The translations under genes and the position numbers were made by a program. From assembly GCA_025060535.1 (NCBI GenBank), contig JANXCA010000007.1:1-45219 (forward strand): DNA of 45,219 nucleotides. The letters run 5' to 3'. This document shows, in pieces, positions 1 through 45,219 of this stretch; position 1 is the first letter of the stretch, and each line of letters opens with the position of its first letter. The notes beneath the pieces are model-generated. The model had not been told where the DNA came from, ran no database searches, and was given only the letters and a program-made list of their open reading frames with translations. This stretch comes from Endomicrobiia bacterium (GTDB lineage: Bacteria; Elusimicrobiota; Endomicrobiia; DTEH01).

Positions 1-1
1 A

Positions 2-265
2 GTTTGGCGGCCTTTTTATGAGGTATCTACAATAAAACATGAAGTAGAGGAAGCCCAAAAGCTTCAACCTATTGTTGATGTGTCAAAAGGAGTTAGTTAT
101 GTTAAAAGTTTAGGAATTCAATATGTAATTATTAATAGTTATAACTATAATGGTTATCCTTTGGAATTCTATAAAGAGGTAGAGCATAAAGGAGAACTTT
201 TATGTGTTTTTAGACCCACTAATTTCTTACAGCCCGGTCCTATAATTAAAATTTATAAGATATAA
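2..265 (+). CDS. C-terminal end of a membrane glycosyltransferase-like protein (5' end outside window)
   Basis: The frame is open from base 2 to the TAA at 263-265, giving 87 residues, so the true start lies upstream of the window. The GTG at base 80 is an internal valine, not a start. The tail, with YVIINS, then a tyrosine-rich stretch, LLCVFRP and the ending PGPIIKIYKI, resembles the extracytoplasmic C-terminus of PMT/ArnT-type (GT39/GT83-like) sugar transferases, which often end in a similar FRP...GP.IxIY pattern. Those enzymes move sugars from polyprenyl-phosphate carriers in the membrane. The match is by pattern memory over a short stretch; no catalytic residues are visible. A gap of 94 A/T-rich bases separates it from leuS. 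Confidence 0.5.
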   Translation, partial: VWRPFYEVSTIKHEVEEAQKLQPIVDVSKGVSYVKSLGIQYVIINSYNYNGYPLEFYKEVEHKGELLCVFRPTNFLQPGPIIKIYKI

Positions 266-323
266 AATTACTTTGTCTATCTTGAAACCATCCTTATAAT
301 TATGTAAAAATAAACCTAAAATT

Positions 324-352
324 TTAAAAAATTTTTAATTAAAAAATTTTTA
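324..352. repeat. 14-bp A/T direct repeat before leuS
   Basis: The 14-base unit TTAAAAAATTTTTA occurs at 324-337 and again at 339-352, separated by one base, ending 7 bases before the leuS ATG. It consists only of A and T tracts, so it could bend DNA or act as an upstream element, but it could also be compositional chance. No Shine-Dalgarno sequence is visible between it and the leuS start. Confidence 0.4.
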
Positions 353-359
353 AAAAGCT

Positions 360-2804
360 ATGAGTTGGGAAAAAGAATTTAAGGAAAAAGAACTCTACTG
401 GCAGAAGAAATGGGAGCAAGATAAAATTTTTGAAGTAAAATTTGATCCTGGCAAAAAAAAGTTTTACTGTCTTGTGATGTTTCCTTATCCATCTGGTAAA
501 ATTCATATGGGGCATGTAAGAAACTATGTTATAGGTGATGTTATTGCGAGTTACTGGAGGATGAAAGGATATAATGTGATTCATCCTATAGGTTGGGATG
601 CTTTTGGGCTACCAGCTGAAAATGCAGCAATAAAACATAACATCCATCCTGAAAAATGGACTAAAGATAACATAAATAATATGCGTAGTCAACTTAAAAA
701 GTTAGGTATAAGTTATAACTGGGAATTAGAAATTGCCACTTGTGATCCCGAGTATTACAAGTGGAATCAGTGGTTTTTCATAAAAATGTATGAAAGAGAT
801 TTAGTTTACAGAAAAAAAGCCTTAGTGAATTGGTGTCCTAAATGTCAAACTGTGCTTGCTAATGAACAGGTTCAACAAGGAGTTTGTTGGAGATGTGATA
901 GTATAGTAGAACAAAAAGAGTTAGAACAGTGGTTTATAAGAATTACAAAGTATGCTGAAAGATTGCTTGAGGGACATAAACTACTAGAAGGTAAATGGCC
1001 TGAAGAAGTTTTAATAATGCAGAGAAATTGGATTGGAAAATCTTTAGGTAGTGAAATTAAGTTTAAAGTTGTAAATTCAGATTTTGTGGATTTAGATATT
1101 TTTACAACCCGAGCAGACACCTTATTTGGTGCTACATTCTTAGCAGTAGCTCCAGAACATAATTTTTCCAAATTTGTAGCATCTAAAAATTTTGAAGTTG
1201 CTTATTACTTAGAAAAAATATTTAAAAAACCATTAACTGAACGCAAGCTTGCAAAAGAAAAAAGTGGTATTTTTAGTGGATATTATGCAATAAATCCAAT
1301 AAATAATGAAAAAATTCCAATCTATATCGCTGAGTATGTCTTGATGGAATATGGGACAGGTGCTATAATGTGTGTACCTGCACATGATCAGCGAGATTTT
1401 GAGTTTGCAAGGGAACATAATTTACCAATAAGAGAAGTTATAAAACCAATATCTGGGAGTTCCACTTTACCATCTTTTGCCTATGAAGATGATGGCGTGA
1501 TGATCAACTCTGGTGAATTTTCTGGACTTACTTCTGAAGAGGGAAGAAAAAAAATTACTGAGTATCTTAAATCCCAAGGATTAGCTGATTTTAAAGTTCA
1601 ATATAAATTAAAAGATTGGTTAATCTCAAGACAAAGATACTGGGGTACTCCCATTCCTGTGATTTATTGTGAAAATTGTGGAGTGTTACCTGTAAGGGAA
1701 GAAGATTTACCCGTTGTATTGCCTAAAAATGTAGAAATTACTGGTATAGGAGAGTCTCCGCTTAAATATGTAGAGGATTGGGTTAACACTAAATGTTATA
1801 GGTGTAATGGTAAAGCAAAAAGAGAAACAGACACAATGGATACTTTTGTTGATTCTTCTTGGTATTATGCAAGATATTGTGATCCTAAAAATTCAAATAT
1901 GCCTTTTGATAAAAAATATACTAATTATTGGTTACCCGTAGATCAATATATAGGGGGAATAGAACATGCCTGTATGCATCTAATTTATTCACGGTTTTGG
2001 CATAAGTTTATGTATGATTTAGGACTTGTAGAAACAGAAGAACCATTTGAGCGATTATTAACACAGGGTATGGTAACATTAGGTGGTGTAGCTATGTCAA
2101 AATCAAGAGGAAACATCGTTGAGCCTGATGAAATCATATCAAAATACGGAGCTGATACCACAAGGTTGTTTATACTATTTGCAGCACCTCCACAGAAACA
2201 ACTTGAGTGGTCAGAAACAGGTGTTGAAGGTTGTTGGAGATTTATTAATCGTGTTGATAGATTAATAAGAAGATTACTAGAAGAAAAAAATTTAAATTTT
2301 GATTTAGACTATGAAAAAGAAAAAGTTAAATTGTTATCAGAGTATAACAAACTTCTAAAAGGTATTACTTTAGACATAGAAGAAGAATACCAGTTTAATA
2401 CAGCGATTTCAAAGATAATGGAGATAGTTAATTTACTGTATTCTTATAAGTATTTTGGAGATGATATTTCAAAGAAAATTATAAAAGAATTAATCATAAT
2501 ATTATCTGTTTTTACCCCTCACTTAGCAGAAGAACTATGGCATAAATTAGGGGGGTCTAAAAGTGTAAGAACTGAAATGTTCCCTAAGTATAATGAAGAA
2601 TTAATTGTTGAAGAAGAAATAGAGATACCTGTTGAGATAAATGGAAAATTAAAGTCAAAGGTAGTTGTTAAAAAAGATTTATCAGAAGACGATATAAAAA
2701 AAGTTGTGTTAAATGATAAAAAAATTTTAGAGATTTTAAAAGATAAAGAGATTCTGAAGTGGATTATAATTAAAAATAAACTTGTTAATATAGTTGTAAA
2801 ATAA
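360..2804 (+). CDS. leuS: Leucyl-tRNA synthetase
   Basis: Class I aminoacyl-tRNA synthetase that charges tRNA-Leu in the cytoplasm. At 814 residues it has the normal bacterial length. The HIGH-type signature is [15 protein letters not shown] near residues 41-55 and the KMSKS-type signature is AMSKSRGN near residue 577. The CP1 editing domain lies between them, with the typical [12 protein letters not shown] stretch near residue 245. A zinc-like CPKC...CWRC cluster is near residues 159-179, a second CENC...CYRC pair near 436-481, and WYYARYCDP follows. The anticodon-binding and C-terminal domains are present. The ATG at 360 has no clear Shine-Dalgarno sequence. nrdR follows after 15 bases, so the two are probably co-transcribed. 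Identification is firm. Confidence 0.97.
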
Positions 2805-2819
2805 CTAAATTTTTTATAT

Positions 2820-3323
2820 ATGAAGTGTCCTTTTTGTGAAGGAAATGATACTTATGTAGTAGATACAAGAACTCTAAAAGATGCTTTAGCTATTCGTAGA
2901 AGAAGATTATGTAAAAATTGTCAGAAAAAATTTACTACTTATGAAAGAATAGAAGAGCCAACTATTAATGTTATAAAATCTGATGGTAGAAGAGAACCAT
3001 TTGATGTTAATAAGATAAGAGAAGGAATTTTAAAAGCAATAGAAAAACGTCCTGTAAGTAGTGAAGAGGTTGAAAGAATAGTTGCAGAAGTACAACAAGA
3101 AATATCTAAGAGGTTTGTTTTAGAAGTTCCAAGTTCTCTTATAGGAAAAATTGTATTAGAAAAACTCTTTTATGTAGACCCAGTAGCTTATGTAAGATTT
3201 GCATCTGTGTATTATCAATATGACAGTATTGATAAGTTTCTTAAGGAGTTAAGAGAGCTTAAAAAAAGATATTTACAGAAAGATAAAAAAAAGAAAGGTA
3301 ACAAAGATGCAACAACAAAATAA
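2820..3323 (+). CDS. nrdR: Transcriptional repressor NrdR (zinc ribbon plus ATP-cone)
   Basis: NrdR senses ATP/dATP and represses ribonucleotide reductase operons. The N-terminal zinc ribbon has C3, C6, C31 and C34 (CPFC ... CKNC), followed by the family signature AIRRRRLC and FTTYER. The ATP-cone spans roughly residues 48-138. The protein has 167 residues, slightly longer than usual because of a lysine-rich C-terminal tail. The last 17 bases overlap the next gene in another frame. No ribonucleotide reductase gene is in the window, so its targets are elsewhere. Family assignment is firm. Confidence 0.95.
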   Translation: MKCPFCEGNDTYVVDTRTLKDALAIRRRRLCKNCQKKFTTYERIEEPTINVIKSDGRREPFDVNKIREGILKAIEKRPVSSEEVERIVAEVQQEISKRFVLEVPSSLIGKIVLEKLFYVDPVAYVRFASVYYQYDSIDKFLKELRELKKRYLQKDKKKKGNKDATTK

Positions 3324-4455
3324 TAATCAACAAAATAATAATGAGATAATAGAAAATCTCTATGATGAGATAAAATCTTCAGGTTATAACTTAGAAGAAA
3401 TAGTTTCTGGTGATGTAAGGCCTTCTGAAGAAATAAAAGAAAAGATAAATAAGCTAGTTTCTTTGGATCCTAATTTTTATTCTAATTTGCTTTCTAAGCT
3501 TGTATCTGAAGAATTTGATGAAGAATTGGCAAAGAAATTATGGTTTGAAATACTTGAGCATAAATATAGAATCTCTGAGAAATTAGGCAGAAATGTTGGA
3601 ATTAGAGTGGCAACTTTAGACTATCTTGAGAATATAAAAAAGATAATTAAAACTCCTAAAATCATAGAGGAAGAAGAATTTATAAAGACATTAAAATTAG
3701 CTACAAAAGACCCACTTACCGGTTTATATAATCGTAGATATATGTTTGATTATATGAGACAACTAATAAGGAAAAAACAAAACTTTTCATTAGCATTTTT
3801 AGACTTAGATGGATTTAAAAAGTACAATGATAAGGAAGGTCATCAAGCTGGAGATATAATTCTGCAGGAATTCGCTGCTTTTTTGAAATTAAACTTTAAC
3901 GACGAAGATAAGTATTTGGCTGGAAGATATGGGGGTGATGAATTTATCCTATGTTTAGTAAATATAGACAAAAGAACAGCACAGGATATTTTAGATAAGT
4001 TTAGACAAGAAATTCAAAAGCAATTTTCTGAAATAAAAATAACAGTAAGCATAGGAGTTTGTGAGTTTAACTCTGATCCTGAGAAATCTGATGTGAAAGA
4101 CTTTGATGAGCTTATTGAAAAGGCTGATGAACTTCTATACAGAGTAAAAGAATTTGGAGGTAATAAAGTATTTAGGTTGAGGACTATCCATTTTTACTAC
4201 TATCCTGAAAATAATTATACTCCTAAAGAAGTGGCAGTAGTTGGAGATTTTAACAATTGGGATAGAAAAAAGGGGCAGATGGTGTTTGATCCTCAACAAA
4301 AACTATGGTATAGAAAGATGTTAATAAAGCCCGGAGTTTATAAGTATAAATTTTTAATAGATACCAACATATGGGTAGCTGATAAAAATGCTAAATTTTT
4401 TGCAGATGATGGTTTTGGTGGGAAGTGTTCAGTGATAACTGTAGCAGAAAGATAA
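3307..4455 (+). CDS. Diguanylate cyclase-type GGDEF protein with C-terminal glycogen-binding (CBM48/AMPK-type) module
   Basis: This 382-residue protein has three parts. Residues 1-120 are a helical, unrecognised region that opens with a Gln/Asn-rich run. Residues 130-292 form a GGDEF domain (DPLTGLYNRR, FLDLDGFKKYND, then GRYGGDEF with GGDEF at 209-213), intact and so probably able to make cyclic di-GMP. The RxxD inhibitory site expected just upstream is absent. Residues 293-382 resemble the carbohydrate-binding domain of AMPK beta: VAVVGDFNNWD with W318, then YKYKFLIDTNIWVAD with K348 and W356 at the sugar-binding positions. There is no signal peptide, so it should act in the cytoplasm. It starts inside nrdR. 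Linking glycogen sensing to c-di-GMP is my inference from the domain pairing. Confidence 0.88.
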   Translation: MQQQNNNQQNNNEIIENLYDEIKSSGYNLEEIVSGDVRPSEEIKEKINKLVSLDPNFYSNLLSKLVSEEFDEELAKKLWFEILEHKYRISEKLGRNVGIRVATLDYLENIKKIIKTPKIIEEEEFIKTLKLATKDPLTGLYNRRYMFDYMRQLIRKKQNFSLAFLDLDGFKKYNDKEGHQAGDIILQEFAAFLKLNFNDEDKYLAGRYGGDEFILCLVNIDKRTAQDILDKFRQEIQKQFSEIKITVSIGVCEFNSDPEKSDVKDFDELIEKADELLYRVKEFGGNKVFRLRTIHFYYYPENNYTPKEVAVVGDFNNWDRKKGQMVFDPQQKLWYRKMLIKPGVYKYKFLIDTNIWVADKNAKFFADDGFGGKCSVITVAER

Positions 4456-4576
4456 TTAATGTTTAAAATAAAGAGATTAAATTATTGTTTCTCTTGTATT
4501 TAAAAAAATATTTTTGTATTTTTAAAAACTTTAAAGATTTTGACCTATTATTTTACATTAGAGGGGGTATAAATAT

Positions 4577-4759
4577 ATGTCAGAGATACTTGTAGTGGTA
4601 AGCAAAATTAAAAAAATGGTAAAAGAACAAGGTTTAAGAACAGGAGAAGGTTTTATAGAGGCATTGTCTAAGAAGGTAGAAGAGATGGTAAAAAATGCAG
4701 CAGAAAAGGTAAAATCAGAAGGTAAGAAAAAGACGCTTGGTGCTGAAGATTTGATGTAA
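4577..4759 (+). CDS. Bacterial histone-fold protein (HBb-like, single histone fold)
   Basis: A 60-residue basic protein that looks like a lone histone fold: helix 1 at about 2-17 (ILVVVSKIKKMVKEQG), a long helix 2 at about 22-48, a KKKTL loop near 51-54 and the start of helix 3 (GAEDL). This matches, from memory, the Bdellovibrio-type bacterial histones (LVVxSKVK ... GRKTV.A.D), which dimerise and bind DNA as chromatin components. It is not an HU/IHF protein: the beta-arm is missing. The gene has a strong Shine-Dalgarno (GAGGGGGT, 4561-4568, 8 bases before ATG) and its own 121-base upstream region, which suggests separate, high expression. A weak inverted repeat AAGAGA/TCTCTT (4471-4476 and 4490-4495) sits upstream. 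The kinase gene begins 19 bases downstream. Confidence 0.82.
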   Translation: MSEILVVVSKIKKMVKEQGLRTGEGFIEALSKKVEEMVKNAAEKVKSEGKKKTLGAEDLM

Positions 4760-4778
4760 TTATTTTATAATTTAATGG

Positions 4779-5348
4779 ATGATAAAAATAATCATTGGAA
4801 TTACAGGCCCAAATGCTGCAGGCAAAGGCGAGGTAGTAAAATATTTAGTTAAGAAGAACTTTTATGCTGGTTCACTTTCTGACATTTTAAGAAAAAAAGC
4901 AAAAGATTATAATATCTTACCTACTAGAGATAATCTGATAAAACTGGGTAATACTCTAAGAAAAAAATACGGTAGTGGAATTTTAGCTAAGTGGTTTATA
5001 AAAGATTTAGTTAAATTAAATAAAGAAAAGGTAGTAGTAGATAGTATAAGGAATGTAGAAGAAATAAAAGAGTTTAAAAAAAAATTTAAAAACAAATTTT
5101 ATCTTATTTATGTAACAGCTTCTTTAAAGCGCAGGTTTAGATTTATGCTAAAACGCAGGCGGGAAGGAGATCCCGTTAGTTATAAGGAGTTTTTAAAAAT
5201 AGAAAAAATGGAAAATTCAAAAATCTCATACCATCAACAGATAAATAAATGTAAGAAATTGAGAGATTTTTTGATTAATAATAACTCTACATTAAAAAAC
5301 CTTCATAAAAAAATAGATATAATACTTAAAAAAATATGTCCAAAATAA
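4779..5348 (+). CDS. P-loop nucleoside-monophosphate/dephospho-CoA kinase-like protein (UPF0200-like)
   Basis: A 189-residue kinase of the adenylate/dephospho-CoA kinase fold. The P-loop is GPNAAGKG (residues 10-17), with Gly after the Lys as in adenylate kinases. GSLSDILRKKAKDYN (32-46), PTRDNLIKLGNTLRKKYG, VVVDSIRNVEEIKEFKKKF and an Arg-rich lid RRFRFMLKRRREGDP follow, a pattern I associate with UPF0200 and archaeal dephospho-CoA kinase-like proteins. Its 3' end overlaps the dCMP deaminase by 13 bases, so the two should be translationally coupled. From that I infer a deoxynucleoside-monophosphate substrate; dephospho-CoA remains the alternative. The C-terminal third is Lys-rich and less conserved. 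Confidence 0.75.
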   Translation: MIKIIIGITGPNAAGKGEVVKYLVKKNFYAGSLSDILRKKAKDYNILPTRDNLIKLGNTLRKKYGSGILAKWFIKDLVKLNKEKVVVDSIRNVEEIKEFKKKFKNKFYLIYVTASLKRRFRFMLKRRREGDPVSYKEFLKIEKMENSKISYHQQINKCKKLRDFLINNNSTLKNLHKKIDIILKKICPK

Positions 5349-5818
5349 AAAGACCTGATTGGGATGAGTATTTTTTAAAGTTAGCTTTTCTTGTAGCAGA
5401 AAGATCTACTTGTATAAGACACCATGTAGGTGCTGTGATCGTTAGAGACAGAAGAATTTTATCTACAGGTTATAATGGAGCTCCTTCAGGTTGTAAAGAT
5501 TGTCTTCAACTTGGTTGTTTAAGAAATGAATTAAAAATTCCCTCTGGTGAGAGACATGAGGTATGTAGAGCAGTTCATGCTGAACAAAATGCAATTATAC
5601 AAGCCGCTATACATGGTGTTGATATAACTTCCGCTACAATGTATTGTACTCACTCTCCTTGTATAATTTGTGCTAAAATGATAGTAAATGCCAAGATTAA
5701 AAAATTTGTAACTGCTGGAGATTATGTAGATGAGAGTTTTAAAAATTTATTTAAAGAAGCAAATATAGAATTTTTAAAATTAAGCCTTCCAGACCTCAAT
5801 ATTTCACTTTTAATTTAA
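5336..5818 (+). CDS. dCMP deaminase (ComEB family)
   Basis: Zinc-dependent deaminase that converts dCMP to dUMP for dTMP synthesis. The 160-residue protein starts RPDWDEYFLKLA, a family hallmark, followed by VGAVIVRD and STGYNGAPSG. The zinc site is H81-A-E83 (HAEQNAI) with C109 and C112 (PCIIC). Length and motifs are those of an active enzyme. The start codon lies inside the upstream kinase gene; the ATG at 5336 is the only one that gives the conserved N-terminus. Its stop is 4 bases from the stop of the convergent ndk gene, leaving no room for a terminator. Confidence 0.94.
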   Translation: MSKIKRPDWDEYFLKLAFLVAERSTCIRHHVGAVIVRDRRILSTGYNGAPSGCKDCLQLGCLRNELKIPSGERHEVCRAVHAEQNAIIQAAIHGVDITSATMYCTHSPCIICAKMIVNAKIKKFVTAGDYVDESFKNLFKEANIEFLKLSLPDLNISLLI

Positions 5819-5822
5819 AAAT

Positions 5823-6347
5823 CTAATCATCCCATTCTAAGACTGGGTAGTTGTTTTTATAAACAACTTTAGTTTTATAAATGGGTTTTACAATTTCATC
5901 TGGTTTAAACCAAAGTTTTATTTCTCTTTCAGCAGATTCTTCCGAATCAGAGCAATGAATTACATTTTCAATAATTCCTTTTTTATTTATTCTACCATAA
6001 GCTCCTCTTATTGTTGTAGGATCTGCTTCAAGAGGATTAGTTGCACCAGCTATTTTTCTTACTCTTTCTATAGCATCTTCTCCTTCATATACAAACACTA
6101 ATATTCGTTCATATTCAGGGCCATAGATTTTCCCTGAAAAATACTCATATAAATCATTAAAAAAAGGTTTATCTACAAGATGAGCATAATGTTTTTCTGC
6201 TAATTCCCTTGATACTTTTACTACTTTAGCTCCTATTATTCTCAACTTAGCTTCTGATAAACGAGTTAAGATGTTACCTGTGAGTGATTTTACTAAAGCA
6301 TCTGGTTTTATTATTACTAAAGTATATTGGTGTTTTTTGTTTTCCAT
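5823..6347 (-). CDS. ndk: Nucleoside diphosphate kinase
   Basis: Transfers the gamma-phosphate of ATP to (deoxy)nucleoside diphosphates through a phosphohistidine. The active-site histidine is H131 in NVIHCSDSEESAEREI; TLVIIKPDAL at 9-18 and ATNPLEADPTTIRG at 102-115 are family signatures. At 174 residues it is longer than the common 140: there is a small insert near 72-81 and a C-terminal extension of about 25 residues ending in EWDD. It is the only protein gene on the minus strand. A minus-strand promoter at 6426-6398 and an AAGGT ribosome site (plus-strand 6355-6359) precede the ATG. Confidence 0.96.
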   Translation of the reverse strand: MENKKHQYTLVIIKPDALVKSLTGNILTRLSEAKLRIIGAKVVKVSRELAEKHYAHLVDKPFFNDLYEYFSGKIYGPEYERILVFVYEGEDAIERVRKIAGATNPLEADPTTIRGAYGRINKKGIIENVIHCSDSEESAEREIKLWFKPDEIVKPIYKTKVVYKNNYPVLEWDD

Positions 6348-6397
6348 AGTTTTTTACCTTATAGTCTTTTAGGATTTTTTGTTTTTAAAGAGTAATA

Positions 6398-6426
6398 ATA
6401 ATAACTAAAAAATTTTTATTTTTCAA
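6398..6426 (-). promoter_or_regulatory. Putative sigma-70-type promoter of ndk
   Basis: On the minus strand, TTGAAA (6426-6421) is followed after exactly 17 bases by TATTAT (6403-6398). Start of transcription would be near 6390, about 43 bases before the ndk ATG. The -35 box is 3 bases away from the -35 box of the divergent rho promoter. This is a consensus reading by eye; A/T-rich DNA gives chance hits, but spacing and placement are good. Confidence 0.55.
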
Positions 6427-6429
6427 CTA

Positions 6430-6458
6430 TTGACAAAATTTTTTTATTTTTATATAAA
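6430..6458 (+). promoter_or_regulatory. Putative sigma-70-type promoter of rho
   Basis: A perfect -35 box TTGACA (6430-6435), a 17-base spacer and TATAAA (6453-6458) form the best promoter match in the window. Transcription would start near 6465, leaving an untranslated leader of about 195 bases before rho. The leader contains a possible 27-codon ORF (6495-6578) and ends with an AGGAGG ribosome site at 6643-6648. Confidence 0.65.
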
Positions 6459-6494
6459 TTTCACAGGATCAAAACTTGCCAATAGGATTTGATA

Positions 6495-6578
6495 ATGAGA
6501 GTTTTCAGTTCTATCCTTTGTGCTATCAATGTTGGTAGAATAATTAATAATTTTATTTTCTTGTTAAAAAAAATATAA
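6495..6578 (+). CDS. Possible 27-residue leader peptide in the rho 5' leader
   Basis: An ATG at 6495, preceded by AGGA at 6484-6487 (7-base spacing), opens a 27-codon frame that ends with TAA at 6576-6578, inside the predicted rho leader. The peptide is hydrophobic and ends in LLKKI. The rho genes of enterobacteria have a leader region involved in autoregulation, so a leader ORF here is plausible, but a short ORF in A/T-rich DNA may be chance. No homology is claimed. Confidence 0.3.
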   Translation: MRVFSSILCAINVGRIINNFIFLLKKI

Positions 6579-6660
6579 AATCATTAAGAAGAGAAATCTA
6601 TACAACTCTTTATGTAGAAACTTATCATGATTTCTTACTAAAAAGGAGGTTAAATAAAAT

Positions 6661-7962
6661 ATGACTTTACAACAAGTAACTTTTGATATTTCTTCTTTAG
6701 CTAAGATGAAAGTTCAAGAATTAGCGAAGCTTGCAAAAGAGCTTAAGATAGAAAACATAGAAGGTTTAAAAAAGCAACAACTTATTTCTAAAATTATAGA
6801 AGTACAATCTCAAACAAATGGGCTTATGTATAATGAAGGTGTACTTGAGATTCTTCCTGATGGATTTGGATTTCTAAGATCTCAGAATTTTAATTATCTT
6901 CAAAGTAACGAGGATATTTATATATCTCCTTCACAAATTAAAAAATTTGGTTTGAGGAAAGGAGATACTGTAGGAGGATATGTAAGACCTCCAAAAAACG
7001 ATGAGAAGTACTATGCTTTACTTCAGATTAAAACTGTCAATGGAGTAGATCCGGAGAAAATTAGAAATAGACCATTATTTGACAACTTGACTCCTTTATA
7101 TCCACAGGAGCAAATAAAACTTGAAACAGACAGATATGAAATTTCTACTAGGGTAATAGATCTTCTAACTCCGTTAGGTAAAGGTCAAAGAGCATTAATC
7201 AATGCAGCTCCAAGAACAGGTAAAACTGTACTTTTGCAGAAAATTGCAAATGCTATTACTAAGAATTATCCTGATATAAAATTAATTGCGCTTTTAATAG
7301 ATGAACGTCCAGAAGAAGTTACAGATATGATGAGATCTGTAAAATGTGAAGTTATCTCTTCAACATTTGATGAACCTGCTGAAAGACATGTGCAAGTTGC
7401 AGAGATGGTATTAGAAAAAGCTAAAAGATTGGTAGAACATGGTCATGATGTAGTAATCCTTTTAGACTCTATTACACGATTAGCAAGAGCATACAATACT
7501 GTTACACCTTCAAGTGGAAGAGTTTTATCTGGAGGTTTAGATGCTACAGCTTTACAAAGGCCTAAAAGGTTTTTTGGTTCTGCAAGAAAAGTAGAAGAAG
7601 GTGGCTCTTTAACAATAATTGCAACTGCTTTAGTAGAAACTGGTTCTAGGATGGATGATGTTATTTTTGAAGAATTTAAGGGAACAGGTAACATGGAAAT
7701 TTATTTAGATAGAAGACTTGCTGATAGACGTGTTTTCCCTGCCATAGATATTACTCGTTCTGGTACAAGAAAAGAAGAACTTTTGATTCCAGAAAAAGAT
7801 CTTAAGAAAATCTGGATATTAAGAAAAATCTTAATGCAGATGTCTCCTATTGAAGCAATGGAGAAATTGATTGAAGTATTAAAGAAAACAAAATCAAATG
7901 CTGATTTTCTAAAGTCATTAGGTGATAAAGTAGAAGAGATAGATATGGAATCCCTGCTTTAA
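6661..7962 (+). CDS. rho: Transcription termination factor Rho
   Basis: Hexameric RNA-dependent ATPase that ends transcription. The 433-residue protein has the usual N-terminal helix bundle (about 12-48), the cold-shock-like RNA-binding domain ([15 protein letters not shown] near 60-73) and the RecA-like motor with P-loop APRTGKT (183-189). The Walker B region [10 protein letters not shown] and the Q/R-loop stretch near [20 protein letters not shown] follow. It lacks the large insertions seen in actinobacterial Rho. The ATG at 6661 has a strong AGGAGG site 12 bases upstream. An MFS gene follows after 27 bases. Given the absence of obvious hairpin terminators nearby, Rho probably matters a great deal in this organism (inference). 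Confidence 0.97.
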
Positions 7963-7989
7963 ACTTCCTTTAGCCTTCCTTATTTTATT

Positions 7990-9327
7990 ATGGAGTATAC
8001 AACCAAAAGTAGAAGTTTATATTTTTCTTTTATAGATGGTATTTTTGCTTCTGTTATGACTGGACTTACTACAAACTATGTGCTTCCTTTTGGAGTTTTT
8101 TTAGGTGCTAAAAACTTTCAAATAGGATTACTAAATGCTTTACCACAACTTTTAGGATCGATTGTCCAGTTAAAAACCGCGGATATTGTAGAAAAAATAA
8201 AAAGTAGACTAAGAATAGTTACTTTATTCGTATATCTTCACGGTGTTAGCTTTTTTTTAGTTTTATTTCTCTACTTCGTTCCAGATAAAGTTAGTTGGTA
8301 TATATTTGTAATTACTTTATCTACAGCTTTAACCTCAGTTGCAGGTCCTGCCTGGTGGTCTTTAATGAGTGATACCGTTGATAAAGAAAAATATGGTGAA
8401 TATTTTGCTTGGCGTGGTAAAGTTTTGGGGATTATAAGTTTAATCTTTAGTTTTATTGCAGGTTTTTTTCTTAGCATTATAAAAGATAAATTTTTTGGTT
8501 TTATAATTTTATTTACTTTTAGTGGTTTAATGAGGATAATATCTGGATATTTCATAAGTAAAATGGAAGATATTCCTTTAAAAGTGCTAGAGAAAAATAA
8601 ATTTAGTTACATACAATTTATAAGTAGATTTAAAGAAAGTAATTTTGTAAAATATGTAATATTTGTATCTTTATTCAACTTTGCAGTAGGGATTGCGTCT
8701 CCTTTTTTTAGTGTTTATATGTTAAAAGAACTAAATATGAATTATTATGAATATACCTTTGTAACTTTGTCTTCATCGGTTACAACTTTACTTTTTTTGC
8801 CATTTTGGGGAAAGATGGCAGATAACATTGGGAATGTTAAAGTTATAAAAATTACTGGACTTTTGATATGTTTTGTTCCAATCTTGTGGATATTTTCTAA
8901 AAATATTTTTTATTTAATATTAATTAATGCTATTGCAGGTTATGTATGGGCTGGTTTTAACCTTGCTACTGTAAATTTTATATTTGATGCAGCTACTGAG
9001 GAGGTAAGAACAAGATGTGTTGGATATTTTAGTTTCACAAATGGAATTTTTATTTTTTTAGGAAATTTAATTTCTGGATGGTTAGCTAATAATTTACCTG
9101 CATTAATAAGATGTTCTAAATTACTTACTTTATTTGTTTTATCAGGGATTTTAAGGTTTACTTTTTTGTTGATATTTAAAAATAAATTTTATGAAGTTAA
9201 GGTAGTTGAATATGTAGATACCAGACAGCTTCTTTTTACTGTGCTTGGAATAAAACCAGTATTTGAATTCAGTAGAGAAATTTTTTATCCAATATATAAG
9301 AGGTTAAATAAAAATATTTTAAAATAA
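7990..9327 (+). CDS. Major facilitator superfamily transporter, substrate unknown
   Basis: A 445-residue integral membrane protein with about 12 hydrophobic helices in two halves, separated by a charged cytoplasmic loop near residues 190-215. The N-terminal half includes the loop after helix 4/5 with GPAWWSLMSDTVDKEKYGEYFAWR, and the second half has FWGKMADNIGNVKVIKITG, an MFS motif-A-like stretch (G-x-x-A-D-x-x-G). The sequence does not reveal the substrate. proB follows after 10 bases and rho precedes it by 27, so it may be part of a rho-MFS-proB-ychF transcript. Confidence 0.8.
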   Translation: MEYTTKSRSLYFSFIDGIFASVMTGLTTNYVLPFGVFLGAKNFQIGLLNALPQLLGSIVQLKTADIVEKIKSRLRIVTLFVYLHGVSFFLVLFLYFVPDKVSWYIFVITLSTALTSVAGPAWWSLMSDTVDKEKYGEYFAWRGKVLGIISLIFSFIAGFFLSIIKDKFFGFIILFTFSGLMRIISGYFISKMEDIPLKVLEKNKFSYIQFISRFKESNFVKYVIFVSLFNFAVGIASPFFSVYMLKELNMNYYEYTFVTLSSSVTTLLFLPFWGKMADNIGNVKVIKITGLLICFVPILWIFSKNIFYLILINAIAGYVWAGFNLATVNFIFDAATEEVRTRCVGYFSFTNGIFIFLGNLISGWLANNLPALIRCSKLLTLFVLSGILRFTFLLIFKNKFYEVKVVEYVDTRQLLFTVLGIKPVFEFSREIFYPIYKRLNKNILK

Positions 9328-9337
9328 AAAGTTTTAT

Positions 9338-10435
9338 ATGATTAAATATAAAAAAATTGTAATAAAAATAGGTTCACATCTAATTATAGCTAAAGGCAAA
9401 AAAATTTTTTCATCTTTGGCTTCTCAAGTAAAAAAAATAAAAGATGAAGGTTCTCAAGTGATAATTGTTTCATCTGGAGCTATAGCTACAGGCGTTCAAC
9501 AATATAATTTGCCTTCTAAACCAAAAAGTATAATAGAAAAACAGGCATATGCAGCTATTGGGCAGCCTTTGTTGATGGATAGGTATATTTCTGCTTTTAG
9601 AAAGTACAATATAAAAGTAGCGCAACTTCTTTTAACTAGGGAAGACTTTGAGGTAAGGGAAAGATACTTAAATTTAAGAAATACTTTAAATTATCTTCTT
9701 AAAATAAACGTAGTTCCTATAATTAATGAAAATGATACAATAGCTACGGATGAGATAAAATTAGGTGACAATGATAACCTATCAGCCATAGTAGCAAGTA
9801 AGATTGATGCAGATATATTGATTTTACTTACAGATGTAGATGGTGTATATGAGAGAAACCCTAAAGTTTATCCTGATAGTAAAATTGTATACGAAGTCAA
9901 AGATATTGATGAATTAGTTTCTAAATGTGAAATATCATCTTCGTCTGGGTTTTTTTGTGGAACGGGAGGAATGAAGACTAAATTTGAGGCTGCTAAAATT
10001 TGTAGTTTTGCAGGGATAGAGGTAGTTATAGCTAATGGATTAAAAGAAAATGTTGTTTTAGATATACTGAAAGGTAAAAAAGTTGGGACTCGTATATATC
10101 CAAAAAATAAAAAAATTACTTCTAAAGAAAAATGGATAGCATTCAAAAAATCACAGGGTAAAATTTTTATAGATAAAGGTGCTGAATTAGCAGTTACTAA
10201 AGAGAATAAAAGTTTATTACCTGTTGGAATAAAGAAGATTGAAGGTGTGTTTAAAAAAGGAGATGTTGTGTCAATATTTTCTGAAGAGGGAAAAGAAATT
10301 GCTAAAGGAATAGTAAATTTTGATTCAGAAGAAGTTGAAAAAATAATGGGTAAAAAAACAGAAGAAATTAAGAAGTTAATTTCTGAGTTTGGTAATAAAG
10401 AAGTAATCCATGTTGATAATCTTGTAGTTTTATGA
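9338..10435 (+). CDS. proB: Glutamate 5-kinase with PUA domain
   Basis: First enzyme of proline synthesis; it phosphorylates glutamate. The amino-acid kinase domain (about 1-255) shows KIVIKIGSHLI at 5-15, VSSGAIATG near 45-53, PIINENDTIATDEIKLGDND and LTDVDGVYERNP. A C-terminal PUA domain covers about 275-365, giving the full-length (365-residue) bacterial form. No proA or proC is in the window. The gene overlaps nothing and lies 10 bases after the MFS gene and 12 bases before ychF. Confidence 0.95.
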   Translation: MIKYKKIVIKIGSHLIIAKGKKIFSSLASQVKKIKDEGSQVIIVSSGAIATGVQQYNLPSKPKSIIEKQAYAAIGQPLLMDRYISAFRKYNIKVAQLLLTREDFEVRERYLNLRNTLNYLLKINVVPIINENDTIATDEIKLGDNDNLSAIVASKIDADILILLTDVDGVYERNPKVYPDSKIVYEVKDIDELVSKCEISSSSGFFCGTGGMKTKFEAAKICSFAGIEVVIANGLKENVVLDILKGKKVGTRIYPKNKKITSKEKWIAFKKSQGKIFIDKGAELAVTKENKSLLPVGIKKIEGVFKKGDVVSIFSEEGKEIAKGIVNFDSEEVEKIMGKKTEEIKKLISEFGNKEVIHVDNLVVL

Positions 10436-10447
10436 TAATTACTTTAT

Positions 10448-11554
10448 ATGGAGATAGGAATAATAGGACTTCCTAATGTAGGCAAATCTACGGTTTTTTC
10501 TTTACTTACCAGAATTTCTGTAGGTATTGATAAGTTTCCATTTACTACCATAGACCCTAATGTAGGTGTAGTGGAAGTAGCTGATGAACGATTAGATTTT
10601 TTAGCTGAGGTTTTAAAACCCAAAAAAAAGACATATGCATTCATAAAGTTTGTAGATATAGCTGGGTTAATAAAAGGAGCTTCAAAAGGAGAAGGTTTAG
10701 GAAATAGATTTTTATCTAATATAAGATCTGTAGATGGAATTGTACATGTATTAAGGATCTTTAGTGATTCTACTGTTGCATCTTCAATAAATAAAATAGA
10801 TCCTATAGAAGAGATAAAAATTATTAATTCTGAACTTCTTCTGTCAGATATTCAAATTTTAGAATCATATTTAGAAAAAATTCTTCCTAAGGCTAACTCT
10901 GGAGATAAGAGGTCTAAACAAAATTTAGAGATAGTTAAAAAAATAGAAGAAAAAATAAATTTTTCTATAAATTTAAAAGAAATTAAAAATTTTATTTTTG
11001 AGAATTTAAAAGATGTAGATAAAGAACTTTTTTATTTAATTAATACATTATTATGTGTTAAAGATGTGATTTATCTTTTAAATTATGATGAAATGATAGA
11101 AAGAAATCATCTTCTTGAGACTAAGCAAAAAGTGGAAGAATTCACAGGTAGTAAAGTTTTGCTACTAAATGCTAAGTTTGAAATGAATCTTTTAGAATTT
11201 CCCATAGAAGAACAAAAAAAATTGAGAGAAGAATATAAAATTCCAGATGATGAAATTAAAAATTTTATAAAAGAATCTGTTGGGGTTTTAAATTTAGTTA
11301 CATTTTATACAATAGTTGGAGAAGAATTTCGGAGTTGGTTTATAAAGAAAAATTCTACGGTATTAGATGCGGCAGGTAAAATTCATACAGATATGAAAGA
11401 GGGTTTTATCAATGCAGAGGTAGTAAATTTTAATGATTTTAAAGAGTGCCCCGACTTTAAAGTTTTACATAAAAATGGCCTAATAAAAATTGTAGGTAAG
11501 GATTATGTAGTAAAAGATGGTGATATTATTAAGATAAATTTTAGAAAAACTTGA
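10448..11554 (+). CDS. ychF: Ribosome-binding ATPase YchF (Obg-like OLA1 family)
   Basis: A 368-residue P-loop protein with the G1 motif GLPNVGKST (residues 7-15), the DIAGLIKGASKGEGLG switch II region and a C-terminal TGS domain (about 280-365, DAAGKIHTDMKEGFINAEV). The specificity motif is N-Y-D-E instead of NKxD, as expected for this ATP-preferring branch of the Obg family. The coiled-coil arm lies between. It binds ribosomes and acts in stress responses in known bacteria. The length matches the family. Confidence 0.96.
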   Translation: MEIGIIGLPNVGKSTVFSLLTRISVGIDKFPFTTIDPNVGVVEVADERLDFLAEVLKPKKKTYAFIKFVDIAGLIKGASKGEGLGNRFLSNIRSVDGIVHVLRIFSDSTVASSINKIDPIEEIKIINSELLLSDIQILESYLEKILPKANSGDKRSKQNLEIVKKIEEKINFSINLKEIKNFIFENLKDVDKELFYLINTLLCVKDVIYLLNYDEMIERNHLLETKQKVEEFTGSKVLLLNAKFEMNLLEFPIEEQKKLREEYKIPDDEIKNFIKESVGVLNLVTFYTIVGEEFRSWFIKKNSTVLDAAGKIHTDMKEGFINAEVVNFNDFKECPDFKVLHKNGLIKIVGKDYVVKDGDIIKINFRKT

Positions 11555-11579
11555 TTAGAATTAAATATTTTTATAAAAT
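11551..11579 (+). promoter_or_regulatory. Candidate promoter for the small membrane ORF, MerR-receiver and car genes
   Basis: TTGATT at 11551-11556 is followed after 17 bases by TAAAAT at 11574-11579 (part of TATAAAAT). It starts inside the last codons of ychF and would direct a transcript into the micro-ORF at 11613. Only four of six bases in the -35 box match consensus strongly and the region is A/T-rich, so this is tentative. Confidence 0.28.
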
Positions 11580-11612
11580 AAAAAGAAATTTTATCTTCAT
11601 AAGAGGTAAGAT

Positions 11613-11735
11613 ATGAATATAAATGCTTTAGTATTTATGATGATTAGTTGGATTTTAGTGATAGGACTTTTGATTTTTTGTTTTTTAAAAATTTTAAATA
11701 AAAATATATGGACAAAGAAAAAAGATTACAATTAG
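11613..11735 (+). CDS. 40-residue single-pass membrane protein (transporter small-subunit-like)
   Basis: This short frame begins at ATG 11613 behind a good ribosome site (AAGAGGTAAG, about 11600-11609) and encodes 40 residues: a short N-terminus (MNINALVFMMISW), one hydrophobic helix over about residues 5-26 and a lysine-rich tail. The pattern recalls the MetS-type small subunits of sodium-coupled symporters, which are 30-40 residues with one helix near the N-terminus. No symporter is adjacent, so that is only a resemblance. Its last 28 bases overlap the start of the MerR-receiver gene in another frame, which suggests coupled translation. Confidence 0.55.
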   Translation: MNINALVFMMISWILVIGLLIFCFLKILNKNIWTKKKDYN

Positions 11736-12328
11736 GATTGTTAAAAATAGGTGAATTAGCAGAAAAAGCTGGTGTACCTGTTTCTACGATTAAGTATTAT
11801 ACCGATTTAGAGCTTCTAAGGGTACAAGATTATATGGCGGGTGGGTTTAGGTTATATAATGAGAAAGAATCTCTTTTGAGATTAAAAAGGATTAAAGAAA
11901 TGTTAGATATGGGATATTCAATAAAAGAAATAAAGGAAAACATTGAAAAAATAACAGTGTTTAAAGTTTTAGTTATAGATGATGAACAAGAAGTTCATGA
12001 ATTTGTATATGATGTTTTGGAAATGGTTCCTAATATAGAAGTAAAATCTGCTTATGATGGTTTTTCAGCTGGAATAATTATAAGTGAATATTTACCTGAT
12101 TTAATAATACTTGATTTATTATTACCTGGAGTAGACGGTTTTAAAGTATGTAGTAACATTAAGAATAATCCTAAGCTGAAACATATAAAAATTTTAGCAA
12201 TTACAGGATATGATTCTAAAGAATATAAAGAAAAAATTCTTAATGCAGGTGCTGATGATTATCTACCAAAGCCTATGGAGTTGAATTTGTTTAGGGAAAA
12301 AGTCAATAAATTACTTGATTTGAAATAA
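11708..12328 (+). CDS. MerR-type DNA-binding domain fused to a response-regulator receiver domain
   Basis: A 206-residue regulator. Residues 11-80 form a MerR-like winged helix-turn-helix (LKIGELAEKAGVPVSTIKYY, then GGFRLYNEKESLLRLKRIKEM, then GYSIKEIKENI). Residues 85-205 form a CheY-like receiver: acidic pair DDEQE near 92-96, phospho-acceptor Asp in DLIILDLLLPGVDG, Thr in AITGYD and Lys in DYLPKPME. The domain order is inverted compared with ordinary response regulators, where the receiver comes first. A histidine kinase partner is not in the window. It lies 5 bases before carA, so it might control carAB or respond with it (inference). Confidence 0.9.
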   Translation: MDKEKRLQLGLLKIGELAEKAGVPVSTIKYYTDLELLRVQDYMAGGFRLYNEKESLLRLKRIKEMLDMGYSIKEIKENIEKITVFKVLVIDDEQEVHEFVYDVLEMVPNIEVKSAYDGFSAGIIISEYLPDLIILDLLLPGVDGFKVCSNIKNNPKLKHIKILAITGYDSKEYKEKILNAGADDYLPKPMELNLFREKVNKLLDLK

Positions 12329-12333
12329 ATACC

Positions 12334-13551
12334 ATGAAATATGATGCAGTGTTAATGTTAGAAACAGGAGTTTATTTTAGAGGGAAATATTTTGGCTATA
12401 TATCCGAAACTTCTGGGGAGGTGATATTTAATACTGGACTTATAGGATATGAGGAAATACTTACAGATCCTTCTTATAAGGGTCAGATAGTAGTTATGAC
12501 TTATCCTCATATTGGTAATTATGGTATTACCCAATATGATTTTGAGTCTAAAAGACCACAAGTGGAAGGATTTGTGGTAAATGAATTTTCGAGTATAACT
12601 TCTAATTGGCAGGCTAAATATAGTATAGAAACTATCTTTAAGAAATATAAAATAGTAGGAATTTCTAATGTAGATACACGCGCTTTGACTAAATATATAA
12701 GAGAGAAAGGGTCAATGCGTGGCATAATTTCTTCTATTAATGTTGATTTTAATAAGTTATTTGAAAAAGTAAAAAAAGTTCCTTCTATTATAGGTAGAGA
12801 TATTGTAAAAGAAGTTTCATGTAATGATGTATATTATCCTTTTTCTATTGATCATCAAAGAAATAATGAAGTTTCGGCATATGCTTTAGGTAATAATGTA
12901 TTCATAGATACAAATACTGTTCCACCAAAATATAAAGTAGTAGTGGTTGATTGTGGATGTAAGTTTAATATATTGCGTTTACTTAGAAAATATGGTTGTG
13001 ATTTAATTGTAGTTCCTGCAGATACTTCTTTTGAAAAGATACTAAGTTACTCGCCAGATGGAATATTTTTATCTAATGGGCCAGGAGATCCTGAGGGTGT
13101 ACCATATGTTTTTAAGACAGTTGAAAAAATTGTATCTTATAGTATTTCAACTAATACTTATTTACCTATTTTTGGTATATGTTTAGGACATCAGATGATA
13201 GCTTTAGCTTTAGGAGGAGAGACATATAAGTTGAAATTTGGACATCATAGTATAAACCATCCTGTAAAGAACTTAGTTACTCAGAAAATAGAAATTACCT
13301 CTCAAAATCACAACTTTGCAGTTAAGATGGAGGAAGTAGAAGGGAAGTTATATGTGAAAGGAAATAGAGACATCTTGATTACTCATATAAATTTAAATGA
13401 TTTATCTTGTGAAGGTTTAAGACATAAGGAGCTACCAATATTTGCAGTTCAGTACCATCCAGAATCTGCACCTGGGCCTAATGATTCAAGATATTTGTTT
13501 GAAGAATTTGTAAAAATGATGGAAAATAAATTTAGGTTAATAAAAATATAG
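12334..13551 (+). CDS. carA: Carbamoyl-phosphate synthase small (glutaminase) subunit
   Basis: Hydrolyses glutamine and channels ammonia to CarB for carbamoyl phosphate, used in pyrimidine and arginine synthesis. The N-terminal CarA domain is present (TGVVIFNTG-like stretch read here as [19 protein letters not shown]). The class I amidotransferase domain has nucleophile C283 in [17 protein letters not shown], and the His/Glu pair in [11 protein letters not shown]. Length is 405, about 20-30 residues above the common size, mostly from a loop around residues 165-205 that precedes the glutaminase domain. carB begins 11 bases downstream. Confidence 0.97.
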
Positions 13552-13562
13552 ATTTCTCGTTT

Positions 13563-16500
13563 ATGCCTAAAAGAAAAGATATTAAAAAAATTTTAATAAT
13601 TGGTTCTGGTCCAATAGTTATAGGGCAGGCTTGTGAATTTGATTACTCAGGTACTCAGGCCATAAAAGCGTTAAAAAAGGAAGGCTATAAGGTTGTACTT
13701 GTAAATTCTAACCCTGCCACAATAATGACTGATCCAGAATTTGCAGATGCTACTTATGTAGAACCTCTTATACCAGAAGTTTTAGAAAAAATTATAGAAA
13801 AAGAACGTCCAGATGCGATTTTACCCACCTTAGGAGGGCAAACGGGATTAAATTTATCTGTCAAACTTTATGAATATGGTATTTTGAATAAGTATAATGT
13901 TGAACTTATTGGAGCAAAAGTAGAAGCGATTAGAAAAGGAGAAGATAGAAAATTGTTTAAAGAAACAATGATGAAGGAGGGGCTTGATTTGCCAAGAAGT
14001 GGTTTTGCGTATACACTTTCAGAAGCTGAAAAAATTGCTAAAGAGATAGGCTTTCCTTTAATTATTCGTCCTTCGTTTACATTAGGTGGAACAGGTTCAA
14101 AAATTGTTTTTAATGAAGATGAATTTATAGATGCTGCAAAAAATGCGCTTCAGTCTTCAATGATTTCTGAGATTTTGATAGAGGAATATCTTAACGGTTG
14201 GAAAGAGTATGAACTTGAAGTAATGAGAGATTGTAAAGATAATTGTGTGATAGTATGTAGTATAGAAAATTTTGATCCTATGGGCGTTCATACTGGTGAC
14301 TCTATTACAGTAGCTCCTGCTCAAACACTTACTGATAAAGAGTATCAAAGAATGAGAGATATGGCATTTAAATGCATAAGAGCAGTAGGAGTAGAAACTG
14401 GTGGTTCAAATATACAGTTTGCAGTTGATCCAAAAACAGGAAGAATAGTGATAATAGAAATGAACCCTAGAGTATCTCGCTCTTCAGCATTGGCTTCTAA
14501 AGCAACTGGCTTTCCAATAGCAAAAATAGCAGCACTTCTTGCGGTAGGGTATACTTTGGATGAAATACCTAACGACATTACTAAAAAAACTCCAGCTTGT
14601 TTTGAACCTACTATTGATTATGTAGTAGTAAAGATTCCCAAATTTGCATTTGAGAAGTTTAAGCCGGTAATGAGAAATGGTGAAATTGTAGATTCTTCAT
14701 ATCAGATTTTAGGTTCTCAGATGAAATCTATAGGAGAGGTGATGGCAATAGGTAGGACATTTAAAGAGGCACTACAGAAGGCAATTCGTGGATTAGAAAT
14801 AAATAGATTTGGTTTAGGTAGTGATTTAATTTCGGAAGAAAAAATGATTGAAGAAATGAAATTTTTATCAGAAGAGTCTCCTAAAAAACAGAAGTTTATG
14901 GAAATGTTAAGATATAAATTGATTTATCCTAACTGTGACAGAATTTTTAATATAAGAATTGCTTTGAAGTTAGGAATGAGTGTAGATGAAATAAGCGAAC
15001 TTAGTAAGATAGATAGATGGTTTATAAATCAGATGAAAGAGATAGTGGATATGGAAGAAAATATCAGAAAATTTTCAGCTAATAAAAAAACTACAAAGCA
15101 AGATTTAATTCAGCTTATAAAAGAAGCAAAAAGTTATGGATTTTCTGACAAACAACTTGCATTTTTACTTAAAAAGGATGAAGAAGAGATAATTAAACTT
15201 AGAACAAAAGAAGGAATTTTACCTAATTATAAAGTAGTAGATACTTGTGCTGCAGAATTTGAAGCATATACTCCATATTTTTACTCCACGTATAATGGTT
15301 TAGATAGTGTGGGTTTTGTAGGTGGTAATGAAGAGGATGTGGATATAGTTTCTTTAACCAATGAGAGTGTCAATTTCTTTAAGAATAAAAAAGGTAAGGT
15401 TATAGTTTTAGGATCAGGCCCTAACCGAATAGGTCAAGGAATTGAGTTTGATTATTGCTGTGTACATGCAGTAATGGCTATTAAAGAAGAAAATTTAGAA
15501 GCAATAATGGTTAACTGTAATCCAGAAACAGTTTCTACTGATTATGATATTTCTGATAAACTTTATTTTGAATCCGTAACTTTTGAGGATGTACTTAATG
15601 TTTATAAAACAGAAGAATTGATTTCAAAAAAAACAAAAGTACCTCTTTTGGGAGTAATTTTACAGTTTGGAGGTCAAACTCCACTTAATATTTCTTTAAA
15701 ACTAAAATCTTATGGAGCAAAAGTTTTAGGAACTCAACCAGAAAATATAGCTTTAGCTGAAGATAGAGAGTTATTTGCAAGAGTATTAACTAAACTTAAA
15801 CTTCCTTATCCTTCGCATGGATATGCAAAAAGTTACAAAGAAGCGCTTAATATTGTAAAAAAGATAGGTTATCCTGTAATAGTAAGACCCTCTTATGTAT
15901 TAGGTGGAAGAGCAATGGAAATAATCTATGATGAAAATACTTTTAAAGACTATGTTTATAAATTATTTGAACATGAAGCTTCTATGGGACCTTCTAGTGT
16001 TGTAATTATAGATAGATTTTTAGAAGATGCAATAGAATTAGACGTAGATGCTATATGTGATGGGAAAGATGTTTTTGTAGCAGGAATTATGGAACATATA
16101 GAAGCTGCAGGAATTCATTCTGGTGATAGTGCTTGTGTAATTCCTCCAATTTCTCTAAATAAAGATCAAATAAAAACAATTTTTAAATATGTCGATTTAT
16201 TAGCAAATGAGCTCAAAGTTAAGGGATTGATGAATCTTCAGTTAGCGATTAAAGATGGTACTATATATGTGTTAGAAGTAAATCCAAGGGCATCAAGAAC
16301 AGTTCCTTATGTATCAAAAACTATAGGTTTACCTATTGCAAAAATTGCAACAAAAGTTATGTTAGGATATAAACTAAGAGATCTTCTTAATAAGTATAAT
16401 TTTGATCAGGAAAAAGTTTTCAATTTAGGTTATTACACAGTAAAAGAAGTTGTTTTACCTTTTCAGAAGTTTTCTAATGTAGATATAGTTTTGTCGCCTG

Positions 16501-17027
16501 AAATGCGTTCTACAGGAGAAGTTATGGGAATTGATAAAAATTTTCCTCTTTCATACGCAAAATCTCAATTTGCTGCTGGTAGTGAAATTCCTATGGGTGG
16601 TAAAGTCCTTTTAAGTGTAGATAACAAAAACAAAGCAAAAATTTTAGATATAGCGAAACAGTTTAAAGAACTAGGATTTGAATTAATTGCTACTTCTGGG
16701 ACAGCGGAGTTTCTTATAAAGAATGGTATAGAGTGTAAGAAGATAAATAAAATTTCAGAGGGGCGTCCTAATGTGGTAGATCTTATTTCCAATAAAGAAG
16801 TAATGTTAGTAATAAACACTCCTACAGGAAAAGGAAAGTCTTTTTCAGATGGTTTTTATATTAGAAGAACAGCTATTGTAAATAACATTCCTATAATTAC
16901 TACTATAGAAGCAGCAAGATGTGTAGTTAATTCAATTAAAGAATTAAAAAATAATTATAATATCTTCCTTAATAAACCTAACTTTGAAGTTCGTTCTTTA
17001 CAAAGTTGGTATAAGATGCAAGTTTAG
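13563..17027 (+). CDS. carB: Carbamoyl-phosphate synthase large subunit
   Basis: The synthetase subunit with two homologous ATP-grasp halves. The first half opens with [19 protein letters not shown] (9-27) and the second with [20 protein letters not shown] near residue 613. Between them is the oligomerisation domain ([33 protein letters not shown]). The C-terminal MGS-like allosteric domain starts near 1010 (VLLSV, then [12 protein letters not shown]). At 1154 residues it is about 80 longer than the E. coli enzyme; one visible insertion of roughly 25 residues lies just before the second half (about 585-610). The gene is complete and follows carA closely. Confidence 0.97.
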
Positions 17028-17030
17028 TTT

Positions 17031-17639
17031 ATGTTTGTTAAATTTTTTAATAAACAGAAAAATTTTTTAGAATTATTACTCAGACAGGCAGAAAAAGTTT
17101 CAGAAGCATCGACTTATCTTTTGAGTTTCTTATCCGAAATTTCTGAGAATAATAAACAAAAAATTTTAGAAGTAGAAAAAGAAGCAGATAATCTAAGAAA
17201 AATGTTAGTAGATGATATCAATAGAGCATTTATAACACCATTTGACAGAGAAGATATATATGCTCTTTCTAGAGCGGTTGATGATGTAGTAGATTACTTA
17301 AAAACAACAGTAGAGGAGATATTAATTTTGAAAGTTGAACCTGATGATTATATGAAAAAAATGGTTGAGGCGATTAATAAAGGAGGATTAGATATTATAG
17401 AAGCATTAAAATTTATAAAATGTAAACCTGAGGAATGTAGGAAAAAAATAATTGCTGCCAAAAAGATAGAAAATTTAGTAGAACATCTTTACAGAGAAGC
17501 AATAGCAGAATTGTTTGAGTCAGATGATATTAAAAAAATTTTAAAAACAAGAGAAATTTATAGACACCTTTCTAATGCTGCTGATAGATTAGATGAAGCG
17601 GCTAACGTTATAAGTGATATCGTTGTAAAAAGTAGTTAA
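17031..17639 (+). CDS. DUF47 / PhoU-like protein
   Basis: A 202-residue all-helical protein of the DUF47 family, distant relatives of PhoU that usually sit next to Pit-type phosphate transporters. Characteristic stretches are EVEKEADNLRKML near residues 46-58, RAFITPFDREDIYALSRAVDDVVDYL (metal-binding acidic helix) near 64-90, and REIYRHLSNAADRLDEAANVI near the C-terminus. It begins 3 bases after carB and ends 4 bases before the HAD gene. No transporter neighbour is visible, which is unusual for the family. Role in phosphate transport control is inferred only from the family. Confidence 0.85.
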   Translation: MFVKFFNKQKNFLELLLRQAEKVSEASTYLLSFLSEISENNKQKILEVEKEADNLRKMLVDDINRAFITPFDREDIYALSRAVDDVVDYLKTTVEEILILKVEPDDYMKKMVEAINKGGLDIIEALKFIKCKPEECRKKIIAAKKIENLVEHLYREAIAELFESDDIKKILKTREIYRHLSNAADRLDEAANVISDIVVKSS

Positions 17640-17643
17640 ATTT

Positions 17644-18360
17644 ATGATAAAAGCAATAATATTTGATTTAGATAATACTTTGATGAATTTTATGAAAATG
17701 AAACAAGCAGCAGTTGAAGCTGCGGCTGATGCTATGATAGATGCTGGTATTAAGATGAAAAAACAAGAACTGATAGATAAAATTTATAGTGTTTATTGGA
17801 AAGAAGGAATTGAAGATCAACAAATTTTTGATAAAGTTTTATTACAAGAGTTTGGCTATATTGATTATAAAATTTTAGCCGCAGGAATTTTAGGTTATAG
17901 ACGAGCAAAAGAAGCAAATTTATGTACATATCCTCATGTTCATTTGACACTTACAGAATTGATGAAACGAGGTATAAAAATGTGTGTAGTATCAGATGCT
18001 CCAAGGTTACCTGTATGGATGAGAATAATATCTTTAAATTTACAACATTATTTTGAATTTGTTTTGACCTTTGATGATACAAAAGAAAAAAAACCTTCAC
18101 CAAAACCTTTCCTAATGGCTTTGGAGCGACTTGGGACACTTCCTCAAGAGACAATGATGGTTGGAGATTGGGCAGAGCGGGATATAGTAGGAGCTAAACA
18201 ACTAAACATTATCACAGTTTTTGCTAGATATGGTGATGAATTTAATACTCAAAATTCTGGTGCCGATTATGAAATAGATGATATAATTCAAATATTAGAA
18301 ATAGTTGATTCCTTTAAGGAAAAAAATCAGTTATTATTATTTAGTGACAAAAATAAATAA
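17644..18360 (+). CDS. HAD-superfamily hydrolase
   Basis: A 238-residue haloacid-dehalogenase phosphatase. Motif I is FDLDNTLM with D8 and D10, motif II is VVSDAP near residue 117, the motif III lysine is in KKPSPKPF near 150, and motif IV is MVGDWAERDIVGAKQLN near 177. A helical cap lies between motifs I and II. This suits a small-phosphate ester or phosphonatase/phosphoglycolate-like substrate, which I cannot specify. The C-terminus (from about 225) is Lys/Leu-rich and not conserved. It lies between the DUF47 gene and an exported metallo-hydrolase, with 4- and 7-base gaps. Confidence 0.85.
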   Translation: MIKAIIFDLDNTLMNFMKMKQAAVEAAADAMIDAGIKMKKQELIDKIYSVYWKEGIEDQQIFDKVLLQEFGYIDYKILAAGILGYRRAKEANLCTYPHVHLTLTELMKRGIKMCVVSDAPRLPVWMRIISLNLQHYFEFVLTFDDTKEKKPSPKPFLMALERLGTLPQETMMVGDWAERDIVGAKQLNIITVFARYGDEFNTQNSGADYEIDDIIQILEIVDSFKEKNQLLLFSDKNK

Positions 18361-18367
18361 TTTTTTA

Positions 18368-19228
18368 ATGCCTACTCTTTTTTTAAATAAATTCATAAAA
18401 ATAGCATTTTTTCTTTTCTTTTTTGTTGTTTTTCTTTTCTCTTCAACACTAAAGGTTTATTTTTTAGATGTAAAGGAAGGAGATGCCATATTTATAATTA
18501 CACCTTCTAGTAGAACTGTACTTATTGATGCTGGACACGATCATTTTAGAAGTGGAGAGTATATTTATGATTTTATAGTTAGCAAAAATTTTGATAAAAT
18601 AGATTTTTTAATAATTTCTCATCCGCATAGAGACCATATTGGAGGAGTTAATTATTTGCTTTTTAATACTAAAATAGTAAATTTTTATGATCCAGAGATT
18701 TTTACCAAATCAAAAATTTATTATAAAATGTTAGATACGGTTAAGACAGTTAAAAAAGTCAATTATTTTGTTATAAAAGAGGGTGATAATATAAATATAG
18801 ATAGTAATTTAGAAACTTTAATTTTAAATCCTCCTAAGGGTTATTATTATAGTTCAATAAATGATAATAGTGTTGTTATGAAAATCACCTATAAGAAAAT
18901 TTCTTTCTTGTTTACAGGAGATATTGAAGAGAAAGCCGAAAAAGATATTATTAGTAGATATAATCGCAAAATACTAAAATCCGATGTTTTAAAAGTCCCA
19001 CATCATGGTTCAAGGTCCTCCTCTACAAAAGAGTTTATAAAAGCAGTATCTCCTAAAATTGCTGTGATTTCTTGTGGGATTAATAACAGATATGGTCATC
19101 CTCATTTAGAAGTTTTAGAGAGATATAAAAAGTATAATATAAAGATATTAAGAACTGATTTAGATGGTATTATAGAGATAATAACCGATGGAGAAACTTT
19201 AAAGATAAACACTTATAAAAAAAGATGA
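18368..19228 (+). CDS. Exported ComEC/Rec2-type metallo-beta-lactamase-fold protein
   Basis: The ATG at 18368 gives a 286-residue protein with a hydrophobic N-terminal segment (about 5-26) that looks like a signal anchor; a longer frame from 18305 would overlap the HAD gene without a better start. The rest matches the metallo-beta-lactamase domain of the DNA-uptake protein ComEC: LKVYFLDVKEGDAIFI, LIDAG, the metal motif H85-P-H87-R-D89-H90, LFTGDIE and DVLKVPHHGSRSS, then GHPHLEVLERY. The membrane channel part of ComEC is missing. Probably an extracytoplasmic nuclease/phosphodiesterase-like enzyme. Its stop overlaps the mnmA ATG by 4 bases. Confidence 0.83.
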   Translation: MPTLFLNKFIKIAFFLFFFVVFLFSSTLKVYFLDVKEGDAIFIITPSSRTVLIDAGHDHFRSGEYIYDFIVSKNFDKIDFLIISHPHRDHIGGVNYLLFNTKIVNFYDPEIFTKSKIYYKMLDTVKTVKKVNYFVIKEGDNINIDSNLETLILNPPKGYYYSSINDNSVVMKITYKKISFLFTGDIEEKAEKDIISRYNRKILKSDVLKVPHHGSRSSSTKEFIKAVSPKIAVISCGINNRYGHPHLEVLERYKKYNIKILRTDLDGIIEIITDGETLKINTYKKR

Positions 19229-20301
19229 AAAAAGTAGCTGTTTTAATGTCCGGTGGAGTTGATTCTTCAGTTGCTGCGTATATTTTGAGCAAAAATTTTG
19301 ATATAGTAGGAATAACTTTGAAACTCTGGAATTGTGGACAGAAAGATATAGATTCTTCTAAACAATTATGTTGTTCTTCAAAAGATATTTATGATGCAAA
19401 AGCAGTATGTGTAGATTTAGGTATTAAACACTATGTGATTGATTTCTCTGATCAATTTAAAAAATATATTATAGATAAATTTTGTGATAAATATTTAAAT
19501 GGTTTTACACCTAATCCTTGTGTATGGTGTAATGAAATAATAAAGTTTGGCGTACTTTTTGAAAAATTGAAAATAGAACTTGGAGTGGATTATATAGCTA
19601 GTGGTCACTATGCAAGAATAGTTAGAAGTAATGATATGTTTTATATAGCAAAAGCTAAAGATGAAAGCAAAGATCAGTCATATTTTTTAAGTAGAGTGAA
19701 TCCCAAAATTTTACCTTATATTATTTTTCCTTTAGGTGATTTGTTAAAATCCGAGGTAAGAAAGATAGCAAAAGAGATTAACTTAAAAGTTGCAGAAAAA
19801 AAAGAAAGTTTTGATTTATGTTTTGTTTTAGATAACTATAGAAGTATTATAAGAACTAAAAACTGCACACTTCAGAGGGGAAAAATTCTTGATTATAAAA
19901 CAAAAAAATTTTTAGGTTATCATAATGGTTATTTTAACTATACTATTGGCCAAAGAAAAGGATTGATGTTGAAAGGTGCCGGGATGAGGTATTATGTAGT
20001 AGATATTGATTCTAAAAATAACATAGTATATGTAGGGAGCGAAGATATTTTATATAAAAATTCTTTAGTAGCAGAAAATTGTGTATTCTATGAAAATATA
20101 GAAGAACTTAAAAATAAAAATTTATATGGAAAAATAAGATATAAATCTAACTTGGCAAAGTGTTTTTTAGAAAAAATTGAAGATGACAGGGTAGTTGTAG
20201 TTTTTGAAGAACCGCAAAGAGCTATTACAAAAGGGCAGTATCTTGTAATATACGATATCTATGGAAGAGTTTTATTGAATGGAGAAATAGTAAACTTTTA
20301 A
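19225..20301 (+). CDS. mnmA: tRNA-specific 2-thiouridylase MnmA
   Basis: Adds sulfur to U34 of tRNA-Lys, -Glu and -Gln. The PP-loop is S9-GGVDS-S15, the catalytic cysteines are C102 (PCVWCNEIIKFG) and C199 (FDLCF), and NYTIGQRKGL lies in the second domain. The 358-residue length is normal. The start overlaps the upstream stop (ATGA), which points to translational coupling. The TAA lies at the start of a 22-base tandem duplication. Confidence 0.96.
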   Translation: MKKVAVLMSGGVDSSVAAYILSKNFDIVGITLKLWNCGQKDIDSSKQLCCSSKDIYDAKAVCVDLGIKHYVIDFSDQFKKYIIDKFCDKYLNGFTPNPCVWCNEIIKFGVLFEKLKIELGVDYIASGHYARIVRSNDMFYIAKAKDESKDQSYFLSRVNPKILPYIIFPLGDLLKSEVRKIAKEINLKVAEKKESFDLCFVLDNYRSIIRTKNCTLQRGKILDYKTKKFLGYHNGYFNYTIGQRKGLMLKGAGMRYYVVDIDSKNNIVYVGSEDILYKNSLVAENCVFYENIEELKNKNLYGKIRYKSNLAKCFLEKIEDDRVVVVFEEPQRAITKGQYLVIYDIYGRVLLNGEIVNF

Positions 20302-20343
20302 AATAATAGTTGATTTATTATAAAATAATAGTTGATTTATTAT
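20300..20343. repeat. Perfect 22-bp tandem duplication
   Basis: Bases 20300-20321 are repeated exactly at 20322-20343; each copy contains AATAGTTGATTTATTAT. The first copy covers the end of the mnmA stop codon and the second ends 24 bases before the ATG of the next gene. It looks like a recent duplication in the short intergenic region. Each copy contains TTGATT and TATTAT-like words, but not at promoter spacing within one copy. Confidence 0.9.
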
Positions 20344-20367
20344 AATGTATTTTATATAAATAAATTT

Positions 20368-21165
20368 ATGAAAAAAATTATAATTTTTTTAGTTTTTTCT
20401 TCAAATATACTTTTTGCACAATTAAATTTTTTTAATTTATACAAACCTTATCAATCTTCAATATGTAGTTTGCCTAATATATATGGATTACAACTTCAGA
20501 TGAATTATATTGTAGTAGATATTAATACTGCTGAGTTTCAGATTCCTGTTGATTTATACTGGGGAATTTATGATAATTTAGAAGTAGGTGTTCAAATAAT
20601 TGGTATAAGTAGAAGTACAAGCGATGTGATAGATAAAGGTTTAGGTGACATTTTAATAGGTGCAAAATATAATTTTTTAGAAGAAGATAAAGAAAGGCTT
20701 TCAACTACTCCGACTATTTCCACTGAGTTAGGAATAAGTTTACCTACAGGAGATTATAAGAAGATGTTAGGTAGTGGTGGTTTGGGAGGAATTTTAATGT
20801 GGCTTTTTGAAAAACAAATAGTAATGCGTTCTGGTTATTATTTTAATTTTATTTTTAATTTAGGTTTTAAATATAATACAAAAAATCCAGACAATTATAG
20901 AGTAGGTGAGAGTTTTTTTTATACTTTTGGAAGTTATTTTGGAGTAAATGAAAATTTAGATTTTTCCTTTGGTGTAAAAGGAAATAATAAATTTTGTGAT
21001 GAAAAAGACAAAGTTAAAATTTTAGATACTGAAAGTTATAAATCATATATTTATTGTGGATTAACTTATAATATAGATATTTATAGAAAATTTTTTGGTT
21101 CAATTTTGTTTGGTATTACAGAGGATTCAGAGAATCTTATATTTAATATTGGAATGATGTATTAG
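20368..21165 (+). CDS. Predicted outer-membrane beta-barrel protein
   Basis: The ATG at 20368 gives 265 residues starting with a clear signal peptide (MKKIIIFLVFSSNILFAQ, probable cut after about residue 18); an upstream in-frame start at 20332 would spoil it. The mature part alternates hydrophobic and polar residues with many aromatic positions, such as LEVGVQIIGISRS, GLGDILIGAKYNF and STELGISLPTGDYK, and ends NLIFNIGMMY with a terminal aromatic, as barrels do. The pattern resembles the MetA-pathway/transporter-type barrel family (PF13557-like). Substrate is unknown. Confidence 0.65.
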   Translation: MKKIIIFLVFSSNILFAQLNFFNLYKPYQSSICSLPNIYGLQLQMNYIVVDINTAEFQIPVDLYWGIYDNLEVGVQIIGISRSTSDVIDKGLGDILIGAKYNFLEEDKERLSTTPTISTELGISLPTGDYKKMLGSGGLGGILMWLFEKQIVMRSGYYFNFIFNLGFKYNTKNPDNYRVGESFFYTFGSYFGVNENLDFSFGVKGNNKFCDEKDKVKILDTESYKSYIYCGLTYNIDIYRKFFGSILFGITEDSENLIFNIGMMY

Positions 21166-21177
21166 AGGAGTTAATTT

Positions 21178-22524
21178 ATGGCTCAAAAAACTTTTGTTTT
21201 AGATACAAATGTTTTACTTCATGATCCGGATGCTATGTTTGTGTTTGCTGATAATAAAGTTGTGATTCCTATGACTGTTATAGAAGAATTGGATATGTTA
21301 AAAAGACATAATGATGAGTTAGGGAGAAATTCGAGGTTAATTTCGCGCAAGTTAGATTTTTTAAGAAGCAAAGGGAACTTAATTGAAGGTGTTAAGCTTG
21401 ATAATGGAGGAATAATAAAAATAGAACTTGATTGGGATAAGGAGTTACCACCATATTTTATAGAAGATAAAGCTGATCATAGAATATTAGCTGTTGCTTT
21501 AAAATTAAAAAAAGAAGGTGAAAAGGTAATATTTATAACGAAAGATATAAATTTAAGAATAAAGGCAGAAGCATTAGGAATCGTTACTCAAGACTATGAA
21601 AAAGCAAAAGTTCATCCGGATACTGTCTATACTGGCTTTAGAGAAATAGAAACCTCTCAAGAAGTAATAGATAGAATTTTCTCTTTAGGAAGAATTCCTT
21701 TATCAGATCTTAAAAAACAAATTAATTCAGATCTTTCTAATGTATATTTAAATGAATTTTTAATTTTAAAATATGGTAAATCTCACAGTTTGTTGTTAAG
21801 AATTAAAAAAAATAATAAGACTAACACATATGAAGCAGAAGTTGTTTCCTCTAAGGAAGTTAATGTGTGGGGGCTTAAACCTCTAAATGTTCAGCAAAGG
21901 TTTGCAATAGAGTTATTATTAGATGATAGTTTAAATTTAGTTTCTCTTATAGGTGTAGCTGGAGCAGGAAAGACACTTTTATCTTTAGCTTGTGGTTTGC
22001 ATAAAGTTATAGAAGAAAAACTTTATAGACGTTTGTTAATTAGTAGACCTGTTGTTCCAATGGGTAGAGATATAGGATATTTACCTGGGAGTAAAGAGGA
22101 GAAACTTTCAAGTTGGATGGGTGCTATATATGATAATTTGGATTTTTTAATAGGAAAAATTTATAAATACGATTCTGAAAAATTACAGTCCACTATAAAT
22201 TATTTTTTTGATTCCGGGCTTATAGAAGTGGAAGCATTAACCTATTTAAGAGGACGAAGTTTACCAAATCAGTTTTTTATAATAGATGATGCTCAAAATT
22301 TGACTCCTCATGAAATAAAAACTATAATTTCTCGTGCAGGAGAAAATACAAAGATAGTTTTAACTGGTGATCCTTTTCAGATTGACAATCCATATCTTGA
22401 TGCTTCTTCTAATGGTCTTATTTACCTGGTGGATAGGTTTAAAGGGCAGGAGCTTTTTGGACATATCACATTTACAAAAACAGAAAGGAGCCAATTGGCA
22501 GCTTTGGCTGCTGAATTACTGTGA
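21178..22524 (+). CDS. PIN domain-PhoH ATPase fusion
   Basis: A 448-residue protein with an N-terminal PIN nuclease domain (about 1-145) carrying the acidic residues of FVLDTNVLLHDPD, TVIEELD, EDKADHRILAVA and ITKDINLRIKA, and a C-terminal PhoH ATPase (about 230-448) with the P-loop GVAGAGKT near 259-266, FIIDDAQN (Walker B) near 364 and TGDPFQID. This arrangement is the YlaK/PhoH2 type, linked to RNA unwinding and cleavage. The ribosome site GAGGAG at 21165-21170 overlaps the previous stop. The PHP gene begins 4 bases after its stop. Confidence 0.93.
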   Translation: MAQKTFVLDTNVLLHDPDAMFVFADNKVVIPMTVIEELDMLKRHNDELGRNSRLISRKLDFLRSKGNLIEGVKLDNGGIIKIELDWDKELPPYFIEDKADHRILAVALKLKKEGEKVIFITKDINLRIKAEALGIVTQDYEKAKVHPDTVYTGFREIETSQEVIDRIFSLGRIPLSDLKKQINSDLSNVYLNEFLILKYGKSHSLLLRIKKNNKTNTYEAEVVSSKEVNVWGLKPLNVQQRFAIELLLDDSLNLVSLIGVAGAGKTLLSLACGLHKVIEEKLYRRLLISRPVVPMGRDIGYLPGSKEEKLSSWMGAIYDNLDFLIGKIYKYDSEKLQSTINYFFDSGLIEVEALTYLRGRSLPNQFFIIDDAQNLTPHEIKTIISRAGENTKIVLTGDPFQIDNPYLDASSNGLIYLVDRFKGQELFGHITFTKTERSQLAALAAELL

Positions 22525-22528
22525 ATTT

Positions 22529-23377
22529 ATGGAGAAATATGTTGATTTACATATTCATACTATTTATTCAGATAGTAATTTATCACCTAAAGAATTAATA
22601 GAGTACGCAAAAAAATTAAATCTTTCTGCTGTAGGTATTACTGATCATGATACTACTGATGGTATAGAAGAAGCCATAAAAGAAGCAAATAAGTATGGGA
22701 TTGAAGTAGTTCCTGGAATAGAAATTTCTGCTATTTTTAATGGGTCTTCTGAGAATGAAGTTCATATATTAGGATATTATATTGATTGGCAAGATGAAGA
22801 GCTTCAAGAGAAATTAAAATTATTTCGCAAAGCAAGAATAGAGAGAGCTTATAAAATACTAGAAAAGTTAAAATTAGTTGGAATAAACATAGATGTTGAA
22901 AAGATAATTACTAAAAACAATAATAGTAGCATAGGAAGATTACATTTTGCTAGGTTATTGGTGGAGCAAAAAAGAGTAAATTCCATAAAGGAAGCATTTG
23001 ATCTTTATCTTGGATATGGTAGATGTGCTTATGTACCTAAATTTATGTTTAGTGTTGAAGAGGCAATATCTATGATATTGAAAGCAAAAGGTATTCCTGT
23101 GTTAGCGCATCCTTATATTAGTATTTATAATGACAATGAATCTTTTAAAAAATTAATTAAACAAGGCATAAAAGGTATAGAAGTTTTTCATTCTAACCAT
23201 CACAAAAATGTTGAAGAAGAGTTAATGCTTATAGCTGAAAAGTATGGGTTGTTAATAACTGGTGGTAGTGATTGTCATGGAAAATTGGATAATTTAGAGG
23301 TTCTTTTAGGAAGTATAAAAGTTCCCTATGTATATTTGGAAAATTTAAAGAAATACAAAGAAAGATGTTGTAGTTAG
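22529..23377 (+). CDS. PHP-domain phosphoesterase (TrpH/RNase AM-like)
   Basis: The start at ATG 22529, directly after the PhoH stop, gives 282 residues that open with the PHP motif VDLHIHTIYSDS (H8, H10); the longer frame starting inside phoH is not needed. Further metal motifs are GITDHDT (D41, H42), EIS near residue 69, HPYI and GGSDCHG near the C-terminus. This is the pattern of 3',5'-nucleoside bisphosphate phosphatase/RNase AM proteins, which trim RNA 5' ends or recycle pAp. Pairing with the PIN-PhoH gene suggests a joint role in RNA metabolism (inference). Confidence 0.85.
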   Translation: MEKYVDLHIHTIYSDSNLSPKELIEYAKKLNLSAVGITDHDTTDGIEEAIKEANKYGIEVVPGIEISAIFNGSSENEVHILGYYIDWQDEELQEKLKLFRKARIERAYKILEKLKLVGINIDVEKIITKNNNSSIGRLHFARLLVEQKRVNSIKEAFDLYLGYGRCAYVPKFMFSVEEAISMILKAKGIPVLAHPYISIYNDNESFKKLIKQGIKGIEVFHSNHHKNVEEELMLIAEKYGLLITGGSDCHGKLDNLEVLLGSIKVPYVYLENLKKYKERCCS

Positions 23378-23433
23378 TTTGATCTTCTGATATATATTGA
23401 ATTTTTTTATTTATTTTTATAAAAAAATAAAAT

Positions 23434-25929
23434 ATGAATAAATTTTCTGATAGAGCACAAAAAGTTATACTTATAGCCCAAGAAGAAGCAAAACGTTTAA
23501 ATCATGACTATGTGGGTACTGAGCATCTTTTGTTGGGTTTAGTTTCTATAGGAGAAGGTTTAGCTGTTCAGATTTTGATTAACTTAGGAGTAGATTTAAG
23601 AAAGATAAGAAGTGAAATAGAAAAGATAGTTCAACCTGATGATAATGTAATGGTTTTAGGAGAAATACCATTTTCGCCTAGAGCTAAGAAAGTTTTGGAA
23701 TATGCAGTAGAAGAAGCCAATAGTATGGGGCATATATATGTAGGTACTGAGCATATATTATTAGGTTTGCTTAGGGAGAAAGATGGAGTTGCTGCTAGGG
23801 TATTGGAGTATTTAGGTGTTACTTATGAGGATGTCCAAAATGAAATTTTTTCTATATTAGGTGAACCCGATACTTCAGTTTCATTTTTGAAATCCCATCC
23901 AAGGACTCCAAAAATTAAAAAGCCGAAAACTCCAACTTTAGATGAATTTAGTAGAGATCTTACACAGCTTGCCAGAGAAGATCAGCTTGATCCTGTGATA
24001 GGAAGAGAAGATGAAATAGAAAGAGTAATTCAGATACTATCTCGTAGAACAAAAAATAATCCTGTTTTGATTGGAGATCCTGGAGTAGGAAAAACAGCTA
24101 TTGTTGAAGGATTAGCTCAGAAAATTGCGAAAGGTGATGTCCCTGAAGTATTACAGAATAAAAGAGTTGTAAGTTTAGATTTAGGTGCAATAATTGCGGG
24201 TACTAAGTATCGTGGGGAGTTTGAACAGAGGTTAAAAAATATCTTAGAAGAAATTCGTAGAAGCAAAAATAGCATAATTTTATTTATAGATGAACTTCAC
24301 ACAGTGATTGGTGCTGGTGCTGCTGAAGGTGCTGTAGATGCTTCAAATATGCTAAAACCAGCATTAGCAAGAGGAGAACTTCAATGTATAGGTGCTACTA
24401 CTATGAATGAATATAGAAAATATATAGAAAAAGATCCTGCTTTAGAGCGGAGATTTCAACCTGTGTTAGTTGAACCACCTACTGTAGAGGAAACGATTCA
24501 GATTTTAAAGGGTATAAAAGAAAAATACGAAAAACATCATAGGGTAAGATATACAGAAGAAGCTTTAATAACAGCAGCAGAGTTATCTGATAAGTACATA
24601 TCCGAAAGATTTTTGCCAGATAAAGCAATAGATTTAATAGATGAAGCTGGAAGTAAAATAAGATTGAAGGTTACTCAATTACCAGAAGAGATAAAATTAA
24701 AAATGGAGGAATTGGAACAAGTTATAAAGTTAAAAGAAGAAGCTTCACAAGCTCAAAATTTTGAAGAGGCAGCGAAATATAGAACAAAAGAAATGATGCT
24801 TAAGAAACAAATTGAAGATATGAAGAAACAATGGAGACAGAAGAGAGAAGAATATATTCCAGAGGTAACAGCAGAAGATATTGCCCAAATTGTTTCTAAA
24901 TGGACAGGTATTCCTGTAAGTAAACTAACTCAGCAAGAAACGCAAAAACTTATTGAGATGGAAAAAGAACTTCATAAAAGAATAATAGGACAAGATGAAG
25001 CAGTAAAGGCAGTAGCGAATGCTATAAGACGTTCAAGGACTGGTATAAGAGATTTAAGAAGACCCATTGGTAGTTTTTTATTTTTAGGTCCCACTGGTGT
25101 AGGGAAAACAGAACTTGCAAAAGCATTAGCAGAATTTTTGTTTGGTAATGAAGATGCGATAGTAAGGATAGATATGTCTGAGTATACTGAAAAATTTAAT
25201 GTTTCTAGACTTATAGGAGCTCCTCCTGGATATGTTGGATATGAAGAAGGAGGAATTCTTACAGAAAAAATAAGAAGACGTCCTTATTCTGTGGTTTTAT
25301 TAGATGAGATAGAAAAAGCTCATCCTGATGTGTTTAATATATTGTTACAGATAATGGATAATGGAGTATTGACTGATAGTTTAGGACATAGAGTTAGTTT
25401 TAAGAATGTCGTTTTAATAATGACATCTAACATAGGAGCGAAGCTTATCTATAAAGGTAAATCTATAGGATTTATTCAAAGTGACGATAAAGATAATGAA
25501 TACAAAAATATTAAGGAATTATTAAGTGAGGAATTAAAAAAGACGTTTAATCCAGAATTTTTAAATCGTATAGATGAGATAGTCATATTTAAGCCATTAA
25601 CTAAAGAGGAAATGGGAAAGATCTTAGATCTAATGGTAGACAGATTAAAAGAAAGATTAAAAAAGAAGAATATAGATTTAATTCTTACTGATAGTGCAAA
25701 ACAGTTCTTACTTCAGAGAGGATTTGACGAATATTATGGAGCCAGACCACTTCAACGTGTACTGCAAAAGTATATAGAAGATGTTATAGCAGAAGAAATA
25801 CTTTTAAAATATCCTACATATTCTACTACTGATAAAATGTTGAAGGTTTTTGCTTCTCTTGATCCTAGTAATGAAAAAATTAAATTAGAAGTAGGTGATA
25901 TGGTGAGTGATATTAAAGAATTTACTTAA
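23434..25929 (+). CDS. clpC: ATP-dependent Clp protease ATP-binding subunit ClpC
   Basis: An 831-residue AAA+ unfoldase that feeds ClpP. Two Clp N-terminal repeats occupy about 1-145 ([13 protein letters not shown] and [13 protein letters not shown]). The first AAA domain has GDPGVGKT near 214-221, the UVR-motif middle domain lies near 425-465, and the second AAA domain has GPTGVGKT near 552-559. The C-terminal region contains the D2 small domain ([16 protein letters not shown]). No clpP, mcsA or mcsB is in the window. A 56-base A/T-rich spacer precedes the start; no clear ribosome site. Confidence 0.97.
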
Positions 25930-26004
25930 GTATTAAGTTCTTACCCCGCTAATTTGTATACTTACAACTTTTTTATCTGATTTTAAATTAGATTTGTTAG
26001 ATAG

Positions 26005-29000
26005 ATGAAAAAAATCAAAGTATTATTATATAGTTTATTATTTATTTTTGCTTTTCAAATACTAATAAATTTTTTTATTTTTTTATATAAACCAAAGTTA
26101 GAAAAAAGTTTTTTTCCAAATTCTAAAATTGGAAGTATTTTTTATATTTTCCCCAATATATTTCTTTTAAGAAATATTTATATTTCCTCAGAAGGCTACT
26201 CTATCCATATAAAACATACACTCTTTTATTTAAATATTTTTGAAGCTTTTAAAAAAAATTTTACAATTCACTCATTAAGAGCAAGAAATATACGGTTAGA
26301 AATTTCAGATATGAATAATCAGGAATTAAAGAGCTTAGATAAAGATTTTATTAAAGAGTATGTGTTTAAATTTTTATCTTTCTTCCCTACAAAGACATCT
26401 GTAAAAAATATAGTTGTTAAATATAAAAATTACACAATAATAATTGACAGAATATCAAGAATAACAAAAGAAAACTTAACTTCAATAGAAACAAGTGGAA
26501 AATGGAATAAGTACGTATTTAATTTTAATATAGATATTTCTGATAAAAATAACAACTGGTTGGTTAAAGGAACAATTTCTTTACCTGAGTTTAGCTTTGG
26601 TTTAAATACTATAGAAGTAAAAATTTTTGGAGATTTTGATTTTTCTCAGTCAAAGTCTTATTTACTAAATGTGATTAGGAATAATACTAAGTATATAACT
26701 GTGAAAGGTAACATAAAATTTTTGCCTTTTGAGCTTATAGGGTATATAAGTTCTGATATAATCAAGGGTAACATTGTATGTAAAAAAGACGGTTTTGATT
26801 TGAACATAAACTACGATGGAGTATTTGATATTAAATTACCAAAGTTTTTAAATGTTAATTTTAGTAATATACAAACCACTTTAATATTTTCTTTATCATC
26901 TCAAAAATATAAAATAAATTCAGAAATATCTCACCCTGATTTTTTTGTTAAATTAAATATGGAAAATAATAAAGGTTTTGGATATATTAGTGTTGCTTCT
27001 TTGAGAGAAAAAATTCCATTCAATATATTATATACTGATAAGAATTTATTTGTTTATAATAATTTTTCTAAATATCCATTAAATTTTAAAGTTAATTTTT
27101 CTCAACAGAATATATTTTCAATAAATGGTAAAATATTTGATTATTTGACTGATTTAAAATTTAAAAAAGAAGATAATTTGATAGAAATAAATGGAAGTTC
27201 TATAGGTGAGATGAATAGATTTAAACTTAAATTTTTCACTGATTTTTCTAGTAGTTCAATAAAATTTATATATGATAATCCTATAAAAAATTCTCATTTT
27301 GTTTTTGATTCGTTTTTAAAAGAAGATAGCTTAAATTTTATACTACAATCTAAGAAATTGAAAGTCCCATACTTTAATGAAGTAGATTTTTCTGCTAATG
27401 GAGAGATTAGAAGGATAAGAAAAGAAAAAGATAAAGTGTATAGTCTAATAAATATGTCAGTGAGTAATTTATGTTGTAATAATTATAAAATAGCAGATGT
27501 ATTATCAGTTATTGGTAGATTTGACAAAAAGGATATTAGTTTATCTTTTGGTGATAAATATTTGGTAGGAAATTTATCATATGATATTTTAAAAAATTAT
27601 GGTAATTTTAATATAAATATTAACAGAAAGAAAATTCAATTAAATAAATTTAAAGCAAATTTTATTTGTGATTTGCAAGGTGAAATAAAACAGAATAGAA
27701 TAAATTTAAAGGGTAATTATAAATTTGATTCTATATATTATAATGATGAAAAGTTTTTAAATTCCTCTAAAGGGGAGATATTTTCTTCTTTTGATGAAAT
27801 AATTTTAGAAGGTAAACTAACTACAAAATATGATAATAGTATAGACTATAAAATAGTATATAATTTCCCCAAAAAAGAACTTGTTTTAAAGACAAAAAAT
27901 ATCAACTTTTTTCCTAATTTCAAAAATTTTGATTTATTTAACATTGAAATAATTACTAAATTAGATAAAATTACTTCCTTTAATAACATAAATTTATCAG
28001 GCAAGATATATAATGAAAATAGTGAAATTTTTATCTCTTCTTTCGTTGTTTTATTAGATAAAGGAGACATAAAAACATATTATAGAATAAAAAATTTAAA
28101 AATCAAAAATATTAATTTTGTAGGAGATGGAGAGTTAGTAATTAAAAATTCTTTAAAAGATTCAAAAAATTTTAAATTGTGCCTTTATAATTTTTGGATA
28201 AACGAACAACCTATTAATAAAATATGCCTTGATTTTTCATATAATACACTGAGTAAAGAGTTAATTTTTTTATCTGACAGGCATAATATAGGAACAGATG
28301 TATATTTTAGTGGTAGAATTTATTTTTATAAAAAATTTGTAAAATTTGTAAATTTTAAGATATTTGATAAAAATAAAGAATATTTCCTATGTGATGGCGT
28401 AATAGGTAATGATAAGGACATATTGAAAGTAACAATTTCGGAGATACCGTTAGAGTTGGTTAGAAATTTTTTCAATGTTAAGCTTCATAATATAAAGGGT
28501 TTATTGTCTTCTGATGTTAAAATTTTGACTATTGATTCTGAAAAAAGATTATATCAAATAAGTTGTAATTTCGTTATGAATAGTTTAGATATAGAAACAA
28601 TTAGTATAAATAGTATTTCTGGTAAACTTTCCTTCTATAGTAATTATTTAAATTTTGAAAATATAGATGTTATTTTTAAAGAAGACAAAAAAATAAATGT
28701 AAAGGGTTCATATAATGTTATTTCCAAAATTATAAATGTGAGTATAATTAGTCATAGATGCGATCTTTCAATATTTGAGGGATTTCAAAATATAGTTAAG
28801 TCAGCAAGTGGTAGCTTTGTTGTTAATGTTAAAATTGCAGGTAATATCACTTCACCTAAATTACAAGGATATTTAAATATCTCAAAAGGTAAAGTAGAAT
28901 TTAGTGAATATTTAAAATATATGGAAAATATAGACATTAAGTTAATTTTTAATGATAGAGATATAAAAATAGAGAAATTCTCAGGTAAATATGAAAATAC

Positions 29001-30210
29001 AAATTTAAACGTTAGTGGGAAAGTTAAATTATTTGAAGATTACAATTTGAGTATAAAAACTACTGAGGGAGACGGAATTTTTATTAAAATTCCTCAACTT
29101 TCTTTTCCTGTTGGACAGTTTTTTAAAATAATAAAAGGTGAAAAGTTTTTTCCTTCAAATGGTAATGTTCACCTAAATATATCTATAGTTAAAAGTAAAA
29201 AGAAGCCTACTTTAGTTTCAGGCAGTATTGTTCTCAATAATACTCATTTTACATATCCAGGTGTGGGTTCTAAAGGCAAATTTTCTTCATTTGGTTTTTA
29301 TCATAATATAGATCTTATAGCTAATAATAATGTGTGGTATGAAAATGAATATTTATCTGCTAATATTTCAGGAAAAATTAATTTTTTTTACAATGAAGGA
29401 ATGAAAAAAATGAATATAAATGGAGAAGTAGAAGCATTAAGAGGCAAAATAAATTTTTTAAATACTAATTTTGATTTGACTTTAGGTAAAGTAGAAATAA
29501 TTGACAGAAGTGTATATATACAACTTGTAGGTGAAACAAACGTTATTACAGCTGAGCGTGAAAAAATTCCTATAAATTTAATAGTAGAAAGAAGTAAAAT
29601 TGAAGATATAAAACCTAAATTAGTTTCTTCAATATATCCTGAATTGAAAACAGAAGAAATTACAGCATTATTGTTAGGTGTAGGTAAAGTTCAAAAATCG
29701 GGTGATAGAGTTTCTATTTTATCTTCGGAAAAGATAGATTATCTGCCTCTTTTAAGAACACAATTGATAAAAATGATTGATTCCTCATTTGCAACACCAA
29801 TAGCAAGAAATATTTTAAAAAGGTGGGGGATAGCTGATAATTTTAGTGTTGTGTCATTAGAAAATCAAGAAAGAATACTTAAAAATGAAGAAACTCTAAG
29901 TATGGGATCTGATAAATTTACTGTTTCTGACCTTTTTAAAGATACAAAATATGTTATAGAAAAATACTTAACACCAGATATGTTGATAAGTTATAGTTTA
30001 GCACTTGCAGAAATTCAAAATAAACTAAATTTAAGACATGAAGTAGAGATAAGTTATAGATTGAAGAATAATATATTTATAAAAGGAATCTATGATTATA
30101 GTATAAGAGACTATAATAATAAGTATACTCCTAACGTAAGTATAATGATTCAACCTACATTTAAATTTAAAAGTTGGGATGAAGAAGAAAAAGAGGAAAG
30201 AAATAAATAA
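26005..30210 (+). CDS. TamB-like (DUF490/AsmA-type) envelope bridging protein
   Basis: The longest gene in the window: 1401 residues with an N-terminal membrane helix (about 5-27) and then an extended repetitive beta-strand region of Asn/Lys-rich stretches, typical of AsmA/TamB-type proteins that form a hydrophobic groove between the two membranes. The C-terminus (about 1120-1270) shows the TamB DUF490 pattern: GEVEALRGKINFL, DLTLGKVEII, IPINLIVERS and SIYPELKTEEITALLLG. Known homologues carry phospholipids or help insert outer-membrane proteins. No TamA/BamA barrel neighbours it. A membrane protein of 155 residues follows after 63 bases. Confidence 0.85.
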   Translation: MKKIKVLLYSLLFIFAFQILINFFIFLYKPKLEKSFFPNSKIGSIFYIFPNIFLLRNIYISSEGYSIHIKHTLFYLNIFEAFKKNFTIHSLRARNIRLEISDMNNQELKSLDKDFIKEYVFKFLSFFPTKTSVKNIVVKYKNYTIIIDRISRITKENLTSIETSGKWNKYVFNFNIDISDKNNNWLVKGTISLPEFSFGLNTIEVKIFGDFDFSQSKSYLLNVIRNNTKYITVKGNIKFLPFELIGYISSDIIKGNIVCKKDGFDLNINYDGVFDIKLPKFLNVNFSNIQTTLIFSLSSQKYKINSEISHPDFFVKLNMENNKGFGYISVASLREKIPFNILYTDKNLFVYNNFSKYPLNFKVNFSQQNIFSINGKIFDYLTDLKFKKEDNLIEINGSSIGEMNRFKLKFFTDFSSSSIKFIYDNPIKNSHFVFDSFLKEDSLNFILQSKKLKVPYFNEVDFSANGEIRRIRKEKDKVYSLINMSVSNLCCNNYKIADVLSVIGRFDKKDISLSFGDKYLVGNLSYDILKNYGNFNININRKKIQLNKFKANFICDLQGEIKQNRINLKGNYKFDSIYYNDEKFLNSSKGEIFSSFDEIILEGKLTTKYDNSIDYKIVYNFPKKELVLKTKNINFFPNFKNFDLFNIEIITKLDKITSFNNINLSGKIYNENSEIFISSFVVLLDKGDIKTYYRIKNLKIKNINFVGDGELVIKNSLKDSKNFKLCLYNFWINEQPINKICLDFSYNTLSKELIFLSDRHNIGTDVYFSGRIYFYKKFVKFVNFKIFDKNKEYFLCDGVIGNDKDILKVTISEIPLELVRNFFNVKLHNIKGLLSSDVKILTIDSEKRLYQISCNFVMNSLDIETISINSISGKLSFYSNYLNFENIDVIFKEDKKINVKGSYNVISKIINVSIISHRCDLSIFEGFQNIVKSASGSFVVNVKIAGNITSPKLQGYLNISKGKVEFSEYLKYMENIDIKLIFNDRDIKIEKFSGKYENTNLNVSGKVKLFEDYNLSIKTTEGDGIFIKIPQLSFPVGQFFKIIKGEKFFPSNGNVHLNISIVKSKKKPTLVSGSIVLNNTHFTYPGVGSKGKFSSFGFYHNIDLIANNNVWYENEYLSANISGKINFFYNEGMKKMNINGEVEALRGKINFLNTNFDLTLGKVEIIDRSVYIQLVGETNVITAEREKIPINLIVERSKIEDIKPKLVSSIYPELKTEEITALLLGVGKVQKSGDRVSILSSEKIDYLPLLRTQLIKMIDSSFATPIARNILKRWGIADNFSVVSLENQERILKNEETLSMGSDKFTVSDLFKDTKYVIEKYLTPDMLISYSLALAEIQNKLNLRHEVEISYRLKNNIFIKGIYDYSIRDYNNKYTPNVSIMIQPTFKFKSWDEEEKEERNK

Positions 30211-30273
30211 TTTTTGTTGAAAAGTTTTATAGATTATTATAAGATTAAAATATTAAAATTATAAAAGTAATTT

Positions 30274-30741
30274 ATGAATTGGTTAATTAAATCCTATAAA
30301 AAAATTATATTAATTTTGATAGGAATAATTTTAGTTTATTTAGCAATATATATAGATGTGGTATTAAGAGCAAAAGCTGCCTATTATAATGCAGAAAAAT
30401 ACTTAGATTGGCATTATCATCCAGAAAAGAAAGAAAAATATCTACAAGAAGAATTTGAAAGAGAGAAAAAAAAATTGGATAAATTATTTTCTAAAGGAAA
30501 ATTATCACAAGAAGAATATAACATTCAGTTAGAACTTTTAGAGTTTAACAAACAACGCCAACTTCAAGAAAGTTCGTTAAAATATGCATACATATGGTAT
30601 AAAACAGCAGTAGAACTTTTTTCGCCTCCACAATCTAAGTGGGTAAAACTTGCTAAACAAAAAATGCCAATAGTCAAAGAATTATGGAAAAAAGAAATAG
30701 AAAGTAAAGGATATAAGGTAGAAGACTATATGTTAGAGTAA
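30274..30741 (+). CDS. Small membrane-anchored protein with SHOCT-like motif, function unknown
   Basis: A 155-residue protein with one membrane helix (about 9-28) and a charged, mostly helical remainder. Residues around 68-90 (KKLDKLFSKGKLSQEEYNIQ) resemble the SHOCT motif, a short helix-turn-helix often found at protein termini. Aromatic, His-rich WHYHPEKKEKY lies near residues 46-56. I do not recognise the family. It sits between tamB-like and a CPBP protease, 22 bases before the latter. Confidence 0.7.
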   Translation: MNWLIKSYKKIILILIGIILVYLAIYIDVVLRAKAAYYNAEKYLDWHYHPEKKEKYLQEEFEREKKKLDKLFSKGKLSQEEYNIQLELLEFNKQRQLQESSLKYAYIWYKTAVELFSPPQSKWVKLAKQKMPIVKELWKKEIESKGYKVEDYMLE

Positions 30742-30762
30742 TTCTTAAAGTGTATTTTTTTT

Positions 30763-31638
30763 ATGAGTAAAAGAAGTTTATATTTTATTATTTTGACTTT
30801 TAGTATAAGTTTGTTCTTAGGAGGAATTTTTAGATTTTTAAATGTAAGTGAAAACTTAAAATTAAATATGTCTTTAAAAGTATTTGTGGGAGTTTTATAT
30901 ATGTTTTGTCCATTTTTTTCAGTACTTATATTAGAGAAGTTTTCTTATGAAAGTATAAAAGATAAATGTGGTATAAATTTTAATCTTAATTTTTGGTATT
31001 TAATAGCTTTATTGTTGCCGTTATTTTTTTCGTTTGCTTCTTCTGGAGTAGCAACTGTTTTACCTAATGTGGAAATTTCTTATGATATGGAAGGGTTTTT
31101 TGAAAGATTATCAAAGACAGCAAATCCTCAGCAAATATCTAAAATGAGACAACAGCTTGAAAATTTACCTTTTAATCCTTTATTATTTTGGATAATTGGA
31201 GCCTTGATCTCCTCTTTAACTGTAAATGCAGTAGCTGCTTTTGGTGAGGAGATTGGTTGGCGTGGATATTTGTTTAATGAATTGTTTTATAAATATGGAT
31301 TTTGGAAAAGTTCTTTTATTATTGGGTTTATATGGGGTTTATGGCATATCCCACTTATTATTCAAGGGCATAATTATCCATCATATCCTTTTTTAGGTGT
31401 AATTTGGATGATAATTTTTTGTATTTTATATTCTCCAATTTTTAGTTTAATAAGAATAAAAGCTGGGTCTGTTTTAGCTACTTCAATCTTACACGGAGCA
31501 ATAAATGCTACTTATGGTTTTTCTATTTTATTTTTAAAAGGAGGAAATGAATTATTAGTTGGAATGCTTGGAGTTTCTGGATTTATAGTATTACTGATTG
31601 TAGATATAATAATATGGTTATCTAAGTGGGAATTATAA
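30763..31638 (+). CDS. CPBP-family intramembrane metalloprotease
   Basis: A 291-residue protein with about seven or eight hydrophobic helices. The family's three motifs are present: GEEIGWRGYLF (EExxxR, near residues 161-172), FIWGLWHIPLI (FxxxH, near 189-199) and SILHGAINATYG near 245-256. CPBP proteins include CAAX prenyl proteases and bacteriocin-immunity enzymes; the substrate cannot be told from sequence. hypC follows after 17 bases. Confidence 0.88.
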   Translation: MSKRSLYFIILTFSISLFLGGIFRFLNVSENLKLNMSLKVFVGVLYMFCPFFSVLILEKFSYESIKDKCGINFNLNFWYLIALLLPLFFSFASSGVATVLPNVEISYDMEGFFERLSKTANPQQISKMRQQLENLPFNPLLFWIIGALISSLTVNAVAAFGEEIGWRGYLFNELFYKYGFWKSSFIIGFIWGLWHIPLIIQGHNYPSYPFLGVIWMIIFCILYSPIFSLIRIKAGSVLATSILHGAINATYGFSILFLKGGNELLVGMLGVSGFIVLLIVDIIIWLSKWEL

Positions 31639-31655
31639 TATAAGGAGCTAAAAAT

Positions 31656-31874
31656 ATGTGTGTTGCATTCCCGATGAAAGTGATAGAATTGATAGATAAT
31701 AACTATGCTATATGTGAATACGAAGGAATAAGAAAGAAAGTACGAATAGACCTTCTTAAAGATGTAAATATAGGTGATTATGTCCTTATTCATGTAGGAT
31801 TTGCAATTCAAAAAATAAATGTAGAAGATGCGCAAAAAACTATTAAGGTATATAAAGAAATTCAAAACATTTAA
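31656..31874 (+). CDS. hypC: Hydrogenase maturation chaperone HypC/HybG
   Basis: A 72-residue protein starting MCVAFPMKV; Cys2 is the essential residue that, with HypD, carries the Fe(CN)2CO unit for [NiFe] hydrogenase. The later VGDYVLIHVGFAIQKI-like stretch (GDYVLIHVGFAIQKI, about 41-55) is diagnostic. A strong ribosome site AAGGAG (31642-31647) lies 8 bases upstream. Its partners hypD and hypE are about 8 kb downstream, and hypA, hypB and hypF are not in the window. Confidence 0.94.
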   Translation: MCVAFPMKVIELIDNNYAICEYEGIRKKVRIDLLKDVNIGDYVLIHVGFAIQKINVEDAQKTIKVYKEIQNI

Positions 31875-31893
31875 TAATTTTTAATAGATAAAA

Positions 31894-32664
31894 ATGTATA
31901 CAGTAAGGATAATACCTTGTTTAGATGTAAAAAACGGCAAAGTTGTAAAAGGTGTGCATTTTAAAAATTTAAAATATGCGGGAAATCCGGTTGAACTTGC
32001 TAAATGGTACTCACAACAATTAGCAGATGAGATTGTTTTTTTGGATATAACAGCAACTATTGAGGGAAGAAAAACTATGTTAGAAGTGGTAAAAGAAACA
32101 GCCAAAAATGTTTTTGTTCCTCTTACAGTTGGTGGAGGAATAAGAAGTATAAAAGACATAGAAGATTTATTAAATTCAGGTGCGGATAAAGTTGCAATAA
32201 ACACAGCTGCTGTGAAAAACCCAAAGATTATAAAAGAATCTGCTAAAAAATTTGGTTCACAGTGTATTGTAGTAGCAATAGATGCTAAAAAAGTTACATA
32301 TAAAAATGATTTTAAAAAATGGGAAGTATACATAAATGCAGGAACAACACCTACAGGATTAGATGTTATAGAATGGGCAAAAAGAGTAGAAGATATGGGA
32401 TCTGGGGAGATTCTTCTTACAAGTATAGATGCAGATGGAACTAAATCTGGTTATGATATTTCTTTAACAAAAGAAGTAGTAAATAATGTAAAAATTCCAG
32501 TTATAGCTTCAGGAGGAGCTGGTAAGATCAAAGATTTTATAGAGGTGGTAAAAAAAACAAAAGTTTCCGCTGTTTTGGCAGCTTCAGTGTTTCATTATGG
32601 TAAAATTTCTATTATAGATTTAAAAAAAGCAATGCAAAAAGCAAATATACGGGTAAGAATTTAG
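31894..32664 (+). CDS. hisF: Imidazole glycerol phosphate synthase cyclase subunit
   Basis: TIM-barrel enzyme of histidine synthesis that turns PRFAR into imidazole glycerol phosphate and AICAR using ammonia from HisH. The catalytic aspartates are D11 ([16 protein letters not shown]) and D130 (VVAIDAKK), and phosphate-binding loops VGGGIRS and ASGGAGKI are present. The 256 residues equal the family length. It is separated from other his genes; hisH is not in the window. It follows hypC by 19 bases. Confidence 0.97.
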
Positions 32665-32670
32665 ACTTTG

Positions 32671-33831
32671 ATGAAAAATAAATTTAATTATAAACAAAAT
32701 TGTTTATATTTTAAATCTGACAGGCCTTGTATTTTTCATAAACAAGATTATAAGGTTATTTGCGATGATAGTTGTAAGTTTTATACACCTATAAATAAAA
32801 AAATATTAATTATTAAGTTAGGAGCATTGGGTGATGTAGTAAGAACAACTTCAATTTTAAAACCATTACATAAAAGATACAAAAATTCTAAATTTTTTTG
32901 GGTTACGTATGATGAAGCAGTGGAAGTTTTTAATAATAACCCATATGTTACAGAAGTTATTCCATATAGTCAGGTTTTTACTTATTTTGGCAATGATTTT
33001 GATATATTGATAAATTTAGACTTAGAACAAAAATCTCTGGAATTAACTAAAAAGTTTAAATGTGGTAGTAAGTATGGCTTTTATATAGAAGAAGATAAGA
33101 TCGTTTGTTCTAATTTAGCGGCTAAAGAGTGGTTTGATATTAGTCATAACGATATGTTAAAGAAAAAGAATAAAAAAACATATCAACAATATATGTTGGA
33201 AATTTTAGGATTTAAAAATTTAAAACCTAAAGATTATCCTATTATTATAAAACTTTCTAAAGAAGAAAAACAATTTGCAGCAGAATTCTTAAAAAATAAC
33301 AATATAGACAAAGAATCAAATATGAATTTAGTAGGTATAAATTTAGGTGGTGGAGAAAAATGGAAAAAAAAAGAATACCCAATAGAACAGACTGTAAAAT
33401 TAATAAAATTTCTAGTAAATAAAAATCTAAAAAACAATACAAAAATTTTACTTTTCGGAGGTAAAAGAGAAATAAACAGGAATGCTCAAATAATGAAACT
33501 TTTATGTGAGGATTTCTTAGATAGAAAAGTGATAGATACTGGTTGTAATAATACTTTAAGACAATTTTTTTCCCTTATTGATCTATGTGATTTGTTAATA
33601 ACTACCGATACTTTAGCATTACATGTTGCTTTAGGATTAAACAAAAAAGTTATATGTCTTTTTGGTCCAACTTCATTTAATGAAATAGAAATGTACGGAT
33701 TAGGAGAAAAAATAGTATCTCCTAAAAAATGTAGAGTATGTTATAAAAAAGTTTGTAAAGAGACACCAGATTGCATGTATATGATTTCACCTACAAAAAT
33801 TTTTAATGTGGTTGCAAAGTTATTAGGTTAA
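32671..33831 (+). CDS. Family 9 glycosyltransferase (LPS heptosyltransferase-like) with Cys-rich termini
   Basis: The ATG at 32671 (a TTG just before it is not needed) gives 386 residues. The core is a GT9 heptosyltransferase fold: ILIIKLGALGDVVRTTSIL near residues 45-63, VGINLGGGEKWKKK in the second half, LLITTDTLALHVALGLNKKVICLFGPTS near 310-335. An N-terminal extension has C11, C20, H23, C31 and C35 (DRPCIFHK...CDDSC) and the C-terminus has CRVCYKKVCKETPDCM; both look like metal-binding clusters. Similar N-terminal motifs occur, from memory, in GT9 proteins of other uncultured diderm phyla. Likely role is adding heptose or a similar sugar to lipid A core or another glycolipid. Confidence 0.85.
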   Translation: MKNKFNYKQNCLYFKSDRPCIFHKQDYKVICDDSCKFYTPINKKILIIKLGALGDVVRTTSILKPLHKRYKNSKFFWVTYDEAVEVFNNNPYVTEVIPYSQVFTYFGNDFDILINLDLEQKSLELTKKFKCGSKYGFYIEEDKIVCSNLAAKEWFDISHNDMLKKKNKKTYQQYMLEILGFKNLKPKDYPIIIKLSKEEKQFAAEFLKNNNIDKESNMNLVGINLGGGEKWKKKEYPIEQTVKLIKFLVNKNLKNNTKILLFGGKREINRNAQIMKLLCEDFLDRKVIDTGCNNTLRQFFSLIDLCDLLITTDTLALHVALGLNKKVICLFGPTSFNEIEMYGLGEKIVSPKKCRVCYKKVCKETPDCMYMISPTKIFNVVAKLLG

Positions 33832-33835
33832 AACT

Positions 33836-35167
33836 ATGTGTGGAATTTTTGGAATATATAACCATCCTGATGCTTCAGAATTAACTTACTTAGGCTTGTA
33901 TGCTCTTCAACATAGAGGGCAGGAGTCAGCTGGTATTGTTTCTTCTGATGGAGAAAGATTTCTGTCAAAAATAGGAGTTGGAGAGGTACAAGAAGTATTT
34001 ACTAAAGAAGAACTTTCTAAACTAAATGGAAAACTAGCGGTAGGACACACTAGATATTCTACTTATGGGGCTTCAGATATAAAGAATGCTCAGCCTATAG
34101 TGGTAAAATGTTCAAAAGGTTTTTTAGCTTTGGTCCACAATGGTAATTTGGTAAATGCTAAGTACTTAAGAAGTAAATTAGAAGCATTGGGAGCCATATT
34201 TCAAACTACTACAGATTCAGAAGTAATTCTTCATTTGATTTCGCATTCAAAACATAAAAATATGATAGATGTTTTAAAAGAAATTCTTCCTCAACTTAAA
34301 GGTGCTTATTCTTTAATTCTTATGACGTTAGATTCTATGTATGCTATAAGAGATCCTTTTGGTTTTCGTCCATTAGTTATAGGAAGATTAAAAAATGGTT
34401 TTGTATTTTGTTCTGAAACTTGTGCATTAGACATAATATCTGCGGAGTTTATAAGAGAAGTTGATCCTGGAGAGATAGTTGAAGTGAAAGGTTCTAAATT
34501 AAAAAGTTACAAATTTTCTGCTACTGTTAAGAAAAGTTTATGTATATTTGAATATATATACTTTTCTCGACCAGATAGTATTCTTGAAGGTAAAACCGTT
34601 CATAATGTGAGGTTGCAGTTGGGTAGGAATCTTTATAGAGAATATCCCACATCTGCTGATATTGTAATTGCTGTGCCAGACTCTGCTAATTCTGCTGCAC
34701 TTGGATATTCTAAAGAAAGCAATATACCGTTTGAATTTGGTTTCATAAGAAATCACTATATAGGTAGAACATTTATACAACCTCGGCAAAAGATTAGAGA
34801 TTTTTCTGTTAAAATAAAATACAATACCATAAGAGAGGTGCTAAATAAAAAAAGGGTGATAGTTGTTGATGATTCTATAGTTCGTGGAACCACTTCTAAA
34901 AAGCTGATAAAAATGTTGCGAAGTGCTGGAGCAAAGGAAATACATTTAAGAATTACTTGCCCACCAATAATCTCGCCTTGTGTGTACGGGATAGATACTC
35001 CAACTAAAAAAGAACTTATTGCTGCTAATTATTCTATAAAGGAGATTGAAAGATTTTTAGAAGTAGATACCCTTTATTATATCTCCTGTGAAGGAATGGT
35101 ATCAGCAACAAATAGTCCAAAAAACAATTTTTGTTTGGCTTGCTTTACAGAAGATTACCCTGTTTAA
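33836..35167 (+). CDS. purF: Amidophosphoribosyltransferase (iron-sulfur type)
   Basis: First committed enzyme of purine synthesis: PRPP plus glutamine to phosphoribosylamine. Nucleophile C2 directly follows Met (MCGIFGIYNH), so no propeptide needs to be removed by cleavage. The glutaminase domain has ALQHRGQESAG and VGHTRYSTYG, and the transferase domain has the PRPP motif VIVVDDSIVRGTT near residues 341-353. Cysteines in CIFEYIYFSRPDS, SPCVYGID and FCLACFT match the 4Fe-4S ligands of the Bacillus-type enzyme, which is oxygen-sensitive. It is 443 residues long and lies 4 bases after the GT9 gene. Confidence 0.95.
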   Translation: MCGIFGIYNHPDASELTYLGLYALQHRGQESAGIVSSDGERFLSKIGVGEVQEVFTKEELSKLNGKLAVGHTRYSTYGASDIKNAQPIVVKCSKGFLALVHNGNLVNAKYLRSKLEALGAIFQTTTDSEVILHLISHSKHKNMIDVLKEILPQLKGAYSLILMTLDSMYAIRDPFGFRPLVIGRLKNGFVFCSETCALDIISAEFIREVDPGEIVEVKGSKLKSYKFSATVKKSLCIFEYIYFSRPDSILEGKTVHNVRLQLGRNLYREYPTSADIVIAVPDSANSAALGYSKESNIPFEFGFIRNHYIGRTFIQPRQKIRDFSVKIKYNTIREVLNKKRVIVVDDSIVRGTTSKKLIKMLRSAGAKEIHLRITCPPIISPCVYGIDTPTKKELIAANYSIKEIERFLEVDTLYYISCEGMVSATNSPKNNFCLACFTEDYPV

Positions 35168-35692
35168 TTTAAACTTGATTATTTAGTATATTTTTTATAT
35201 TAACTAACATCAATGAATATAAATATAATTAAAAAAAGCCTATGGCAAATGGTTGAATATTTTAATTTTTCTTTTCAGAAAACTAATGTTTTAAATAAAA
35301 AAATATATCTTCTCTTAAAAATATAGTTAATACTAATAATGCTTTAATAAAAATAAATTATTTAAAGTTTTATTTTTAGAATGGAAAACAAAATTAATAG
35401 ATTTGTGTGATATAGAGATACTTTCATGTCTTGTAAAAATTATTCAAATTGAGACTTACAAATTCTGTCAAATGCTTTTTTGTTAAAAAGGAATTTTATA
35501 ATATAAAATTATAATTCTAGTATGTTAGGATTTTTAAGAAAAAGTATTCTAACTGCTATAAGAACAATTTCTTTATGCAGAAAACGTTGAAGAATTTAAA
35601 TTAGGTGTGTTTTTCTTAAAGTAAGAAATTTGATTTTTTATTGTTTAGAAAAAGTTACAAGAATTTCATCTGAGAAAGTTTGGTTTATTTTT
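35168..35692. other. 525-base stretch without a recognisable gene
   Basis: The longest gene-free stretch of the window, between purF and the tRNA. It is strongly A/T-rich. Small frames occur, for example 37 codons at 35213-35326 and 22 codons starting at 35521 (MLGFLRKSILTAIR), each without a family match, and a C-terminal-looking frame with VEEFKLGVFFLK near 35588. Scattered helix-like pieces in different frames could be remnants of one decayed gene, or chance. Short palindromic A/T words lie near 35490-35520. I see no riboswitch or known ncRNA. Confidence 0.4.
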
Positions 35693-35765
35693 GGGGGCGT
35701 AGTTCAGTTGGGAGAACATTCGGTTCGCAACCGAAAGGTCGGGGGTTCAAATCCCCTCGCCTCCA
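35693..35765 (+). tRNA. tRNA-Ala (anticodon CGC)
   Basis: A complete 73-base cloverleaf. The acceptor GGGGGCG pairs with CGCCTCC, and it contains G3-U70, the alanine identity pair. D-arm GTTC/GAAC with an 8-base loop including G18-G19; anticodon arm TTCGG/CCGAA with loop TTCGCAA, so the anticodon is CGC (35726-35728) reading GCG; variable loop AGGTC; T-arm GGGGG/CCCCT with loop TTCAAAT. The discriminator is A73 and CCA is not encoded. Alanine identity is supported by both anticodon and G3-U70. Confidence 0.95.
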
Positions 35766-35792
35766 TTTTAAATAAAAAAGGTAGTATTAAGT

Positions 35793-36971
35793 ATGGTTAA
35801 AAAATATTTTGAAAGATATTTTTTAAACACCTATAACAGATATAATGTTATTTTCGTAAAAGGAAACAATCAATATCTTTTTGATGAAAAAGGTAAAAAA
35901 TACTTAGACTTTTTTTGTGGATTAGCAGTTACTAATCTTGGACATATTAATCATATTTTACTTAAAGCTTTAAAAAGACAAGCTTCTTCTTTGTGGCACT
36001 GTTCTAATTTATATTATTCGTACCCTCAGTTAAAACTTGCAAAAGAACTTATAAAACTGACATTTCCTTCAAAGGTTTTTTTTTCTAATTCTGGAGCAGA
36101 AGCAAATGAGTGTGCTATAAAATTGGTAAGAAAATATGGTAGTTTATATGATAAATATGAAATAATTACGTTTAAAAATTCGTTCCATGGAAGGACATTA
36201 GCTACACTTTCAGCAACAGGACAAGAAAAGTTTCATAAAGGATTTGAGCCATTGGTTGATGGTTTCAAATATGCAGAATTTAATAATATTTTTTCTGTTA
36301 AAAAGTTAATAAATAAAAAAACTATAGCAATAATGATAGAACCAATTCAAGGAGAAGGTGGGATAAACGTAGCTGATGTTAATTTTTTAAAGCAACTTAG
36401 AGATATATGTGACGAGAACGGTTTAATACTTATATTTGATGAAATTCAAACTGGGTTTGGAAGAACAGGAGAGATGTTTGCGTTTAATTATTATGGGGTA
36501 AAGCCTGATATTATAACTTTAGCTAAAGGGATATCTAATGGTTTACCACTTGGAGCTACTTTAGTAGACATAAAGTATTCTAAAGTTTTTAATTATGGTG
36601 ATCATGGTTCTACATTTGGAGGTAATCTTATAAGTTGTGCGGTAGCATGTGAAGTGTTAAAGCAGATAGATAAGAAATTATTAAACAACGTAAAAATTAT
36701 AGGAAAATATCTTTTAGAAAAATTAAATCAACTTAAATCCAAATATAATTTTATAAAATCTGTAAGAGGGGTTGGCCTTATGTTGGGGATGGAGCTAACT
36801 TTTCCTGCTAGAGAAGTTGTTGAGCTTTGCTTGAAAAAAGGTTTGGTTCTAAATGTTGTTCAAGAAAAAGTAATAAGGTTTTTGCCTCCCTTAATTATTA
36901 AAAAAGTTGATGTAGATTATGCAATAGATATCTTAGATTATGTATTTAAAAGATATGATAGAAGAAATTAA
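35793..36971 (+). CDS. argD: Acetylornithine aminotransferase
   Basis: Class III PLP aminotransferase of arginine synthesis that transaminates N-acetylglutamate semialdehyde. The 392 residues include SGAEANECAIKLVRKYG (near 100-116), FHGRT near 131, IFDEIQTGFGRTG near 214-226 and the PLP lysine K245 in TLAKGISNGLPLGA. An ornithine or succinyl-diaminopimelate preference cannot be excluded from sequence. It starts 27 bases after the tRNA, and its end overlaps the following metallo-hydrolase by 17 bases. Confidence 0.93.
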   Translation: MVKKYFERYFLNTYNRYNVIFVKGNNQYLFDEKGKKYLDFFCGLAVTNLGHINHILLKALKRQASSLWHCSNLYYSYPQLKLAKELIKLTFPSKVFFSNSGAEANECAIKLVRKYGSLYDKYEIITFKNSFHGRTLATLSATGQEKFHKGFEPLVDGFKYAEFNNIFSVKKLINKKTIAIMIEPIQGEGGINVADVNFLKQLRDICDENGLILIFDEIQTGFGRTGEMFAFNYYGVKPDIITLAKGISNGLPLGATLVDIKYSKVFNYGDHGSTFGGNLISCAVACEVLKQIDKKLLNNVKIIGKYLLEKLNQLKSKYNFIKSVRGVGLMLGMELTFPAREVVELCLKKGLVLNVVQEKVIRFLPPLIIKKVDVDYAIDILDYVFKRYDRRN

Positions 36972-37629
36972 TACATTTATTGTAAACGAATTTGCAACTA
37001 ATTGTTATATATATAAGGATCCTTTTTCTGAAAACGCAATAATAATCGATCCTGGGGGTGATGCTGAAAAATTGATAAACTTTATAGAAAATAATCATTT
37101 GAAACTTAATTATATTTTTTTAACTCATGCACACTATGACCATATTGGAGCATTAGAAGAAATTTATAATCATTTCAAAGTAGAAGTTGTAATTCATCAG
37201 GAAGAATACTCTATTTTAGAGGATAGTCATTTTAATTTATCAGTATTTTTAGGTAAACCAGAAATAAAAGGACTTAAAAATATGAAATTTTTGAAAGTTA
37301 AAGATTTAGATATTATTTCTTGTGGAAGCCAAGAAATATTTATTCTTCATACACCAGGACATACTAAAGGTGGAATATGTTTATATATAAAAGACAAATA
37401 TATATTCACAGGTGATACCTTGTTTTGTGGTTCAGTTGGAAGAACTGATTTTCCGACAGGTGATATAGATGAGTTAGAGTCCTCTTTAAAAAGAATTTTT
37501 TCTTTACCACATCATATTAGATTTTTTCCAGGACATAATAATAGTTGTATTTTAAAGGAAGAAATAAGACATAATCCTTTTTTATTAGGAGAGTTTTATG
37601 AAGATAAAAATTCCAATAAACATATTTAA
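36955..37629 (+). CDS. Metallo-beta-lactamase-fold hydrolase (glyoxalase II-like)
   Basis: A 224-residue enzyme from the ATG at 36955; an alternative start at 36940 adds five residues. Motifs: H58-A-H60-Y-D62-H63 (LTHAHYDHIGA), HTPGHTKGGICL near 135-146, YIFTGDTLFCGSVGRTDFPTGD near 155-178 and FPGHN near 195. This is the YcbL/GloB-like group that hydrolyses thioesters such as S-lactoylglutathione or acts on related small substrates. The gene starts inside argD and ends 32 bases inside the HEAT-repeat gene. Confidence 0.88.
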   Translation: MIEEINTFIVNEFATNCYIYKDPFSENAIIIDPGGDAEKLINFIENNHLKLNYIFLTHAHYDHIGALEEIYNHFKVEVVIHQEEYSILEDSHFNLSVFLGKPEIKGLKNMKFLKVKDLDIISCGSQEIFILHTPGHTKGGICLYIKDKYIFTGDTLFCGSVGRTDFPTGDIDELESSLKRIFSLPHHIRFFPGHNNSCILKEEIRHNPFLLGEFYEDKNSNKHI

Positions 37630-38275
37630 AAAAATTTCTAAGTTCAAAATTGAAAAATCTCCTTCAATATATAATCAGCAGTCAATTTCTCCCTCAATTT
37701 CTGAAAAAATATTATCAGAGATAAATATGAAAACTGTAGATGCTTTAATAAAATCTCTTTCTGATAAAGATCCTTTTGTAAGAGCTATAAGTTGCGAAGT
37801 GTTAGGTAAAATGAGAGAAAAAAAAGCCTTAAAGCAGATTATGTTATTGATGAAAGATTCTTCTAAATATGTGCGAGAAAAAGCAGCCATTGCGTTAGGA
37901 CAGATAGGTGATAAAAAAGCAGTTCCTGTATTAGTAGATGCGATGAATGATGAAGCAGAAGAAGTAAGGGTCACTGTAGCAGGAGTGTTGGGACATTTAA
38001 GGGATAAAATAGCGGTTCCAGCTTTAATTAAGGCATTAGAAGACCCTTCTGCTACTGCAAGAATGAAGGCAGCGATTTCTTTAGGTCTTATAGGAGATCC
38101 TTCTGCAATTCCAGCATTATTTAAAGCTCTAAAAGATCCCCATGAATTAGTAAGAAAATATGCCTGTGAAGCTTTGGGGAATATAGGTAGAGCAGCTATA
38201 CCTGCACTTTTACTTGCTTTAAAAGATGAGAATGTAAGAGCACATGCTGCACAAGTTTTAGTGAAAATAAAATAA
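37598..38275 (+). CDS. HEAT-repeat protein
   Basis: A 225-residue protein. After a basic, Ser-rich N-terminus (1-40), about five or six HEAT/PBS-lyase-type helical repeats fill the rest (for example DKDPFVRAISCEVLGKMR, DSSKYVREKAAIALGQIGD, DEAEEVRVTVAGVLGHLRD, DPSATARMKAAISLGLIGD, DPHELVRKYACEALGNIG). Such repeats bind proteins; the partner is unknown. A Shine-Dalgarno AGGAG lies about 6 bases upstream, inside the previous gene. Near-identical repeats in DNA explain the long antisense open frame here, which is a shadow. Confidence 0.9.
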   Translation: MKIKIPINIFKKISKFKIEKSPSIYNQQSISPSISEKILSEINMKTVDALIKSLSDKDPFVRAISCEVLGKMREKKALKQIMLLMKDSSKYVREKAAIALGQIGDKKAVPVLVDAMNDEAEEVRVTVAGVLGHLRDKIAVPALIKALEDPSATARMKAAISLGLIGDPSAIPALFKALKDPHELVRKYACEALGNIGRAAIPALLLALKDENVRAHAAQVLVKIK

Positions 38276-38294
38276 TTTATAAAAGGCAAATACG

Positions 38295-39875
38295 ATGAAT
38301 AAAAAAATATTATTGATGATATTTTTATTATTAATATATGTTATTAACTCCTTTTCTTCTTTAATTAGATTGGGTAATAAACCACTATCTTTAGGCAATG
38401 TTTATACTGCTTATAATGGAGATGTTTATAGTTTATTTACAAATCCAGCAGGTTTGTATGGTGATAAGATGTTTGATTTAAAACTTGATTTACTATCAAA
38501 TTTAAATTTTACAGGAAATATTTTATATAATATCAACAATATAATAGAAAATTCTGATAAGTTTGAAAAAATTTTGCAATCTCAGCAAGAAGGAACTTCT
38601 ATAGATATTGTGCAGATTTCATCTTTGTTATTTGCCATAAAAAATTTAGTAGAAATTGATAAACCGGGAAAAGGGATGTTAGTAGGGATTAACGGAGGGA
38701 TGTCAGTTAAGTTTAAAAATTTCGCTTTTGGTGTAAGAAATGTTACAGATATAGGACTTAAACCCAGGGTAGATACAAATTTTTATTTAGGTTCAATAAG
38801 CACTTATTCATCTAATTTTGCTATGAATAATATTTCAGTATTAAAATTTACTGAAACCAATAATCCTTCAAATGCAGAAGGGATTGTATTAACTACATCC
38901 ACATTAAAGTATGAAAATTTAGCATCTGTAAGGGATGATTTAGCAGAAAATGTTCTTCCCTGGCTAATAAATGAATTAGAAAAGATGAATGTTAAAGTAC
39001 CACAGGAAATCAAAGATAATTTAGAAGGAATAGCTAACACATTAATTAACCTATCAGTAGATAATGGTGCTTCTGAAAAAGATGTTAAAAATGCTGTAGA
39101 ACAACTTAAAGATCCATCTTTACAAAAATTAATTTCTGATATTCTTCATAAAACCACTACTTCAACTACATTAGAGCACAATGAAAGCGGGCTTACATTA
39201 AAAGGAGTAAACTATACTGAATTGATTTTAGGTTATTCTTACTCTATATTTAGTAATATTCATCTCGGAGTGGGTATAAAATATCTTATTGGAAAAACTT
39301 TCTATTATAATTTTAAAATATTTCAGAAAAACAGAGCAATAGATTTTAAAGATATAATGGATTTAGAAAATAAACTCATTAGAAATTCTCAAGCAATAGG
39401 TTTAGATTTAGGTGCAATTTATAAATTACCTATTCCTGTAGTAGAAGTAAATTTAGGGTTATTAGTTAAGAACTTAATAGAACCATACTTTAATCTTCCT
39501 AATACAGATGAAAAATTAAAATTACCTCGACAGGTAAAGTTAGGAGCTGTAGGTAGCTTTAAAATTTTAAAATTTGGTTTAGATTTAGATCTTAATAAAG
39601 TAGAAACATTTGTTGAAGGTTACAATATCCAGAATGTTGCTTTAGGAGTAGAGGTGATCCCGCCAATAATCCTTCCTTCTTTAAGATTAGGATATTTAAA
39701 AAATTTAGCATATGAATCAGATCAGATTTTTAGTGTAGGTTTAGGATTTAAAATTTTTATAGTAAACTTTGATTTGTGTTGTGCATTTAATTCTCAAAAG
39801 ACAAGAATAAATAAAGATTTTGTTTTGCCTACGAGCAATCTATTTTTAGGTCTAAGTTTAGGTGTAGAGTTTTAA
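38295..39875 (+). CDS. Predicted outer-membrane protein (TraF_2/FadL-like barrel)
   Basis: A 526-residue protein with a signal peptide (MNKKILLMIFLLLIYVINSF, cut likely near residue 21) followed by GNKPLSLGNVYTAYNGDVYSLFTNPAGLYG, the N-terminal signature seen in FadL/PorV/TraF_2-type outer-membrane barrels. The centre (about 200-290) is a helical insert with ENLASVRDDLAENVLPWLINELEKM-like stretches; the C-terminal half is barrel-like and ends GLSLGVEF with a terminal phenylalanine. Substrate unknown. The downstream gap to hypD is 28 bases and holds a run of T but no hairpin. Confidence 0.72.
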   Translation: MNKKILLMIFLLLIYVINSFSSLIRLGNKPLSLGNVYTAYNGDVYSLFTNPAGLYGDKMFDLKLDLLSNLNFTGNILYNINNIIENSDKFEKILQSQQEGTSIDIVQISSLLFAIKNLVEIDKPGKGMLVGINGGMSVKFKNFAFGVRNVTDIGLKPRVDTNFYLGSISTYSSNFAMNNISVLKFTETNNPSNAEGIVLTTSTLKYENLASVRDDLAENVLPWLINELEKMNVKVPQEIKDNLEGIANTLINLSVDNGASEKDVKNAVEQLKDPSLQKLISDILHKTTTSTTLEHNESGLTLKGVNYTELILGYSYSIFSNIHLGVGIKYLIGKTFYYNFKIFQKNRAIDFKDIMDLENKLIRNSQAIGLDLGAIYKLPIPVVEVNLGLLVKNLIEPYFNLPNTDEKLKLPRQVKLGAVGSFKILKFGLDLDLNKVETFVEGYNIQNVALGVEVIPPIILPSLRLGYLKNLAYESDQIFSVGLGFKIFIVNFDLCCAFNSQKTRINKDFVLPTSNLFLGLSLGVEF

Positions 39876-39903
39876 AAAACCCCTGCTTTTTTTCTTTTAA
39901 ACT

Positions 39904-41037
39904 ATGTCCAATTTTTTATCATACTTTAAAGATGTTGATATAGTAAAAATTGAGCTTAAAAAAATTTTTAGTTTATCTGAGATGATTAAGAAAAAAATTT
40001 ATTTTATGGAAGTATGTGGAACACATACAATGCAGATATCTAAATATGGTATAAGGAAAATTTTACCCCAGAACATAAAATTGATCTCTGGGCCTGGGTG
40101 TCCGGTATGTGTTACTCCGTTGGAGTTCATTGATAAAGCAATTTATATTTTAGATAATTTTGAAAATGTAACAATTCTTACTTTTGGAGATTTATATAGA
40201 GTAGTAGGTAGTAAAAGTAGTTTAGAAAAAGAAAAATCCAAAGGTAAAGACATAAGAATTTTATATTCTCCAGATGAAATATTATCTCTTGCAAAAGAGA
40301 ACCCAGATAGAAATATAGTATTTCTTTCTATAGGTTTTGAGACGACTTTACCATCTATAGGTTGTGTGATAAAAGAGGCAAAAGTGCAAAACATTAAAAA
40401 TATATTTTTTTTAATGGGCAATAAATTCTTTTTACCTGCTTTAGAAGTGTTGATATTATTAAGTAGAAATTTTATATCTTCAAATTTTAATGCGGATTCA
40501 ACAATTGACGGTTTCATATTACCAGGGCATCTTTCCACCATAATTGGAGAGAGAAGCTATCATTGGATTGCTCAAAAGTATAAAATTCCTTCAGTAATTA
40601 CTGGTTTTGAACCTGTAGATATTCTACAAGGAATAAGATTATTAGTTGAGATGATAGTTAGTAAAAATCCAGGAGTTAAAAATCAGTACTCTAGAGTGGT
40701 TTCTTATGATGGTAATCTTTATGCAAAAGAGATAATTAAAGAGGTTTTTGATATAACAGAAGGAAAATGGAGGGGAATGGGTTTAATTCCTGCCACAGCA
40801 GCAAAATTGAAAAAAGAGTTTGAAGATTTTGATGCAGAGAAGAGATTTAATATTCCAAACTTTAACAATGAAGAAAATTTATTTGGTTGTAGATGCAATG
40901 AAGTATTAATAGGGAAAATAACTCCTATAGAATGTCCGTTGTTTGATAAGGTTTGCAATCCAGAAAATCCCAAAGGTGCTTGTATGGTTTCTACAGAAGG
41001 TGCGTGTGCAGCATATTATAAATATGAAAGAATTTAA
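39904..41037 (+). CDS. hypD: Hydrogenase maturation protein HypD
   Basis: Iron-sulfur scaffold that, with HypC, assembles the Fe(CN)2CO group of [NiFe] hydrogenase. Conserved motifs are EVCGTHT near residues 37-43, GPGCPVCVTP near 63-72, ITGFEPVDIL and the C-terminal cysteine cluster GCRCNEVLIG ... CPLFDKVCNPENPKGACMVS-type segment near 320-366 that binds the 4Fe-4S cluster. Length 377 is normal. hypE starts 13 bases later. Confidence 0.96.
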   Translation: MSNFLSYFKDVDIVKIELKKIFSLSEMIKKKIYFMEVCGTHTMQISKYGIRKILPQNIKLISGPGCPVCVTPLEFIDKAIYILDNFENVTILTFGDLYRVVGSKSSLEKEKSKGKDIRILYSPDEILSLAKENPDRNIVFLSIGFETTLPSIGCVIKEAKVQNIKNIFFLMGNKFFLPALEVLILLSRNFISSNFNADSTIDGFILPGHLSTIIGERSYHWIAQKYKIPSVITGFEPVDILQGIRLLVEMIVSKNPGVKNQYSRVVSYDGNLYAKEIIKEVFDITEGKWRGMGLIPATAAKLKKEFEDFDAEKRFNIPNFNNEENLFGCRCNEVLIGKITPIECPLFDKVCNPENPKGACMVSTEGACAAYYKYERI

Positions 41038-41050
41038 GGACAATATAAAG

Positions 41051-42067
41051 ATGAACAAAATATTGCTTCCTTACGGTTCGGGTGGAAAATACACTAAAGA
41101 GTTTATAGACAGATATATATTGAAATATTTTAACAATAAATTTCTTCAGCATCTGTTGGATTCTGCTGTATTAGAGATCCAATCAGAAAAGTTGGCTTTT
41201 AGTATTGATGGTTATACAGTTTCTCCTCTATTTTTTCCTGGTGGTGATATAGGTAAACTTAGTATATGTGGGACAATAAATGATTTACTTTGTGTGGGTG
41301 CTGATCCTAAATTTATAGCTTTATCTTTAATAATTGAAGAAGGAACTGAAATAGAGGTAGTAGAGAAAATTTTGTCTTCTATACAACAAGTATCTCAGCA
41401 AGAAGATGTGTTAGTTGTTACTGGAGATACAAAAGTAGTTGAAGTTGGTAGTTGCGATAAAATTTTTGTAACAACAGCAGGTGTGGGCTGTATTAGAAAA
41501 GGTTTAAATTTACATTATAATAGAATAGAACCTGATGATGTAATAATTATTACAGGAAACATAGCAGAACATGGTTTAGCTATACTTTTGTCACGAGGTG
41601 CTTATGGATTTGAATATAATATTCAGAGTGATTGTGCTTCTTTAAAATCATTAATGCAGAAAATTTTTGATGATGAAGAGTTAACTCCCCATATAAAATT
41701 TATTCGTGATCCCACTAGGGGTGGAGTTGCTGCTGTCTTAAATGAAATTGTAAGTTATAGAAAAGATTTGGGTATAGAGATATATGAAGAAAAAGTTCCT
41801 ATCTCTCAAGATGTAAAATACTTATGTGAACTTCTTGCTATAGAACCATTTAGTATTGCTAACGAAGGAAAAATGATAATGATTACATCTAAAAATGTTG
41901 TAGATAAAATTCTTAGCACTTTTAAAACACATCCATTAGGAAAGGATGCGGAAGTAATAGGGAAAGTTGTGTTTACTAATAAAGGGAAAGTAATACTTAA
42001 AACTTTATATGGTAGCATGAGGATTTTAGATATGCCCACAGCTGAAGAATTGCCTCGGATATGTTAA
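41051..42067 (+). CDS. hypE: Hydrogenase maturation protein HypE
   Basis: Dehydrates the thiocarboxamide on its C-terminal cysteine to the cyanide ligand of the hydrogenase active site. The PurM-like fold has the YGSGGKYTKEFI start, GDTKVVEVG, FIRDPTRGGVAAVLNEI and the C-terminal PRIC, whose last Cys is catalytic. Starting at ATG 41051, behind AAGGA at 41036-41040, gives the family's usual N-terminus at 338 residues; the longer frame begins inside hypD. Confidence 0.96.
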   Translation: MNKILLPYGSGGKYTKEFIDRYILKYFNNKFLQHLLDSAVLEIQSEKLAFSIDGYTVSPLFFPGGDIGKLSICGTINDLLCVGADPKFIALSLIIEEGTEIEVVEKILSSIQQVSQQEDVLVVTGDTKVVEVGSCDKIFVTTAGVGCIRKGLNLHYNRIEPDDVIIITGNIAEHGLAILLSRGAYGFEYNIQSDCASLKSLMQKIFDDEELTPHIKFIRDPTRGGVAAVLNEIVSYRKDLGIEIYEEKVPISQDVKYLCELLAIEPFSIANEGKMIMITSKNVVDKILSTFKTHPLGKDAEVIGKVVFTNKGKVILKTLYGSMRILDMPTAEELPRIC

Positions 42068-42090
42068 ATTTTCTATATAAAGGATTTAAA

Positions 42091-42843
42091 ATGAATCATA
42101 AAGTTTTAATATTAATTTTCATTTTGCTAATTAATAGTGGAAAATGTAATAATAAAGATTTAACCGATAAAAAAAATAAGGAGCAGTCTATGAATGAGAT
42201 TGATAAATTTTATCAAAAAAGATTACAGATGGTGGAATATCAACTAAAAAGTAGAGATATCACTGACCAAAAAGTTTTAGATGCGATGATTAAAGTAGAA
42301 AGACATAGATTTGTTCCTAAAGAATATCAAGAATTTGCCTATATTGATGAACCTTTACCTATTGGATACAATCAAACAATTTCTCAGCCTTATATAGTAG
42401 CTTTAATGACTCAACTGCTTGAGCTTAAGGGTGATGAGAAAATTTTGGAGATTGGTACAGGTTCAGGTTATCAGGCAGCTGTGTTAGCTGAGATTGTTAA
42501 GGAAGTCTACACCATAGAGATTATTCCTCAATTAGCTTCCCGAGCAGAAAAATTATTAAAAGAGTTAGGTTATACTAATGTATTTGTGAAAACAGGAGAT
42601 GGATATTTAGGTTGGCCCGAATACGCTCCCTTTGATGGTATAATAGTTACTTGTGCACCTGATCATATTCCTCAGCCATTGATAGAGCAACTTAAAGAGG
42701 GTGGGAGGATGGTTATACCTGTTGGAGATGTTTTTCAAGAATTAATAGTTGTTGAAAAACACAAGGACAAAATAGTAAAAAAAAGTGTAATTCCTGTAAG
42801 ATTTGTTCCGATGTTAAGACAAAATGATATAAAGAAAAGATGA
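42091..42843 (+). CDS. pcm: Protein-L-isoaspartate O-methyltransferase, apparently exported
   Basis: Repairs damaged aspartyl residues by SAM-dependent methylation. The SAM motif is ILEIGTGSGYQAAVLAE near residues 120-136, with RHRFVPKEYQEFAYID and QTISQPYIVALMTQLL upstream and GGRMVIPVG downstream. From the ATG at 42091 (ribosome site AAGGA, 7 bases upstream) it has 250 residues and an N-terminal hydrophobic stretch followed by SGKC at 16-19, which looks like a signal peptide; the lipobox is not canonical (Lys at -1). An exported PCM is unusual. It overlaps sua5 by 4 bases. Confidence 0.88.
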   Translation: MNHKVLILIFILLINSGKCNNKDLTDKKNKEQSMNEIDKFYQKRLQMVEYQLKSRDITDQKVLDAMIKVERHRFVPKEYQEFAYIDEPLPIGYNQTISQPYIVALMTQLLELKGDEKILEIGTGSGYQAAVLAEIVKEVYTIEIIPQLASRAEKLLKELGYTNVFVKTGDGYLGWPEYAPFDGIIVTCAPDHIPQPLIEQLKEGGRMVIPVGDVFQELIVVEKHKDKIVKKSVIPVRFVPMLRQNDIKKR

Positions 42844-43856
42844 AAGTAATAGATTTAACAAAAAACACAAAAGATTTAGAATCAAAAATTTTGCCTGCTG
42901 TTTATGCTATAAAGAAAGGAGATTTAGTTATAATTCCTACAGAAACTGTATATGGTTTAGCAGCAGATTGTTTTAGTGTTTCAGCTGTAAATAAAATTTT
43001 TTTAGTGAAAAAAAGACCTTATAGAGACCCACTTATTGTTCATATTAGTAAAAAATCACAATTAAGTTTGTTAGTAGATAAAATAGATCATAGGGTTAAA
43101 AAGCTAATAGATTTATTTTGGCCGGGTCCTTTAACATTGGTACTTAAAAAGAAAAAAATAGTACCAGACATTGTTACTTCTTGTTTAGATACAGTAGCAG
43201 TTAGAATGCCAGAGGAAAAAATAACCAGGAAATTTATAGATCTATGTAATGTTCCTTTGGCTGCACCATCTGCTAATATATTCAGTAGAGTTTCTGCAAC
43301 TGATTTGCCTCATATTTTGAGTGATTTTAAAGATAACTCTGACATAAAATATGTAATATATAAAGGAAGACCCAAATATGGTATAGAATCTACGATTTTA
43401 GATTGTACTGATTATCCTTTTAAAGTTTTAAGATTCGGAGCATTAGAAATAGAAGAAATAATAAAAAAAACTAACTTTAAGATTATAGAGTCTAAAAATT
43501 TTAAATTAAAAAAAGCACCTGGAATGTATAAAAAACATTATGCTCCATTAAAAAAAACATTTATGGTAAAAGACTTATTAAAATATGTAGAAAAAAATAA
43601 AAATGATTGTTCTGGTGATATTATAGTTTGCAAAAACAAGACTGCAGAGATTATAAAAAAAATTAATAAAAACATTATTACTATTCCCTATGGTAACACT
43701 TTAGAAGAGATCTCAAAAAATTTATATTTTTGTTTAAGATTAGCAGATAGTATTGAAGGTAAAAAAATACTTATTGAAACAGTTGAAAATAGAAGTTTAG
43801 GAAAAGCTATTATGGACAGGATTAAAAAAGCTTCTGCTGGGAAAGAAATAATATGA
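42840..43856 (+). CDS. L-threonylcarbamoyladenylate synthase (Sua5/YrdC type)
   Basis: Makes threonylcarbamoyl-AMP for t6A37 modification of ANN-decoding tRNAs. The YrdC domain occupies about 1-200 (IPTETVYGLAAD, KKRPYRDPLIVHI, LFWPGPLTLVL, VAVRMPE, APSANIFSR, STILDC). A Sua5 C-terminal domain follows (about 230-338, APGMYKKHYAP). The 338 residues match the two-domain Sua5 form. It overlaps pcm (ATGA) upstream and the electron-transfer gene (ATGA) downstream, so all three are probably coupled in translation. Confidence 0.93.
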   Translation: MKVIDLTKNTKDLESKILPAVYAIKKGDLVIIPTETVYGLAADCFSVSAVNKIFLVKKRPYRDPLIVHISKKSQLSLLVDKIDHRVKKLIDLFWPGPLTLVLKKKKIVPDIVTSCLDTVAVRMPEEKITRKFIDLCNVPLAAPSANIFSRVSATDLPHILSDFKDNSDIKYVIYKGRPKYGIESTILDCTDYPFKVLRFGALEIEEIIKKTNFKIIESKNFKLKKAPGMYKKHYAPLKKTFMVKDLLKYVEKNKNDCSGDIIVCKNKTAEIIKKINKNIITIPYGNTLEEISKNLYFCLRLADSIEGKKILIETVENRSLGKAIMDRIKKASAGKEII

Positions 43857-45196
43857 AAGAAAAACTTTTTTTGTTGTTTAATTTTTTATTAATTTCAACA
43901 AAAATTTTGCCACAAGAATTATCTTTTGAAAAATTGATTTCATCATATGTTATAGTTTCTGGCAAAAAATATCCATATTATATAGTTTTTGATGAAGAAA
44001 AAAAATTAGAAGAAATTTTTATTGAGAGTATTGAGTGGACTGATAAGATATATGGGTATGGTGGCCCTATAAATTTACAGATTTATTTTTCAAAAGATGG
44101 CAAAATTAAAAGGATTAATGTTCTTGAACATTATGAAACTAAAGAGTTTACAGAAGAAGTTTTTTCAGATAAATTTTTAAGTCAATATTATAATAAAGAC
44201 ATTAAGGATAAATTCATAATAGGAAAAGATATAAAAGCTGTAAGTGGTGCAACAATTAGTTGTACTGCTATAAATGAAATTGTATCTCAATGTGTTCAGA
44301 AAGTTAATGAGTATTTGTTTAGTAAAAAGAAACAAAAAGGTTTATATGAAATTCATACTAAAGAGATTATAAAATCCTTATTAGTGTCATTTTTATTTCT
44401 TATTTCAATAATAGCTTTTATAAAAAATATAAGTGCGATAAGGATAGCAGTTATGTTAACATCTATTATTTTTTTAGGTTTTTTTTCATATGGTGGTGTA
44501 TCTTTTGATCATATTAGAAATTTACTTTTTTTAAATTTTCCATCTTTTAAAAATTTATTTTTTTGGATATTAATTTTGTTGACCTTGTTTGGTGTTGTCT
44601 TTTTTGGTAGATTATATTGTGGTTGGTTGTGTCCTTTTGGTGCTTTGAGTGAATTTTTGTTTAGAATAAAAAAATTTATTGAAACAAGATACAAAAAAAG
44701 TTTAGGTAAAGAAGTAGGGATAGAATTTATAGAAGATAATGTGTTAGTAAAATATTTAAGGAAGTTTGAAAAATATTATAGATATGTAAAATATATTATA
44801 CTTCTTATAATTTTATTTTTGCCTGCAGCTATCATCTTAGAGCCGTTTTATTATACATTTGTGTTTTATAAATCATCTTTAATAAAAATAATTTATTCAG
44901 TATTTATATTAATATTTTGTATTATTTTTATCAGAATATGGTGTAGATACTTTTGCCCATTAGGTGGATTTTTAGCATTATTTTCTAAAATTTCTTTATT
45001 TAGATTAAAATTTGAAGATAACAACTGCCTTAGATGTGAGATTTGTAAAATTAGCTGTCCTATGAATGCTATAGTAGAACAAGATAAAAAATTAAAAATA
45101 CTTCATAGTGAGTGTATTTTATGTAATATTTGCAGAAAAATTTGTGGTCCTAAAGCTATAAGAATTGAGCATTCTAAGTTCATTAGGTTGAAATAG
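43853..45196 (+). CDS. NosR/RnfG-like FMN-binding and polyferredoxin membrane protein
   Basis: A 447-residue electron-transfer protein with a signal peptide (1-20), an extracytoplasmic FMN-binding domain (about 60-155) carrying SGAT at 131-134, the motif by which ApbE attaches FMN covalently to Thr (T134 here), then membrane helices near 175-215, 237-252, 312-332 and 345-362. Cytoplasmic or membrane-edge cysteines follow: C256 and C260 (CGWLCPFGA), C364 and C368 (WCRYFCPLGG), and two 4Fe-4S clusters at C392, C395, C398, C402 and C421, C424, C427, C431. This is the NosR/RnfG-type layout. It should move electrons across the membrane to a reductase. No apbE gene is in the window, and the last 23 bases of the window hold no gene. 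Confidence 0.88.
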   Translation: MKEKLFLLFNFLLISTKILPQELSFEKLISSYVIVSGKKYPYYIVFDEEKKLEEIFIESIEWTDKIYGYGGPINLQIYFSKDGKIKRINVLEHYETKEFTEEVFSDKFLSQYYNKDIKDKFIIGKDIKAVSGATISCTAINEIVSQCVQKVNEYLFSKKKQKGLYEIHTKEIIKSLLVSFLFLISIIAFIKNISAIRIAVMLTSIIFLGFFSYGGVSFDHIRNLLFLNFPSFKNLFFWILILLTLFGVVFFGRLYCGWLCPFGALSEFLFRIKKFIETRYKKSLGKEVGIEFIEDNVLVKYLRKFEKYYRYVKYIILLIILFLPAAIILEPFYYTFVFYKSSLIKIIYSVFILIFCIIFIRIWCRYFCPLGGFLALFSKISLFRLKFEDNNCLRCEICKISCPMNAIVEQDKKLKILHSECILCNICRKICGPKAIRIEHSKFIRLK

Positions 45197-45219
45197 ATAA
45201 AAAAATTTTATCATTTTAA

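Follow-up and report, generated by a model that had tools for sequence, protein, structure and literature searches.

A probable HBb-type histone of the bacterial dimer group in Elusimicrobiota

The window analyzed here is the whole stretch of 45,219 nucleotides of contig JANXCA010000007.1 from an Endomicrobiia bacterium of the phylum Elusimicrobiota. Its forward strand carries a short open reading frame that starts with ATG and encodes a protein with a predicted histone fold. The gene and the DNA immediately upstream of it comprise the following features:

4456-4576, forward strand: spacer of 121 nt between the GGDEF gene and the histone gene; neither its length nor its sequence is conserved, and promoter and terminator scans gave nothing above chance
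4561-4568, forward strand: Shine-Dalgarno-like GAGGGGGT, 8 nt 5' of the ATG; close relatives have a purine-rich site at the same place
4577-4759, forward strand: single-fold histone gene, 60 aa, very probably of the HBb or 'bacterial dimer' type, based on the open reading frame, the HBb match (8fvx, 8cmp), the structural model and purifying selection

The adjoining gene (3307-4455, forward strand) encodes a fusion protein, a diguanylate cyclase (GGDEF) that carries an AMPK-type glycogen-binding domain (AMPK1_CBM) at its C-terminus, and a homologue of it occupies the same place in genomes G002 and G003. In the comparison of upstream DNA among the window and genomes G001-G003, the gap to this GGDEF gene is ~45 nt in G002 (locus L024) and 33 nt in G003 (L025), so that roughly 75-90 nt of the spacer are private to the window's genome. 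The spacer contains 3 promoter-like sites versus 2.8 expected from shuffled sequence, which is the chance level; the terminator scan of the spacer found none, and no Rfam family matched it. An earlier note on this DNA had described a control region of 121 bases belonging to the histone gene. The gap itself is present, but a private control region was rejected on the basis of the comparison with G001-G003 and the promoter, terminator and RNA-family scans, and a dedicated regulatory region for the gene is not supported. Expression of the histone would probably depend on a nearby upstream promoter or on read-through from the GGDEF gene. Many histone relatives have the canonical GGAGG as their ribosome site, which is more canonical than that of the window's histone gene.

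The identification of the protein as an HBb-like histone rather than HU, also proposed in the earlier note, is borne out by the sequence, profile and fold matches, in all of which HBb ranks first. The best match in a PDB sequence search is HBb (Bd0055) of Bdellovibrio (E=1.3e-8), and a profile of 81 rows matches HBb in the PDB with E=7.7e-17, followed by HTkC and HLp. The Pfam family PF00808 scores 15.4 bits, below its gathering cut-off of 21.4. A search of NCBIfam with the window histone gave no match, and thus both libraries would leave it unnamed. No protein of its own genome matches PF00808 above the cut-off, and the HU/IHF family PF00216 is absent among the Pfam matches of the window histone. 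The AlphaFold2 monomer model based on 81 relatives (pLDDT 88.6) has helices at residues 8-17 and 26-48 and a one-turn helix at 56-58; built on 18 rows, the model was of insufficient quality (pLDDT 69.6) and the resulting fold matches carried no meaning. This predicted succession of helix, long helix and one-turn helix superposes on Bd0055, the comparison that had been suggested, and the top Foldseek matches of the 81-row model are the HBb structures 9ezz, 8fvx and 9f0e (TM 0.82-0.89), followed by HLp, HTkC and then other histone folds. The best Foldseek E-value of 1.3e-3 is modest, as expected for 60 residues. A different fold and a closest match to a non-histone family were both looked for, and neither was found.

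The closest solved relative is therefore HBb of Bdellovibrio bacteriovorus (PDB 8FVX, 8CMP, 9EZZ, 9F0E), with 41% identity in the fold alignment. The two proteins have in common their length, fold, short alpha2, one-turn alpha3 and hydrophobic N-terminus, as well as S9-K10, K12, the KT of loop L2, and D58. The window protein consists of a single histone fold without extra domains, matching the length of the HBb group, and the short alpha2 (residues 26-48) with a truncated alpha3, a trait of that group, is present in the predicted model. The archaeal nucleosomal histones HMfA and HMfB have a similar KT...ED in L2 and the histone fold at lower similarity; they differ by a longer alpha2 and a three-turn alpha3 (PMC10627809), and the window histone falls below the Pfam threshold for their fold. 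We consider the gene very probably to be the Elusimicrobiota version of the HBb (Bd0055) 'bacterial dimer' histone, most likely vertically inherited, where membership in the HBb group, originally defined through sequence clustering, means here that HBb is the best match among solved structures.

The elements expected to contact DNA were compared with those of HBb, and residue conservation was counted over 76 Elusimicrobiota sequences:

4598-4627, forward strand: alpha1, residues 8-17, with S9-K10 and K12/K13/K16, from predicted secondary structure and conservation
4631-4645, forward strand: loop L1, residues 19-23 (GLRTG), one residue shorter than in HBb; R21 in 76/76 sequences
4652-4720, forward strand: central long helix alpha2, residues 26-48, from the predicted model
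4721-4750, forward strand: loop L2, residues 49-58 (GKKKTLGAED), one residue longer than in HBb; residues 56-58 form the one-turn alpha3

The DNA-contact positions of HBb, which include S9, K10 and K12 (PMC11317129), are mostly retained in the window histone (S9, K10, K12, K52 and T53). Conservation of alpha1 is nearly complete (S9, K12 and K16 in 76/76 sequences, K10 in 75/76), as is that of L2 (K52, T53 and D58 each in 76/76, E57 in 75/76). The position of the RD-clamp Arg (K51) is occupied by Lys in 74/76 sequences and by Arg in 2/76, while the K-T and D58 of the RKT...D motif are retained; the Lys at the clamp position could pair with the Asp. Because T8, R57 and the clamp Arg (R51) of HBb are replaced by Val, Glu and Lys, respectively, the binding geometry could differ. 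In L1, an Arg takes the place of an Asn of HBb. The changes in the two loops are not strictly linked, since three relatives (from Lindowbacteria, from Brocadiia and from an unnamed bacterium) combine a short L1, R21 and K51 with an L2 that lacks the added residue.

These differences raise the possibility, which we regard as tentative, that the Elusimicrobiota histones form a separate functional subtype of the bacterial dimer histone, with rebuilt DNA-binding loops that would hold DNA differently from HBb. Under such a reading: i) the invariant Arg of L1 is possibly the equivalent of the 'sprocket' Arg that is absent from HBb, and ii) the longer, Lys-rich L2 lacks the clamp Arg, and the L1 Arg perhaps reaches into the minor groove. 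A sprocket Arg is not a conserved feature of bacterial histones (PMC10627809). R21 is aligned with an Arg of HTkC in the profile alignment, and the direct profile alignment with HMfB places L1 ambiguously; the equivalence of R21 with the sprocket Arg is thus inferred from the HTkC alignment. The lineage-specific loops of this clade appear to be little described.

The similarity of the window histone to HLp of Leptospira perolatii (PDB 9QT0), a bacterial face-to-face (FtF) histone, suggests an alternative in which it would form tetramers that wrap DNA. HLp has the same short histone fold, its L1 is as short as that of the window histone, and together with the archaeal FtF histone HTkC it ranks next after HBb in both sequence and fold. 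However, the tetramer residues R49, N53 and R55 of HLp are aligned with K44, E48 and K51, HBb scores higher, and Elusimicrobiota are placed under bacterial dimers in PMC11390915. HTkC (PDB 9F2C) resembles the window histone in its fold and in having an Arg at the corresponding position of L1 (MRVS versus LRTG in the window histone), but its L2 contains GRKT, its L1 is longer, and it also scores below HBb. The FtF alternative is unlikely. In the absence of the face-to-face tetramer signature, a DNA-bending dimer, in place of a tetramer, would be the best reading of the sequence.

Histones were found in 81 of the 295 Elusimicrobiota genomes sampled, representing 54 of 90 genera. The named relatives are mostly assemblies of Elusimicrobia and Endomicrobia, the nearest being JANXDG010000045 (SKYB98). 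In a tree of 89 rows, which has 60 columns only and inner forks largely without resolution, the 81 phylum-type rows are separated from the eight others by a branch with support of 100/99. This pattern fits, and does not prove, vertical descent of an Elusimicrobiota histone clade with repeated loss. Two large families of mostly small genomes (f3 and f13) have no histone carriers in the sample and have HU in nearly all genomes; their lack of histones possibly reflects losses in host-associated groups. Genome G038 encodes a second, divergent histone with the canonical GRKT (L021:1501-1671) beside the phylum-type histone, and weak second matches occur in G131 and G282. Phage and plasmid collections gave no match and a mobile or phage origin was rejected; PADLOC gave no match, and a LeuS scan of viral contigs added nothing.

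The contrast with HU that was implied in the earlier note is weak. HU is present in 274/295 genomes of the phylum, and the window's own genome encodes two HU/IHF-family proteins (C158 and C193) elsewhere than the histone. Replacement of HU by the histone is thereby ruled out. This also differs from L. perolatii, which lacks HU.

The genes 3' of the histone, encoding a dNMP kinase-like protein and a dCMP deaminase, start between 19 bases and ~2.5 kb after it. This arrangement, which had been taken as a feature kept by the lineage, is limited to the window's family, and a functional link with deoxynucleotide genes was therefore rejected. The end of the dCMP deaminase gene is separated by 4 bases from that of a nucleoside diphosphate kinase gene on the opposite strand (5823-6347, reverse strand). 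Neighborhoods vary between families. Of the 80 loci that were fetched (L041-L120), 53 have nuoA 0.3-1.4 kb downstream of the histone gene on the same strand, separated from it, where examined, by a ubiE-like or other methyltransferase-like gene. These loci are mutually related and hence do not represent 53 independent events.

The nuoA linkage, the retention of two HU-family genes in the genome and the absence of the histone from many members of the phylum would all suit a histone-fold protein with a specialized local role, e.g. as a regulator or partner protein, instead of a general nucleoid protein. In contrast, none of the 53 linked loci comes from the window's family, in whose genomes a search for nuoA gave no match, the neighborhoods are unlike across families, and the basic contact residues are retained everywhere. 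We consider such a role improbable.

The histone gene is real and under purifying selection, as follows from its low dN relative to dS, its close orthologues and its phylum-wide matches. It is present in one copy in its own genome (235 contigs, 88% complete), its orthologues in the nearest genomes have 93%, 82% and 76% identity, and by the NG86 method dN against these three is 0.06-0.15 and dS 0.8-1.8. A spurious or decaying reading frame, as might be suspected from its shortness, the AT-rich surrounding DNA and the unmet Pfam and NCBIfam thresholds, is effectively refuted by the orthologues free of internal stops in the 81 carrier genomes, the low dN/dS and the confidently predicted fold.

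By analogy with HBb, for which pairing via alpha2, minor-groove contacts and non-specific bending and compaction have been described (PMC11317129, PMC10627809), two chains of the dimer histone would pair via antiparallel alpha2 helices, setting L1 of one chain beside L2 of the other. Such dimers may bind DNA at the minor groove without sequence preference, with contacts by alpha1 and the L1-L2 pair, and may bend and compact it. The two HBb studies are in conflict on whether DNA is bent or sheathed as a straight duplex (PMC11317129, PMC10627809). The histone would share nucleoid organization with the two HU/IHF-family proteins, and a chromatin role, argued from HBb, is plausible.

Bacterial histones are rare, occurring in 1.86% of genomes (PMC10627809), and those with solved structures found here are two, HBb and HLp. 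Elusimicrobiota histones have already been published (PMC10627809, PMC11390915). The adjacency of their genes to nuoA appears to be little described, and the histone literature searched makes no mention of it. The retention of the histone as one clade across much of the phylum, alongside HU, supports the view that bacteria have used histones over long periods, and the loops of the Elusimicrobiota proteins provide a natural variant for testing which residues set the hold of the dimer on DNA.
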